Assembly (NCBI GenBank): GCA_947561715.1
Contig: OX387202.1
Span: 12,351,001-12,415,000, forward strand
Direction of reading: 5' to 3'
DNA from: Ascidia mentula
Lineage: Eukaryota; Chordata; Ascidiacea; Phlebobranchia; Ascidiidae
Length of the DNA: 64,000 bases
Shown here: positions 1-64,000 of the stretch, one piece after another
Layout: each line of letters begins with the position of its first letter
Position numbering within the stretch: position 1 is the stretch's first letter
Notes under the pieces: model-generated
The model's input: only the letters and a program-made list of their open reading frames with translations
The model's database searches: none
Told to the model about the DNA's origin: nothing
Translations under genes and position numbers: made by a program

Positions 1-78
1 AACTCTTTTTCTCTTATCCGAAAAAGCATTTAAATAATCGTTAAACACAAATAGTCCGAAATGGCAATTTATCCGGAC

Positions 79-3000
79 CTGCAGTTTCTCGATTTCCCTT
101 TCTCTCTCCTCTCTCTCGCGGTTGCTCCTAGCAATCCTGGCTTCCACCTCATGAAGAGTCCTCTCCACTTGTTTGTACTCCGCCACAGTTGCCTCCCGCT
201 CTTTGAGCTCCTCCTCAAGCTCCAAGTCCATTCTCCGGAGCTGCAGAAGAAATTTTGTTTGCATGGAAATCCCATTACGTAAGAATTTTGGAAGCTCAAT
301 TGGTTGTATGCTTCACATGCTGACGATTATTCTTTGTTTATTTTTATCCTGGTGGTGAAGGAAATGGCTGCATTTTTCACCAAGAAAATTATTGGACACG
401 CTACATTTTTATTTTGACGTGGAAGCCCAAATTCTTACAAACCAAAACACCTTCGTAAAGGGGCGATCAGTTGTTCAGTATTTAGTGGTCACAGCTGTTA
501 CGTTTTCAGGTTGAACTGATGTTATATTTTGTAACTCGTTTTAAGTGTAAATTATTTTGCGAATCGTTTGCATCAGGTTTGTCAATCGCATTGATATAAA
601 AATGCAATAAAAATTTTTCATAATCTTTTGCCGATTGTAAGGTCGGTAACAATACCCAAATATAAACTAAACCATCCGAATCAAAAAAACAACATCCTAT
701 TTAACGCAATATACACTATCACACTTAACACCTATCTTCAAAACCATATTAACTACAAAACACAATCCGTTACCTCTTCTTGGAGCTTGCCATTGGTGCG
801 ATCAGATTCACGGAGAGCCTTAGCCTTCGCCTCCACGTCTGCCTTTAAGGAGTCGAGCTCCCGAGCTGCGTTACGCTTGAATTCCTCCAGATGTTCAATG
901 GTTTCGTTCGTCCCGTCGCCAGTTGAAGCAGTGGAAAGGCGCCTTAACTGTATTAGGCGCCAGGGTCAGTTTAAGCAGGCTGGTGAAGGCAGTGGTTGGA
1001 ACTCTGGGGTCGAATTAGGACCCGACAGAAACCAGTTCCATGTAAATGAAGGAATGAGGAATTTAAACACTGATTTTTACGCACTCATGGATCAGAAAGT
1101 CGGAAAAGATTTTAACCCAATATTAAGTTTGAAAGTGGGGAGTTGGTTGTATTATAAAGTTTAAGAGTTACAGAGGTGATGGTAAGAATGTTCCATTAGA
1201 AAACACAGCACTAACAAAACCCGGTTACCGATTCAACCCCAAACGTTAAACATTAAACTTCCACAGACATAACAAACACACACTGTGTTTAATTACATTG
1301 TGTTAGAGAAACAGGATGTTGAGAAAAAAAACACGACAGCAGTTAAAAGAAAACTTAGCCACCATGCATGCCAAACATAAATTACGTCACATGCATACGT
1401 CACGCGCGGCCAACCGTGGCGCGCGACGTTCGAAGCCGGGCCGTAGCAACCGTTGCCAGGCACTGGCACAATGACGGACAGATGCACACGCGCTGCAGAC
1501 TACCTCCTCGGTTAGTTGCTCGATCTCCATCTTGCGGCGAGCGGCAAGCTCCGTTTGCTCCGCTAGGGCGCGCTCGAGGTCGAGCTTCTGTCGCTCAAGA
1601 TCATGCAGGGACAGCTTTTCGACCTGGGGTCAAAGGTTAGAGGTCGCCGCGCATGCTTGCTGTTAGAAGGAATCGATTCGGTACGATTCCGTACCCAATT
1701 TTTTGCTAAATGGCAACACAAAAGGCGACGTCTATGATGACGTCAAGACGTGTGAAGGTGACGTCATGATTGTAAACCAAATCGTGGTTGGTGATGCATT
1801 CAATAGTAATACAAATATATGTGCAGTGGGGATGTTGCACTGATGCGAAATATCGGTTTATATTGTTAAGCCAAAATGTGAAAAACAAGGGATAGAAATC
1901 AAGGTTCTATTGCAGTTTTTAAATAGTTCTAGCTCAGTTTTGCTCATGCATGTAATCGTATGTAAAAGATATTCCTTTCATCTTTATTTTTAACCTTTAC
2001 CAAAACCGCAAATTACCATCATAAAAACATCAGCAAAAGGCTAGACTATCTTAAAACAGAACAAATTCACTGTATACTGTGCACATTAATCACCAAAGCG
2101 CGCATTCCACCAATAAAATAATAGTGTTGGTGAATTTTTTTGCACACCGCACACCACCGCACTGCAGAAATCTACGTTGGTTAGGGCGCACACGTGCAAG
2201 CAAAAACAGCCGCCTGGTTTTGGCAAAATCTCCAACGATACCTTGACTTCGGAAAGAGAGGTTTCCAGATTTGCTTTCTGGGCTTGCAGTTCGGAAAGAT
2301 TGCGATCTGATTCAGTTAGTTGGTGTTCCAAGTCGCAAACTTGAGCCTAGAAGTGACATTCGCTTAGTTTTTAATGTGAATGCTCTCTATAACACATGCT
2401 TGGAAATTTGTCCGAGAACAGGTTTTCCCAAACAGGTGGTCGCAACACTGTGGCAGTGGTAAAGCGAATTTTATCTATCAAAAAAAACTGTGCATCAATG
2501 TCATACACATGTTTTTACTGTAGTAATTCACAACGACCAATACAGAAGTTTAACTGAAGTTTAAAGGTCAACGAAGTGAGCGCATTATTGTAGTTCTGTC
2601 ATTAAGATTACTGCTTCATCAATATATCCAAACATTAAATGACTGTGCCGAACACGAGGGGATCGCGGAAATTTTACTCTGGTGTTAATTGTTGTTCGCA
2701 CACTTTAAAGGGCCCTGAGTGAAATATGTACATTGTTTTTGACGAGGTTACAATGCTATACATGATATGCATTGCTCCAAAGTTGCTTTAAATCCGAATC
2801 AACTTAAATCCGGATTAACTGTTAAAAAACAGTACACCCCCCAAAGGCCATTTGTACAATTAATTGTCAAACAATCTGAAATGCGCAAGATGTCAAGACA
2901 AACCTCTAGGTGACGCCTGGTGCGACTGAGCTCCTTCTTGAGGCGTTCGGAATCGTTTTCAAGTTCTTGAATTCGACCTTTGAGGCGTGTGACGTCAGAC

Positions 3001-6000
3001 TCCAAAGTTCTGATCTGTTTGAATCAAAAACTCAATAAAATGAAGTCACCTAAAACCAACACATTTTCACACTTGCATCATCTATGCACAAAATGCCACA
3101 CCCGAAACTTTCTGCAGGGAAACCTTAACCTTGCGCAAAACATTTGGACCGGAGTCTGCACTGAAAGAGAAGAAAAAAAGTACCTCTCTTTCTCCGTCTT
3201 CCCGCTCCTGCCTCGCCTCCTGCATCTGGCTCTTCAGAGTTGACTTCTGAAGCTCCAGGGATGCGAGAGATCCTTCCAACTTCTTTTTCTCCTAAAAAAC
3301 AGGAAATTTAAAAAAATCGTTTCGTCGAGCCAAGCAGAAAACCAGGTTGTTTGTAGCATAAGGTCAACTCAGTGGTTCCAAATTTTCATGCAGAGGCGAA
3401 ACACTTGTACGTTACAAAATGGTGGGAGATTCGTGCTTTTAAAGGTTATAATTTGCACTTTTCTCATGTTAAATCTTCAAACCAAACTGCGTTTTGTCCC
3501 TGGTAGGGCTGCAGCTTCACTGCAAGACATTATTTAATTACAATTTGTAAAGCTGCTTCAACGAATAAAAGTACTTGCAAAGATGTAAAAATGGCACAAC
3601 AGTTTGTCTTGAAGCCATGTTTGGTATCCTCTGGGTTAACTATTGCTTTAAAATGCCATAACACAACGAAAAACCAACCTGTTTTGCATCGCCCAACTCT
3701 TGTGTCAGTTTGTCTATGCGGTCTGTGTGGTACTTGTTGTCGTTCGCATGGGTCAGTTTTCGCTGTAGCGAGTTGACCTCGTGCTGAAGGTCGGCCGACT
3801 TGGCTTGTTCGGCCTGTTTGAAGTAAAGGGTGATGATAAGATTATATTTTTTGTAAAACGCTAATGTAGTTAAGCTCGTTTATCATGGCCTTGCAAATAT
3901 TCGCGTTTCACTTTGTATTGATTCATATTTTGCTACTTTCGGTCAAAGCGTTTTAATTCTTATTCACACAATAATATTTTTAAGAGTATTTTAGATTAAT
4001 CCTAAATATTTGACCTTCTGATGGTTGTACAATGCTTACACTCTGCAATTTCACAGCACAAAATACAATAACCAAAATAATATATTCGCAAACTTTCGTT
4101 GACGCAAAGAAAGGGGATTCAAGAAAACACAATAGCCAAATGCTACGAAATTATTCCGACATACTTTCTACGTACTTTTCTACGAGTTGGCCACATTTTT
4201 CAACAAAAGTTTTGTACAAAAGTCAATTAGAAGTGGATTGGAGTTCAATGCGGGAATCAAGCACGCAACAAAATAATCAGATTCGAATCTTCACATTTAT
4301 TAAAACCGTCCTCCTGAAATCTTACCTTTAGCTCTTCCTGGATTTTTCGGAGGAAGCTCTTGTTATCTTTAATGTGTTCCTCAGCACGACGTCGATTTGA
4401 GGATTTTTCCTCATCACTATCCTCCTCATCTGAACTCGAGCTCTCGCGATCCCTGAGCTCCTGCATCTTAACGATCTCCTCCTTGAGAGCAGACACTTGC
4501 TCCTCCAAGATAGGTCTTGCCTCAACGGCACTCGCACTCTCCTGGAAGATGAGGATCAGAATTTGGGATCACGGAGTTTTTCCCACGTGAAAAAGAAGAG
4601 TTTTCTTCAGGAGGACAAACCTGTCTCAGGTTCTCTAGCTCATCTCGGAGGCGGGAGAGGAGGTCGTCGTGCATCTTCCTCATCATCTCTACCTCCTCAT
4701 CATGGGCGTCTGACTCATCGCGCAATGCCTGCAACAAGTAGGGGTGATGTTACAGTAATTGGTCATTCTCTTGTACGAGGGTAAAAGTTATCACACAAAC
4801 ATTATTCATGACTTTGCCGCCCGATTTTAGTCCCAAAAATTTTGTACGATGGTAAAAGTGAACAGTATTGGAGCCATCCTGTGAACACCATACAGAAAGA
4901 TACACAGCAGCCCAACAATCCAGAAATATTTGTTTGTTGATTAAAACAGAATTTTGGGGACAAAAACGGGCGGCACAATGGTGAATAAAGTTTTGTATAC
5001 AACCAGCGAAACGCAATAACTGATGGAAGTTAGGTAACAGACTGTTGTGTTTGTGTAACCTTTCGAAGAACCATGATCTCGTTTTCTCGTTTGGCAAGAG
5101 AGCTTTCTCTTTGGTTCTGTTCGTTCTGGAGACAATCGTAGGCTTTCTGTAGTCGTTCCAACTCCTGCGACAAAAAATAAAATTCTTACATCAGCACGAT
5201 GTATAAATCGAAATATATTAAGATCAGTAGCAGCGACGCTTAAAATGGGTTCTGCGGATCCTGCAGTAAGTCCGCGAAACCATATCGGAGAACCGCCAAA
5301 GGCCCAGAGCCGTTCAACCCTATGAACGCAGTGTATACAAATTATACCACAATGGTAATGAATGCGTGTCGGCATGCTTAGTCCTAGTACAGGTTTGTAC
5401 ACTCACGGTATTAAAAGGTGAACTCGTAAATCATTTGGCGTGGGATGATTAATCAAGTCGAGCCTTAACCTTGGCACACATGAGCTTTGGTTTAGAAGTC
5501 TTTTGGGATAAAATTATTAGAATTTAATGGAACACAGTTGGTCCACAATCCAACGAGCTAACGACCACTTTCATGTTAACCCTGATTTTTGAGAGATTTG
5601 TCATTGAAGAAGCTGACAACACAAGCAAGGGTAATTGCCTTACGTCACAGCGGATGAAAACGTTACTAAGTTTCCCTTCACAACTTTCACTTTGTACAAG
5701 GAATCCAGGTGTTCTTACAGGGGAAATGAAAGTTCTCAGAAACGAAAGTTTACCTCGGTGAGTTCGGCTTCGTCCGTTTTCGACTCCCTCGCTCCGGATT
5801 TAGCTTCTTCCAGCGCATCGCCGAGTTCCGACAACTCAGAACGTAAATCGTTCAACTCCTGCGCCTGCTGTTGTTTAATGATGCGGTCACGACGTTCACT
5901 GAAATAATAAATATCGACTTGGTGGTGAAATGTAGGCTTTGTGGGTTTGGAAAGTGGTTTAGTTGGACTATTTTGGACATGTGGGCGCTTTTCCAAGGAT

Positions 6001-9000
6001 GCAATTTGGGTTGCTGACGGGGATGGGGTAACTTAGGGCAATGATATAGAAGAAACTAGGGGTACTGGCGCGTACTAGACGTTATTTTAAGATCTTTTTC
6101 ACACTTATTTCAAAAACATGTAGCTCATATCCATGGTAGTGGCATTTCGGAATTTGGCTGCAAACCCAAAATATTTATTGGGTGTTTTGTTGAAAATTTG
6201 GCATGCCAGCAATTAAGAGGATTTTGTGTCTAAACCTCCCTAAACAAGCTACCTATAGTTTATGTTGCGATATGTACAAATTCGATAGGGTTATAATATA
6301 AGGGTATAAAAACATGACATGTGCCAGGTAATGAGTAGATACTTATGTAGATACATTGTATTCAGGGGAATTCCTACTTTTGTCTGTGGTTTTGAATCTC
6401 ATCCTGTGCGGATTCGAGCTTCTTCTCCAGATCCTTGAGGATCTTCCTTCCCTCTAGGATCTCATCCTCCAACTTCTGGTTCTCTCTCTCCACCGCATCC
6501 AACTTCTGCTGGAGATCTTTGAGCAATTGGAAGTTGTCCAGGTTCGTCTAAAAAGCGAAGAAAACATAAAAGTATTACAACTTCTATGCATATTTACTGA
6601 CATTTTGTTTAAAAAATGAAGAATAATTTGAGGTTGGACTTGCTTATTATCTGTAAGATGGATCTGGCCCTTGGTTAGGCATTGTTTATTCATATGTGAC
6701 AGCAAATTACTTTATTTGGTGTATATAGTGAAGCAACGAACCTCTGATTTACCGCTTGTTGCTTCACTATATACAGAAAAAAATGATTTGTGAAGAGCTA
6801 AAGAGCGAAATTGTGATAATCATGCTGTAGACATTGCCACTGAAATCTTGCACATTTTATACAGCCGGTTAGATACATGAGTTGTCACTAACTGCACTGA
6901 CGTGACCGGAAGGTCGTAACAATACGACTATACACGTTCAAATTTACTTGTATTCATTGTTACGTCACATACTTGCTAGCAATCACGGCGAAAGTTACAA
7001 AGTTTAACATTGTTGGCTAAACGTTGCCATTGAACTCTTTAACATTTATGACTTTGCAGTGAAAATTCTGGTTGGTATAAATGCTCTAATTGACGCCAAT
7101 CGTTACATTTATTTTACTCCGCAATGGAAGATACATAAAGCAGAATAAATACGGTACACTCACGTCGGCTTTGGTTTGCAGCTCCCTTACAGTTCCACGT
7201 AAATCGGAAATATGCTGTTGTAGTTCGGCCACAGTCGGCGCTGTCGAGCCGTCCACTTCGTCCTCGTGTTTCTGCAAATTCGAGACAGGCGTTTATGATT
7301 TGACGAAGTAGAGATTGAATATTAACAGAAAGTTACTATGCAAGGCTGCCCTTTGGAACAAGGCAGTGTGGTTTTACAAACCCATTACCGTTGGAAAACC
7401 AAATTCACACGGTCGTTATTCGCAACAGTTGTTGTCTTTATGAGTCGTATAATGGTTTAGTTGTATAAGGTTTCGGTGTTTTATGAAAAAAAGCTGTGGA
7501 AAGGCATTACACCATGGTTCAGCAATTCGCTGGGACAAGTAAGAAATGAACTGTCAAGGGTTTCAAAAACTTGTGCAAATATCACCTGTACATTACAAAT
7601 GCAGTGACGCGACAAAACCAATATGGATGTGTGGACATGATGGCAGCAGTATATAGAGATATATACCTTGATATTAATATTTTTGACGGGTTTAATATTT
7701 ACACATTCAAAAACTGAAAACACCAGTTTCCCTGTAAGTTAACAGACGGACCGTTTTTTCATAACATAACGATTTCCTGTGTGAGGTTGGGTTGGCTCAA
7801 GGCGGTTTCGACCGTGTCGAAATACTTCCTAACTCATATTTCTCAGCTCACCTTGTTCACGTTCTGACTGCTGATCTTGCCGAAAACGATGCTGGATGTC
7901 CGTTTGTGGGACTTTCGCGATTCGTCTCCCGTACTGACGGTACTGCAACACAAATAAATAGCTTGTTAAACTGTACAGACAACCACAATTGTATGTTTAG
8001 CAGCTCCCAGAGGTTACGACCAGCAGAGAGGGAGTGTCTATTGAACAGTTTTGGTACCACTGACCAATCTATACATACGTTACTTGGCATTGCGCTTTTT
8101 TCTTGAACAGTTCCGTTACGGGTATGTATGACGTCACGAAACCATTGGAAAGTCCGAGATTTTTGAGAGGGCAGAAATATAAACTAAACGCTCGATTTCT
8201 AAGAGTTTTCAAATTTTCTACACATCAACTTGAATGATAATATTTTAAACAGTTTTTGTACACGGATTTGTACCTTGAACAAACTGGTTCGACTGCTATA
8301 TGGGTGTTCTGTACCACAAAAACCGCCGAATAAAGGTTTAATGTAGTCTTTCTTAATCATGATCCTATTAGTCTTTCCCTCTTTTCCCACGTAAAGAACG
8401 GAAAACCGCATTTGCCCAAAGGCAACCAATCAGATCGCGCGAATATTAATTCAAACGAAAACGCAAAAACGCATTGTGGCGCCAATGTGAAGAGCGATAT
8501 CATATCATCATGGATACGGTCACAGACAAGTCGGGAAGTTAAGTGTTGTCAAAAGGTGCTCGAATAGGTATTTCACAGCAATAAAGCTTCCAGAGAGGAG
8601 CTATGAAGTGCCGCTGTCTTCGTGAGAGTGAATTCTACGGGAAGTGTGGGATTAGGGTTCGCGTACATCGGTTTGGGCTTCGATTTTATGTAAAATTCGA
8701 AACAAGATGCATTTTGTTTTGGTGGTTAATGATGGGTGTACGTATTCCATATGCGAATGCAAATAGGGAGTGAGAAGGTACAAACACATAGTTTAAGATA
8801 ACTGCTTAAAATGTATCCAACCGCATTCATTCCATTGTTTCGCTGCGTAATAAATGAACACAAATACGTATTTTACGTAAAATCCAATATTATGATGGCT
8901 ACGTCAGCGAGAATAAATAAACCCACATGTGGTGTGTGGTATGTTGTATCGTGGAATATCAAATGAAGCTCAAATAAAGGGACTGCGGTATACAGAGCTT

Positions 9001-12000
9001 TTATTAGTATTTGGTCTCGTCTGATAGAGTGTGTACAATACGACGTTTTACAACGCTGAGAACAGACTTTTGGTGCCACAAAAATATATCACATACGCTC
9101 TGAATTGCAACTTGCAATTACGACATCGTATGACCTAAGGCTAACTGAAACAGTTCCCTAGCGTTGCATTCTTGCGAGAGCGCAATATACACTTAAAAAA
9201 AAAAAAACGAAAAAGTCCTCGACAAAAAATTCCCAACCGCCCAAGTCGCATTGCAAGAGAAATTCGACGAGCTGCCAACCAATCCCATTCCCGCAAACCG
9301 CATTCAATGGCCCGAGGGCTTTGGCATGAACAACAAGGCACTTGTGCGGTAGACGAGATAACGCACCTACGTGCGGGCTAACTTGTTTATACAGGACCTG
9401 GCTTCCGCCCATATCTTACACCGAATGTTTTCATTGCAACGTTGACCGGTTTGTGTCGAGATGTTATGTTTGGATACAACGAAGGCGTTTTGCTGATGGA
9501 GCGGACAAAGCAAAGTGGGACAGTTACCACAACGTGAGGGTGTTTTTTGGATTACACGCTACAAGATGCTGTACTGGAAGTGCAATATCTTTTCCAAAGC
9601 TACAAATTACAGGCGTTTTTTTTTCACATACGGGTCTCCCTGTGTGGACATGGCTTAATCGCAAAATTCTTTTTTTCGTTTATTACTTTTACAGAATTTA
9701 CCGGTGATACTTTGTGGGCGACAAATACGTGTTATTCAGAATTGTATAAAGAAGTGCGGGAAAGTATGGACGCAAAAACACAATGGTCGCATTCAACATT
9801 TCAACAGTGGTTGCCCTTTGGCGAACTTTCTAAGCACAAATTCGAACATTCATCAAAAAGATTTGCAGAAGCAATTTGGTAATATTCCCTGTATGTGGAT
9901 CCGTTATTAAGTAGGGTTTTGATCAAATAACCTTTGGACAAACAGCTCTATCCTCGCTGGCAATTTTAGTAACTGATTAAAACACCACCCTAACAGCAAC
10001 ATGATTTTCATCTTTTAAAATTTTTCCCAAATTTCATCATGTTAGGTTTGCCTCAAAGTGCAAATATTACACAGTTTTACATGTCCTAGATTGTGTTACC
10101 TGACTGGAGAAGTCGGTTCTCTATCTCTAGGAATTTCAGCTTCTACATCAGCCGCCTGCAAAATGGGTACATGTGTATATTATTACATAAAATATGCACC
10201 TGTTTTATTAAATTGAGAGCACATTTGTTTTACTACACTACACTTATACATGCACAACAATGGGAGTCAAAATTCAAGTAGGCACATTTTACTGAAAACA
10301 CATTCCATTCTTGTTATGTCACAATTCAACAATAACTGCAGGCAGTTCTACAAAGAAACACAACATTGCAAAAAATTTATGAACTTACATTTTCCGCTTC
10401 AATTTCATCATCTGTGATGTGGAGTGGTGCACTGAGGGAATCAGCATCAGAGTATTCTGATTCACTGTATTCACTTCCACTGTAAGCTGGGAATGTTGGG
10501 TTACATTAGGGCAAGACAGAGGCAGGATTGCAAATAAATGCAATAAAAAAAATTATCAAATGTGCACTCAGGATTTACTTTTAGCTTTAACTCTTTTAGT
10601 TCAATTATTTCAGATGTTTCAAAGTAATTTTTGCAACAGGTATAATACAGATAAAAAAATACTATGAACTGTACAAAAAACAAGAGTTCAAATTGTCCAA
10701 CATGCAAACATGCACTGGTTGCAACAACCACAATTTGATGAAATGATTTGATCTCTAAATTATAATTTTTTAAAAAAGTTTTTCAAAATGAAATGGTGAG
10801 AATTATTTCAGCACAGAAAGAATTAACAACAGCGTTTTACCTCTTCCAGTAGAGTCAACAAGCTTTTGGGCATTTCGTTTTCTTCTCGTTTTTCGGAGAA
10901 GTTGCCTGCTTGGACCCATGATCTTGGCAGTGCTTACAACTGTCTTGGGAACATTCAGTGTATCCTTGGGTTTTTCACCATTGGTTGGTTTTGCTTCTTA
11001 AAATCAAAATTAGAAGATTAAAATTTTGCAAGGCACTGCCATAGTGAAGCTTTCAGGAGTTGTGCAAGATTTATGTTTTTATTTTTCGATCAGCAAACTG
11101 ACAAATAATTGAATTAAATTTTTGTTTAAATAAAATTTTGGTTGATGCAAATTTTCAGTGAAATCAAATTTTTAGTTGAATCAAATTTTCAGCATATCAA
11201 AGTTTAGCTTATTTTATGTAATTTTCAAATATTTCTACAACTTGCTGTTATGCATTTTTTTCATGCATCCAAATCATGCTTTTTTAATTTTTTTTCATAT
11301 GATCACATTAATCTAAGCATAGCTAATATCATGTAAAGAACAAACTTTAAAGTTAGCACAAAAAACAAAAACTACAGCCATGCACAGAAAATTAGGAACC
11401 ACAATATGATACTTACACACACAACCTGATTCAAAACAACTACAGTTTAGAATAAAATTACTAAATTAAAACACACATTTCTACTTAAAACAAATGCATA
11501 AAAACTGTTAACTTCCCAATTGTAACTTGGGCAGAACTAAAATTATTAACATTCGTGCATTTTATCAATTAGAATGTAAATTGTGCAGATGAGCTATTGG
11601 CATAAACCCATTTTTTTGCCAAATACTCCACTACAAAAGTATTGTTACTGCTCCTGTTCACCACAAACACATGAACAATAAAAATGATTTAAATTAATAG
11701 GCTACAGTATCCATTATACCCATCACTGCACATTTCAATGCAGCGAAAATTGTGGTTATATATGAATAATAATTTATTTATTTCTTGCAAAAACAAAAGC
11801 ATCTATTTTTCTAAAACAAATTTTCACAAAAAAATCCTAAAACACTGCCACAGGCACACAAAATCAAAGCTACACAAAAATCATTGGTTATTAAGCAACC
11901 CTGTCAATCAAAAAGACAGCAAAAGCAGAAATCAAGCAAAAGGGCTGATCAGTTATTGCTCAGGCACTAGGTCACCTCTTAACGCAGTCTCTTTGGGCAA

Positions 12001-15000
12001 GCGTGGAGGGGATTTTGCAACTGTTTCAGGTACTATGAGGTCCTCGACAACATGGCGAAAGCTGTATTTGCTCGCTGAGCATTTGTATAGTGTTTAGTTT
12101 TTTTTTGCCTTGTGTTAGAAAAAATGCAAGCGCATATTTTTCACCTGTTGTTGTTCTGCTTTGGGGACCTTTTACGTCAGTAGTCTTTTTGTACTCTGTG
12201 ACATTTCGTCAAAACAAATGTTTCAGCACAAAAAAAAAAATTTAAAATTTAAAAAAATATGTCAAAGATTCAAATCTGCATTGTGTAAGATTCAACCAGG
12301 AGTAATCACCTAGAGAAAGGTGGGACACCAAAGAAGATTTGTTGGCAGGTTTTGCATCAGGAGTTTTTTTGTCTGTCATACGCTGAACCAAATCCAGCAA
12401 AGATGTACCACCCCTTTTGCCGTCTATAAAATCAAGGTTAAGTGGCTCTCTATTGGTACTCGTACATTCTGCGGCACACGTCGGCCATTCAACGAGGAAT
12501 TAATTTCATTAAAACCACTGCAGTGTCCTATTGTCAGCAATTAACAAGGTTTAAATGTCCCTGGAGTGGGTTGTTGGGTTTAAAGTGCCTTTCTGGGATG
12601 TTTTAGTTAAGTACGGTTTAGGCTGGAGCCAAAGGAATTATAAACACATGGTCATAAAGGCAGCAAAAAAAGAAGTTGTAACCTCCTTTTACAGACGAGA
12701 ACAATAATCTGGGGCTCTTGGCAACCTCAGGGACAATCTGTTCCTCTTGGATGCTTGAAATCGGTGCCAGGTCAGTACGTTCGGTTTCTTGGAACATTTG
12801 AAACAATTGATTTTTCTATTACACACAAATGTTCCAAGCATGCTTGACACTTGTTAACAGGTCTCCAATGTTAAATAAACATGCAAGATATTAGCTGTTG
12901 TTTTAGATGAAAGTGGTTATTGTAACGTTATTTGAAAATGGGGCCTAAGGCAACCAAAAGAGTTTTGAGGTGTGCTACGTACATTTTTTTGCTTTGAATT
13001 AGGATTATACACAGAAAGGGAAAAAACCTGTCAATGTGGATAGATCCACTAAAGTATCTCGGGGAACAGCAACTGGCTCTACAATTTCTTCCAGAGCTTG
13101 AGCAGCAGCTCTTTGCCAGCGTCGACTGACATTGTTTTTTGGTGGTAAAGGTGGCAGAAATAAGTCAAAATTTGAAATGAGAGTTCGCCAGTTTTTTCTG
13201 GCTAAAACCGGATGCAGGTTTGTCTTCGGTTTCATGGGTACTATTTCTGTGTTTTTTGTTTGCACTGGAACGACTTTACGCTCATTGGCAAGTGCCTTTT
13301 CAGCAGTCTTTTCCCAACTTCTTTTGGTTCGGCCTTGCAAGCAAAGGAAGAGCACACCCAGGTTAGTATGTTTGTAAGTTGTATAAGAACAAAGTAATCG
13401 GAATTTATTTTCCATTTATACGAAATGGTTAGCACTTATTCACCCATGCGTTATAATGCAAAAATTTAGGTAATTTTACAAACAAGAGCAAAACATGTAG
13501 TTGGTTAAAAGTTAGTTCCAATAAGTATATATATACCAATAATCTTAAAATAGGACATAAGTTTTTTTAATGTAATTATAGTTGAGGTAAAATAGGCTGT
13601 TTTGTTTAAGGTACAAGGTCATCAAAATCAAATTTTGGCATCACAGTTTGAACAAATTAAAACAACCAAGCGAGTTTTGACTATACTGAAACAACAACAT
13701 TATAGAGTGATAAAATTAAGAAACTCTGATAAAAATTCTGTGTGTACAATAAGCTCATGTCATCATCATTCAACAAAACAAAATTACTGTAAAAACTTTA
13801 GTTGGAGCCATGCATGGCAAGTTGTGACAGAACACAAAAAGCTACAAACAGGGACATAAAATTTGTCGGTGTGGGATTTCTCCAGACAATGCAAGCTGCC
13901 CTTAGTGCCCTGCAAACAGTTGCATTGAAGCGTGCGCAACCCCAAATTCACCTGTCTTATTTGGTGATGCACGAAGTGGAAAGTATTGTTGTCGTTTGTT
14001 ATCAGGTCTTTGAGTCATGCGCGTTATAACAGGTTTAACTGGTCTATATCCTGCAAAGCATCGGGCCAGAATAGTTTTCAATATGTAAATTTACCAGTGC
14101 AAAATATAATTTGAATTTCAGGATTTTCTGCTTTGGCCATTTGTTTCTGCAATTTTTAGTCAGGAAATATTTAATTCCAGTTTGAAACCGACATTAAACA
14201 AAGGATTAGCATCAAACAAAATGGGAGTAAATACTAAATCCATATAACTTTAACTACCCTAGAGCTAAACGAAAGAAAACAACCTGTTTCATACACATAC
14301 ATATTTGTAACAATCGACAGGACCAACATTTCTTCCACTAAACAGATTTTCAACTATTCCAAACAACCTAAAAAATTTAGGTAGAAATTCCACAGAAAAA
14401 CAAACTACATCCTACCTTTTGGTTTATTGAGTAAAGAGCTGGGTTTCGTGAGCGATTCTGCAGCTACTCCATGGGACTTTGTACCTTGGTTGGGATTCTG
14501 CCAAGGTTTGGGACTGCTAAGACGCACATGGGTGTCACTTGAACGGTCGGCGAATGAACGTGAATCGTCGCTCATGATGTTTAAAGTTCCTTCGTCAGTC
14601 GATAATCCAGTATCAGAGGATGTTGTTGAGGAAGATAATCGAGATGGGGATTGTTCCGTTTTCAAGGGGACGATATGTGGGATGGTGTTGGAATTGAATG
14701 GCGATTTGGTTGGGGATTTCGTCGCCGGTGATGTAATGGCAAAATACCTGCACACATAATGGAACATTCAGTTTATGTTGTGAACTTAATGTAAATGTTT
14801 GACTTTGTTGCATGTAATTTTTTTTATTTTAGGAAAGGTTGAAGTTGATTTTGTAGTATTATAAAATTTATATTCAGATAAATAATTTGGAAATCCTAAA
14901 TGTTAGTTTTGAACCAGAAATACTAATAAAAATATCATAACATAAAATTATAGAACCCCGTAAAGTTAGGTAAAGTCTGTCTTGTAACAGAAGGTAGAAC

Positions 15001-18000
15001 TATTTTCAAACCTGCCAGCTGGTGTTGAACCAGGCTTATTAGGGGCAGTTGCTGTGGTGACAGTAAGATTGGGTTTCTTTGTGGCCGGGGTAACTTCAAC
15101 CTCTTTGCTATCAATTCTTGGTCGTCGGTCAAAAGAAGCTGGAAGACTTGACCTGAATGCGCAGTGTTATAAATTTTTTTTATAAAGGTTTTCGATTGCT
15201 CCATGTGAATTTTAGATTCACAAAGAAAACAGATATAAAAAAATTAAAACAGGCTGTCCTTTTTTTTTCCTTTTTTTCATTCTGTAACAATTGCAGTAAT
15301 GCAACATAATTTACCTTGTTGTTGGTTTTTCATATCTTGGACGTTGTGTGTGTCTTCCTGACCTTACCTGAGGTGGAGGTGAAACCTGCAAAATTATGAG
15401 AAAAATATAAATCTTTTTCGGACTTAGTTGGCAATTCTACTTACCACCAACAGTGGGCAAAAATATATAAAATAAATTAAATGCACATTGCCACTTAATA
15501 GCACAATATAAAATACCTCTTATTAACCAAAAGAGCAATGGTTTTTAAACCACATTGACAACTGTATTTGACCTTACATATTTCAACAAGCCCACAAATA
15601 TCTTCAACATAAATTTATCGTAAACTGCAAGTCTGAAATATATACAAATACCAAATACTTCTTTGTCAAAAAAACGCAATTAAACTTCAAAAACATCACT
15701 TTAATCCCGATTTCATACCGGCATGCTATCAGGCTGTCCAGTTTCAAAGAAGCCGATGAGGTTTGAAACTGGTTGCACATTGTTATCATCAACCTTCCTT
15801 CCACGACCTCTTCTTGGTGGTGACATACTCCTTGACCTGTTGTGGAAGTTAGTTGTACTTAGACTAATACGGAAGATGACTGCCACACCACCAAAATTGT
15901 GTCTTATACGAGTGAATTGCATCAATTATTCAGCATTTGCGCATGGAATTATAGTAAACACTAATTTCATTGAGAGTCTGCTGCAGTAATATTGCATGAG
16001 GGTTTGTTGGTTGCTACAACACACAATGAAATGATAAAATCTTGCAATAAATTAAAAAATTCACACAAAAAATGTACATACCAGACCAAAAACCTGCAAA
16101 CAACTGTGTTACAATTTGAGGAATATATATGCCAATTTTCCACCAAACTATCCCTAACTTTAACAAAACTGAGTCAGGATAGTTTGTGTATAAATTGCTA
16201 TGCTTTGTATATGTCATAAACTATACCTATTGGCCTTGCTATTTGCAAGTGCACGGTTAGGTGACAGACTTCTTGAGCGTGTTGCAACAGGGCCTGCGGT
16301 GGCTGCCTTCTCATGGGCATTTCGGGCTCTTGGTGAACGCATGTGGAGAGAAGGTGAGGAGCTTTGGGCCTTTTGTTGAGCTTTTACATCTGAAGGCTGA
16401 TAAGAAAACATTTTGAGTAACTTGTGGTCCAAATAGACTGGACTATACTGTATATGCAACTTTTTTTCTAAAACAAAAGCTCGTATTTAATAAAGGATAA
16501 AATAAAGATGTACTGTGTGTAGGTTTATCTCTTATTTAATAGAAAAAAAATGGAAATTTTTGGTTTGTCAACAAAAAGTTTACATAGCTAAATACTGATC
16601 TTATTGTTTTTAATGCAAATATTTGTCAGAATTTGCAAAACGTTAAACAAACCTTCACTAGCTTTTCGGATGAACTTGGATCTGTTGCTGGACGTTTAGA
16701 TGGTTCTCTGTTTCTGGCTGGTTCTTTTTGTTTTGACAAATCTGGTTTGTTAACTTTGTTTGATGATGGTTTGGTTTTCCAGTCTTTGTTGAGAGTTCCT
16801 GATCGACGAGGTGGAGCTTTGGGCAAAGTATCCTCTGCATGAACATAAAAAGTATTTCATGTTTCCTTGGTTTGTTGGTTTTTTGTTTGTGCACAAAATT
16901 GCTTATGAGGACACAAAAAAAAAGGAGAACAGGAACAGAATAATCAAAACACTAAAACCTAAAAAAACAGTTTCTTGGGAAATTGTTTCTTGTTACAGTC
17001 AGATCTGTTAATTCAGACTAACCCAATTTCTTCAAATAATATCAATTTAATGGAGTATTCAGATGAAAACAAAATGGGGTTCACGTTTGTGGTTATAATC
17101 ATTGAGTAACTGTACGGCTTTGCAAATCATTTAGCTGTTTATATAACTCTTGCGATTACATCAGCAAGAAGATGGAAGGTATTTGTAAAATAAAGTTGTA
17201 ATACAACTTTTCATGCAATCTTTTCCTCTACAGATTGGTTTAATTCCATTGTAAACGTCTGGTGCTGCAGCAACTTCATAATGAGTAAGATTCAGACATA
17301 TGCCTGAGGCAAATGATGAGAATAAACAAGAAGGATAATAACAGACCACAAATATGTCATCAGCAGGAGTGTGATGCCCAAATGAATGACATTTTTCAAA
17401 CCTGCAGTTAAAGGATGTAATTAAGGAAAGCAATTGCTTCCCTTTCATCCTGCACCAATTTGGGATATTGGTTCCATAACGTTTGAGAAGTTATAGCAAG
17501 TTATAAGCATTCCATAATCAATAGGCTGTTTAGTGGAGTATGGATTTGTGGGTTGTCAGGTTTGTGACAACTTTAATTGCTAATTTTGAAATGAAAGAAA
17601 CAAACTATCATTGCTCCCTATACCCAAGGACAAGTTTTTGCTGAATTGTAAATGTTAATATATACATAAATATTTGTATTGTGTTCAAATATCTAACAAA
17701 TATAAAAACACATCAACAGTTTTTAAAAGATCTGAAAAAACACACAACTTTGGGAATACAACATACTGCACAAACTTAAAGAACACTTAGCTACAGACAT
17801 ATGCCATTGTGAAGACCCAAGCCAGTCATACATGTAGGGCCACTTCAAACCTAGACACTTACCCGGCTCAGAAACATGTCCATTGTGTAGTTTTTTATCA
17901 GACGAGGTGTCACTCGCAGAGTCTGGTGGATCAGGGGCAGGAACCATGTGCCTGTGATTTTCCTTGTCTTCCAGAATAACAAATGGATGACCTGTAACAT

Positions 18001-18963
18001 TACACGAATTAAAATTTTTTAATTGACCATTTTTTGTGGGAGAGAGACTTAATATTAAACTCCCAAAAAAGCCATTATTAGTCAACCTAAAAAAAGAACA
18101 CAATACGAAACATATTAACCTTTAATGCCTTTGATGCTTATAGCGACTCCATAATCCGAAGGCTTGTTTTGTTGCTGAGCTTTCTTTATTCGCGATGCCT
18201 TGGCTATTCCAGACCCAAGTGAATAGTAACCCCTGTCATGGCGCATTTTTGGTGCTGAATTCTCCATGGAAGTATTTCTGCTGCTTGCTGCACTTCCACC
18301 ATCAGATGCCAATGGGGAAATGGTACGTTTCCGTGGTGACGCTGGGTCACTGCGAGGTGATGAGAAACCGTCAGTATGCCTCCTTGACGAACCACTGCCA
18401 CTTAAAGAGCTTCGTCCAGTTGAATTGTACTGTTGGCAATAGAAGTATAATAAAAACCCTGCTTTCAAGAAACGTTGCTACATAAACTGCGCTTTTTCAT
18501 CATAATCCCACTATACCTGAAGCATCAAACCACTTTTCAAGTTAAAGGAACAACATAAAGCTTTTAATGTAAGTGTATTTCTGTTGCAAATAAAATGGAC
18601 AAAAACTATTGAAAAATTTAAGGCATTGAACACTGATTGCATGCAAAGCGTATCATATAGCAAACTGCCTTAAGCTGCAAAAATGCCACTGCTCAATTTT
18701 TGCTTGAAAATAACTTAAATTGCAATGAAAATTGTTCAGTCAGCAAGATTGCTTATGCCACAAGGACAATACCAGTTTTGTCTCTTCAAGGAAATCCTCC
18801 GAACTGTTTCACAAATACTACAGAAACTGAACAAAAACAGTAAGCTTTCCTATGCTTACTGAGGTATTGATGTTCAACTTACCGAGAGCATTGAAGCAGG
18901 TGGTGAACCGTATTCACTGACTCTCTCAAAGACCAACTCCGGCGTCAACTCTATTGTCTCCAT
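79..18963 (-). CDS. CGN: Cingulin-like tight-junction protein, 32 coding exons, 3' end beyond the window
   Basis: Exons (minus strand, in order): 18963-18883, 18429-18120, 17991-17863, 16834-16653, 16396-16227, 15836-15719, 15385-15315, 15152-15012, 14747-14416, 14050-13952, 13333-13028, 12787-12683, 12423-12310, 12195-12145, 12074-11976, 10996-10841, 10486-10389, 10155-10100, 7942-7852, 7271-7164, 6547-6378, 5898-5754, 5164-5060, 4728-4621, 4541-4326, 3813-3679, 3291-3184, 3014-2904, 2346-2242, 1623-1504, 947-774, 240-79. All phases join, giving 1492 residues so far. Residues about 119-137 (DYGVAISIKGIKG then HPFVILED) match the conserved ZO-1-interaction region of the vertebrate cingulin head. 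From about residue 904 the protein is a charged coiled coil of myosin-tail type. Known role: cingulin links junctional ZO proteins to actin and microtubules. The head is about 900 residues against about 350 in human cingulin, and is Ser/Pro/Arg/Lys-rich. Rod exons from 5164 leftward are all phase 0-0. The start ATG at 18963 is the first in the exon, but a longer N-terminus from an unseen upstream exon is possible. The largest introns (for example 7943-10099 and 8-10 kb generally) hold no recognisable gene. Confidence 0.88.
6721..6774. repeat. Perfect hairpin, 17-bp arms and 20-nt loop, in a cingulin intron
   Basis: The arm at 6721-6737 (GTATATAGTGAAGCAAC) is exactly complementary to 6758-6774. 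It lies in the intron between the exons ending at 7164 and starting at 6547. It may be a tiny palindromic mobile-element remnant or a structured intronic RNA. Nothing else supports a small-RNA precursor. Confidence 0.6.
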
Positions 18964-18995
18964 TCCATTACACTCACGCACGTATCGTAAAATTG
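18883..18995 (-). other. First recognised exon of the cingulin-like gene, with an acceptor upstream of the ATG
   Basis: A pyrimidine-rich stretch ending in CAG stands just upstream of 18995, and the reading frame stays open from there to the ATG at 18963. The exon is therefore probably joined to an upstream 5' exon, or to a spliced leader by trans-splicing, which tunicates use. I could not identify a partner exon. A short open segment at about 20010-19840 (minus), starting MSDFSDNE before a GTAAGT donor, does not fit in phase. Confidence 0.4.
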
Positions 18996-21900
18996 CTGGG
19001 ACGAGTACAATCCACAAAAACAGCACAAACGTGCAACAATTTACAGTATTGGTCCGAAGTTTACCAGTAAAAACCTGTAATTCAGTCAGAAATAAGTTTT
19101 TAACAGACAATCAAGAACATTCTTTCACAAAATGAGCAGCGGTTGCTGCACCTAAGCTTCAAAGGCGACGATATTACAGCGCTGCTCTGTGGTTTGGAAA
19201 TGCCCCTCCGTAAGACTATTGATATGCAACGATAAATCTGTCGCATGAAGTATGCGAAACGCCCCCGGATATAAACCCTTACTAGCCCGCCGACCGACAA
19301 AACTTCGAGCGTTTTACTCGCTCCAGTCCACGTTTCTGTTTTGAAGAGCGTCTCGTTGTATTTGGCGCCACTCCCGATTAGCAGTATCAGGTTCCAATTT
19401 GCCAAAATTGATTGGTGCGCTATGTCACTGTGACAAACTCCCGGGAAAATACTACAACCTTGTCAATGTTTGCAGTTTGATATTCGACCGTAAATTACAC
19501 AACCCTGGTGCCATTCGAAATTGGCAAATTATCCTGAAAAGACTACATCGGCCAAGTAATAAAAACATACAGTAGCCTATTTAGTTTTCAACCAAACATG
19601 CATTTAATAATAACCGTTACGACAAACAAATACAATTCGCAAAGCCATTCATACACCAGAAAACATATAATTAAGGAATAAATCTGAGCAAGACATTGCC
19701 ACACTGCGCAAAACATGTTCCTGCTCTCTACGCCAGAAAGCAAAATTGTAAGGCTGCGATTTCCTGTCCAAACAACTTCAAGCATCCACGACATAGCGCA
19801 CATACCACTGCACCATTCCATCACTGCGTTGGCATACATCGCAAAACTACGTATGATACGTTCTTCGTCAAGCGTACGTGGACAAAGCGGTCATCAACGA
19901 AATCTTCGGTGTCTCCAAGCGACCAACGGCACATTAACGAGATAAAAGTTTGTTTTAAACTTACTTCGTTATCAGAAAAATCTGACATTGCACACAATAT
20001 AGAACCGGAAAATGGTTTTAACCAAATTAAAACTTGCTGAATTAGATTACAAGAGAAAAGAAAAACCAAAACTAATGCAAACAAAATTTCTGCGATCTCG
20101 ATGCGGTTGAACAGATTAATTTAACAACAGCGCAAGCGTCCACAATGCACAAACCAATCTTGTTTTGTACTGAGCTCGATCAACCAGAAAGTACGCCACT
20201 TTGAGCTCACTGCGCTGGAATGCTAAACACCAGTTTTGCTCGGTACAAAGCTTTGTGCTATGACATCACTGCTGTCCGATATTTTAAGAGATAAACACCA
20301 CGCTTCACCAGTCACGGAGTAAGACCAAGCCTACTTTATCACTTCACGCTGAGCTTACTGAAGTCAGTTAAAGCTTGTCTGAGGACACAATCTCTTACAC
20401 AGTACAAGGAGGGAAGATGCTCGCTCTGCAACTGCAAATGGCGCAAGGTTATTTTGTTTTGTTGCAAAAAGAAATGACGCGTTTTTATTACTAGCTCGCG
20501 CAACGATGCGTGAAAATGGCGCGCAGCACCGTTTTTCCGCAAGCTCTTTCGCATTTTAGGAAAAAATCTCGCGCCCCGCAACCAAAGCTGCTTTCGTAAT
20601 TGTAGATTTTGGCTTTTTCACGATATGCTGTCTGCCTCCAGGCGTAAAACAGCTGCGATTTACTTAGCTTTGACATAGGCGGTTTAACGCACCTCTACTG
20701 CTAAAGTAACACTCACAGCAAAACTGAACACAAACTGGAAAATAAATGACACACATGTCAATCTGTTATTTGTCTATACCATGGGTCGGACCCCTTAACA
20801 CTCGAGGTAAATGTTCATAGGCAGGAAACAGAATGGATTTTATTGGTCCATATTGGTTTTGTTATTTCATTACGTCACAACACCGAACATGCGACTTTAC
20901 AGGTCTGGAAAAACTTCACTGGTTACTCGCGAGCAACCAAGCGGATTTTGTTGACAGTACGATGGATCGGCACTGTGTCATGGTCTTTCAAGCATGACTC
21001 AAGATTCTGGAACTTTAAAAACCTGAGTTTCAGTTCTTCTGCCCAGTAATTAAATGTCCTTTTATCAAAAACATTTCATCAGTACAAGAAACAAGCCAAT
21101 AATAATCCAACAAGTTCAACAGTTTCTAGTGAAACTCGCACGAGGTCAACATTTTCAAGAAATAAATATAATTCTTAAACAGATCAGCGATAGCCATTAA
21201 TATTACCACCAAAACAGCATGGGATTTAATTTCTAAGAATACGACCAAGACCTTGCGCCTCATGACCACCGAATAAGGAATGTTGTTGTACGGTTGTGTT
21301 GAGTAATGGACTGACTTCACTCCCTACAGTGGTTTGGTGGCCTAGTGCTAATGGGCACATGTTGATTTCGACCTCCGGGGTATCTTAACCACAGCAACGT
21401 TATTCCACAATGTTTATGGAGGACAGCGACTAAGTAATTGGAAATCTAACGATAGCCCAATGTTTTTCAGGTATTCATCACCATCAGAAACCAATTAGTT
21501 GATTTATAATTTAGGTATTTGAATTACCACTACGAGTGTAACTAAATACAGAAAATGACCATCTTTCCTATCTCGTTATGAATGAGCGGGGTTTAAATCT
21601 CGCGCTTATTCTGGTCCCAAGGGAGCTTAAACCGCTAATGCCATGTACTCCATTCATAACAACCACAGTGGCGCGTCGTCTCTCGCCTGGCCTTGCTGTG
21701 TTGTTAGGACAAACTGAGGTTAACGCCCAGTGTGGTGTATATGCTTATTGATTATACACTTGTTGCGAACAAACCCGAAAGAAAATCGATGAGATTTTGT
21801 ACCTCTAATAAATAAACTGCTGCTCACTCTGCAATGACAGGTCAATTATAAATTTGATTGGCTGTTTTTGCTATTTTGGAGTAAATCCCCAGTGGGTTAA

Positions 21901-23048
21901 CAGGCTTAAGATTATCTTGCACAATGTTTGCTAAAAACTAGTAAGTGACATGCAACAAACGTGCTATTTCCAAGGAAATTAACTCATCGGCTTCTATGCT
22001 TTTCAATAACATGCATCGCAATAAAACACAATCGAACCTTTGTTGACATACTGCAAAAGCAAACCCAGCATATAGGACAATAACTTCGACTGCCAGAGAC
22101 AACGTTTCAACCTCCCATCTACATTTCAGTGAACTGACAATCACGTAATATCGATAATACTGTATAAGGCACAAAATTATTAGCACGTTGGTCTGCATGA
22201 CACACCTAACGTAAACGTAGCCTACGTATGCGATTCCGTCGCAGTTGAACATTAACGCCGCAAAATCGCTTATTTGTGTGCGTAGTGCCGTGTCGGCCTT
22301 CAGCGCTGTTTGCCCTCGAATGACAAAACAAGCCTTGATCCCCGTTTGCCAAAGGGATGTATTTCTCTTTTTTGCTGAGTGATTTAACGCTCTGCTAGAC
22401 TCGTAACCGGTCTCCCATCTTGTAACACAATGCTGCCCGAGAGCGCCGTTGCGCGTTCGACTATTTGTTTGACTGATAACGCGACATCAAAACCCGTGTT
22501 GAGAGGATATTACAACGTTGGAACATCTTTTTGTAGGTCAAAACGTGTTTGCAGGGTTTCTTGTTTAATATGACTAGGCATCGAATTTAAGCACGTAGAC
22601 GTAACCATAAATCGTAACACACGTTTACCACTTTCAGAAACATGGGGACTATGTATTAGAAAACTTAAGAATTCAAACAACGTCAAATTTACACTGTTTT
22701 GGTAGACATTTTATTTAAATAGGGTGCGGTTTACAGTGAACGTATCTTCCATATGTGTAAAAATAAAAATGGTTAAATCAAAACCATTAAGAAAGTTCGA
22801 AGAGAAATGCATCATTGCGTGGTCTAACCTTTGACCTTTACATTACGCAACGTGAAAAATATTAATGGATAAATAACATAATTTAATATATTTGTGGATA
22901 TATATATTTTTGGAGCACGCATTTATGTATTTTTGCTGCCTATTTGTATTCTGGGGTCAAGCGATCTTTTGGAAAAAGTCATTCGTCATGATTATTTTGC
23001 TGACGTAATATTTGTCTTCTGGAATTTTTGTGATGAAGTCATCGTGAA
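18996..23048. other. Intergenic region between the cingulin-like gene and PLPBP
   Basis: The cingulin-like gene and PLPBP point away from each other, so this 4-kb stretch should hold both promoters. Apart from a SINE-like segment near 21.3-21.8 kb I see no supported gene. Short minus-strand reading frames at 19588-20084 lack splice logic or family resemblance. Confidence 0.6.
21331..21780 (+). mobile_element. tRNA-derived SINE-like segment
   Basis: At about 21335-21385 a GTGGCCTAGTGCTAATGG stretch resembles a tRNA A box. About 30 nt later TGATTTCGACCTCC resembles a B box, with tRNA-like spacing. The following few hundred bases are non-coding. There is no clear tail or target duplication, so the right boundary is approximate. 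Confidence 0.4.
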
Positions 23049-24685
23049 ATGCCGAGATACAAAATAATGCCAGAAATCGTCGGAAATATTAGAAACAATT
23101 TGGAAATAATCCGAAATGGAATTGAAGAAGCAGCTTGTAAACGAGCCACTGTAAGTAGACCATGTGTTGTTTCGTCACATCATGTAAAATCTTGTCAATG
23201 ATTTGTAACAGGATAAACCTTTAATCACAAGCAATAGAAGATATAAAGTAAAGAAGTTAGTGTTAAATTAGTAAATACGTTTGTAATACAACATAAAATA
23301 TAGTTGATTTTGCAATAATTGATCTTTGTACACAAGGCTGCTGCTGAAAAGCCACTACTAGTTGCTGTCAGCAAAACAAAAACTTTGGCTGCAATCAAAC
23401 AAGCTTATGATGCTGGACAAAGACACTTTGGTGAAAACTACATGAAGGAATTAGTGTTGAAGTCCTCTAATCCTGATGTATGTCTACATATAGGCCGGAT
23501 TGGAAAGTTTGTTTTATGGGCGGAGGATTTTGTTTCGGCGATCGTTAATTGCGCTGAAGATCGAGTTTTTTTGTATGTTAATGCATTAGCTGATTAATAT
23601 TGCGCGGATATCGGTAAAATTTTGGTAAATTTCGACATTTTTTCCAATCTGGCATGTAGGCTGTAGTTACTTGCAACAGTGCAGCACAATACACTTGCTT
23701 ATGCTAATATTGAACATAAAAGAGGTTTTTTATAACACCCATATGTACAAACTTTTAAGATAGGTGTTTTTCAAGTTGTTAGTCCAAAAATGATAGATAT
23801 TGAAGCATATTTTTATAAAAATTTTTGTAAAAAGCTAAAGTCAGATTCCATGTCAGTTGTTATAATTATGGAATGTGTGTTACAATGCAGATGGCCACCG
23901 TATGTCCAGACATAAAGTGGCATTATATTGGAACATACCAAAAGAAGATGGGCAGCATGCTCATGCGAGTGCAAAACCTTCACATGCTGCAAACGCTATG
24001 TGGGATCGAAGAAGCGAATTCTGTGAATAAGCGATTGCCAGAAGATAAAGAACCTTTGCGTGTTATGGTGCAAGTCAACACCAGTGGGGAAGAGAGTGAG
24101 TATTGGTATTCAATTTGTATTGATAGTATGTTTAATATGATTCAATTATAACCTTTAAAGCAGCAATAAAGCCATAATAACATTGGTACATATTCAGATA
24201 GAGCCCAATGACATAATTCAGTTAGTAACAATCACTTCATAGTGACATAATTGTGTAATTTGTTTAATAAGCGCACTGATCTCAACAACTTCTCATAGTT
24301 TTTACCTACTTTAAAGGCAAAAGTGGAGTAAAACCTGACGATTGCCATTCCGTTGTGACACACATAAGGGAACAATGTCCAAGACTGAATCTTTGTGGTT
24401 TAATGACAATCGGTGCATTCGGACACGATTACAGCACAGGGCCCAATATGGACTTTGAATGCCTAAAAAATTGCCGGAAATCTGTTTGTGAAAAGCTAAA
24501 TATTGATGAGAATGAATTGGGATTAAGCATGGGAATGTCAAATGACTACAAAGAGGCTGTAAGCTTTTTTTTGTGATGTGAATGAAATTGCCATTATTTC
24601 TGTTATATCTTTTGTTATGTTTCAGATTGAAGCAGGCAGCACTTTGGTACGAGTTGGTTCCAGTATCTTTGGAGCAAGGGATTAA
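23049..24685 (+). CDS. PLPBP: Pyridoxal phosphate homeostasis protein (PROSC/YggS family)
   Basis: Five exons (23049-23150, 23337-23477, 23891-24095, 24317-24558, 24626-24685) join in phase to 249 residues; human PLPBP has 275. The motif LLVAVSKTK in exon 2 carries the lysine that binds PLP in this family. It is followed by [53 protein letters not shown] and a C-terminal [12 protein letters not shown], all in the order typical of the single-domain TIM-barrel fold. The family buffers cellular PLP in cytosol and mitochondria and has no known catalytic activity. An in-frame TGA lies 15 nt upstream of the chosen ATG. A second methionine is at residue 7. The gene converges with the dipeptidase gene on its right, with 374 bp between the stop codons. 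Confidence 0.95.
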
Positions 24686-25059
24686 TGGGTTGTGTTTGAG
24701 CTAGAAAATTTTATTTATTTCATTGTGAATTATGCAATGCCTTTGTTCGAGAAAGTTTGAAGACAGCAGAACCATCGATCAACGATATGTCTTGTTGTCT
24801 CAGCTTTTCTCATTGCCAATATACAAACCAATTTTAATAGTGAATTTTTTGTCAAGTGACCCATCTTAACTTGTGGAATTGTTCATTTGCTTGCTAATGT
24901 TCTAACTTACTAATGCATTTTGTACCTTACTGTAAATTGCTGTCCTAACTTTCACAACATTGCCAAGTGAAAACGTTTTCTTTAGAATTTGGTCTTCTGT
25001 TAGTAATCAACATCTCTGGGATATTTTCATGATAAATCCCAAAATACATAAATGAGAAA
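24686..25059. other. Shared 3' intergenic gap between two convergent genes
   Basis: This gap holds the 3' untranslated regions of PLPBP (plus) and the first dipeptidase gene (minus). A TTTATT at about 24707 could serve as a minus-strand AATAAA, which would make the two transcripts overlap. No other feature is seen. Confidence 0.5.
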
Positions 25060-28000
25060 CTAAAAATTGCTTCGGCAATTTAGATCTTGTACATCATTTT
25101 CTGGCACCCAGTCTTCCTGGGGCTGTTCGGACCCCAGGTCTCGAGAAATCTGCTCCACCTTTCTCATCACACGGAGAAGATTTCTTCCTGCAACATCCAG
25201 CAGCTCTTCCTCTGTCCATCCTTTTCTAAGTAGCTCCGCAAAAAGGTTGGGATACTTTGAGGTGTCTTCTAAATCAGTTGGTGTGCTGAAAAGCAGGTAA
25301 AACTTTATATTTGGTTCAGAAAATACCAGTCCTGTCTATACTAAGTCAAACAAGACAGTTTTTCAATTTAAAAACATTCGCTCGTCCGAATCCTGCAACG
25401 GTAATCACCACACTGTTTAGCTCAATACCAATATCACCGTTAACAAAGGTAAGGCTTCTGGCCGCATCTCTGTATTTCTATGGAAAAGACTTTCCCGGTT
25501 GGGAATTGCCCTTCTCGAACTCTGTCCTGCGTAACAGAGTAAAATTGTGTGTAACAATGCAATGGGTCATGCATGGGCGCCAGTGTTTTGGTTGAATGAG
25601 CGCAGATGAACAGGCTGTTGCCAGGGCGTGTTTGGGGCAGTTTTACTTTGGTTTTCAGGGTTATTAGTCAGGCAGTAAATTGGTAGAGGGTGCTGTTGTA
25701 CATGTAGCTGAAAAACTACCCAAATATTGAGGTTGATTTTGTGAAAAAATGAATCACAGAAAGTATGTTCAATTTGTGATTTTCTGTTAGTGCCGACCCT
25801 TGGCAAGGAATTGTGGTCAAATTTATAATGGAAATAACTACTTAAACTGCTCCCCCGGGGGCATTTTGACCCTCTGTTGGCCATTATTTTGGCCAAAAAA
25901 GCAGAAAAAAGTGTAGGTTTGTTTTGTGAAAAAATGAATCACATAAAGTTACCTCCATTTGCGATTAAGTGAAGCCACCAACCCTCCTCTACACAATTCA
26001 TGAAGAATTAGATGTCTTGTAATTGTCTTGGGGCCCCACCGGGGCTGTTTGTACACCCCCTAGGACTGACAATTTAGCAGTTAGTCTTTGCAAAACCCCC
26101 CAATGTGCTGTCTTAATGCAGCTGCAATCAATTTTTTTTTCTGTTCAGCAATAGTAGTCCCCCTTCATGAGTCATCAGACCCGGCAATTGTTTTTGGCAA
26201 ACAAGAGAAACTGTAACCAGGTGCACAATGACAAATGACTTCTAAAACTCAATTTTTAGGATTTAATTGAGAGATGCGGCCTTCTCTGTACACGAAAACA
26301 ACTTACCGTGGTACACCGTCATAATCTGCCCCCACGCCCAAGTAGCGAGTTCCGATCAAGTTTTTAACGTACGTGTAGTGATCTGTAATCGTAAACCAAC
26401 AAAAATCATGTATAAGCTGCAGACAGATGGCCACTGTTTCGACCTAAAAGGTCTCATCAGTGCAGCTGGTGTGACTATCAGACGACTTTGCTGACCAAAC
26501 GGCCAAGCAAAGACTTCCACTTTGTGGTGACTATGCAATCCGTTGGGCACCAAACTAGGTGAAACCTTACGGAGAAAACATCAATTTGTGTGTGTTTATA
26601 TTAAAGTGATGGCAGTATTTGTTTTCTAAAGAAAACCACTGATGAGTTAATGTCCAAAATACCTGCCACTTGCTGTACTGTAGCTGTATCACTGCAGCTG
26701 ATGTAGTTGTTGTAAAAGTTGATCATGATTATTCCGTCATTTTCCGCCTAAGGGGGAGTTCAATACAAAGTAAATGTTTGTACAAATTTAAAAACAGCAG
26801 TTCATGCAAAAAGTAATGACGTAATTCAAAAAAACGTACAACCACTGGAGGTCAATTAGACTAAGTTACTTCCCGTTGTTATAAAGTAGATTTGCCAAAA
26901 AGAACAGAAACCTTTTGTGCTAGAAATCAACACAAATGTTTTTAAACAAACCAGGCTTTGAAGGACATCGTCGGGAGCATTCCGTTCTGTATCGCACAAG
27001 GCACGCACGGAACTGTGACTAAAAATCACCGGCGCCTTACTGACCGCAAGCGCTTGCCTCATAACGTCGGTGGAAACGTGAGCGAGATCAACCAGCATTC
27101 CCAACCGGTTCATTTCAAGCACGACTTTCTAGCGATCGTAAAAAACTATATGAAAAATCGTACAAGGATGTCAGGCGTTGTGGACTTGGACCTATTTGAT
27201 TTGACTATGTACCTACTTCCACCAGTCGTGTTACTCAGTCGTAAAAGCACGAGAGTTAGCGTTACCCGGTATTGCCAAAGCTAGGGGACCAAAGGGCCAC
27301 GGCCCACCTACCCCCAAAATCTCTAACCTAAGGGTGTGCAATCACGGGATTTTTGCATGTGTCCAATTTGAGTGTGGAACGAATTTGCAAATAAGCACGC
27401 CTGGTTGCATTTTATTCCGTGGAGCGATGTTTTGAACCGAAATCTCAAACATTTTTCTTACCCTTCCGAATTCCGTCAATCCTCCGCTGGGATATTCTCC
27501 ATTAGCGGCATCGCACCTACAAGGTTGAAAAACATTTTTACAATGACATGGAAAGAATCCTGAAACCAAACCTTCACGTGTTTCGACATAAAAGTACCAA
27601 AACCCATTATAAATTACGACAATGTTACCGGAAATTAAAACATTCGTTGCCAAGCGACAATCTGGGTAATTGGACGAATTTCAGCTTAGCAAGGATGAAT
27701 AGAAAAAAGTTACAAATGCAATAATTACCGGGACAGGAGTTCGCCAATAAGGACAACCTACCAAGGTGTGTCGCATGAATGAGTCAAGGTCATGTAACGT
27801 GCTCCAAGGTCATACAACATCCGCAAAGTGGCCATCGAGCTGTCAATCATGTGACCTCCCTCAACGCCAATTAACGAAGCGATTTTTCCAGCGTTGAATG
27901 CGGCCTCAATATCTTGTGACAAGTAACAACAACATTTATTAACTCGTGTGTTTTTTATTAAAATACAACATTTCAATAATATAAAAGTCGTTTCTATCAA

Positions 28001-30385
28001 TGAATTTTTGGTAGAATCAGTTATATTACTACAATCAAGAAACAAGTCTTAACATTAAATCAGTTTTTCAAATTCAATTTAGTGAATTTTCGGTATAGCC
28101 TATTGTAATGGATTGCTGCTTTTTTCGCGGATAACTTTCAACATTTTACCGTCAGCTGTTCTGGCTTCTTGGAGGTCATCGGGGTACATTTTAATCATTC
28201 TCTTCATAACATCGATTTGCTCCAGTGCCTGCCTCACTGCGTCCACGTGCTGGGCCGAACAGGATACGAAGCAAGACCAAAACTGACCAAACGAACAACG
28301 AACATTTGGATAAAGTGTTATAGACTTCTCAGTACATATTTATTAGAGAAAATAAGTTTTAGCAGGCTGTTATAGGTTTCAGCGTTGTATTCGGGCCCAA
28401 CATTTTAACCGAAATATTTTTTAAAGTGAAAATACGGCGCTAAAGCTTTGGCGGGTGTAAATTCAATGGCCTCAAGCAGTTATGATGTAACAAGGTCTGA
28501 CGTCACCACATGCACGTTCGTGAATAGAGATTGCAATTACGACGCAAATGTGACAGAGTGTGTTTTATTTAACTATAAAGACCGAACCCGATAAAAAATC
28601 AGCCCGGCGCTATACAAGTCCGCGGCCTGACTGATACAACTCTAGCGAGATGGATTTTACCACTGTACTGGGTGCATTGAATGTAATTTTAAAACTCAGT
28701 TGAGCTGCCTCAGTTATATATGAAGCATTTAACAAAGTAAAAATTGGAAAACTCTGCTGCTTAAACTTCATAATCGCCATGTTTGCACAGGTCTGCAAAA
28801 ATGAAACACGCAAATGACTTGCGGCGAATTTAGGTGTCTTAATAAAAACTGACACCACCCCGAGTTTTCCAATGTATGAGTTTATCCATAATTTTACCTG
28901 AGCTCCCATTGATCCTTCCTTCATCCTTGTGATATCCGTATGCGAGTTGCTGAAGTAGTTGCGCATGTCGTCGTGCAGATTGATGTCCGAAATGCGGTTT
29001 TGCAACGTGTAACGGAAGTTGGTTGTGAGGTCGTTGTGTCTACAAATGAAATCATTTGCATTTTGCAACATAAATTAAAAAAAATGACTACTGCGCGGTT
29101 TGCTGGATCGAGAATTTTTCTCCTGCAGGTCGCTATACAAAACACATTGTGACGTAACTATGGCGGATTTGGTCGCTAGTAGTGATGTGTTGCGCCGGAT
29201 TCGGGTTCCCGGAATACCGGCCGCATATTGACCAATTTTCAATACCCGGACCCGGCCGGATAATACACTTAATTTTACCGGATAGTTGGGAAAGCATTTT
29301 TGTCTTAAAAGCGGACAAACATTTGTCAAATTACTCGTTTTTGGGACCCAGTCTGTTATACTCGCCGACGTAAGATTTTTCTGTTATTAGGGTTTTTCGT
29401 GACGTGTTATACCATTTTAATAAATGCTCACGTTTATTTGTTCCACTCATGACAGGCTAACCTCAACATAGCATTCTGTTTGGCAATCAAACATATTTGC
29501 CATACCGGTAAAATACACAAATCGGTGTTAACAAACTGCCGGATCCAAATTATCCGGCCGGATTTGATTAATAACTATCCGGATCCGTCGCTAGACGAGT
29601 AGATAACATGCTCCACACAAAACACGCTAGTGCTGAATGAAAGTCAAAGTAGTGTTATAACATATAGGGTAGGTAATTATAGCCCATTCACCCCCTTGCC
29701 TAATTGAACGAAACATGTTGTTTGTGTTTAGTATTGTGTACATATTTTCCAACAATTTACGAGCCAAAATCTGCAGATTCTTTTGCCCTATATTGAATTT
29801 TTGTAATTCACATCCCTTTAAACGTGTTTTGTCTAGTATCCAACCAATACATAACTATGCACAAAAATAATAAGTTACAATTATATCCCACCCGTCAATG
29901 AGGGGCGACTTAGCAAGGATTGCTTTTGCTTCACCCACATAGTCGACAAAGGTGCTGGAATCCTTTTTTCCTGTAGTCAACGGTACTGCAATTGCAACTG
30001 CCACACAAGCCGCAACCGCAAAAACCCCAACTGAAAAATCACAGAGCAGCAACGTACTTTCGCGAATAAATGCAAGGAATTCACGATAATCAAGGTGTCA
30101 CGAACAGGTAAAAAACTCTCCTCAGGAAATGCACAGAAACGTTTCCATTGGTTTAAAAACTTGGTTTTTCATTTCTTTTACAAACCGAGATCACCATTAG
30201 ACTAAATATCTCATAGTATAGGCTATCAGGTTTAACATTATAGTTAGCTCAAGGAAGCTTTGTTTTTTTTCTAGTTTTTGTGTTATATAACTTCTTACAA
30301 AACGTTTTTCATTTACGGGGCGTGGCACTGTTAAATATTGACAACACTACTTACCTGCTATTAGCAAAGTTTTTTTTTCAGCCAT
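25060..30385 (-). CDS. DPEP: Membrane dipeptidase (M19 family), paralogue A
   Basis: Ten exons: 30385-30355, 30030-29892, 29039-28898, 28282-28150, 27912-27762, 27516-27462, 27128-26952, 26747-26663, 26382-26307, 25285-25060; 404 residues. Zinc-site motifs are in order: GHND (H58, D60), GVEGGH (E166), VDLAHVS (H234), IFSHSS (H255) and GADYDG (D324), as in renal dipeptidase. The family hydrolyses dipeptides, including the glutathione product Cys-Gly and leukotriene D4, at the cell surface. The N-terminus is a hydrophobic segment (residues about 7-27) that may act as signal peptide or anchor. The chain ends DLNCRSNF, so the C-terminal hydrophobic tail that directs GPI attachment in human DPEP1 is missing. 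Introns hold a hammerhead ribozyme motif (26414-26468), a hAT-like insertion (29180-29586) and decayed repeats (25.6-26.1 kb). Confidence 0.93.
25620..26060. repeat. Decayed tandem-like repeat in the last intron of dipeptidase A
   Basis: A segment containing TTGTGAAAAAATGAATCACA occurs at about 25738-25758 and again at about 25924-25944, 185 bp apart. Three G/C-rich patches with related sequence lie at about 25625, 25850 and 26030. The family is unknown. Confidence 0.5.
26414..26468 (-). ncRNA. Type I hammerhead ribozyme motif, sense strand of a dipeptidase intron
   Basis: Read on the minus strand, all core elements are present. Stem I pairs AGCTGCA (26467-26461) with TGCAGCT (26421-26415), 7 of 7. 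The core CTGATGA is at 26460-26454. Stem II pairs GACC with GGTC around a 5-nt loop. GAAA is at 26440-26437. Stem III pairs ACAG with CTGT around a 7-nt loop. The GTC cleavage triplet ends at 26422. The expected cleavage point is between 26422 and 26421, inside the intron between dipeptidase exons 8 and 9 and about 40 nt before exon 9. Hammerheads of this kind are known in many animal genomes, mostly in mobile elements. Activity is inferred, not shown. Confidence 0.85.
29180..29586. mobile_element. hAT-like non-autonomous DNA element with 8-bp target duplication
   Basis: The element is flanked by GTCGCTAG at 29172-29179 and 29587-29594, an exact 8-bp direct repeat of the length hAT transposons make. 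The interior is unusually rich in CCGGAT/ATCCGG-type motifs near both ends and contains no open reading frame. The terminal inverted repeats themselves are not convincing. It lies in the intron between dipeptidase A exons 2 and 3. Confidence 0.55.
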
Positions 30386-31875
30386 CTTAATTTGCCTTCG
30401 GAAGGGTGATGCAACTGAAACTATTACAAACAAACTTGATAATCGCTGGACTAGGCGTAATTTATGTCAAAACGGAATCTTTAATATGCTACGCAGTACG
30501 TTTCATTTAATAGCTATTTTTAAATCTACTTCTGTACATGGTATAGCCAACTATGGCGTAATAAACGATTAGCCAGGCATATTCCTGTCACGGCGTGATA
30601 AATCAGCTTTAACTGAAATATTTGCCAATAGGTACAAGCAAACAACACGGTAGGGTTACGTAGTGGTCGACAAGCAGTAACTGTCAAACATTGGCCAACA
30701 TTATCAGTGTTTATAATTAACGCACACTTTCAACACAAAACGTCGAGTCATTGAATTGTTTGTTACGTAACAATCTCTTCTTTGTTCAAGCAGAACTCCT
30801 TCATTCAATTCTGAACAAGCAATTTTGTCATCACACTCTCAACATGATGTATCCAATGTACATGCATTACTTAATTGTTATTTTACTTGAGGAATCTCTA
30901 AAAGGATGCAAATGGTTAATGTGAAGCTTGTGGAATATGTTTTACTAACGATGTGCTGACCCTCTGATGTTTGCCAAAAAAAATCACAGGGGTTTTCGTC
31001 TGCCAACACCTTCACAAAATGTTGAATATTGAGAAGTGGAATATACCCTTTATTTTTTGTGTCCTTTTTATTATTATTTGGTATTTACCGCCACTATAAC
31101 TTTTCAAGCAACGGTGTTCACTTTAAGTTGTGCCAAAATACAAAAAAAACTTTTGAAACACTAAACAATAGGTATTAGTGAAACACATAGCAAAGACAAT
31201 GCAGCTTCCAGGGTTGTCTGGTGTCCGAATTTTTCCGTCCATCTCCAGAATTCGACATTACAATTAGCGTCCGGGGAAAATGTGCTTGTCCGTTATTTTC
31301 AACAGTTCTCGGAAAATTAAACACGGCACCTTTAATAGCAGGTAAACAACTGTAACATTCCGCAGGTGCAAGACCCGGCACTAAAAAGGTCATCAGGGAC
31401 ACACGATAAAAAAAGCCGATACGCCGTCAAAAATGTTCCATAATTTTAGACTTATAACTTGCCAAGGGGGCTAACATAACTTTGTCCAGGATTGTACATT
31501 GGCAAACATTGGGAACTCTAATCTATTTTTAATTCGTAGGTTTGGGTGGAATCATCCGTTGTGACAGCAAACAGACATTCTTGTGCATTTAAAAAAAGGC
31601 GAAAAGGCGGTGTATTGCATTTTTGAACCTCGCTGAGTGAAACAGCTTTTGTATGAGCTCGAGGCTATGTTCTGTCATGGAGTATGGATGTTTCCTTCAG
31701 TTATGCCTATAATTAATGGCCGTGTTTCGCCGCGCAACTTCAGAACTCCATTATATGGCAGCGGCATTTCAAACCCGACACTTGAAATTGTGGATACAGC
31801 GCGAGCAAGCTTTAAACAGTAGTAAAGACCTACCGTACATATACTAACACCGTTAAGTCACAGCAACTTGGAAAA
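30386..31875. other. Intergenic region upstream of dipeptidase A and the MAM/galaxin gene
   Basis: The two flanking genes diverge from this stretch, so their promoters should lie here. No supported coding segment, repeat or RNA gene was seen. Confidence 0.5.
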
Positions 31876-32057
31876 ATGTCAAGGGGCCCAAATTTGGGAA
31901 GGACCCGGTTTGGATTCACTCCAGGATTGTATGTTGCGGGGGCAGATTTGAGAAACCTGTTCAGAAACATAAGGCCAGCAAGCACAACAAATAACAAGGT
32001 CGCACCACCTTTGGTAAGAGATTTTTTACGTGCGTTTAAGTTTTCCTGTGAAACCAA
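31830..32057 (-). other. Antisense 75-codon frame with one predicted membrane segment over exon 1 of the MAM gene
   Basis: The minus-strand frame reads a basic N-terminus, then TLLFVVLAGLMFLNRFL, then a polar tail. It looks like a small signal-anchor protein but lacks neighbouring exons. It overlaps the plus-strand exon 31876-32013 completely, and that exon has a strong donor and the correct phase for the next MAM-gene exon. I prefer the plus-strand exon. Confidence 0.2.
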
Positions 32058-34980
32058 TTTATTAAGAGAGGAATTTATTTGTTCGTAACAAAATGCTTGA
32101 GATTTATCATAGCTGACATAAATCTAAAACACTTTGTTTCAAACAAGCGAATGTATGTGAAATACACATTTCTATGTGCGATAAATATGTGAAACAATAT
32201 ATATATATATTTATACTTTTTTGGTTGAAATATAAATGCCATAAAGCTAAGAATCTGCTGATTAGCATATGGTCCTAATGCAAGTTTGTCAAACACTATA
32301 CTGTGTTCATCATCCGTGTGGTTACTGACTGTGGGAACAACTTGTAGTAATATCTTATATAAAACTAGTGAGATAGTAAAACTAATAACTTACATATAGA
32401 TGAGCTGCAGACAGGGTGTGTACACGGACTGCGTTTCGACCTGTAAGGTCTCATCAGTGCAGCTGTTGAAGTGGCACTGTGCTAGCTTCTACACTATAGC
32501 AGGCACACCAAATTCCCTTCCCTGTCAGTGCGTGTACACACCCTGTCTGCAGCTCGACAATATTATGGCTTTTTAGCACATATATTACATATAGCTGTTT
32601 TGGGAAAATATGAATAATTAAGGTTTGCAATAAAACATAAATCTTGTTCCAATAACTTTGGCTATTTATTTTCCCACATGTGTACACCAGCCACATGGTT
32701 ACAAATCGACCATTCCCTTGAACTACTCGCTTCCGTATGACCCACACTATGGACTTGCTTCACAAGCATGTGTCAACTTGTATCTGACGTTTGCACTATT
32801 CGTCTCCACTCTGTTCAATAATACGGCAAATTCGCCAGTTCAACCCGACGACGATGTACCCTTGTTCAACTGCGACTTTGAAGATGGCTGGTAAGTAGTT
32901 ATTGTGGTTGCCAATTTTGTTTTTTTATGTTTTGTTATTGCTTACCAATGTCAAAAATATAAAATTACTCTTTACGAGAGGATTAGGTTTACACGAAAAA
33001 ACAAACCGATAATTGACTATAATGTGGATAAATTTACTAAAATAAATAAAATAAAAGTTTCTCATGACTATTTGAGACCCACCAGCGATTGCATCCTTAC
33101 CGGAACTGCGTACCGCCAAAAATTATTTTAATGAAACCGTTCCGTTTCTTTCACCATTTTAATACCGACTAACGGATGAAATAAAGGTGCCCTGGTTGGA
33201 ATCAGAGTTCAACTACAGAGTATAGATGGGAAGTAGGCCAAGGTCCAACCGCTACCAATGGAACAGGTCCTAGCGTTGACCACACGCTTTTCTCTTCTGG
33301 TAAGACTGTCTAAATTTTACAGTAACATTCCATTTTGCAGTGTCTTTATTTCATTGTAGAAGGGCGTTACACTTACGTCGAGGCAACAGGAATCCAGTTT
33401 GGGTCAAAAGCCAAATTTCGGACGCCCTTTGTGGACATGACCCAAGATCAGAACTACTGTCTTAGATTTTGGTAACGCTGCTCCAATTACCAAAGTTTGA
33501 TTTTGCAAACATTTTTTGAATAAACTTGGATAAAAAAGAGCAAATTCCTTACTCCCAGTATAACAGTAATTGTTTCATTATGGTAATTTCACTTACATTG
33601 GTCTTAAAATCTAGGTACCATATGTACGGAAACAGTATGGGGTCTTTAAAAGTTATCTGGAGTCCTCCCAAACAAGCTGGAAACGCCCCAGCAACAATCT
33701 TTCTGATCACAACAAAATCTGGTACGTGACAAAAGCAGAGAACCGGTGCCTACTGTGTGTTGCCAAATTGGCTTAGTTTGCAGTTTTATTAACGTGCTTA
33801 CTTTGATCTTGAAGGAGCTCAAAGCGCAAATACAACGGATTGGATATTGGAAGAGGTGGACGTCATTTCATCAACGAAAATAAGGCATTTTGCACCGGCT
33901 TATGTAAGAATAATCCATTTTGTATGCTGGTATAGAGTATGGTTTTTCAGGCTTTCTTTTAATCAATGTGCAGTAAAAACTACATAAGCCAGTCTATCAC
34001 CTTTTCTATATTCGCAGTTTGAATTTGAAGCAACCAGAGGTTTTCAATCGAAAAGTGACATTGCCATTGATGATATCAGCTTATCGCCAGGATTGTGTAA
34101 AAAGGTCAATCAAGCGCAAACAGGTGCAAGTGCTAAAATAGAAAATAAAAATGACAAATAACGCCTGCCTGCGCTTCCAGAAAGCACAACTGCTGCAACA
34201 CATACACCACAATTGACATTCACCACCAAAAAGGTTCCAATATATCTTTGCAACGGAAGCGATTATAACATTTTAAAGCATATATGCTGCCAAGGAACTA
34301 TCAGGTTTGAATACTAAAGACAAAGATATATCATTTCCATTGCTTTGTTCGGTAACAGTTGGAATAGAAACGTCATAATACATTTTTATTCTTGCAGAAG
34401 GAGAATGTACAAAACGTCGCAGTGCTGTGGAAAAAGAGTGATAAATGCAAGGTGGCAGGGTTGCTGCAACGGGATATCGGTTTATTGGTATGTTTTACAA
34501 TCACTATAAATCTACCGCTCAGTCACTTATTTTGAACGTTTTTTATTTATAGTTAATGGAACTTGCAACAAGTATAAGCTAAAGTTAAGGCATTTAAGAG
34601 TGCTCAAATGACACACAAATGCTCAAATAGTACATGATACTGGACCTGCAGGGCCGATCACCAGGCCCATTTGGCCAAATCGGGTCCCCGTTTAAAATTG
34701 GGCCCTGCAATTTACTATAAAGCCCCAAAAAGGGAAAAAAAGTCAAACCGAACAGTTTTTTGGGCAAAATACAGTCACGACCCGCATTACTTTTTCTGAT
34801 CTGGCCCCACATATCTTAGGATCGTCCTTGTGCAACTGTTCTTTGGTTTTAAGGATTGGCTTTCGTGGGTGTTGTGGAGGAAGAGTTTACACCTTGTCTC
34901 AGTACGGATGCTGCAACGACAGCCTATTCGACAAACAGACTCACAGATGCTCCAGCAAGTCCATAGTTCCTATAATGTAA
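31876..34980 (+). CDS. MAM-domain protein with galaxin-like di-cysteine tail
   Basis: Ten exons: 31876-32013, 32691-32890, 33187-33299, 33360-33471, 33615-33721, 33815-33903, 34018-34123, 34181-34304, 34398-34487, 34854-34980; 401 residues, all phases consistent. Residues about 106-283 are one MAM domain: FNCDFEDGWCPGW at the start, YCLRFW in the middle, IAIDDISLSPGLC at the end, with four cysteines at canonical places. Residues about 304-401 carry five Cys-Cys pairs in a repeating pattern (ICCQG, QCCGK, GCCNG, GCCGG, GCCND), as in galaxins, the extracellular matrix proteins first known from coral skeletons. A Thr-rich linker joins the two parts. A hydrophobic stretch at about residues 72-88 could be an uncleaved signal anchor. 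The first exon is the least certain part. It lies between two dipeptidase paralogues on the opposite strand. The introns hold an inverted-repeat element (32402-32555) and an unassigned G/C-rich segment (about 34630-34815). Confidence 0.8.
32402..32464 (-). ncRNA. Hammerhead ribozyme motif inside the inverted-repeat element
   Basis: On the minus strand: stem I AGCTGCA (32464-32458) pairs with TGCAGCT (32409-32403). CTGATGA is at 32457-32451. Stem II pairs GACC with GGTC. GAAA is at 32437-32434, and GTC ends at 32410. Stem III is weak (about three pairs, one a wobble, around a long loop). It is antisense to the host MAM gene. The core is intact; activity is uncertain because of stem III. Confidence 0.7.
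32402..32555. mobile_element. 154-bp inverted-repeat element carrying a hammerhead motif
   Basis: Arms at 32402-32425 and 32532-32555 are perfect 24-bp inverted repeats. No target duplication is visible next to them. One arm doubles as the 3' part of a hammerhead motif on the minus strand. It lies in the first intron of the MAM/galaxin gene. Confidence 0.8.
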
Positions 34981-36278
34981 TTCTTACGTTTTTTCTCTCC
35001 CTTTTCCACTAACAAGTCTAATGCGCTACTTGCGATACCAACGCAATGTACAAATTGCAGACACCATTGGACGTTTTTTGAACTCAACAAACATACCACA
35101 CTTATTTGCGGATAAACTTGATGATCGCCTGTAGATATTCAAGTGCATAATTCCACATCTACAAACCACATCCTTTACTCTGCCGAAATTTTGTTTGTTT
35201 TTTGAAAATGCACCTCATTTCCTCCCACTTTTGCAGTAAAAATGAACGTTTTTCCCATCACAGTTGCTGTAAACTATTTGTTGTTGATGCTTGTTATCGT
35301 TGCTGCGTGTTTTTGAAGAGCTTAAAATATCGCAAAATGTTCTGTGCGTCTGTGTCAGATTGTTTGACAAGCCGGAAGCATTGAACAAGTAGCAAGTATG
35401 GCGGAAACTGACGGCGAGACGGGCGGCACTTTGTCACTCTCATTATAAGATTTCCGCAAAGTAACGTGGTATTTTGTGCGGTTTAGACTTGACCGCAGAG
35501 GTGTTTTGCGGTGAATGTTGGAGAGGCACGCCTTGCAGCTTACGTGGATATGTGCCATCTATCGACGCAACACCTAAGAAAAATTTCCAAACCGCACTCT
35601 ATGTAATCGCCGAATTTAGAAACAGGCGAGGATTACTAAGCCAGAGGCAGGCAACCCCAGCTCCAGAGCCGCGCGTGGCTCTTTTATTCCTTTGTTATGG
35701 CTCTAAACAGATGCCGAAACCATTAGGAAATAGCAACAAATATTCAACATGCAACACCTTCGGTGCGTTCAGTCGTACCTGTACGATTTGCAAGAATTCA
35801 AATTGTGTTGCTGTAAACGTATGGTGACGCTTATTTTGTCTCTTGTGCGTTAAACAATACGCGACAAAATGCTTTGATACCAGAGGAAATTAATTTAGAC
35901 CAAAGGGCACAAACCTTCACCATGTACAATGAGTTGAATAGGTTAAGTTGTTAAGCGGCCATACCAAACCAAAAGAGCATGCCTTTAGCCGCCAAACCTA
36001 GGTTTGTGGAAGTCATTTTTACCCTTTAAACCTTTGGCATGTGGGCATCGTAGAATATTTATACAGTTCGAAAATATGTTTGATATTCTTAACTTTTATC
36101 CCATAAAATTTTAAATCCTCGGATATACGTAACTTGCTTTAAAAGTGTGCAATGCGTCAATGGCATTGCACTATATTGAAAGAACGTGAAACCTGTTTTC
36201 CGCCAAAAAACTCATTTTTCAAACAACAACAAAATCAACATAAATTTCCCTGATATATTTTATGTTCCAAAAAGAGAT
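34981..36278. other. Intergenic region between convergent MAM/galaxin and dipeptidase B genes
   Basis: It holds both 3' untranslated regions. At about 35640-35710 a stretch with CAGAGCCGCGCGTGGCTC and a following second GGCTC resembles the ends of some hAT elements, but no paired end or target duplication was found. No gene is supported. Confidence 0.4.
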
Positions 36279-39200
36279 TCAAAAATCGCTGCGACATGTG
36301 GCATTTTTCAAATCTTCTTTTGGGATCCAATCCTCCTGCGGAAGTTGATCAAACATCCCCGCTGCTACGCTCTCAACATCCAGCATCACTCGGAGGAGGT
36401 TCCTCCCCGCAACATCCATTAGTTCCTCGTCTCCCCATCCTCTCCTCTGCAGCTCGTTAAAGATGTTGGGGTACTTAGATGTGTCATCCAATCCAATAGG
36501 CGTCCTGTGGGGTGTAATGTGGTTTATCAAAATGTAATTATTTAGTTGTACTTACACTTGGAAAGAGCAGTGTTAAAACCAATAACGTGTTTACTATGAG
36601 TGACAAGCAGCGATTATGAAATAAATGAACACAGCAGTGCTAAATTACTGTTGGTATTTGCTGGGTGTGATTGTAGCAGCATTGTAACTTGTATGATTAA
36701 TTTGCGCGAAGAAGTCCGTATGTCAAAGAATGCCGTTTGCATTATCTCCCCATCACGTCTTGCAGGGCTCCCACGACAGCAAAGAAAAGTCAAACTCGAG
36801 TAGAAACCGCTTTGACATTTCAATGCTTTGCAGTAAACGTTCAGAATGCGTTGCAAAAAAAGCAAGCTCTTTCAGAACGGTTGAGAATCAGAAAATCAAG
36901 TGGGAAACAATGATATTACTCCAAGCAAGACATAATGTTGATGCAAGTATGTAACCGATCAATATGTTGCAAATAATTGTATGTAAAACACCCGAACCAC
37001 TGGCTGTTTTGTGTAATTGTACATAGAAACGGACACACCCCGCTTAATCTGTGGCTTTGTTGCTATTCGTTGTAGTAACATGTTAAGCATGCTGTGGAAC
37101 AAATCACATAGAATATATACTCACAGTGGTATTGCGTCGAAATCCGAACCGAGACCCACGTACTGTGATCCAATTAGATCCCTGATGTATTCTATTTGAT
37201 CTGATACAGAATCGCAACAAGGACAATTCAGTAACCATCCAAGTCATCATTCAAATCAACGTTTATATTAAACTTACTTGCAACATCTCTCACTGATGCA
37301 GTTACGTTGCAAGTTAGATAGAGATTGTAGAAATCAATCATAATAACACCTCCATTTGCCGCCTGTAAATTTTTGTGATGTCATATTGCCAGCAGACAAT
37401 GGATGGCTATTATGAATACTATTGTTTTCAAACATTGTTTGGTTTGGTCTGACCTTTTGTAAGTGAATGTCAGGCTTACCAATGCATGTAGTACAGAATC
37501 AGGAACGTTCCGTTCGCGATTGCAAAGGCCCTGTGCGCAGCTGTGACTGAAAATCACTGGAGCTTGACTTGTTTCTATCACGTGGTTCATGGTTGCCTCA
37601 GAAACGTGCGAAATGTCCACCATCATACCGAGTCTGTTCATTTCAAGTACCAGTTTCTGTGACAGAATCAAGGTGTTTTTATTTCATGACATGATTCTCA
37701 AATTGCACTGATGATGGACGCAGTCGTGTTCGATACGTTTGCACATGATGTATACCAGTATAATAGCTTTGGCTTTCTTGTTTAAATTAATTAACTTCAA
37801 GTTTTTTTCCACCTATTCATGACATGACTCATTCAATTTTAAAGAAAGCAACATTGTGGGTAAACTACTGTATTGTAAAAAGTTTGGTTGTAACTTGTAA
37901 CAACATAAACCAAAAAAATCGTCGACGAAGTGCCCAATCGCTATGTCCTTAAATGCCAATATTTCATTGGTGATATTTTTGCATTAAAATTTTATAAGCC
38001 TAATTTTGGGAACTTACTTTTCCAAATTGTGTCAGGCCTTGGTTCGGGTAGCCAGAGTTGATGGCATCCGCCCTAAAAGCTTTGTTACTTGTTATAACGT
38101 TATGGCGGCACTAGTAAAATTGCAAATGCGGAATGTCTGTGGATAATTTGAATGTTTATTTCATTATCTTTTGTCATTACAATGTGCGTTTTTCTTTATA
38201 AGCAATTTATGTTTGCGCTGGTTTAGATAATGACGTCATAAACGGTTTAAAGAAGCTGTAGACATGCACTGCTCAAGTGTAACACACTGGCATTAAAGCC
38301 ATAACTCACCATGGGGTATTGCACGAATGTGTCAAGGTTATATACCGAACTCCAAGGTCATACATCATTCTCAACGCGCCCATTGAACTGTCAATGATGT
38401 GGCCGCTTTCCAGACCGTAAAGAGATGCAATTCTTCCGTTGTTGAATGCATTCTCGATTTCTAGAAGATAATGTATTGTGTTTAGGAAAACTTTTATTTC
38501 CAAAGTTGAAACATGCTGACTATTTTTCCATTAAATTTTATCTTCGCAAAAAATAGAATAATATTAAATCGAAAGGCTGTGTGCACAACTGAAAACCATA
38601 CACCAAAACGGTCCGGATATGCAAGATATGTGTTTTTCCAATATTACTTCAAAATATAAAGAAAGTTCTGTTTTTAAGGATAAATGGCTGCATGGGTGAT
38701 GGTTATATACCGGAAAAAATTACGTATGCAGTAACGCGGAATTACATACCGTCAGCGGTTCTTGCTTCTTGGAAGGCTTCTGAATACTTCTTGACCACTC
38801 GTTTCAAGAGATCAAGCTGCTCGAGCCCGAATCGTACCGCGTCTGCCCCTTGAGTTGAACATGGCGCGTAGCAAGACCAGAACTATGCAAAATATGCATG
38901 GCTGGTAGCTAACCGTTGTTATAGTTTAAATTAATATAAACCGCATTGTACCTGAGCTCCCATCTTGCCCTCTTGCATTCTGGGTATGTCCGTGTGCGAA
39001 ATGGTGAAGTTGTCTGCCAGGTTGTCGTACAAACTGAATGAAGACAAACGGTTCTTGAAGTTGAGTCGAATACTCCAAGCAAAGTCGTTGTGCCTGAAAC
39101 AACTCTCAATATTAAGTCTAATTTATGCCAACAAAATAGTAAAAACTGTATCGATGACGCCTGACTGTGTTGGTATGCCTGATTAACGTTCGATTATCTT

Positions 39201-39932
39201 TATAATGACAAGATTCGTTCAGTTATTGAAAAACTTATTTGAAGAATATTTTATGCATAAAGATGCCCAATTTTGTTTTCACAAAAAAAATCTTTCAATA
39301 TGCGAAAATGTTTTACAAAAAATCATCGAAAACCTTGCGAACAAGTCACGTGATGTAAAGAATCCAAAACCGTGGAGTTTAAAGATTGTTCATTGCATTA
39401 AGTTGCTGAAGGGTTGTTTGGGCCAAGCAAATAAATTATCTGCCAGAATCCAACCAATTTATTGCAAATAATTCAATACAAATCGAAGCGAATACGTTAC
39501 ACTACTTACGTATCAATCATAGGCGATTTTTCGAGCAGGGCTATGACATCCTCCAGCCTTCTCTGTTGCGGTGTCTTGTTGATTTTTACAGGCACTGCTG
39601 CAGCAAGGGCGACACCCACTACCAGTAAAGATAAACATTTTTGTAAGCTACTCGCAACATATTACACATAACCAATATTCAAAAAGTTGGATGTACATCT
39701 AAGGTGCAATGGTGCGAACTGGACGAGATACGGACATAAACAATGTTTTCGCAAAATTTCGAAAAAGAGTTTAGCTAGTACATAAGCCTGCAGAGCTACA
39801 CCACGCCGAAAAATTTCGCCCGCTGCATCCTTTATTCGACGCCAAGTTAGTCTCTTTGCAAACGGTTAACTTATACAGTAGCCGCTCAAAAGTACAAGAC
39901 TTACCCAGTAGAATTGCCAATTTAGTCTTCAT
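36279..39932 (-). CDS. DPEP: Membrane dipeptidase (M19 family), paralogue B, probably secreted
   Basis: Ten exons: 39932-39905, 39618-39510, 39093-38952, 38882-38750, 38460-38310, 38072-38018, 37656-37480, 37362-37278, 37200-37125, 36504-36279; 393 residues. The N-terminus [17 protein letters not shown] is a typical cleavable signal peptide. Zinc and substrate-site motifs: HND (H47, D49), GLESGH (E155), VDISHVS (H223), IFSHSC (H244), GSDFDA (D313). The residue before the first histidine is Thr (DTHND), where paralogue A has the usual Gly. The chain ends ATCRSDF with no GPI-signal tail. Exons 3-10 have exactly the same lengths and phases as in paralogue A (142, 133, 151, 55, 177, 85, 76, 226 nt), showing tandem duplication. 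Introns show nothing recognisable. Confidence 0.93.
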
Positions 39933-40477
39933 AATGCAAAACAGCCATGTACTGTGACAGCTCCGATTGTTTGACGCACGTATGTGGGCATGCAGAGCAA
40001 ACCACTTATGAATTAACAAACATTAAACCATGCGCATAATGCGTAATTGAGTTGTTTGTCGTCGAATGTGCAAGTAATTGTTTGCTGTAGGTACTACATT
40101 GCATTGAGTGCCGCGCAATATCACATACAAACCGTTTCACCGCGAACTTTTCATGCCAAAATAACCGCCCGTAGTGCACTTTTTGCAGTTCGGAATTTGT
40201 CATGACCTTGCCAGCAGGCATTGCAAGCATACATTACCATCCTGACTCTACTTAGATTGGTGATTGCCTTTGTGGGTTCACGCAGCACACGCAGCAGGCA
40301 TGCCATTATAAATTCTGCTCTTCTGGCAAACTTAATTTTCGACGTTTCTGGACGTTTCGGCTGTTATGCCGGTAAAATAACGTTTGCCAGAAGAGCAGTA
40401 TATTCAGCAACAAAATATGCCTGACAGCGTCAGTAACAATTTATGCCATTATAAAGGCTGCTGTATTCGCTGTTGAA
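39933..40477. other. Intergenic region left of the tandem array
   Basis: This is the promoter region of dipeptidase B, followed by a 17-bp inverted repeat (40315-40398). No gene is supported. Confidence 0.5.
40315..40398. mobile_element. Inverted-repeat element with decayed hammerhead-like core
   Basis: Perfect 17-bp arms (CTGCTCTTCTGGCAAAC at 40315-40331 and its complement at 40382-40398) enclose about 50 bp. On the minus strand the order CTTCTGGC, a degenerate core, a short stem, CGAAACGTC and finally GCCAGAAG matches the element at 59381-59476. The CTGATGA core is not preserved. Confidence 0.55.
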
Positions 40478-41845
40478 TGGTCGCTGGAATTGGCAATCAA
40501 AACACCACCGTAAACTATTTGTAATAATCTAAAATACATTGTAGGTTTTGATCATCGATTCGTTTTGGACATTGGGTTGACGCAGATGCGATTTGCGTTG
40601 GATCATAAATATGAATTCCACTAACCTGTTCAACAAGAAAGTTTGTGTGTAAAAATTTAAATGTGGATCAAGCAGAGAGTTCTGTAGATGTTCAAAACTT
40701 TTGTAGCACCGAAACTTTAACACAGAAAGTCTCCATACGGTTATCACGCGACAATCTGCTGCTATAGAGTAGCTTGGCTTACCGATCGTGTATGATTTCT
40801 ATTAGGCTGCTTTTTTTCTGCAGTCAAAAGTACTTTGATCAATTGATCATTTAAAACACAATCAATCAAATCTCATTGCCTTCGTTTTTTAATGACACTT
40901 TCTGGATAGCTTTTGTTACAGCAGGGTCCGAATTATGTATAAGAATAATTATGTGAATTACATGGTAATTAACCATTGCTAATAAATACGAAACAAAATA
41001 CACTGACGGACATAAAAGATTTCTCTCCAATGGGGATTTTTTTTCCAAAATCCGATGCACGGGAAAACTACACGTGTGGCCACGTTTTTGGTTTTCAACG
41101 TATATGAGAGGGGTCAGTGTTGTGCCAGAGGCCGAGACACGTTATTACAAATTATCCAAACTCGCGCCTTTGGGTTTTTTCATGTCGGAACCTCCAAATT
41201 AAGTTTGACACAAGTCGTGGAAAACATTCCAATTTCACAATACAGATTGGTTGTATAAAGTCGATTTCTAAACTTGATTATTGGCTGCATATACGCAAAT
41301 GCGCGTATAACCAAAAAATACCAGCAGTGTGCAGCTAGTTACGAAATCATAGGCATGTGAGAGCATATGTTAAGTGGAAAAATAGATGAATAATTGCAAA
41401 ATTGTCGGGGTCAATGCCACACCAAACATCTGCTCGGCTGGCAAAAAACTTGTTGCTAAAAGGGGGAAATTCAATCTCTGGTGGAAACGCCGACCACCAG
41501 CGCATAGGGTCCGAATGGCATATGTTTTTGCATTCATTGCAGCAGTACAAAAAAACTGCGTTTGTCAATGATTGGAACTCAAGTTAAATTTCCCGTTGCT
41601 GTTCAGAATGCAAAGTTCGAACTTTTCCGAATTGTATTGACAACAGCATTGTGGTTAGTGAATAGAGCCCATATGGAAAATGCCTAAATTTTCTGAATCT
41701 TGTTTCCGTTCTCTCAAGTTTGTCACACGGTGAAGCAACGCGTATGGGAGAAAAAGAACAGGCTGTTTCAAAATTTTGGATTTCTGGAAGTTTCTGATTG
41801 GCTGATCGAGTTCTCTCCCATGCTGTCGCCATATGTTTCAAAATG

Positions 41846-41853
41846 TATAAATA
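41846..41853 (+). promoter_or_regulatory. TATA box of arginine-block peptide gene 1
   Basis: TATAAATA stands about 60 nt before the end of a non-coding first exon (ends 41912, donor GTAAGC). A CTGATTGGCTGAT stretch about 50 nt further upstream contains an inverted CCAAT box. The arrangement is the same in all three copies. Confidence 0.7.
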
Positions 41854-41985
41854 CGAAAACCATTGACGTACAAATTGCTCATTTTGTCATTTACACAAAA
41901 TCAGCATCCAAGGTAAGCAAAGTATGTTTATGTGGCGTAATCGATCGATTCGAGATTTTAACATGTATGTATTTTTTCATTGCAG

Positions 41986-42714
41986 ATGAACAAACTCATT
42001 CTCGCTGTCCTTCTTGTTGCGGTGCTCTGCGCCATGGTTGAAGAATCTGAAGGTTATTCTGTCTATTATCGTCGGCGACGTGTCTATTCTCGTCGACGTA
42101 GGATATCTCGCCGTCGACATTTTTACCGCCGGCGTTCCTTCCACCGCCGGCGTCGTTACGACAACAGTGAAGGTACATAATACGTTATGACTAAATATCC
42201 CAGCCCAAATTGGTCTCAAAACATAAGGCATTTTAAACGTATAAGCCAATATTAGCCTTGTTAAAAAAAAGGAATTGTTTATCCTTAAGCGAACCAGATC
42301 CTGAAAAAATAAATTAACTTGCTGTAATTCAAAAAAAGATTGCTTCAATAAGTTTGAGATTATCGCAAACCTCTGTTTTATGTTATTTCTATGCAAAAAG
42401 ATGACGAAATTAATTGCCACCAAAATTACCCTCTGATTTCCAAATTTAGTCAATCGGTATGTGAAGTATATTTCTATAAAAGTGCTCATTTTGAATATCT
42501 TTCAAAATTACTCTGCAGCTGCAGTAATTTTATAGAATGGGAGTTGCAGTACAACTATTAAAACACTACAGGAACAATATTATACAATGTCCATCGTATA
42601 CTAATCACTTTAAACTTTAAAATCCACTTTTTTTCAATTAGCTATTAACTTAAACACTTTTCAGACGTTGAAGAGGCAGAAATGCCACCAAGCGATATGG
42701 AGATGAATGAATAA
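41986..42714 (+). CDS. Secreted arginine-block peptide precursor, copy 1
   Basis: The ATG immediately follows the acceptor of a non-coding first exon. Coding exons are 41986-42172 and 42665-42714 (G/AC junction), 78 residues. Residues 1 to about 19-23 are a signal peptide (MNKLILAVLLVAVLCAMVEE). Residues about 24-62 consist of RRR or RRRR blocks separated by two or three mostly aromatic or small residues (VYS, IS, HFY, SFH). The last 16 residues, encoded by exon 2, are acidic (DVEEAEMPPSDMEMNE). There are no cysteines. AATAAA follows at 42804. I do not recognise a family. The signal, cationic core and anionic tail order is that of several ascidian antimicrobial peptide precursors; this function is inference only. 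A nucleic-acid or polyanion-binding role is also possible. Confidence 0.8.
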
Positions 42715-44905
42715 CTTGGATCAAGATTCATCACGATACCAACCACTAAACGGACCGTGTTTTTTTTTCTTTTTATTCGGCACCACTCAACTTAGGAGTC
42801 TACAATAAAACGTATTAGCATTGCAAATTATGTGTTACTTTTGTCAGTTCATAGTTAGTTTTGTCCAAATCCTCTGCTCTTAGGTAGTGATACAACGCAA
42901 TTAAAAAAGCATAACGGTAACACTAAAACTTTTATCTGCGTTAGGAAATTGTTTAGACGTACCATTTACCCACCAACAATATACTGTGAGTGACTGCATT
43001 AGGAGTCAACTTAGATCAGAAAGTTTGGATAGTTTATGGTTAGGTTTACCACAATACCAACTAATAGACGAAACGTGTTTTAATTTTAAATCCAGTACCA
43101 CTTACTGGTCAGTCTGAAATAAACAAACAAAAATTGTGTATTACTTAATCAGGTCATCCACTACATTAGGTTTGCTAAATACAAGCTCAGTAAAAACCGT
43201 ACCCAATCGAGTCCAGGATTCGGTTTTGTGCAGTATGGCACCAACAATTAAATGTGTATTTTGAGCAATTTCCATTGGGTTGGCACGCCTTTAACAAGAC
43301 ATACATAAAAACATGCCAGACGTTATGCCATTATATTTAATGTATACCATATTTATGAAGGCATGTGTATGTAAGATACGATCAATACATATATATAGCA
43401 GAAAATTTTTTATTAAATATCTGATCATGGCTAAATTCTGGGCTCAGTGTTACACCCAAACCAAGTACGGTTTCCCCAAACACTCCAATGTAACATCTGC
43501 TGGGAAACTGTTTCCATTGCCATGTAGATACAGGGCAGGAATGACATATGTTTTTCAACATGCATTTAGTGCACTGCAAACTATTTGTAACATGTCAGTT
43601 TATAAAAACAATTCCAAAACCAAAGCGCGAAGTGCCTGCTAGTCCACAGATGAAAAAACATTTAACCACGGTCTGCAACATGCAACGCGTTGCAGCAAAC
43701 GTGCCAATAAGCACAAAATGGTCGCTAGAATTGGCAATTAAAACACGACCGTAAACTATTTGTAATATCTAAAATACACTGTAGGTCTTGATCATCGATT
43801 CGTTATGGACGTTGGGTTGACGTAGTTGCGATTTGCGTTGGATCATAAATATGAATTCCACTAAACTGTTCAACAAGAGAGTTTGTGTGTAAAAATTTAA
43901 ATGTGGATCAAGCAGAGAGTTCTGTAGATGTTCAAAACTTTTGTAGCACTGAAACTTTAACAACAGAAACTCTCCATACGGTTGTCGTACGACAGCTTGG
44001 GTTACCGATCGTGTATGATTTCTATTAGACTACTTTTTTCTGCAGTCAAAAGTACTTTGATCAATTTTTCATTTAAAACACAATTAATCAAATTCCATTG
44101 CCGTCGTTTTGTAATGTCACTTTCTGGATTGCTTTTGTTACAGCAGGGTCCAAATTACAGCATAAGAATAATTATGTGAATTACATGGTAATTAACCATT
44201 ACTTATAAATACGAAACAAAATACATTGACGGACATAAAGGATTTCTCGTCAATGGGGATTTTTTTCCAAAATCCGACGCACGAAAAAATATGCACGTGT
44301 GTCCAAGTTTTTGGTTTTCAACGTACATGAGAGGGGTCAGTGTTGTGCCAGAGGCCGAGACACGTTATCACAAATTATCGAAACTCGCGCCTTTGGGTTT
44401 TTTCATGTCGGAAACCCCAAATTAAGTTTGACACAAGAGTTTAAATACAGAACCTCTAAGTCGTGGAAAACATTCCAATTTTACAATACAGATTGGTTGT
44501 ATAAAGACGATATCTAAACTTGATTATTGGCTGCATATACGCAAATGCGCGTATAACCAAATCACACCAGCAGTGTGCAGCTATTTACGGAATCATAGGC
44601 ATGTGAGAGCATATGTTTAGTGCAAAAATGGATGAATAATTGCAAAATTTCCGGGGCCAATGCCACACCCAAACATCTGCTCGGCTGGCAAAAAACTTGT
44701 TGCTAAAAGAGGAAAATTCAATCTCTGGTGGAAACGTCGACCACCAGCGCCTTAGGGTCCGAATGGCATATGTTTTTTGCATTCATTGCAGCAGTACAAA
44801 AAATGCATTTGTCAATGATTGGAACTCAAGTTAAATTTCCCGTCGCTGTTCAGAATGCAAAGTTCGAACTTTTCTGAATTCTATTGACAGCAGCATTGTG
44901 GTTGT

Positions 44906-45221
44906 CTGTCGATGTGGATCAAAGGAAACGTTCTGAGAACCGAGTTGGCGTTTGCGTTTCGATGGGTTTTGCTTTGATCAGCACGGCCGGGTGGCCACCT
45001 TTCGTCACATGCAGCTTGTCGCAACCCATCACCTCCCAGTGCGACTGGCTGCGATCCTACAACAGACGGTGATTCTCCGTGAGGAAATCACCTTTACATG
45101 GGCGCCTGACTCGATAACCTTTATGGTTTTATCGGTGCCCATGCCATTTCATTTCCTTTTATATTGTTCTTTGCGTAGTTGATTTTTTTCGCAAAATAAA
45201 CATGATTTGATTTGATTTGAA
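44906..45221 (+). mobile_element. 5'-truncated non-LTR retrotransposon fragment
   Basis: This segment is absent from the same place in units 1 and 3. It ends in a short pentamer tail (ATTTG repeated), following AATAAACATG. An unrelated 5' start and a simple-repeat 3' tail are what target-primed insertion of a truncated LINE (or a LINE-dependent SINE) leaves. No clear target duplication is seen. It lies about 0.3 kb upstream of peptide gene 2. Confidence 0.6.
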
Positions 45222-45403
45222 TAGAGCCCATATGGGAAAATGTCTGAATTTTTTGAATCTCGTTTCCGTTCTCTCAAGTTTGTCACACGGTGAAGCAACG
45301 CGTATGGGAAAAAGAACAGACTGTTTCAAAATTTTGGATTTCTGGAAGTTTCTGATTGGCTGATCGAGTTCTTTCCCATGCTATCGCCATATGTTTCAAA
45401 ATG

Positions 45404-45411
45404 TATAAATA
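45404..45411 (+). promoter_or_regulatory. TATA box of arginine-block peptide gene 2
   Basis: TATAAATA stands upstream of a non-coding exon ending at 45470, with the same surrounding sequence as in units 1 and 3. Confidence 0.7.
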
Positions 45412-45543
45412 CGAAAACCATTGACGTACAAATTGCTCATTTTGTCATTTACACAAAATCAGCATCCAAGGTAAGCAAAATATGTTTATGTGGCGTGATC
45501 GATCGATTCGAGGTTTTAACATGTATGTATTTTTTCATTGCAG

Positions 45544-46291
45544 ATGAACAAACTCATTCTCGCTGTCCTTCTTGTTGCGGTGCTCTGCGCCATGGTTGAA
45601 GAATCTGAAGGTTATTCTCGTCGGCGACGTGTCTATTATCGTCGACGTTGGTATTCTCGTCGACGTAGGACATCTCGCCGTCGACATTATTTCCGCCGGC
45701 GTCGTTACGACAACAGTGAAGGTAATACGTTATGACTGAAAATCCCATCCCAAATTGGTTTCAAAACATGAGGCAATTTACATGATTACTGGCAAAATTA
45801 AACGTATAAGCCAATGTTAGCCTTGTTTAAAAAAAATGAATTGTTTATCCTTAAGCGAAACAGATCCTGAAAAAATAAATTAACTTGCTGTAATTCAAAA
45901 AAAGATTGCTTTAATAAGTTTGAGATTATCGCAAACCCCTGTTTTATGTTATTTCTATGCAAAAAGATGACGAAATTAATTGCCACCAAAATTGCTTGTG
46001 ATTTCCAAATTTAGTCAATCGGTATGTGAAGTATATTTCTATGAAAATCCTCATTTTGAATATCTTTCGAAATTACTCTGCAGCTGCAGTAATTTTATAG
46101 AATGGGAGTTGTAGTACAACTATTAAAACACTACAGGAACAATATTATACAATGTCCATCGTATACTAATCACTTTAAACTTTAAAAGCCACTTTTTTTC
46201 AATTAGCCATTAACTTAAACACTTTTCAGACGTTGAAGAGGCAGAAATGCCACCAAGCGATATGGAGAATGATATGGAGATGAATGAATAA
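45544..46291 (+). CDS. Secreted arginine-block peptide precursor, copy 2 (divergent)
   Basis: Coding exons 45544-45721 and 46230-46291, 79 residues. The signal peptide is identical to copies 1 and 3. The core has a different set of spacers (VYY, WYS, TS, HYF) and lacks the SFH block. The acidic tail is four residues longer (an extra repeat of MEND type). Differences are concentrated in the core and tail rather than the signal peptide, as is common in precursors of secreted defence peptides. AATAAA is at 46382. Function is unknown; see copy 1. Confidence 0.8.
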
Positions 46292-48676
46292 CTTGGATCA
46301 AGATTCATCACGATACCAACCACTAAACGGACCGTGTTTTTTTCTTCTTTTAATTCGGCACCACTCAACTTAGGAGTCTACAATAAAACGTATTAGCATT
46401 GCAAATTATGTGTTACTTTTTTCAGTTCATAGTTAGTTTTGTCCAAATCCTCTGCTCTTAGGTAGTGATACAACGCAATTAAAAAAGCATAACGGTAACA
46501 CTAAAACTTTTATCTGCGTTAGGAAATTGTTTAGACGTACCATTTACCCACCAACAATATACTGTGAGTGACTGCATTAGAAGGTCAACTTAGATCAGAA
46601 AGTTTGGATAGTTTATGGTTAGGTTTACCACAATACCAACTAATAGACGAAACGTGTTTTAATTTTAAATCCAGTACCACTTAGTGGTCAGTCTGAAATA
46701 AACAAACAAAAATTGTGTATTACTTAATCAGGTCATCCACTACATTGGTTTGCTAAATACAAGCTCAGTAAAAACCGTACCCAATCGAGTCCAGGATTCG
46801 GTTTTGTGCAGTATGGCACCAACAATTAAATGTGTATTTTGAGCAATTTTTATTGGGTTGGCACACCTTTAACAAGACATACATAAAAACATGCCAGACG
46901 TTATGCCATTATATTTAATGTATACGATATTTATGAAGGCATGTGTATGTAAGATACGATCAATACATATATATAGCAGAAAAATTTTCATTAAATATCT
47001 GATCATGGCTAAATTCTGGGCTCAGTGTTACACCCAAACCAAGTACGGTTTCCCCAAACACTCCAATGTAACATCTGCTGGGAAACTGTTTCCATTGCCA
47101 TGTAGATACAGGGCAGGAATGACATATGTTTTTCAACATGCATTTAGTGCACTGCAAACTATTTGTAATATGTCAGTTTATAAAAACAATTCCAAAACCA
47201 AAGCGCGAAGTGCCTGCTAGTCCACAGATGAAAAAACATTTAACCACGGTCTGCAACATGCAACGCGTTGCAGCAAACGTGCCAAAAAGCACAAAATGGT
47301 CGCTAGAATTGGCAATTAAAACACGACCGTAAACTATTTGTAATATCTAAAATACACTGTAGGTCTTGATCATCGATTCGTTATGGACGTTGGGTTGACG
47401 CAGTTGCGATTTGCGTTGGATCATAAATATGAATTCCACTAAACTGTTCAACAAGAGAGTTTGTGTGTAAAAATTTAAATGTGGATCAAGCAGAGAGTTC
47501 TGTAGATGTTCAAAACTTTTATAGCACTTAAACTTTAACACAGAAACTCGCCATACGGTTGTCGTACGACAGCTTGGGTTACCGATCGTGTATGATTTCT
47601 ATTGGGCTACTTTAATCTGCAGTGAAAAATACTTTGATCAACTAATCATTTAAAACACAATTAATCAAATTCCATTGCCGTCGTTTTGTAATGACACTTT
47701 TTGGATCGCTTTTGTTACAGCAGGGTCCGAATTACGGCATAAGAATAATTATGTGAATTACATGGTAATTAACCATTACTAATAAATACGAAACAAAATA
47801 CATTGACGGACATAAAGGATTTCTCGTCAATGGGGATTTTTTTCCAAAATCCGACGCACGAAAAAATATGCACGTGTGTCCAAGTTTTTGGTTTTCAACA
47901 TACATGAGAGGGGTCAGAGTTGTGCCAGAGCCCGAGACACGTTATCACAAATCATCCAAACTCGCGCCTTTGGGTTTTTTCATGTCGGAAACCCCAAACT
48001 AAGTTTGACACAAGACTTTAAATACAGAACCTCTAAGTCGTGGAAAACATTCCAATTTTACAATACAGATTGTTTGTATAAAGACGATTTCCAAACTTGA
48101 TTATTAGCTGCATATACGCAAATGCGCGTATAACCAAATCATACCAGCAGTGTGCAGCTAGTTACGAAATCATATGTTGAGTAGGCATGTGAGAGCATAT
48201 GTTTAGTGGAAAAATGGATGAATAATTGCAAAATTTCCGGGGTCAATGCCACACCCAAACATCTGCTCGGCTGGCAAAAAACTTGTTGCTAAAAGGGGGA
48301 AATTCAATCTCTGGTGGAAACGTCGACCACCAGCGCATAGGGTCCGAATGGCATATGTTTTTGCATTCATTGCAGTAGAACAAAAAAACTGCGTTTGTCA
48401 ATGATTGGAACTCAAGTTAAATTTCCCGTCGCTGTTCAGAATGCAAAGTTCGAACTTTTCCGAATTGTATTGACAACAGCATTGTGGTTAGTGAATAGAG
48501 CCCATATTGAAAATGTCTAAATTTTCTGAATCTTGTTTCCGTTCTCTCAAGTTTGTCACACGGTGAAGCAACGCGTATGGGAAAAAGAACAGGCTGTTTC
48601 AAAAATTTGGATTTCTGGAAGTTTCTGATTGGCTGATCGAGTTCTCTCCCATGCTATCGCCATATGTTTCAAAATG

Positions 48677-48684
48677 TATAAATA
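48677..48684 (+). promoter_or_regulatory. TATA box of arginine-block peptide gene 3
   Basis: TATAAATA stands upstream of a non-coding exon ending at 48743, as in units 1 and 2. Confidence 0.7.
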
Positions 48685-48816
48685 CGAGAACCATTGACGT
48701 ACAAATTGCTCATTTTGTCATTTACACAAAATCAGCATCCAAGGTAAGCAAAGTATGTTTATGTGGCGTAATCGATCGATTCGAGATTTTAACATGTATG
48801 TATTTTTTCATTGCAG

Positions 48817-49545
48817 ATGAACAAACTCATTCTCGCTGTCCTTCTTGTTGCGGTGCTCTGCGCCATGGTTGAAGAATCTGAAGGTTATTCTGTCTATTAT
48901 CGTCGGCGACGTGTCTATTCTCGTCGACGTAGGATATCTCGCCGTCGACATTTTTACCGCCGGCGTTCCTTCCACCGCCGGCGTCGTTACGACAACAGTG
49001 AAGGTACATAATACGTTATGACTAAATATCCCAGCCCAAATTGGTCTCAAAACATAAGGCATTTTAAACGTATAAGCCAATATTAGCCTTGTTAAAAAAA
49101 AGGAATTGTTTATCCTTAAGCGAACCAGATCCTGAAAAAATAAATTAACTTGCTGTAATTCAAACAAAGATTGCTTCAATAAGTTTAAGATTATCGCAAA
49201 ACCCTATTTTATGTTATTTCTATACAAAAAGATGACGAAATTAATTGCCACCAAAATTACCTGTGATTTCCAAATTTAGTCAATCGGTATGTAAAGTATA
49301 TTTCTATAAAATTGCTCATTTTGAATATCTTTCAAAATTGCTCTGCAGCTGCAGTAATTTTATAGAATGGGAGTTGTAGTACAACTATTAAAACACTACA
49401 GGAACAATATTATACAATGTCCATCGTATACTAATCACTTTAAACTTCAAAAAGCCACTTTTTTTTAATTAGCCATTAACTTAAACACTTTTCAGACGTT
49501 GAAGAGGCAGAAATGCCACCAAGCGATATGGAGATGAATGAATAA
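48817..49545 (+). CDS. Secreted arginine-block peptide precursor, copy 3
   Basis: Coding exons 48817-49003 and 49496-49545, 78 residues. The predicted protein is identical to copy 1, although copy 2 lies between them. Signal peptide, arginine-block core and 16-residue acidic tail are as described for copy 1. AATAAA is at 49636. Confidence 0.8.
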
Positions 49546-50566
49546 CTTGGATCAAGATTCATCACGATACCAACCACTAAACGGACCGTGTTTTTTTCTT
49601 CTTTTAATTCGGCACCACTCAACTTGGGAGTCTACAATAAAACATATTAGCATTGCAAGTTATGTGTTACTTTTTTCAGTTCATAGTTAGTTTTGTCCAA
49701 ATCCTCTGCTCTTAGGTAGTGATACAACTGTGTAGTCTACATACGCAATTAAAAAAGCATAACGGTAACACTAAAACTTTTATCTGCGTTAGGAAATTGT
49801 TTAGACGTACCATTTACCCACCAACAATATACTGTGAGTCATTGCACTAGAAGTCAACTTAGATCAGAAAGTTTGGATAGTTTATGGTTAGGTTTACCAC
49901 AATACCAACTAATAGACGAAACGTGTTTTAAGTTCAAATCCAGCACCACTTACTGGTCTGTCTGAAATAAACAAACAAAAATTGTGTATTACTTAATCAG
50001 GTCATCCACTACATTAGGTTTGCTAAATACAAGCTCAGTAAAAACCGTACCCAATCGAGTCCAGGATTCGGTTTTGTGCAGTATGACACCAACGCAATTA
50101 AATGTGTATTTTGAGCAATTTCCATTGGGTTGGCTCGCCTTTAACAAGACATACATAAAAACATGCCAGACGTTATGTCATTATATTTAATGTATACCAT
50201 ATTTATGAAGGCATGTGTATGTAAGATACGATCAATACATATATATATATATAGCAGAAAAATTTTCATTAAATATCTGATCATGGCTAAATTCTGGGCT
50301 CAGTGTTATACCCAAACCAAGTACGGTTTCCCCAAACACTCCAATGTAACATCTGCTGGGAAACTGTTTCCATTGCCATGTAGATACAGGGCAGGAATGA
50401 CATATGTTTTTCAGCATGCATTTAGTGCACTGCAAACTATTTGTAACATGTCAGTTTATAAAAACAATTCCAAAACCAAAGCGCAAAGTACCTGCTAGTC
50501 CACAGATGAAAAAACACTTTACCACGGTCTGCAACATGCAACGCGTTGCAGCAAACGTGCCATAAA

Positions 50567-51564
50567 GCACATGACATTCGCGAGAGAGCCGAACTACAGA
50601 ATATCCGGTCTCTTCCGGGCATTGTTCCAGCTAATTGTATAGGTACACAAAATAGATATGTATCGTTGTGGGATCTGGTGAAAAGGGCACGCGTATTGTG
50701 TGAAGAACTTCAGGGAACACAAGAGTGATGTTCCAGTCAGGCATTTTTTGGGCACGTGTAAGTTCGATCGTTGTTTGGGAATTCGCCACTACTTCGGTAA
50801 ATATATCATAGAAAGATGCATAGTATTCAATCTAATCATAAATGCATTAATATAATTTACTCTGTTCAATCAAGTTGTAAGAGCAAAGATATACCGAGAC
50901 TATGCAAGATACCCATTAATTCGTTTTCGAAAAGACTAACTGAAACAAGAACAAATTATTTGGTTTTGCTTGATCTAGTGCAAGAAATTGTCGGCTTACA
51001 TCGAATACACACTGCATGCCGTGTATAATAAAACATAAAAATTATTTAAAAAATCTCATTGATCCCATAAGAACTAAGAATAGTGATAATTTTTATTTTT
51101 GCCGTTTATGTACCTTTATGGTTTGTATCTGACAATTTTGAACATAGAAAACACGTTAATGGAGACAGGTATAATGCCAGTGTCAGTCACGGCCAAGGTC
51201 TCGTCGAGTCTCGCAGCGTTTTTTTTTCACGGATGACTGCTTTTCTTAACCGTTCCAAAAACATGGAAAGCCCTCTCAACCGGGTCCTTTTCTAGGCACA
51301 CCACATATATTTTAAAGCCTAGTAGTGAATGCAAGACAATTAATGATTTGATTGAAATATTATGGGGACGCTCAATGTCGTAATATACAGGCCATGGCCT
51401 ATTTCAAAACACAGTATTACACAAAATTCGCCAGTGTGTATGAAGTATAAATGCTTAACTCTTGCTGTTAGATAAACAGATGAATTATCAAGCATGAAAA
51501 TAGGAAAAAAATGGCTATGAATGTTGTATTTATTCGTCGCTTTATTATGTTAAATCATTATTTA
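50567..51564. other. Intergenic region between the array and NOC4L
   Basis: Just after the array edge a plus-strand frame ends at 50728 (NRYVSLWDLVKRARVLCEEL...). It could be a fragment of a gene cut by the duplication, but no family is recognised. The rest holds only the NOC4L 3' region; minus-strand AATAAA signals at 51541-51546 and 51529-51534 lie 19-36 nt past the stop. Confidence 0.5.
51529..51546 (-). terminator. Polyadenylation signals of NOC4L
   Basis: Two AATAAA hexamers on the minus strand stand 19 and 31 nt downstream of the stop codon, which implies a very short 3' untranslated region. Confidence 0.6.
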
Positions 51565-53052
51565 CTAGGACCCCACATTCCATATTTCACAAGTAAAGTC
51601 TTCAAATCCACCAAACAAACTATCAGACTTAACATGGCTCATCGGAAACTCTTTGAACTCCTCAGAACAGGCATGGGCAAACATTTCATCTTGGTTCCTA
51701 TCGAGCAGCTCTCCGATGTCAGTTTCAAGTGTTCCAATGCTTTTGAACGATGCACACTTCACAACCTGTGGGCTGTAGTGTGATTTAAGGGTGTCCAATT
51801 CCCACAATGAACTGTCAATAGCTGCACACTTGGATGGGTCTGATGCATTTTCATCGAAAGGATCACTAAACTCCTCCTGGTTGTGATCTTTGCAATCAAC
51901 AAGATTCCTGATGCTAGGATGCCTTCGCACCAAGTTTAAGATGAGGGGCACCATGATACATATGCCATCAGGGGGTGCTGTTAGGCACAACCTTGACATT
52001 TTCTTGACAAACGCAGCAACAAGGTACGATGGAATATGTGTGGAGGAAAGGAATAGGTCCAAAAGGTGGAAAAAGCGGGCCTTATATTTGGCATCAAATA
52101 TTCTTGGATGCAACATGGCATAGACGTTTTTGTAAAACTCTGGATATTCCAAGTTGTGTTCATGCATCAGTACAAACAAACCATGAAGGCCCAACAGAGC
52201 CAAGCCACCACCTTTACTGTATGAACGCATCAGAAAATCTGCAAGTAACCGTGGTTTCGCAAAGTTTGGCACCAAACTTGTGTGGAATATGATGAGCACA
52301 TTTTTGTGAATGGAACCAGGTAGGGGCTGCTTCAAAAATTCCAGCCAGGCACCAGCGAACCTTTTTCTGTGGTGTGATAACAAAAATGCTCTTGAATTGG
52401 AAAATTTTTCTGAAGAGGTCTCTTTGTCCTGAAAAACATAGCTTGAATTCAAAACAGCCCCATTCTGTGGCATGTAAGTAACGAGTGTTTTCAGGAAGTC
52501 ATACACAATGGGCAACAGATCATCATTTTCTTTGAACATTCTATTCATCACTGTTGGCATAGCTTTTAACACGTAATACCGCATATCATCAAATTGTAAA
52601 AGCTCGCAAAGCTCTTGAAGCATTTCACCATTTTCTGAACTTAAAACAGTGATAAGCAATTGTTCAAACTCATTTTCTGGAAACACGAACTCTGTTGAGT
52701 TCTTGTTCATGCAGAAAGATTTCAACTGCAGCAACTTAAGGACAATTTCCTGTAACTGTGGATATCCAGTTGGCACCTCTAGCAACTTAAGGCAAGCAAC
52801 TAAACAGTCGTTGAACCTTTCCAACATCCAAGACTTAAAAATTTCATCACTTGTTTCAGCCTTCGAGTTTGTCGAGAAATCAGAATCCTCTAGATATTTT
52901 GTGAATATGTTCATACATCCAGTTGATGCTTCCAAGACAATTCGCTGGTTCGATTGCGTGGTGATTACATTTATGATGTCAACCAAGTTGTTAGCGTGTT
53001 CTCTGCTATGCAAAGCTGTCGCAACCAGCTTTTTCAAGTTTAACTTCGTCAT
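51565..53052 (-). CDS. NOC4L: Nucleolar complex protein 4 homologue
   Basis: A single uninterrupted frame of 495 residues; human NOC4L has 516. The C-terminal half has the CBF/Mak21-type helical-repeat region, with FHTSLVPNFAKPRLLADFLM, GGGLALLGLHGLFVLMHEHN, YPEFYKNVYAMLHP and the conserved end region DPFDENASDPSKCAAIDSSL then LWELDTLKSHYSP. Known role: with NOP14, NOC4 acts in 40S ribosomal subunit maturation and export from the nucleolus. The gene has no introns, unlike every other conserved gene in the window. It diverges from TPD52. An E-box CACGTG lies about 200 bp upstream at 53248-53253. Confidence 0.93.
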   Translation of the reverse strand: MTKLNLKKLVATALHSREHANNLVDIINVITTQSNQRIVLEASTGCMNIFTKYLEDSDFSTNSKAETSDEIFKSWMLERFNDCLVACLKLLEVPTGYPQLQEIVLKLLQLKSFCMNKNSTEFVFPENEFEQLLITVLSSENGEMLQELCELLQFDDMRYYVLKAMPTVMNRMFKENDDLLPIVYDFLKTLVTYMPQNGAVLNSSYVFQDKETSSEKFSNSRAFLLSHHRKRFAGAWLEFLKQPLPGSIHKNVLIIFHTSLVPNFAKPRLLADFLMRSYSKGGGLALLGLHGLFVLMHEHNLEYPEFYKNVYAMLHPRIFDAKYKARFFHLLDLFLSSTHIPSYLVAAFVKKMSRLCLTAPPDGICIMVPLILNLVRRHPSIRNLVDCKDHNQEEFSDPFDENASDPSKCAAIDSSLWELDTLKSHYSPQVVKCASFKSIGTLETDIGELLDRNQDEMFAHACSEEFKEFPMSHVKSDSLFGGFEDFTCEIWNVGS

Positions 53053-54076
53053 TATTGTTTAAGATAGGTTACGTGCTTTTTATCAGCAACGACATATTTT
53101 CTGCAAAATAGCGGTTGTTAGGTAAGATAAGAAATGTTCAAATTACTCTCAATGAAGTAAATATTCTAACATAAACAAACATACCGCTTACTGTTTTGCA
53201 AAACGTAAACATTCAACAGTGAAAACTTCATAGATAAACACGATCATCACGTGGCTTATAATCCAGATCACGACAGACGCAATTAAAATAAATGATACTG
53301 TATTTCTAGCTTTTATCGGGGTATTTCTGAAAACAATTTGTTTTTAACATTTTTACAAATTGTTATTCATATGATTTTTTTGTAAAAAAATGTTTTGGGC
53401 CTATAGCAAGAATACTAGTTACATCGAAATTTTTAATGGTAACAAGCTTGGTGATCAAAGTGGTGGTTAGCAAATACACGTAATTCAACATCTTGTGATT
53501 AATACTCAGCACTCGAATGCTGTAAGTAAAAGTAAAATAACAAATCGTGAACGTTATTTATAATTAGTCACGTGATTGTCACGTGTTACGTGATCCTGAG
53601 GTAATTTGATTTCTGACGTCATCCTGTCAATTTTACGAAAAGATAGTTTTTCTATTGTTCACTTTATTTTGTTGTAGTACAATCGTGTTTGGTGTATAAT
53701 ACTGCTTCATGTCAACAAAATAGCCGACAGTTTGCACATCGTGTTGTGGTTGGTAATCACACGTATACGCAACAACACGCATCGTCGATATTTCCGTCTC
53801 AAGAGATTTCAAAATGTAGGGTTTGAGTTGCGCGGAAGATTACGATGTTGGGAAAGTGAAATTTAAGACCGTTCATTGTCTCATAGTATACTGTGACCGA
53901 AAGTATTTTGTTTTGTTACACATCACGTAACGTATTTATACAATTCTTGTGCGATTTTTTTTAGATTGTGCTGTGCACTTAATCACGTAGCCAAGAAAGT
54001 TTTGTGGAAGAAAAAGCTATCAAAGAAACAGTTTGCGGGGAAACTTGTCGAAGAAAGAAAGAACACTAAAAAAACA
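53053..54076. promoter_or_regulatory. Probable bidirectional promoter of NOC4L and TPD52 with CACGTG cluster
   Basis: The 1-kb gap between the two divergent genes contains E-boxes CACGTG at 53248-53253, 53569-53574 and 53580-53585, followed by TACGTGA at 53587-53593. MYC/MAX, USF and MITF/TFE factors bind this palindrome. The TPD52 first exon, mostly untranslated, ends at 54080; its transcription start is not visible from sequence. Confidence 0.5.
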
Positions 54077-57000
54077 ATGAGTATGTATATGTGCAATTTT
54101 ATTTATTAGGTTATTTATATATACCTAGAAAAAAAGTAGCCTACATGCATACAATACAAATTCGGAAGGTTTTTGATCAGATCTAATTTATGTAGGCTAC
54201 ATTGACACCACATCTGTGCAATGCCATTTTCTTTTGTTTTGCGGTTTAAAGTTTTTTAGGCCACTTTACAAACCAGAAATTGTGTTTTAAACTTGCCACA
54301 TTTAATAACATTCATGTAGAATGACTGGCAATTAACTGGTTTTACTTTTTCTAATTTAATATTGTGTTTGCATGGTTCTTGTACCATACTGGTGTCATCT
54401 TATCTACTGGATTATAAGGTTGAAGTGCGATTAACTCACAAATTAGTTGTCAATTTGCAAAATTATTCCTCTTTGGAAGAGGCCTTGTTTTTTTTCAAAA
54501 ACATTTGTCAGAAAGTAGGCTGATGATTGGAAAGTTTGTAACTTATGTAGATGACCTTTTCCAATCTGGATTAGCTATTGGTGAAAAACTAATTTTGTCC
54601 TGTATTCAAACAACAAAACTGGTACAGGTGTGAATTTCTGAAGTTTGGTTGTGTCAAATATAACAAGTCAATTATATGCTGATAAAAATACGAGGCTACA
54701 AGCGGTTATATGACAATGTTCAATTGGTTTGAAATTGGTGATTGCTCATATTTTGTACATTAGTGTGAAATACTGGGTCTTATGTCAATATCCTGGACTG
54801 TCACAATGTAGCAGACACAAGGACAGGTTTGAAGCATACTTGAAAACATTCGAGCACTGTCACTACCAGTACAGTCTGAACAAATGAAAAGGTGTGTCTG
54901 TGGCTATTTGCATTGATTGATGTTCTCATACAAGATACAGAGAAAGTCTACTGTTAGGATAGAAAATGATACCAAATTAGTAAGATGAGTATGAGGGGCC
55001 AAACATCGCATAAACTATGACATTTGAAATCATGTGCCATGGTGTTCAAAAGGAATGAATGGCAGGAAAGGATACTTGTGTTCATTGTTTAAAACTGACT
55101 TTCAGGGTCTGTGAAAGACTTGTTAATTTAAATCCACATCTAAATGTATATCTATTTTTGCTTGGGTGTTTTTGTGGTTTATAAGAGATATGAGCTGTGA
55201 TGTGACTGTGGTTGATGAGGAAGAAATAAACTTTGAGCACTTATCCACGCAAGAATCGTACAAGAAGTATTTAACTATCCTGCCATCACACCAACACGAT
55301 GATGTTGATAAGATGTTTGAATTTACAGACAAAACTTCAATTGTTAATCCAAACTTTCACTTAGATTGTGGGTGATTTGTAAAATTGTCTTTTCTAGCAT
55401 TTAAATTACTCGAATAACTGCAAGCAATTGTTGGCTTGTCACAGATGATAAATTCAACTGTGATTGGAAAGTTCTTATCTTTATGGGTTACATAGGGTTA
55501 ATGTTGTGTATTTTTAAATAAATATGTTGTGTGTGAAATGAGTAAGTAAAGCAAATTGCATTACAATGATGGAAATACGAATATTGTTTAAAATTTTCTT
55601 TAGTTATGATTTCTACTTTGAAAATAGGGTCATGTTATTTTCTTCCTAATTATCATATTTTGCAATGAGCTCGTAAAAATTAGAATGCGATAATAATTAA
55701 CAGAGTCTAATGCAGCATTAATTGTTCAGTATTTATTTAAAAATTTACCCGTACCCAAAATACTTAGCTCATCATTGGGTATTATATCAACAGGTGACCC
55801 TGTTCAACAAGCTGATACCATATATCCGGACCTCTCACCTGAACCCTCAGCACCAACAGAGTACCCTGGTGAACCCCAACCAACTGAGGATGAAACGGAA
55901 AAAATGCGGATCGATCTTGCCAAGGTATTATTGGAAATATAAGTATCGTATGCATGTATATTTTTTTCTTAATCACTGGATCCTTTTTCTAAAAAACTGT
56001 GGGTGATTTGTCAGCAACAAGGTGTTTGTTTTCACTCATAGTAAATTATATTCATTTAGCAACCTTTAGCATACGAAGAGTCAGTTAGACGTTCTTTGCA
56101 TGACAAAACAAATAGTGGGAGCAGCAACACCTATCCCACTGATAATATCAAATTATATGCAATTATTCGCAGTATTGCCTTTTCCTAATTGAGTTTGTTG
56201 TCTTTGAGCCACAGTAGAACCTAATTGGGCTCTTGAGATGTGGGTTGCCAACCTCCGCATATGATGCTGTATATATTACAAAAACTAACATTTGTGATGG
56301 TAGATGCATGTATAATTTAACTGACTTGCAATCCTGCAAAAAAATGTAAAATATAACCAGTGAAGCGAACCCTTTGTATAAATAGAATTATTATAATTAA
56401 TTATTTAGATGCTTTCTTGTTCAAATAAATTTTTGCATCAAACGGTTTTTATACCTTCATTTTTCAATGCATGTCTTGCAACCTACTTTAATTACGATAC
56501 TCCAGCAACTAAACACCAATCTTAAGTCATGATTATTAGCCTGTTTTTAATTGCCCCTTGATCACCTATGGAATTAGTGGCCTAAAACCAATATTTGTGG
56601 CTGTATAATTGTACCTCTGTGCAAGGATCACCCAAAGTAGACGAAGGAATTGATTTAGCATTGACTTGTCCAGCAATCAATACGATGCTAGTCCCTACTG
56701 TTCTCTACCTAACACCCTTGGCTGCAAGGGGAAATTTTTCACTGCTTGCGGTTGTTTTATTAATTTAAATTTCTCCTGTGTTTTGTTTGATGTGAAATAA
56801 TTTGTGAATGTACATTAATGGTATGTACAGTATAAAAGTTCAAAGAAATTATGCTGCAACTGTGATGTCTTTTGTTGGTATGTATACATAAATTACAGTT
56901 AAAATAGTAGCCATACTTTTTCAACATGGCAAAATCCGTTTACATTTACAAACTGTTGGTCTCAAATTAACACCCAATTTAAGACTGAAGTTATTTGAAT

Positions 57001-60000
57001 GTGTAGATTGAAGAGGAAATAGCCACTTTACGCCAAGTCCTCACGTCCAAAGAGCAACAGGCTGCAAACCTTAAGAAAGCCCTCGGCATCACAACTCTCG
57101 GTCAACTCAAAGCTGAATTGAACAAAGTTCAGAGCAGCCAAGCGTGAGTCATGCCACCGTATTGTTTATTCAAGGATAGAAAGTGTATTGGAGTCCTCGG
57201 ATACTTTAAACAATATCAAGCCATGTTTAAGATTCTTTTTTTTCCTATGACCTTGGAACGTTATCTTAGAAGTTTTTCTAAACTTGTAGGGTTGCAGACG
57301 CCACATAATTTTTTCTCCTAAAAGCAATAGAAAACCAAAAATATGACGCAACAACTTAGATTTGTAATTAAAAAGTTTCCAAAATCAAGTTTTGACTGTT
57401 TTTGTCGTCGTCCTTAGTTTGGGAAACTCTGCCTTAGAATATATTTTTAACAATGTTTATAAGCTTTTAATTCATAACTTCGGTTTTAAGCATAAGATCC
57501 TTAAGTTTATAAAGCATGTCAGTGTCCTAAACATCTATGTCAGTAATTTTATTTCTTCACTCCTGTATATATGTAATTTTTCTAGTTTTTGTTTCTGTCC
57601 ACATCATTTTAATTTAATTTCTTCACCTCATGGCCATAACATTGTTCAACGTGGTTTGTCAACATGTAAAAACCATATATGAATACAGTTGGGTCTGTAT
57701 TGTTTTGCGGGAATCCCCGAATTTTGTATATATGTTTGTGTGTGTGTGTGTTTGTTTCATGTTTTGCCCCTCACTTGTCAAGTGATCTAAGGCCCAACTG
57801 GCTGGAATCAGCCCAATGGCATGAAAATAACATAAGCTAAAAATCGCAGATACCAGTCTACAACAGCTAAAGTGTCAGAAATGAACGAAAAAGTTGTGTC
57901 TTCAGAATAGTGAGTGATGCCGAAAGTGCATGTGCATGCGTTTGACTTCTCTAATCTTTTCATGTACTTACACATATGTCATCACACCTTGGATTACTTT
58001 GTGCAATGGCCTCCACCTCACTATAAATGCTTTTTCTGTTAAACTTGATTAGCTGCCTCATCATGAACATTAGCTGTATATTGTAGGGTTGCAGCTAGTG
58101 TGTCTGCAACAATAATTAACTGTTGTTGGTTTTTTTTGTCTTTTTTTGCGAGTAAGATGAAAAGTTAATTTGGTGAAACTAGTGTTCATTGACAGTGTTG
58201 ACAGTGTTAACATGACAGTGTTAACAGCAATATGGGCCAGTCTATTTATACTTAGTGTTCATTGTTTTTCAACTTTTTGCTCATCAGATAAATTAATGAG
58301 AGTTGTTGCAGAATAATTGCAGTTGACAGGTTTTTGCCAAACTAGTGTTTTGTGTATTCGTAAGTAAATTTTAATATCAATATTTATTTAACAAGCACAA
58401 TCTACTTTCGCAAAAAACAGACAATTTTTTTTTAAATGCTCGGCAATCATAATTAAAATCATCAATAGTGGTTCAATCCATCTATATAACTAATACATTA
58501 CCTGTTTGAAATGTGTTCAGACAATTAACTTCTACATTGCTAGGCAGTCCAGTTTTGTGTAATACCTGTGTTATTCTAAAAAGTAATAAGCCGACATGAT
58601 GGGCGTGTCTCATTTTTGGGTGATATTTACTTTTCGACTGTGTGTGTTACGCCAAATTCCTTTCTTGAACAAACAAATACCTCTGCATTCTTCTTTTGCA
58701 ACCAACTATTTTTTTTAAATGTGTTAGATATGAAATCTTCTCCCATGCTTTTTAAACTTATGTTGTGTATTGAAAAATAGTAGGTATATACAAAAAGGTA
58801 TCCTAATACTTCTGTCAAATATCAACCAACATTTACAGTTGACTAACTTTATGGCAATGTAAAGTACTACAGTATTATATAAACTTTTGTTCAAACCATT
58901 TCATTACTTTTTTTTACCTGGTACAATTCCCCAAAATTTTCCATGTTACTTTGTAATGAGTTTTTCATTTTTTCTCACAGTAACTTTTAATTTCCAAAAA
59001 TATGTCCTTCCTTTTCAATTAAGAGTAGAGTAACATTTTAGTTAATAGCGAAATCATAATACCTAAAAATTCCCTTTTGGAACAAGAAGGTATGTTTTTG
59101 TGTGCAGCTACAAAAAGACACAGGAGACTCTGAAGTCTGCCGGCCAAGCGACAGTCGGCGTTTTCAACACTATTGGATCTTCCATGTCAACCAAATTCTC
59201 TGAAATGAAGTTAGTTTACCAATCACAAGCAGCAAATATGAAACTGCTTCACTTGTATCATAAACTCTTAGTTTGGCTCAAAAGTCTCTTGTACTAACCC
59301 AACTGGTTTATGTAATAAACAAATGTTTTATATATCATAATGCTTAAAGCAGAAACTCCTTGATCTTCAAAAGTTTAAAATAGACTGATTTTCTGGCATG
59401 AAATTAATGTACTGTATTCTTTCGACGTTTCGTCTGCCATACAGCCAGACTTCATAAGGGCCAGAAGATCAGTCTACTTCCAATAATATGCTTGGGCAGC
59501 AATGGTAGTACAATATTTCTTCAAAAGTTTGTATAGTTTACCAACATGGGAAATGTGCAACTGCTTCACTAATGTTGGCATCGTAAATATCTCGATCTGC
59601 TCCAATGTCTCTTGTGCCCAACTGATGTAAGCTTACATATTCTAATACATTAAATAGGAACTCCCCGACATTCAAAAGCTTTGAGGAAAAGGTGGAAGGT
59701 GTTGGAACCTCCATAATGGTAAGTTGTAAAATGATATTAGATTATGCGATCGACGATTTCAAAGAGATAATCATTACTATTTGTCAATTACATTTGCCAT
59801 ATTTCGTTTTGTTATTAGCGTGACCTATTTTATGCAAACATAATATATTTAGATAATTTATTTTTACAATTGTTACACATGACTGTTTACTGTCACCAAG
59901 CTTTGACAAGCATAATCTGTACATTATATATTTGTTGTTTTCCTTGAAAATGCATAAAAGTGTCTTATGCTATAACTAACTATATATGATAGGCCAAGGT

Positions 60001-60103
60001 GTCTGGTGTCCCCAAGGAAGGCAATGAAAGTGGGGCCACAACCCCCCAAGATGCCGAGCCAGTTACTAAGCAACCACAGCAGACAGATGAAGTCCCGATG
60101 TAA
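54077..60103 (+). CDS. TPD52: Tumour protein D52 family protein
   Basis: Six exons: 54077-54080 (only ATG plus one base), 55794-55924, 57007-57143, 59108-59209, 59658-59718, 59993-60103; 181 residues, against about 184 for a human isoform. The order MSDPVQQADTIYPDLSPEP, a coiled coil starting IEEEIATLRQVL, then AYKKTQETLKSAGQ, VFNTIGSSMSTKFSEM, NSPTFKSFEEKVEG and a polar Gln/Pro tail is diagnostic of the family. D52 proteins dimerise through the coiled coil and act in membrane and secretory-vesicle trafficking. An alternative first exon may lie at 55190-55367. The intron between exons 4 and 5 holds a decayed duplicate of exon 5 and a hammerhead-derived element. Large introns otherwise show only a TG-repeat near 57727. 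Confidence 0.92.
55190..55367 (+). CDS. TPD52: Possible alternative first coding exon of TPD52
   Basis: An open segment starting MSCDVTVVDEEEINFEHL ends one base into a codon at a GTGGGT donor. Joined to exon 55794 it stays in frame (phase 1) and would give a 239-residue isoform with an acidic 59-residue N-terminal extension. Vertebrate TPD52 genes also use alternative 5' exons. There is no sequence match to those exons, so support is phase and openness only. Confidence 0.45.
59211..59378 (+). repeat. Decayed duplicate of TPD52 intron 4 end plus exon 5
   Basis: The stretch from TAGTTTACCAATCACAAG to about 59378 is similar to 59532-59692, which contains real exon 5. The copy at about 59350-59380 has a CAG acceptor and reads, in the right phase, KNSLIFKSLK followed by a stop (real exon: KNSPTFKSFEEK). 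Shared landmarks are CTGCTTCACT, GTCTCTTGT and CCAACTG. If used it would truncate the protein. Confidence 0.6.
59381..59476. mobile_element. Inverted-repeat element with degenerate hammerhead core
   Basis: Arms 59381-59397 (TAGACTGATTTTCTGGC) and 59460-59476 match at 16 of 17 positions. On the minus strand the core reads CTTATGA (59458-59452) in place of CTGATGA. It is followed by a GTCTG/CAGAC stem, and GAAA lies at 59431-59428. One invariant G is changed, so this should be inactive. It lies in the TPD52 intron, antisense to TPD52, between the two halves of the exon 5 duplication. Confidence 0.6.
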
Positions 60104-61295
60104 CATTTGCAGCATGACCAATACAACAAATCAAGACTGGGCGGAACACCTAATGAACACTGAACCAGATTCTGTAGGACCTAACAATGCAAGCTATATA
60201 CTAAATGCTGGTACTGTTGTTTTCGATACTTATCCCTTGACTTGGTTTGTGTGTGGAATGTGTGCTTGACAGCCTTCGTAGTTTCATGTCTCGTTTTGTT
60301 TACTGCAAATAATGTTCCATGTTTTCCACTATTATGTCACAAGTAGAGTTTTTAGCAGATCTGTTTATAGAACAAAGCAACGTTTATTAAATAATTGCAA
60401 ATTTTTGGAATTAAATCTTGTCAGAACTCACTAAATAATTGTAGCGTTTTCAAGAATATATCTCAATAATTGTTTCCTGGTGAATGTTAAGTGATGCCAC
60501 ATGCTAGTAATTATTGCTATTTGTACATAAACTAAATCTATTATCACAAAAGTTTCATTATTCCATGAAGATTTGCAGCACTAAAGCATTTATACACAGT
60601 GTGCATTACTTCTACTGCCAAAAAAATTCAGATTATCTGCATTTTTTGTGAGGTAAATTGCAAATGTCTGCAAAAGTGCACCCTTTAAGCATGTAAGATA
60701 TACTGCACATCTGCTGCAAAACTGTGTTTTTTCGGTTATAGTTAGTATTGCTTTTTGCATCGTACTTATTCTCTCAACGCTTCCTTTGGTCGTGTAAATA
60801 CAACTTAGATGCAACCTATGGTAAATGTAATTCCCAACAACTGAATATTACGCTCATGTGCAAAATTTACCAACACGCAATCCGGATATAATTTGGTAGG
60901 CACAGAGCTTGACTGAAAATGTTGCAGGTCTTTGAATATATATGTTATCCCTAACAGTTGGTGCAATGTGCTTACGGAATAAAAATACAAAATAAACTGC
61001 TGTTATGTTTTGCTGGACCTGTGCTCATTTGGTCTTGACACTGTATACGAGACGTAACAGGCTTCAGTTCTCTTCCATCAAAGTTATTTTTGCACCGAAA
61101 TTGCTGCTTTACTTGTAAAAGGTGTTTTATTGGAGGTAAGATAAATGAAATTTTACCCAGCTTGTACAACATATTTGATCCTAATCTTGACAAACAATGT
61201 TCACACCAGAGTAAAATCAACCATATTTCGAAAGCACCACAACACAGTTACAAGGATGTGACATTAACAGAAAATCGGTGTTGATAAGAAAACAT
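60104..61295. other. Shared 3' region of convergent TPD52 and MRPS34
   Basis: Holds both 3' untranslated regions. A minus-strand AATAAA at 61126-61131 could end MRPS34. No other gene, repeat or RNA is supported. Confidence 0.5.
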
Positions 61296-63836
61296 TCAGA
61301 CCAGCGTGCCATCAGGATGTCTCTGCCTCTCGCATTTGTTCTTGTCCCGCTTTATTAGCATTCTGACCATTGGCTCGTTACCATCTTTAGTTTCCTGCAA
61401 ACAAATCGGTTGTAAATGGCTTCAAACAATGTGACTGGGTGTTTGCATTGTACGGGCGCACAAGGTTAGTTCCTTGAAACAGGGCTTCTCAAACTATAGG
61501 TTGTGACCATATTAAGAGTCACCAAAATACAATTTCGGGGTTGAGGAACGAATTTGCTTTTTGTGGGATCTACAGTATCTGTTTACAGGGGGTTGACCTG
61601 TTGCCCAGAATTTCTTAAAAATGGGATTTGAAAACAAAACAGTTTTAAACCCTGCTTTTAAAGACTGTTAAAAAAAACAGCACACATATATTTCAATGGA
61701 CCAAATCAAACGTATTTTTTTACTAGATCCAAGACACTGGGTTTATTATGTTATAGTCTCATTTATATTAGGTGAGCTGCTTCCCCCTAAACTGAAAGAA
61801 GGTAATGACTAAAAATTGTTCCAAGAGCAGTGGTGGATCTAGTGGGTGTTTGGGTGTCAGAACATCCCTTCAGCATTTTGCTGTATTGTTTTGAGGGATG
61901 TAAAACTGCAGTTAGAATTACCCAACACAGGAGCGAACACTTCGGCCCAGTGTTCGTCTCTGCAATTTCTTTGTTTCCCAGTCGCACCCGCCGCATCGGC
62001 TTTCGAGACAATTATTTGCCGTGCCGTTGATACTCGAAAACCGTCTTACCTCGAAAACTCAAAAAAAGTAATTATTTCTGCAGCAATTTCAAATACCGAT
62101 TTCTTTGTGTACATTGATAAGTGCAAGGCCAACTAAACGTTCCTGCCCCATTAGCCTAAGCCAAGCGTGAAATTGGCGTGACCAAACTCGGACAACCCCC
62201 TCATTTTTTTTCTAGATCCGCCACTGTCTAAGAGATAGTTTCATGATGTATGTTTTCCTCACATAAAAAGTAATAGACCATTTTAGTAACATTAGTTTAC
62301 AGTATACTGTGCAGGTATCAAGCAAGCTACCTCTGGATGTGCGTCACGTTCCATTGAGGCTAATAGCGGTGGCATGGGAATATAAAGTGGAACTTCATAT
62401 GTTGGTTTGGATTCAGGGATGAAATTTAAATATCTTGCTTCTTCATGTTTGGGAATTAATCTCCACAAGTGCTCGTCAACCTTGAGAAGTAAATTTTGAA
62501 ATAAGTCAAAGACAAGATAACAGTAACATTGGTCACATGGTCACTGTTGTTTGCATTTGCATGTAGAGAAAGTACTGTAGTGCAAAAAAATGAGTGTTAA
62601 ATTAACAGCAAAACTATAATGTGTTTTAAGGTATCATAAGAAATGGCTATGAAATACACAGTACATAGTTCTGACAGTGGCTTACAAACTAAAGGAAAGC
62701 AGTAAAAACAAGTAAGTATATATATGCATAAATACACACTTATCAAACATTTAACCACTTCATTGCATATACTCTTATTAATTTGAATGCGCTTAAAAAT
62801 TTGCCGTCGTAGCTCAATTCCCCACCTATTTGCCGAAAAAATACCCAATCTACTTGTTGCCATAATTGGTAACTGAAACATGCAGCTTTTAAGCACAAAA
62901 ACTTATTTTACTTTGGATTACTCACAAATTTCATTTCCTTTTCATATCCTTCATTGTGGCCCTTTTCTGTCAAAATTCCCCAAGCATAACCACAATCCAC
63001 GTTCTAAAATTGAGTGCAAAATGATACATATAGAAAAGCAATGAAATTATAGCCCAGGCTGAAAAAAAAGTCGTGCGCTATATATCCACCGCGCATTTAT
63101 ATCCATATATCCACCGCTCACTTTTGCGTAAAATTTGCCAATAATCCGCGAAATATTAATGAGCTAAAACAAACTTTCCATTCTGGATTATAGCCATAAT
63201 CATAAAAACCAGGACATAGCCCAAATATCTAAAGCCATTTATAAAATTTCTGCAATGTAATACATATGTTTGTTAGAACAATCCACACTGACCTCTGACT
63301 CGTAATCAACAGAAACTCTTGTTACTTTCCAGAAATTCCATGGCTGTATCACATTCACAAACATTCGACCAATGCCCCAATGTGGAAGCTGGATAACAAA
63401 CATAATTTTAGCTTCTAGACAATTCTAAATTTTACAAAGAAACTGCAAGGCCAGTCTAAAGACATTGCTTTTCCGTTTTCCAGGTTTCTCTATATATCAA
63501 TATCTCTAACTCTAGCACCTACATGAACCCTGCAATTATGTGAAACCAATCCGACCAGGATGGTTTCCTACAAGCTACAACTAAGTTAATATTCAAGTAT
63601 TTCAAACCTGGTTTAAAATCTGGAACAACCTCTTTTCAGTTTTTCTTACGGTTTGTGCTTTTTCCGTCACCCAGTCACGTTGTGGCAACGCAAGAATTTC
63701 ACGTGGTGCGTGTTCATACTTTTTGCGAATGTATTCCTAAACAATTTACATTGGATTAAAATGACTTAAACTGAAAAATACGTTTACATTTTCTTACCAT
63801 CAACCGCCTTTCCACCGATATGCTTCTGCTTGCCAT
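61296..63836 (-). CDS. MRPS34: Mitochondrial small-subunit ribosomal protein mS34
   Basis: Exons 63836-63798, 63736-63609, 63388-63293, 63003-62926, 62480-62331, 61394-61296; about 196 residues, against 218 in human. Matches to the family: RLFQILNQLPHWGIGRMF, WKVTRVSVDYESE, GYAWGILTEKG, LWRLIPKHEEARYLNFIPE and PMPPLLASMERDAHPE. Human MRPS34 has LPLFGLGRL, RLTRVRPDY, GKAWGILTFKG and WRLVPKHEEEAF in the same order. It is a component of the mitochondrial 28S subunit. Exon 2 does not read through: it needs one more base at the run of four A (plus-strand TTTT, 63660-63663) for GTG ACG GAA to continue into the frame ending RLFQILNQ. This looks like a homopolymer sequencing or assembly slip; a 38-nt intron or a real lesion are less likely alternatives. 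Confidence 0.88.
61828..62226. mobile_element. hAT-type non-autonomous DNA transposon, 399 bp
   Basis: Ends are CAGTGGTGGATCTAG (61828) and CTAGATCCGCCACTG (to 62226), near-perfect terminal inverted repeats of classic hAT form. Flanking 8-bp repeats TCCAAGAG and TCTAAGAG match at 7 of 8. There is no transposase. It lies in the last intron of MRPS34. Confidence 0.88.
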
Positions 63837-64000
63837 TTTCGCTTTAAATTGTTAATGCCATGGGAATATTTCTGGTTTACAAATTTATAAATTAAGTTAG
63901 CTCAAGTCTGAAAAGTGATCACGTGTTTGCAAAAATTGGGTATTTACCTATCGGGAGTTTTTATAAATATAATTTTCTTTTGGGCATTCTTTTCCTAGCA
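63837..64000. other. 5' flank of MRPS34
   Basis: Short upstream region with no recognisable motif or gene before the window ends. Confidence 0.4.

Follow-up and report, generated by a model that had tools for sequence, protein, structure and literature searches.

A tandem array of three arginine-block precursor genes

We analysed a window of 64,000 nt (the whole stretch of DNA) on chromosome 6 of Ascidia mentula. Three tandem repeat units of about 3.2-3.6 kb, each with one predicted precursor gene (A, B and C), were found on the forward strand:

40476..50540, +, three repeat units in tandem, starting at 40476 (A), 43717 (B) and 47295 (C), by sequence self-comparison; the 3' limit was traced to 50540 only, so that the array end is at least 50540
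41846..41852, +, gene A TATA box (TATAAAT), 140 nt before the ATG, from sequence
41876..41912, +, gene A predicted non-coding exon 1, up to donor GTAAGC, 5' end placed from the TATA box
41913..41985, +, gene A predicted intron 1 (73 nt), CAG directly before the ATG, from sequence
41986..42172, +, gene A exon 2, encoding the signal peptide, the Arg-block core and DNSE, from spliced reading
42665..42714, +, gene A, coding portion of exon 3 with the acidic tail and the stop codon, from spliced reading
42804..42809, +, AATAAA 3' of gene A, by eye
45404..45410, +, gene B TATA box, from sequence
45471..45543, +, gene B predicted intron 1, from sequence
45544..45721, +, gene B exon 2, encoding the signal peptide and a W-containing core unlike that of A and C, from spliced reading
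46230..46291, +, gene B, coding portion of exon 3 with the acidic tail, longer by four residues, and the stop codon, from spliced reading
48677..48683, +, gene C TATA box, with the 140-nt spacing of A, read from sequence
48744..48816, +, gene C predicted intron 1, from sequence
48817..49003, +, gene C exon 2, same protein as A, from spliced reading
49496..49545, +, gene C, coding portion of exon 3 with the acidic tail and the stop codon, from spliced reading

Spliced reading predicts one and the same protein of 78 aa for A and C and a protein of 79 aa for B. GT..AG junctions are present in all three predicted genes, and intron 2 is in phase 1. The first-pass annotation had described three genes with a common promoter, a non-coding first exon, an identical signal peptide and an acidic tail in its own exon. 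This anatomy was borne out: identity between the genes is 96-97.5% over 200 nt of promoter, the signal peptide does not differ over 69 nt, and exon 3 follows the phase-1 intron in A, B and C. The predicted first exon belongs to a TATA/donor/ATG layout that recurs in 23 of the 41 family members described below and in none of 1558 overlapping control windows; the other 18 members lack its strict form. The three-gene arginine-block array is thereby confirmed as an observation, although most of the family lies elsewhere in the genome.

Many 300-nt blocks are common to the three units at 95-99% identity (less where small indels break a block), and the units differ from each other at about 4% of aligned non-coding positions. 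Genes A and C are exactly identical over a 476-nt tract (41858-42333). Because this tract includes intron sequence, we read it as gene conversion or recent copying; it does not prove that the core is under selection. Between A and B, the signal peptide, the end of exon 2 and the tail show 0 substitutions in 132 sites, with a 12-nt insertion in the tail of B, whereas 8% of core sites differ in addition to 21 gap columns (4% in non-coding sequence).

The predicted precursors combine a signal peptide, a cationic core and an anionic tail

The leader of the window precursors is hydrophobic and 23 residues long, with Ser and Gly at -3 and -1 of the junction between SEG and Y (by eye), and is a predicted signal peptide. 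It is followed in all three proteins by a core of RRR/RRRR blocks separated by spacers of 2-3 residues (VYS, IS, HFY, SFH, VYY, WYS, TS and HYF), as had been noted in the first reading. The core contains no Pro, has no KR ahead of the tail and carries a charge of +18 over 32-35 residues, counted to the first Asp. YDNSE forms the core/tail boundary in A, B and C. The acidic tail DVEEAEMPPSDMEMNE is common to A and C, and the tail of B has four additional residues; net tail charge is -7 in A and C and -9 in B. This is the host-defence-type layout that had been proposed. The description of the precursors as cysteine-free applies to the core and the tail, but one Cys is present in the signal peptide.

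Related genes are found at about 50 places in the genome

Seven genome searches returned 51 places at E<=1e-3 (a tally compiled by hand from the search listings), 43 of which are clustered. With protein B as query, 31 genome places were matched at E<=1, compared with none for the reversed protein, which was one Gly longer than the forward query; this empty answer alone is weak proof. Family statistics refer to 41 distinct members, i.e. 42 distinct ORFs minus one longer start of L012, selected by a leader starting M[NK][KGR] and by at least 6 Arg, a filter that left out Arg-poor and truncated relatives at the fetched loci.

The members include subfamilies alpha, beta and gamma. Pooled over each of three subfamilies, signal-peptide dN/dS is 0.22, 0.07 and 0.12. 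The signal peptide is under purifying selection, and the core is variable across the 41 members. An acidic phase-1 exon was found within 900 nt in 28 of 41 members and was not found in 13; the reverse strand gave 0/41 and shuffles 7/410. In this comparison the intron-split codon was taken as G.., which leaves one wrong residue in the tails of L025 and L061. In 36 of 41 frames (in two of these by intron read-through) the core is followed by Asp as the first acidic residue, and in one by Glu; four frames contain none. There is a weak correlation between the charges of core and tail (Spearman 0.39, p 0.04, n=28; the members are not independent of each other).

No database match above the cut-off was obtained in Pfam (7 precursors), NCBIfam (3) or PDB (1). 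Protamines resemble the Arg blocks alone, and a clear protamine-like match had been named in the first reading as an argument against its proposal. No protamine model was among the Pfam matches at E<=1 for the 7 precursors. A protamine-like or other nuclear Arg-rich protein is largely ruled out by the signal peptide under purifying selection and by the acidic tail exon, and we consider it extremely unlikely. The Ascidia genome is thus indicated to carry a repertoire of defence-peptide type at about 50 places, in which the leaders are conserved, the tails lie on acidic exons and the Arg/Tyr/Trp core changes rapidly.

Precursors of this type are already described in Ciona

The first-pass annotation had called the family undescribed and had recognised no family for the core. 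Neither statement holds, as the design is shared by two Ciona peptides, KH.C7.94 and KH.C1.640, whose synthetic cores are antimicrobial (PMC7387483). The window genes are of a type already described in Ciona, and the family is larger than was seen at first.

KH.C7.94 (KY21.Chr7.694), an uncharacterized LCAMP candidate (PMC7387483), resembles the window genes and their family in its RRR blocks, its aromatic/Ala spacers and an acidic tail ending DQADDELMQMAE. Its synthetic core inhibits E. coli, S. aureus and yeast with a MIC of 6.25 uM, but not P. aeruginosa (PMC7387483). We aligned the Ciona precursors to Ascidia proteins with tails spliced from DNA, using shuffles that preserve the R blocks. 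The score of KH.C7.94 against the beta member L061 (88) was reached by 0 of 3000 shuffles (10 pairs tested), and the scores against the beta members L025 and L017 by 14 and 62 of 3000. Alignments to the window genes did not exceed the R-block shuffles (A 1970/3000, B 355/3000). KH.C7.94 is therefore likely a relative that aligns with the beta subfamily, and its link to the window genes would run via their paralogues.

KH.C1.640 shares with the beta subfamily an RRRRYDQQ junction and an acidic tail with EEDE (PMC7387483), but differs from the window genes and the family in its shorter, Trp-rich core with fewer Arg blocks. Its alignment is moderate (L017 25/3000 shuffles, L025 45/3000; uncorrected, 10 pairs). 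The synthetic core has a MIC of <3.125 uM against E. coli and S. aureus and is active up to 500 mM NaCl, and the gene is LPS-induced in haemocytes (PMC7387483). A search of the whole genome with its core and tail gave one chance-like match with two stops (E 0.028), which is not evidence of absence because the Ascidia relatives have an intron at the core/tail boundary. Taken with the Ascidia genes, R-block peptides known singly in Ciona are now linked to a family whose members follow a common gene plan.

No NF-kB-type site is predicted for KH.C7.94 (PMC7387483), and KH.C7.94 did not respond to CiEMa (PMC10888236). Likewise, a motif scan found no exact NF-kB-type site in the array; the whole window has 3 matches versus 2.07 expected, which is no excess. 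Leaders of the 41 members agree with the Ciona 'novel LCAMP' consensus MNKSALLXLLXXGLXVLXEXXXA at a median of 6/15 positions (shuffled 5.7), and the window leaders at 8/15, equalled by 2.8-4.2% of 500 shuffles (uncorrected).

Arg blocks do not guarantee activity: four low-scoring Ciona segments all showed no or weak activity against E. coli, and three of them (KH.C1.365, KH.L63.9 and KH.S1007.2) contain Arg blocks (PMC7387483). The LCAMP-type class (PMC7387483) is defined by an amphipathic alpha-helical core with an aggregation score above -30. On an approximate AGGRESCAN scale, which was off by 5 to 19 units from four published values, the score is -34 for A/C and -47 for B, compared with -30 for the active KH.C7.94 and -53, -27 and -28 for the inactive KH.S1007.2, KH.C1.365 and KH.S930.2. 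The score is a rough guide only, because published values were missed and active and inactive peptides are poorly separated.

Comparison with other precursor families

Styelins, clavanins and Ci-MAM/Ci-PAP are, like the window genes, ascidian secreted precursors with a cationic core and an anionic C-terminal part. Their cores are helical or of Lys/Phe/His type, without repeated Arg blocks. Among 54 pairs tested with 300 shuffles, with split codons treated as above, a nominal alignment to window proteins A (p 0.010) and B (p 0.030) was obtained for Ci-MAM-D, which contains an RRRRR block; for Ci-PAP-A no alignment to the window genes was supported (p 0.18 or more).

Myticalins of Mytilus have a 5'UTR exon, an intron directly before the ATG, signal peptide and core in exon 2, and a phase-1 intron followed by an anionic exon 3 (PMC5577615), as predicted for the window genes. 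Alpha signal peptides match the myticalin consensus at 7-8 of 18 positions (shuffles about 3). Myticalins differ in their Pro/Arg/Tyr PRY repeats, KR cleavage site and tail of 35-75 aa, and come from a mollusc (PMC5577615). The resemblance is likely convergence or a very old scaffold.

Proposed function and alternatives

We propose that the array probably belongs to a large Ascidia mentula family encoding precursors of secreted cationic antimicrobial peptides, which would be stored and then set free by a cut before a conserved Asp. Gene anatomy, signal-peptide constraint, variable core, tandem expansion, charge layout and the Asp boundary can all be read from the genomic sequence. The pre-pro-peptide would enter the secretory pathway, where the acidic tail (-7 or -9) may partly offset the core charge of +18 during storage. 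A protease could then cut before the conserved Asp, between RRRRY and DNSE, as stated for styelins and clavanins, which are cleaved before D/DD (PMC7387483). This would free a peptide of 32-35 residues made of Arg blocks and aromatic spacers, which may bind and disrupt negatively charged microbial envelopes or polyanions. We infer that the window peptides are expressed in haemocytes, cleaved and active, and that the window genes themselves may serve in defence. Several results speak against this reading: the window genes align to KH.C7.94 no better than R-block shuffles do, Arg-block segments of Ciona can be inactive, KH.C7.94 spares P. aeruginosa and does not respond to CiEMa, NF-kB-type sites are absent from the array, the cores contain furin-type sites, and some members lack the acidic exon or the strict promoter layout.

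Alternatively, the products could be signalling or neuropeptide-type haemocyte peptides that do not kill directly. The core is rich in basic residues, and non-AMP peptides, among them CiEMa, are produced by Ciona haemocytes, with processing at Trp or Asp (PMC10888236). However, no conserved receptor-type motif was seen by eye, and the core changes fast among paralogues while charge and aromaticity are kept; such a role appears very unlikely to us.

A DOPA/TOPA-modified cationic adhesive or tunic cross-linker would use its Arg blocks to bind sulphated or acidic polysaccharides and its oxidised Tyr to cross-link wounds or tunic. Arg and aromatic residues (aromatic median 25%) dominate the cores, and cross-linking roles have been proposed for DOPA peptides of ascidians. 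On the other hand, the cores are short for a structural protein (median about 26 residues), and a conserved acidic pro-piece with a highly diversified core fits defence peptides better. We regard the cross-linker as unlikely.

The RRR(R) blocks could also be processing sites of a polyprotein, from which furin-like cleavage and carboxypeptidase trimming would release Tyr/Trp oligopeptides that are oxidised to DOPA/TOPA (tunichrome or morulin type). Furin-type RX[KR]R sites occur in 35 of 41 cores (median 3 per core), and the peptide would be cut if furin met it; the granules of Botryllus morula cells are reported to contain furin (PMC9966394). In the beta subfamily the spacers consist mainly of Tyr, with YYA in 21 and YYYA in 6 of the 66 spacers in the 41 members. 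Phallusia and Ascidia species contain tunichromes of three Tyr-derived residues, and Phallusia contains morulin Pm with TOPA and 6-BrTrp (PMC3039461); these Tyr/Trp-derived blood-cell peptides and the window genes come from the same family of animals, the Ascidiidae. Against this stands that tunichromes are tri- to pentapeptides, which the window spacers do not match: no Tyr-Tyr-Tyr or Gly/Leu-Tyr-Tyr unit lies between cleavage sites in the window genes, and exact YYY accounts for 1 of the 66 spacers. Further, the RR/RRR blocks of gamma cores are irregular and accompanied by Trp, and in alpha members on chromosome 2 a Cys pair flanks the core, an arrangement most easily understood if the peptide stays intact. 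The R-block peptide of Ciona is active as a whole (PMC7387483). Such processing therefore seems to us distinctly improbable.

In a related proposal, the alpha, beta and gamma arrays would be ribosomal precursors of oxidised Ascidiidae blood-cell peptides, with Tyr and Trp converted to DOPA/TOPA and bromo-Trp (morulin Pm-type) and with RRRR cleavage in beta giving YY(Y) units for tunichromes. We consider this unlikely. A limited literature search, covering its sources in part, found no report of tunichrome genes. The Tyr-rich subfamily is a testable candidate for the origin of ascidian DOPA/TOPA peptides.

A tandem array of predicted arginine-rich secreted precursors

The window (C70:12351001-12415000) lies on chromosome 6 of the phlebobranch ascidian Ascidia mentula. 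It contains three predicted tandem genes (A, B and C, with B in the middle) between two neighbours:

40476 to at least 50540, (+) strand: three tandem units, identified by repeat comparison
37381-37683, (-) strand: membrane dipeptidase exon (Pfam M19, E 3e-24)
51565-53058, (-) strand: CBF/Mak21 family protein (E 5e-47)

In each unit, a TATA box is followed by a predicted short non-coding exon ending in GTAAGC and a predicted first intron of 73 nt, with the ATG directly after it. Exon 2 encodes the signal peptide (leader) and the core, a stretch of Arg blocks and aromatic residues; a phase-1 second intron (492-508 nt) separates it from exon 3, which encodes the acidic tail. The plan described in the first-pass annotation, a signal peptide, a cationic core and an acidic tail from its own exon, was present in all three units. 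Its description of the precursors as cysteine-free applies to core and tail, but not to the signal peptide, which carries one Cys.

Genes A and C encode the same 78-aa protein; that of B (79 aa) has a different core. Between A and B, we found 0 substitutions in 132 sites over leader, exon-2 end and tail, compared to 8% difference plus 21 gap columns in the core and 4% difference in non-coding sequence. Non-coding sequence of A and C as a whole also differs by 4%. These two units are identical over 476 nt (window 41858-42333 and its counterpart in unit C), intron included, a gene-conversion-like tract. A 312-nt insertion with a (TTTGA)n-like end (window 44905-45216) is present in copy B only. 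It is high-copy (at least 40 genome places at 95-100% identity; 1141 first-look candidates), a SINE-like element that probably arrived after the duplications.

The array belongs to a large and diverse gene family

Seven family proteins served as queries against the whole genome (195.8 Mb in 79 sequences; the published kaAscMent1.1 comprises 197.0 Mb in 95 scaffolds, PMC11109543). They matched at least 74 places at E<=1 and at least 51 at E<=1e-3, 43 of these 51 falling into clusters of 2-10 in which adjacent places are separated by less than 20 kb. A reversed query of near-identical composition matched no place in the whole genome at E<=1. We consider the unusual size and diversity of the family its most interesting side.

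Member counts are based on 41 distinct exon-2 frames read from fetched loci. Alpha, the subfamily of the window genes, has seven (leader ...EESEG), beta 15 (leader ...TVSEG/A; core for example WLWARRRRYYARRRRYYARRRRY) and gamma 17 (leaders such as ...LLASDSAES, cores mostly Trp/Arg); two fall outside these subfamilies. The ATG is immediately preceded by AG in 25 frames; in 15 the AG lies three bases upstream of it, and in one a single base upstream. The TATA/GTAAG/ATG layout with fixed spacing was found in 23 of the 41 (beta 15/15, alpha 3/7, gamma 5/17) and in none of 1558 overlapping control windows. A right-phase acidic exon follows downstream in 28 of 41; the opposite strand has one for none of the 41, and shuffles gave one in 7 of 410 cases. 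Purifying selection acts on the leader, with a pooled dN/dS of 0.22 in alpha, 0.07 in beta and 0.12 in gamma. Arg-block codons are mixed, with a single codon type in only 1 of 99 blocks; the blocks are therefore not simple DNA repeats.

Four alpha-type loci on chromosome 2 (L004, L005, L006 and L008, at 7.20 and 7.57 Mb) carry one Cys at either core end, for example NWCARRRRRRHVYRRRRHVYRRRRRCVRG, which suggests a disulphide-closed version. Four other family places (L036, L035, L048 and L084) contain in-frame stops within the match, as expected under birth-and-death evolution. Additional weak places form their own clusters (C73 10.93-10.94 and 12.78-12.81 Mb; C67 7.86-7.88 and 8.23 Mb), mostly at E 0.01-0.7 with two better ones at C67 8.23 Mb, and may represent more diverged subfamilies.

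Relatives in Ciona and a similar plan in mussels

No Ascidia gene family of this kind is named in the accessible titles and abstract openings. The array had been annotated as an undescribed family, a claim that we do not maintain: the kind of peptide is already known from Ciona relatives that were synthesised and assayed (PMC7387483, which lists 22 candidates). Among them, KH.C7.94 (FSRRRFDFSRRRIYVARRRSLAFAHRRRFGDTA followed by an acidic tail) shares the design of the window array. Its synthetic core inhibited E. coli, S. aureus and yeast with a MIC of 6.25 uM but not P. aeruginosa, and was counted by the authors among peptides low in salt resistance (PMC7387483). KH.C1.640, which has RRRRYDQQ in common with the beta subfamily, is LPS-induced and active below 3.125 uM against E. 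coli and S. aureus (PMC7387483).

We aligned 10 pairs, each with 3000 shuffles that keep the Arg blocks in place. The score with KH.C7.94 was reached by 0 shuffles for L061, 14 for L025 and 62 for L017, all beta members, and homology of the beta subfamily with this peptide is thus supported at the sequence level. Direct alignment of the window genes to KH.C7.94 did not exceed these shuffles (355 for B, 1970 for A). For KH.C1.640, the counts were 25 (L017), 45 (L025), 97 (window B), 177 (L061) and 457 (window A), pointing to moderate evidence for homology with the beta subfamily. The window genes would join the Ciona relatives through the gene plan and the leader that they have in common with beta. 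In a wider test of 54 pairs with 300 shuffles for each, the uncorrected p values of Ci-MAM-D were 0.010 with window A and 0.030 with window B; alignments of Ci-PAP-A with either were without support.

Mussel myticalins have the same exon plan (PMC5577615), and their leader consensus agrees with the alpha leader at 7-8 of 18 positions, an agreement that no more than 0.6% of 500 shuffles reached. They differ from the window genes in having a Pro-rich core and a KR site. The likeness may reflect convergence or an old scaffold.

Proposed processing and function

The precursor design is most likely that of stored antimicrobial peptides. Mean charge over the 28 models with an acidic exon is +12 for the core and -9 for the tail, and 36 of 41 frames have Asp as the first acidic residue past the core, in two cases within intron read-through. 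Styelins and clavanins are cleaved before D or DD (PMC7387483), and a Ciona haemocyte peptide is processed at Trp or Asp (PMC10888236). From this boundary and ascidian cleavage before Asp, mature peptides of 35 residues (YSVYY...RRRRY) are therefore predicted for A and C, and of 32 residues (YSRRRR...RRRRY) for B.

Furin-type sites occur inside the cores of 35 of 41 members (median 3 per core), and furin is reported from Botryllus morula granules (PMC9966394); the core therefore either escapes furin or gets cut. Cutting at the Arg blocks would make the core a polyprotein of short aromatic peptides of the tunichrome type. Tunichromes of Ascidia and Phallusia are built from three Tyr-derived residues (PMC3039461) and beta spacers are rich in Tyr, but exact YYY accounts for 1 of 66 spacers and the window spacers are mixed, and we regard this possibility as improbable. 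No tunichrome precursor gene appears in the accessible literature passages.

Two further points bear against an antimicrobial role: activity against E. coli was weak or absent for four Ciona segments with low scores, three of which contain Arg blocks (PMC7387483), and the window cores lie near the border on a rough aggregation score that is itself poor at separating active from inactive peptides. For the favoured antimicrobial role, we propose by analogy with the relatives that the mature core would bind and disrupt microbial envelopes, leading to killing. In 15 of 17 gamma members, the core ends in Gly before the Asp, which would permit amidation.
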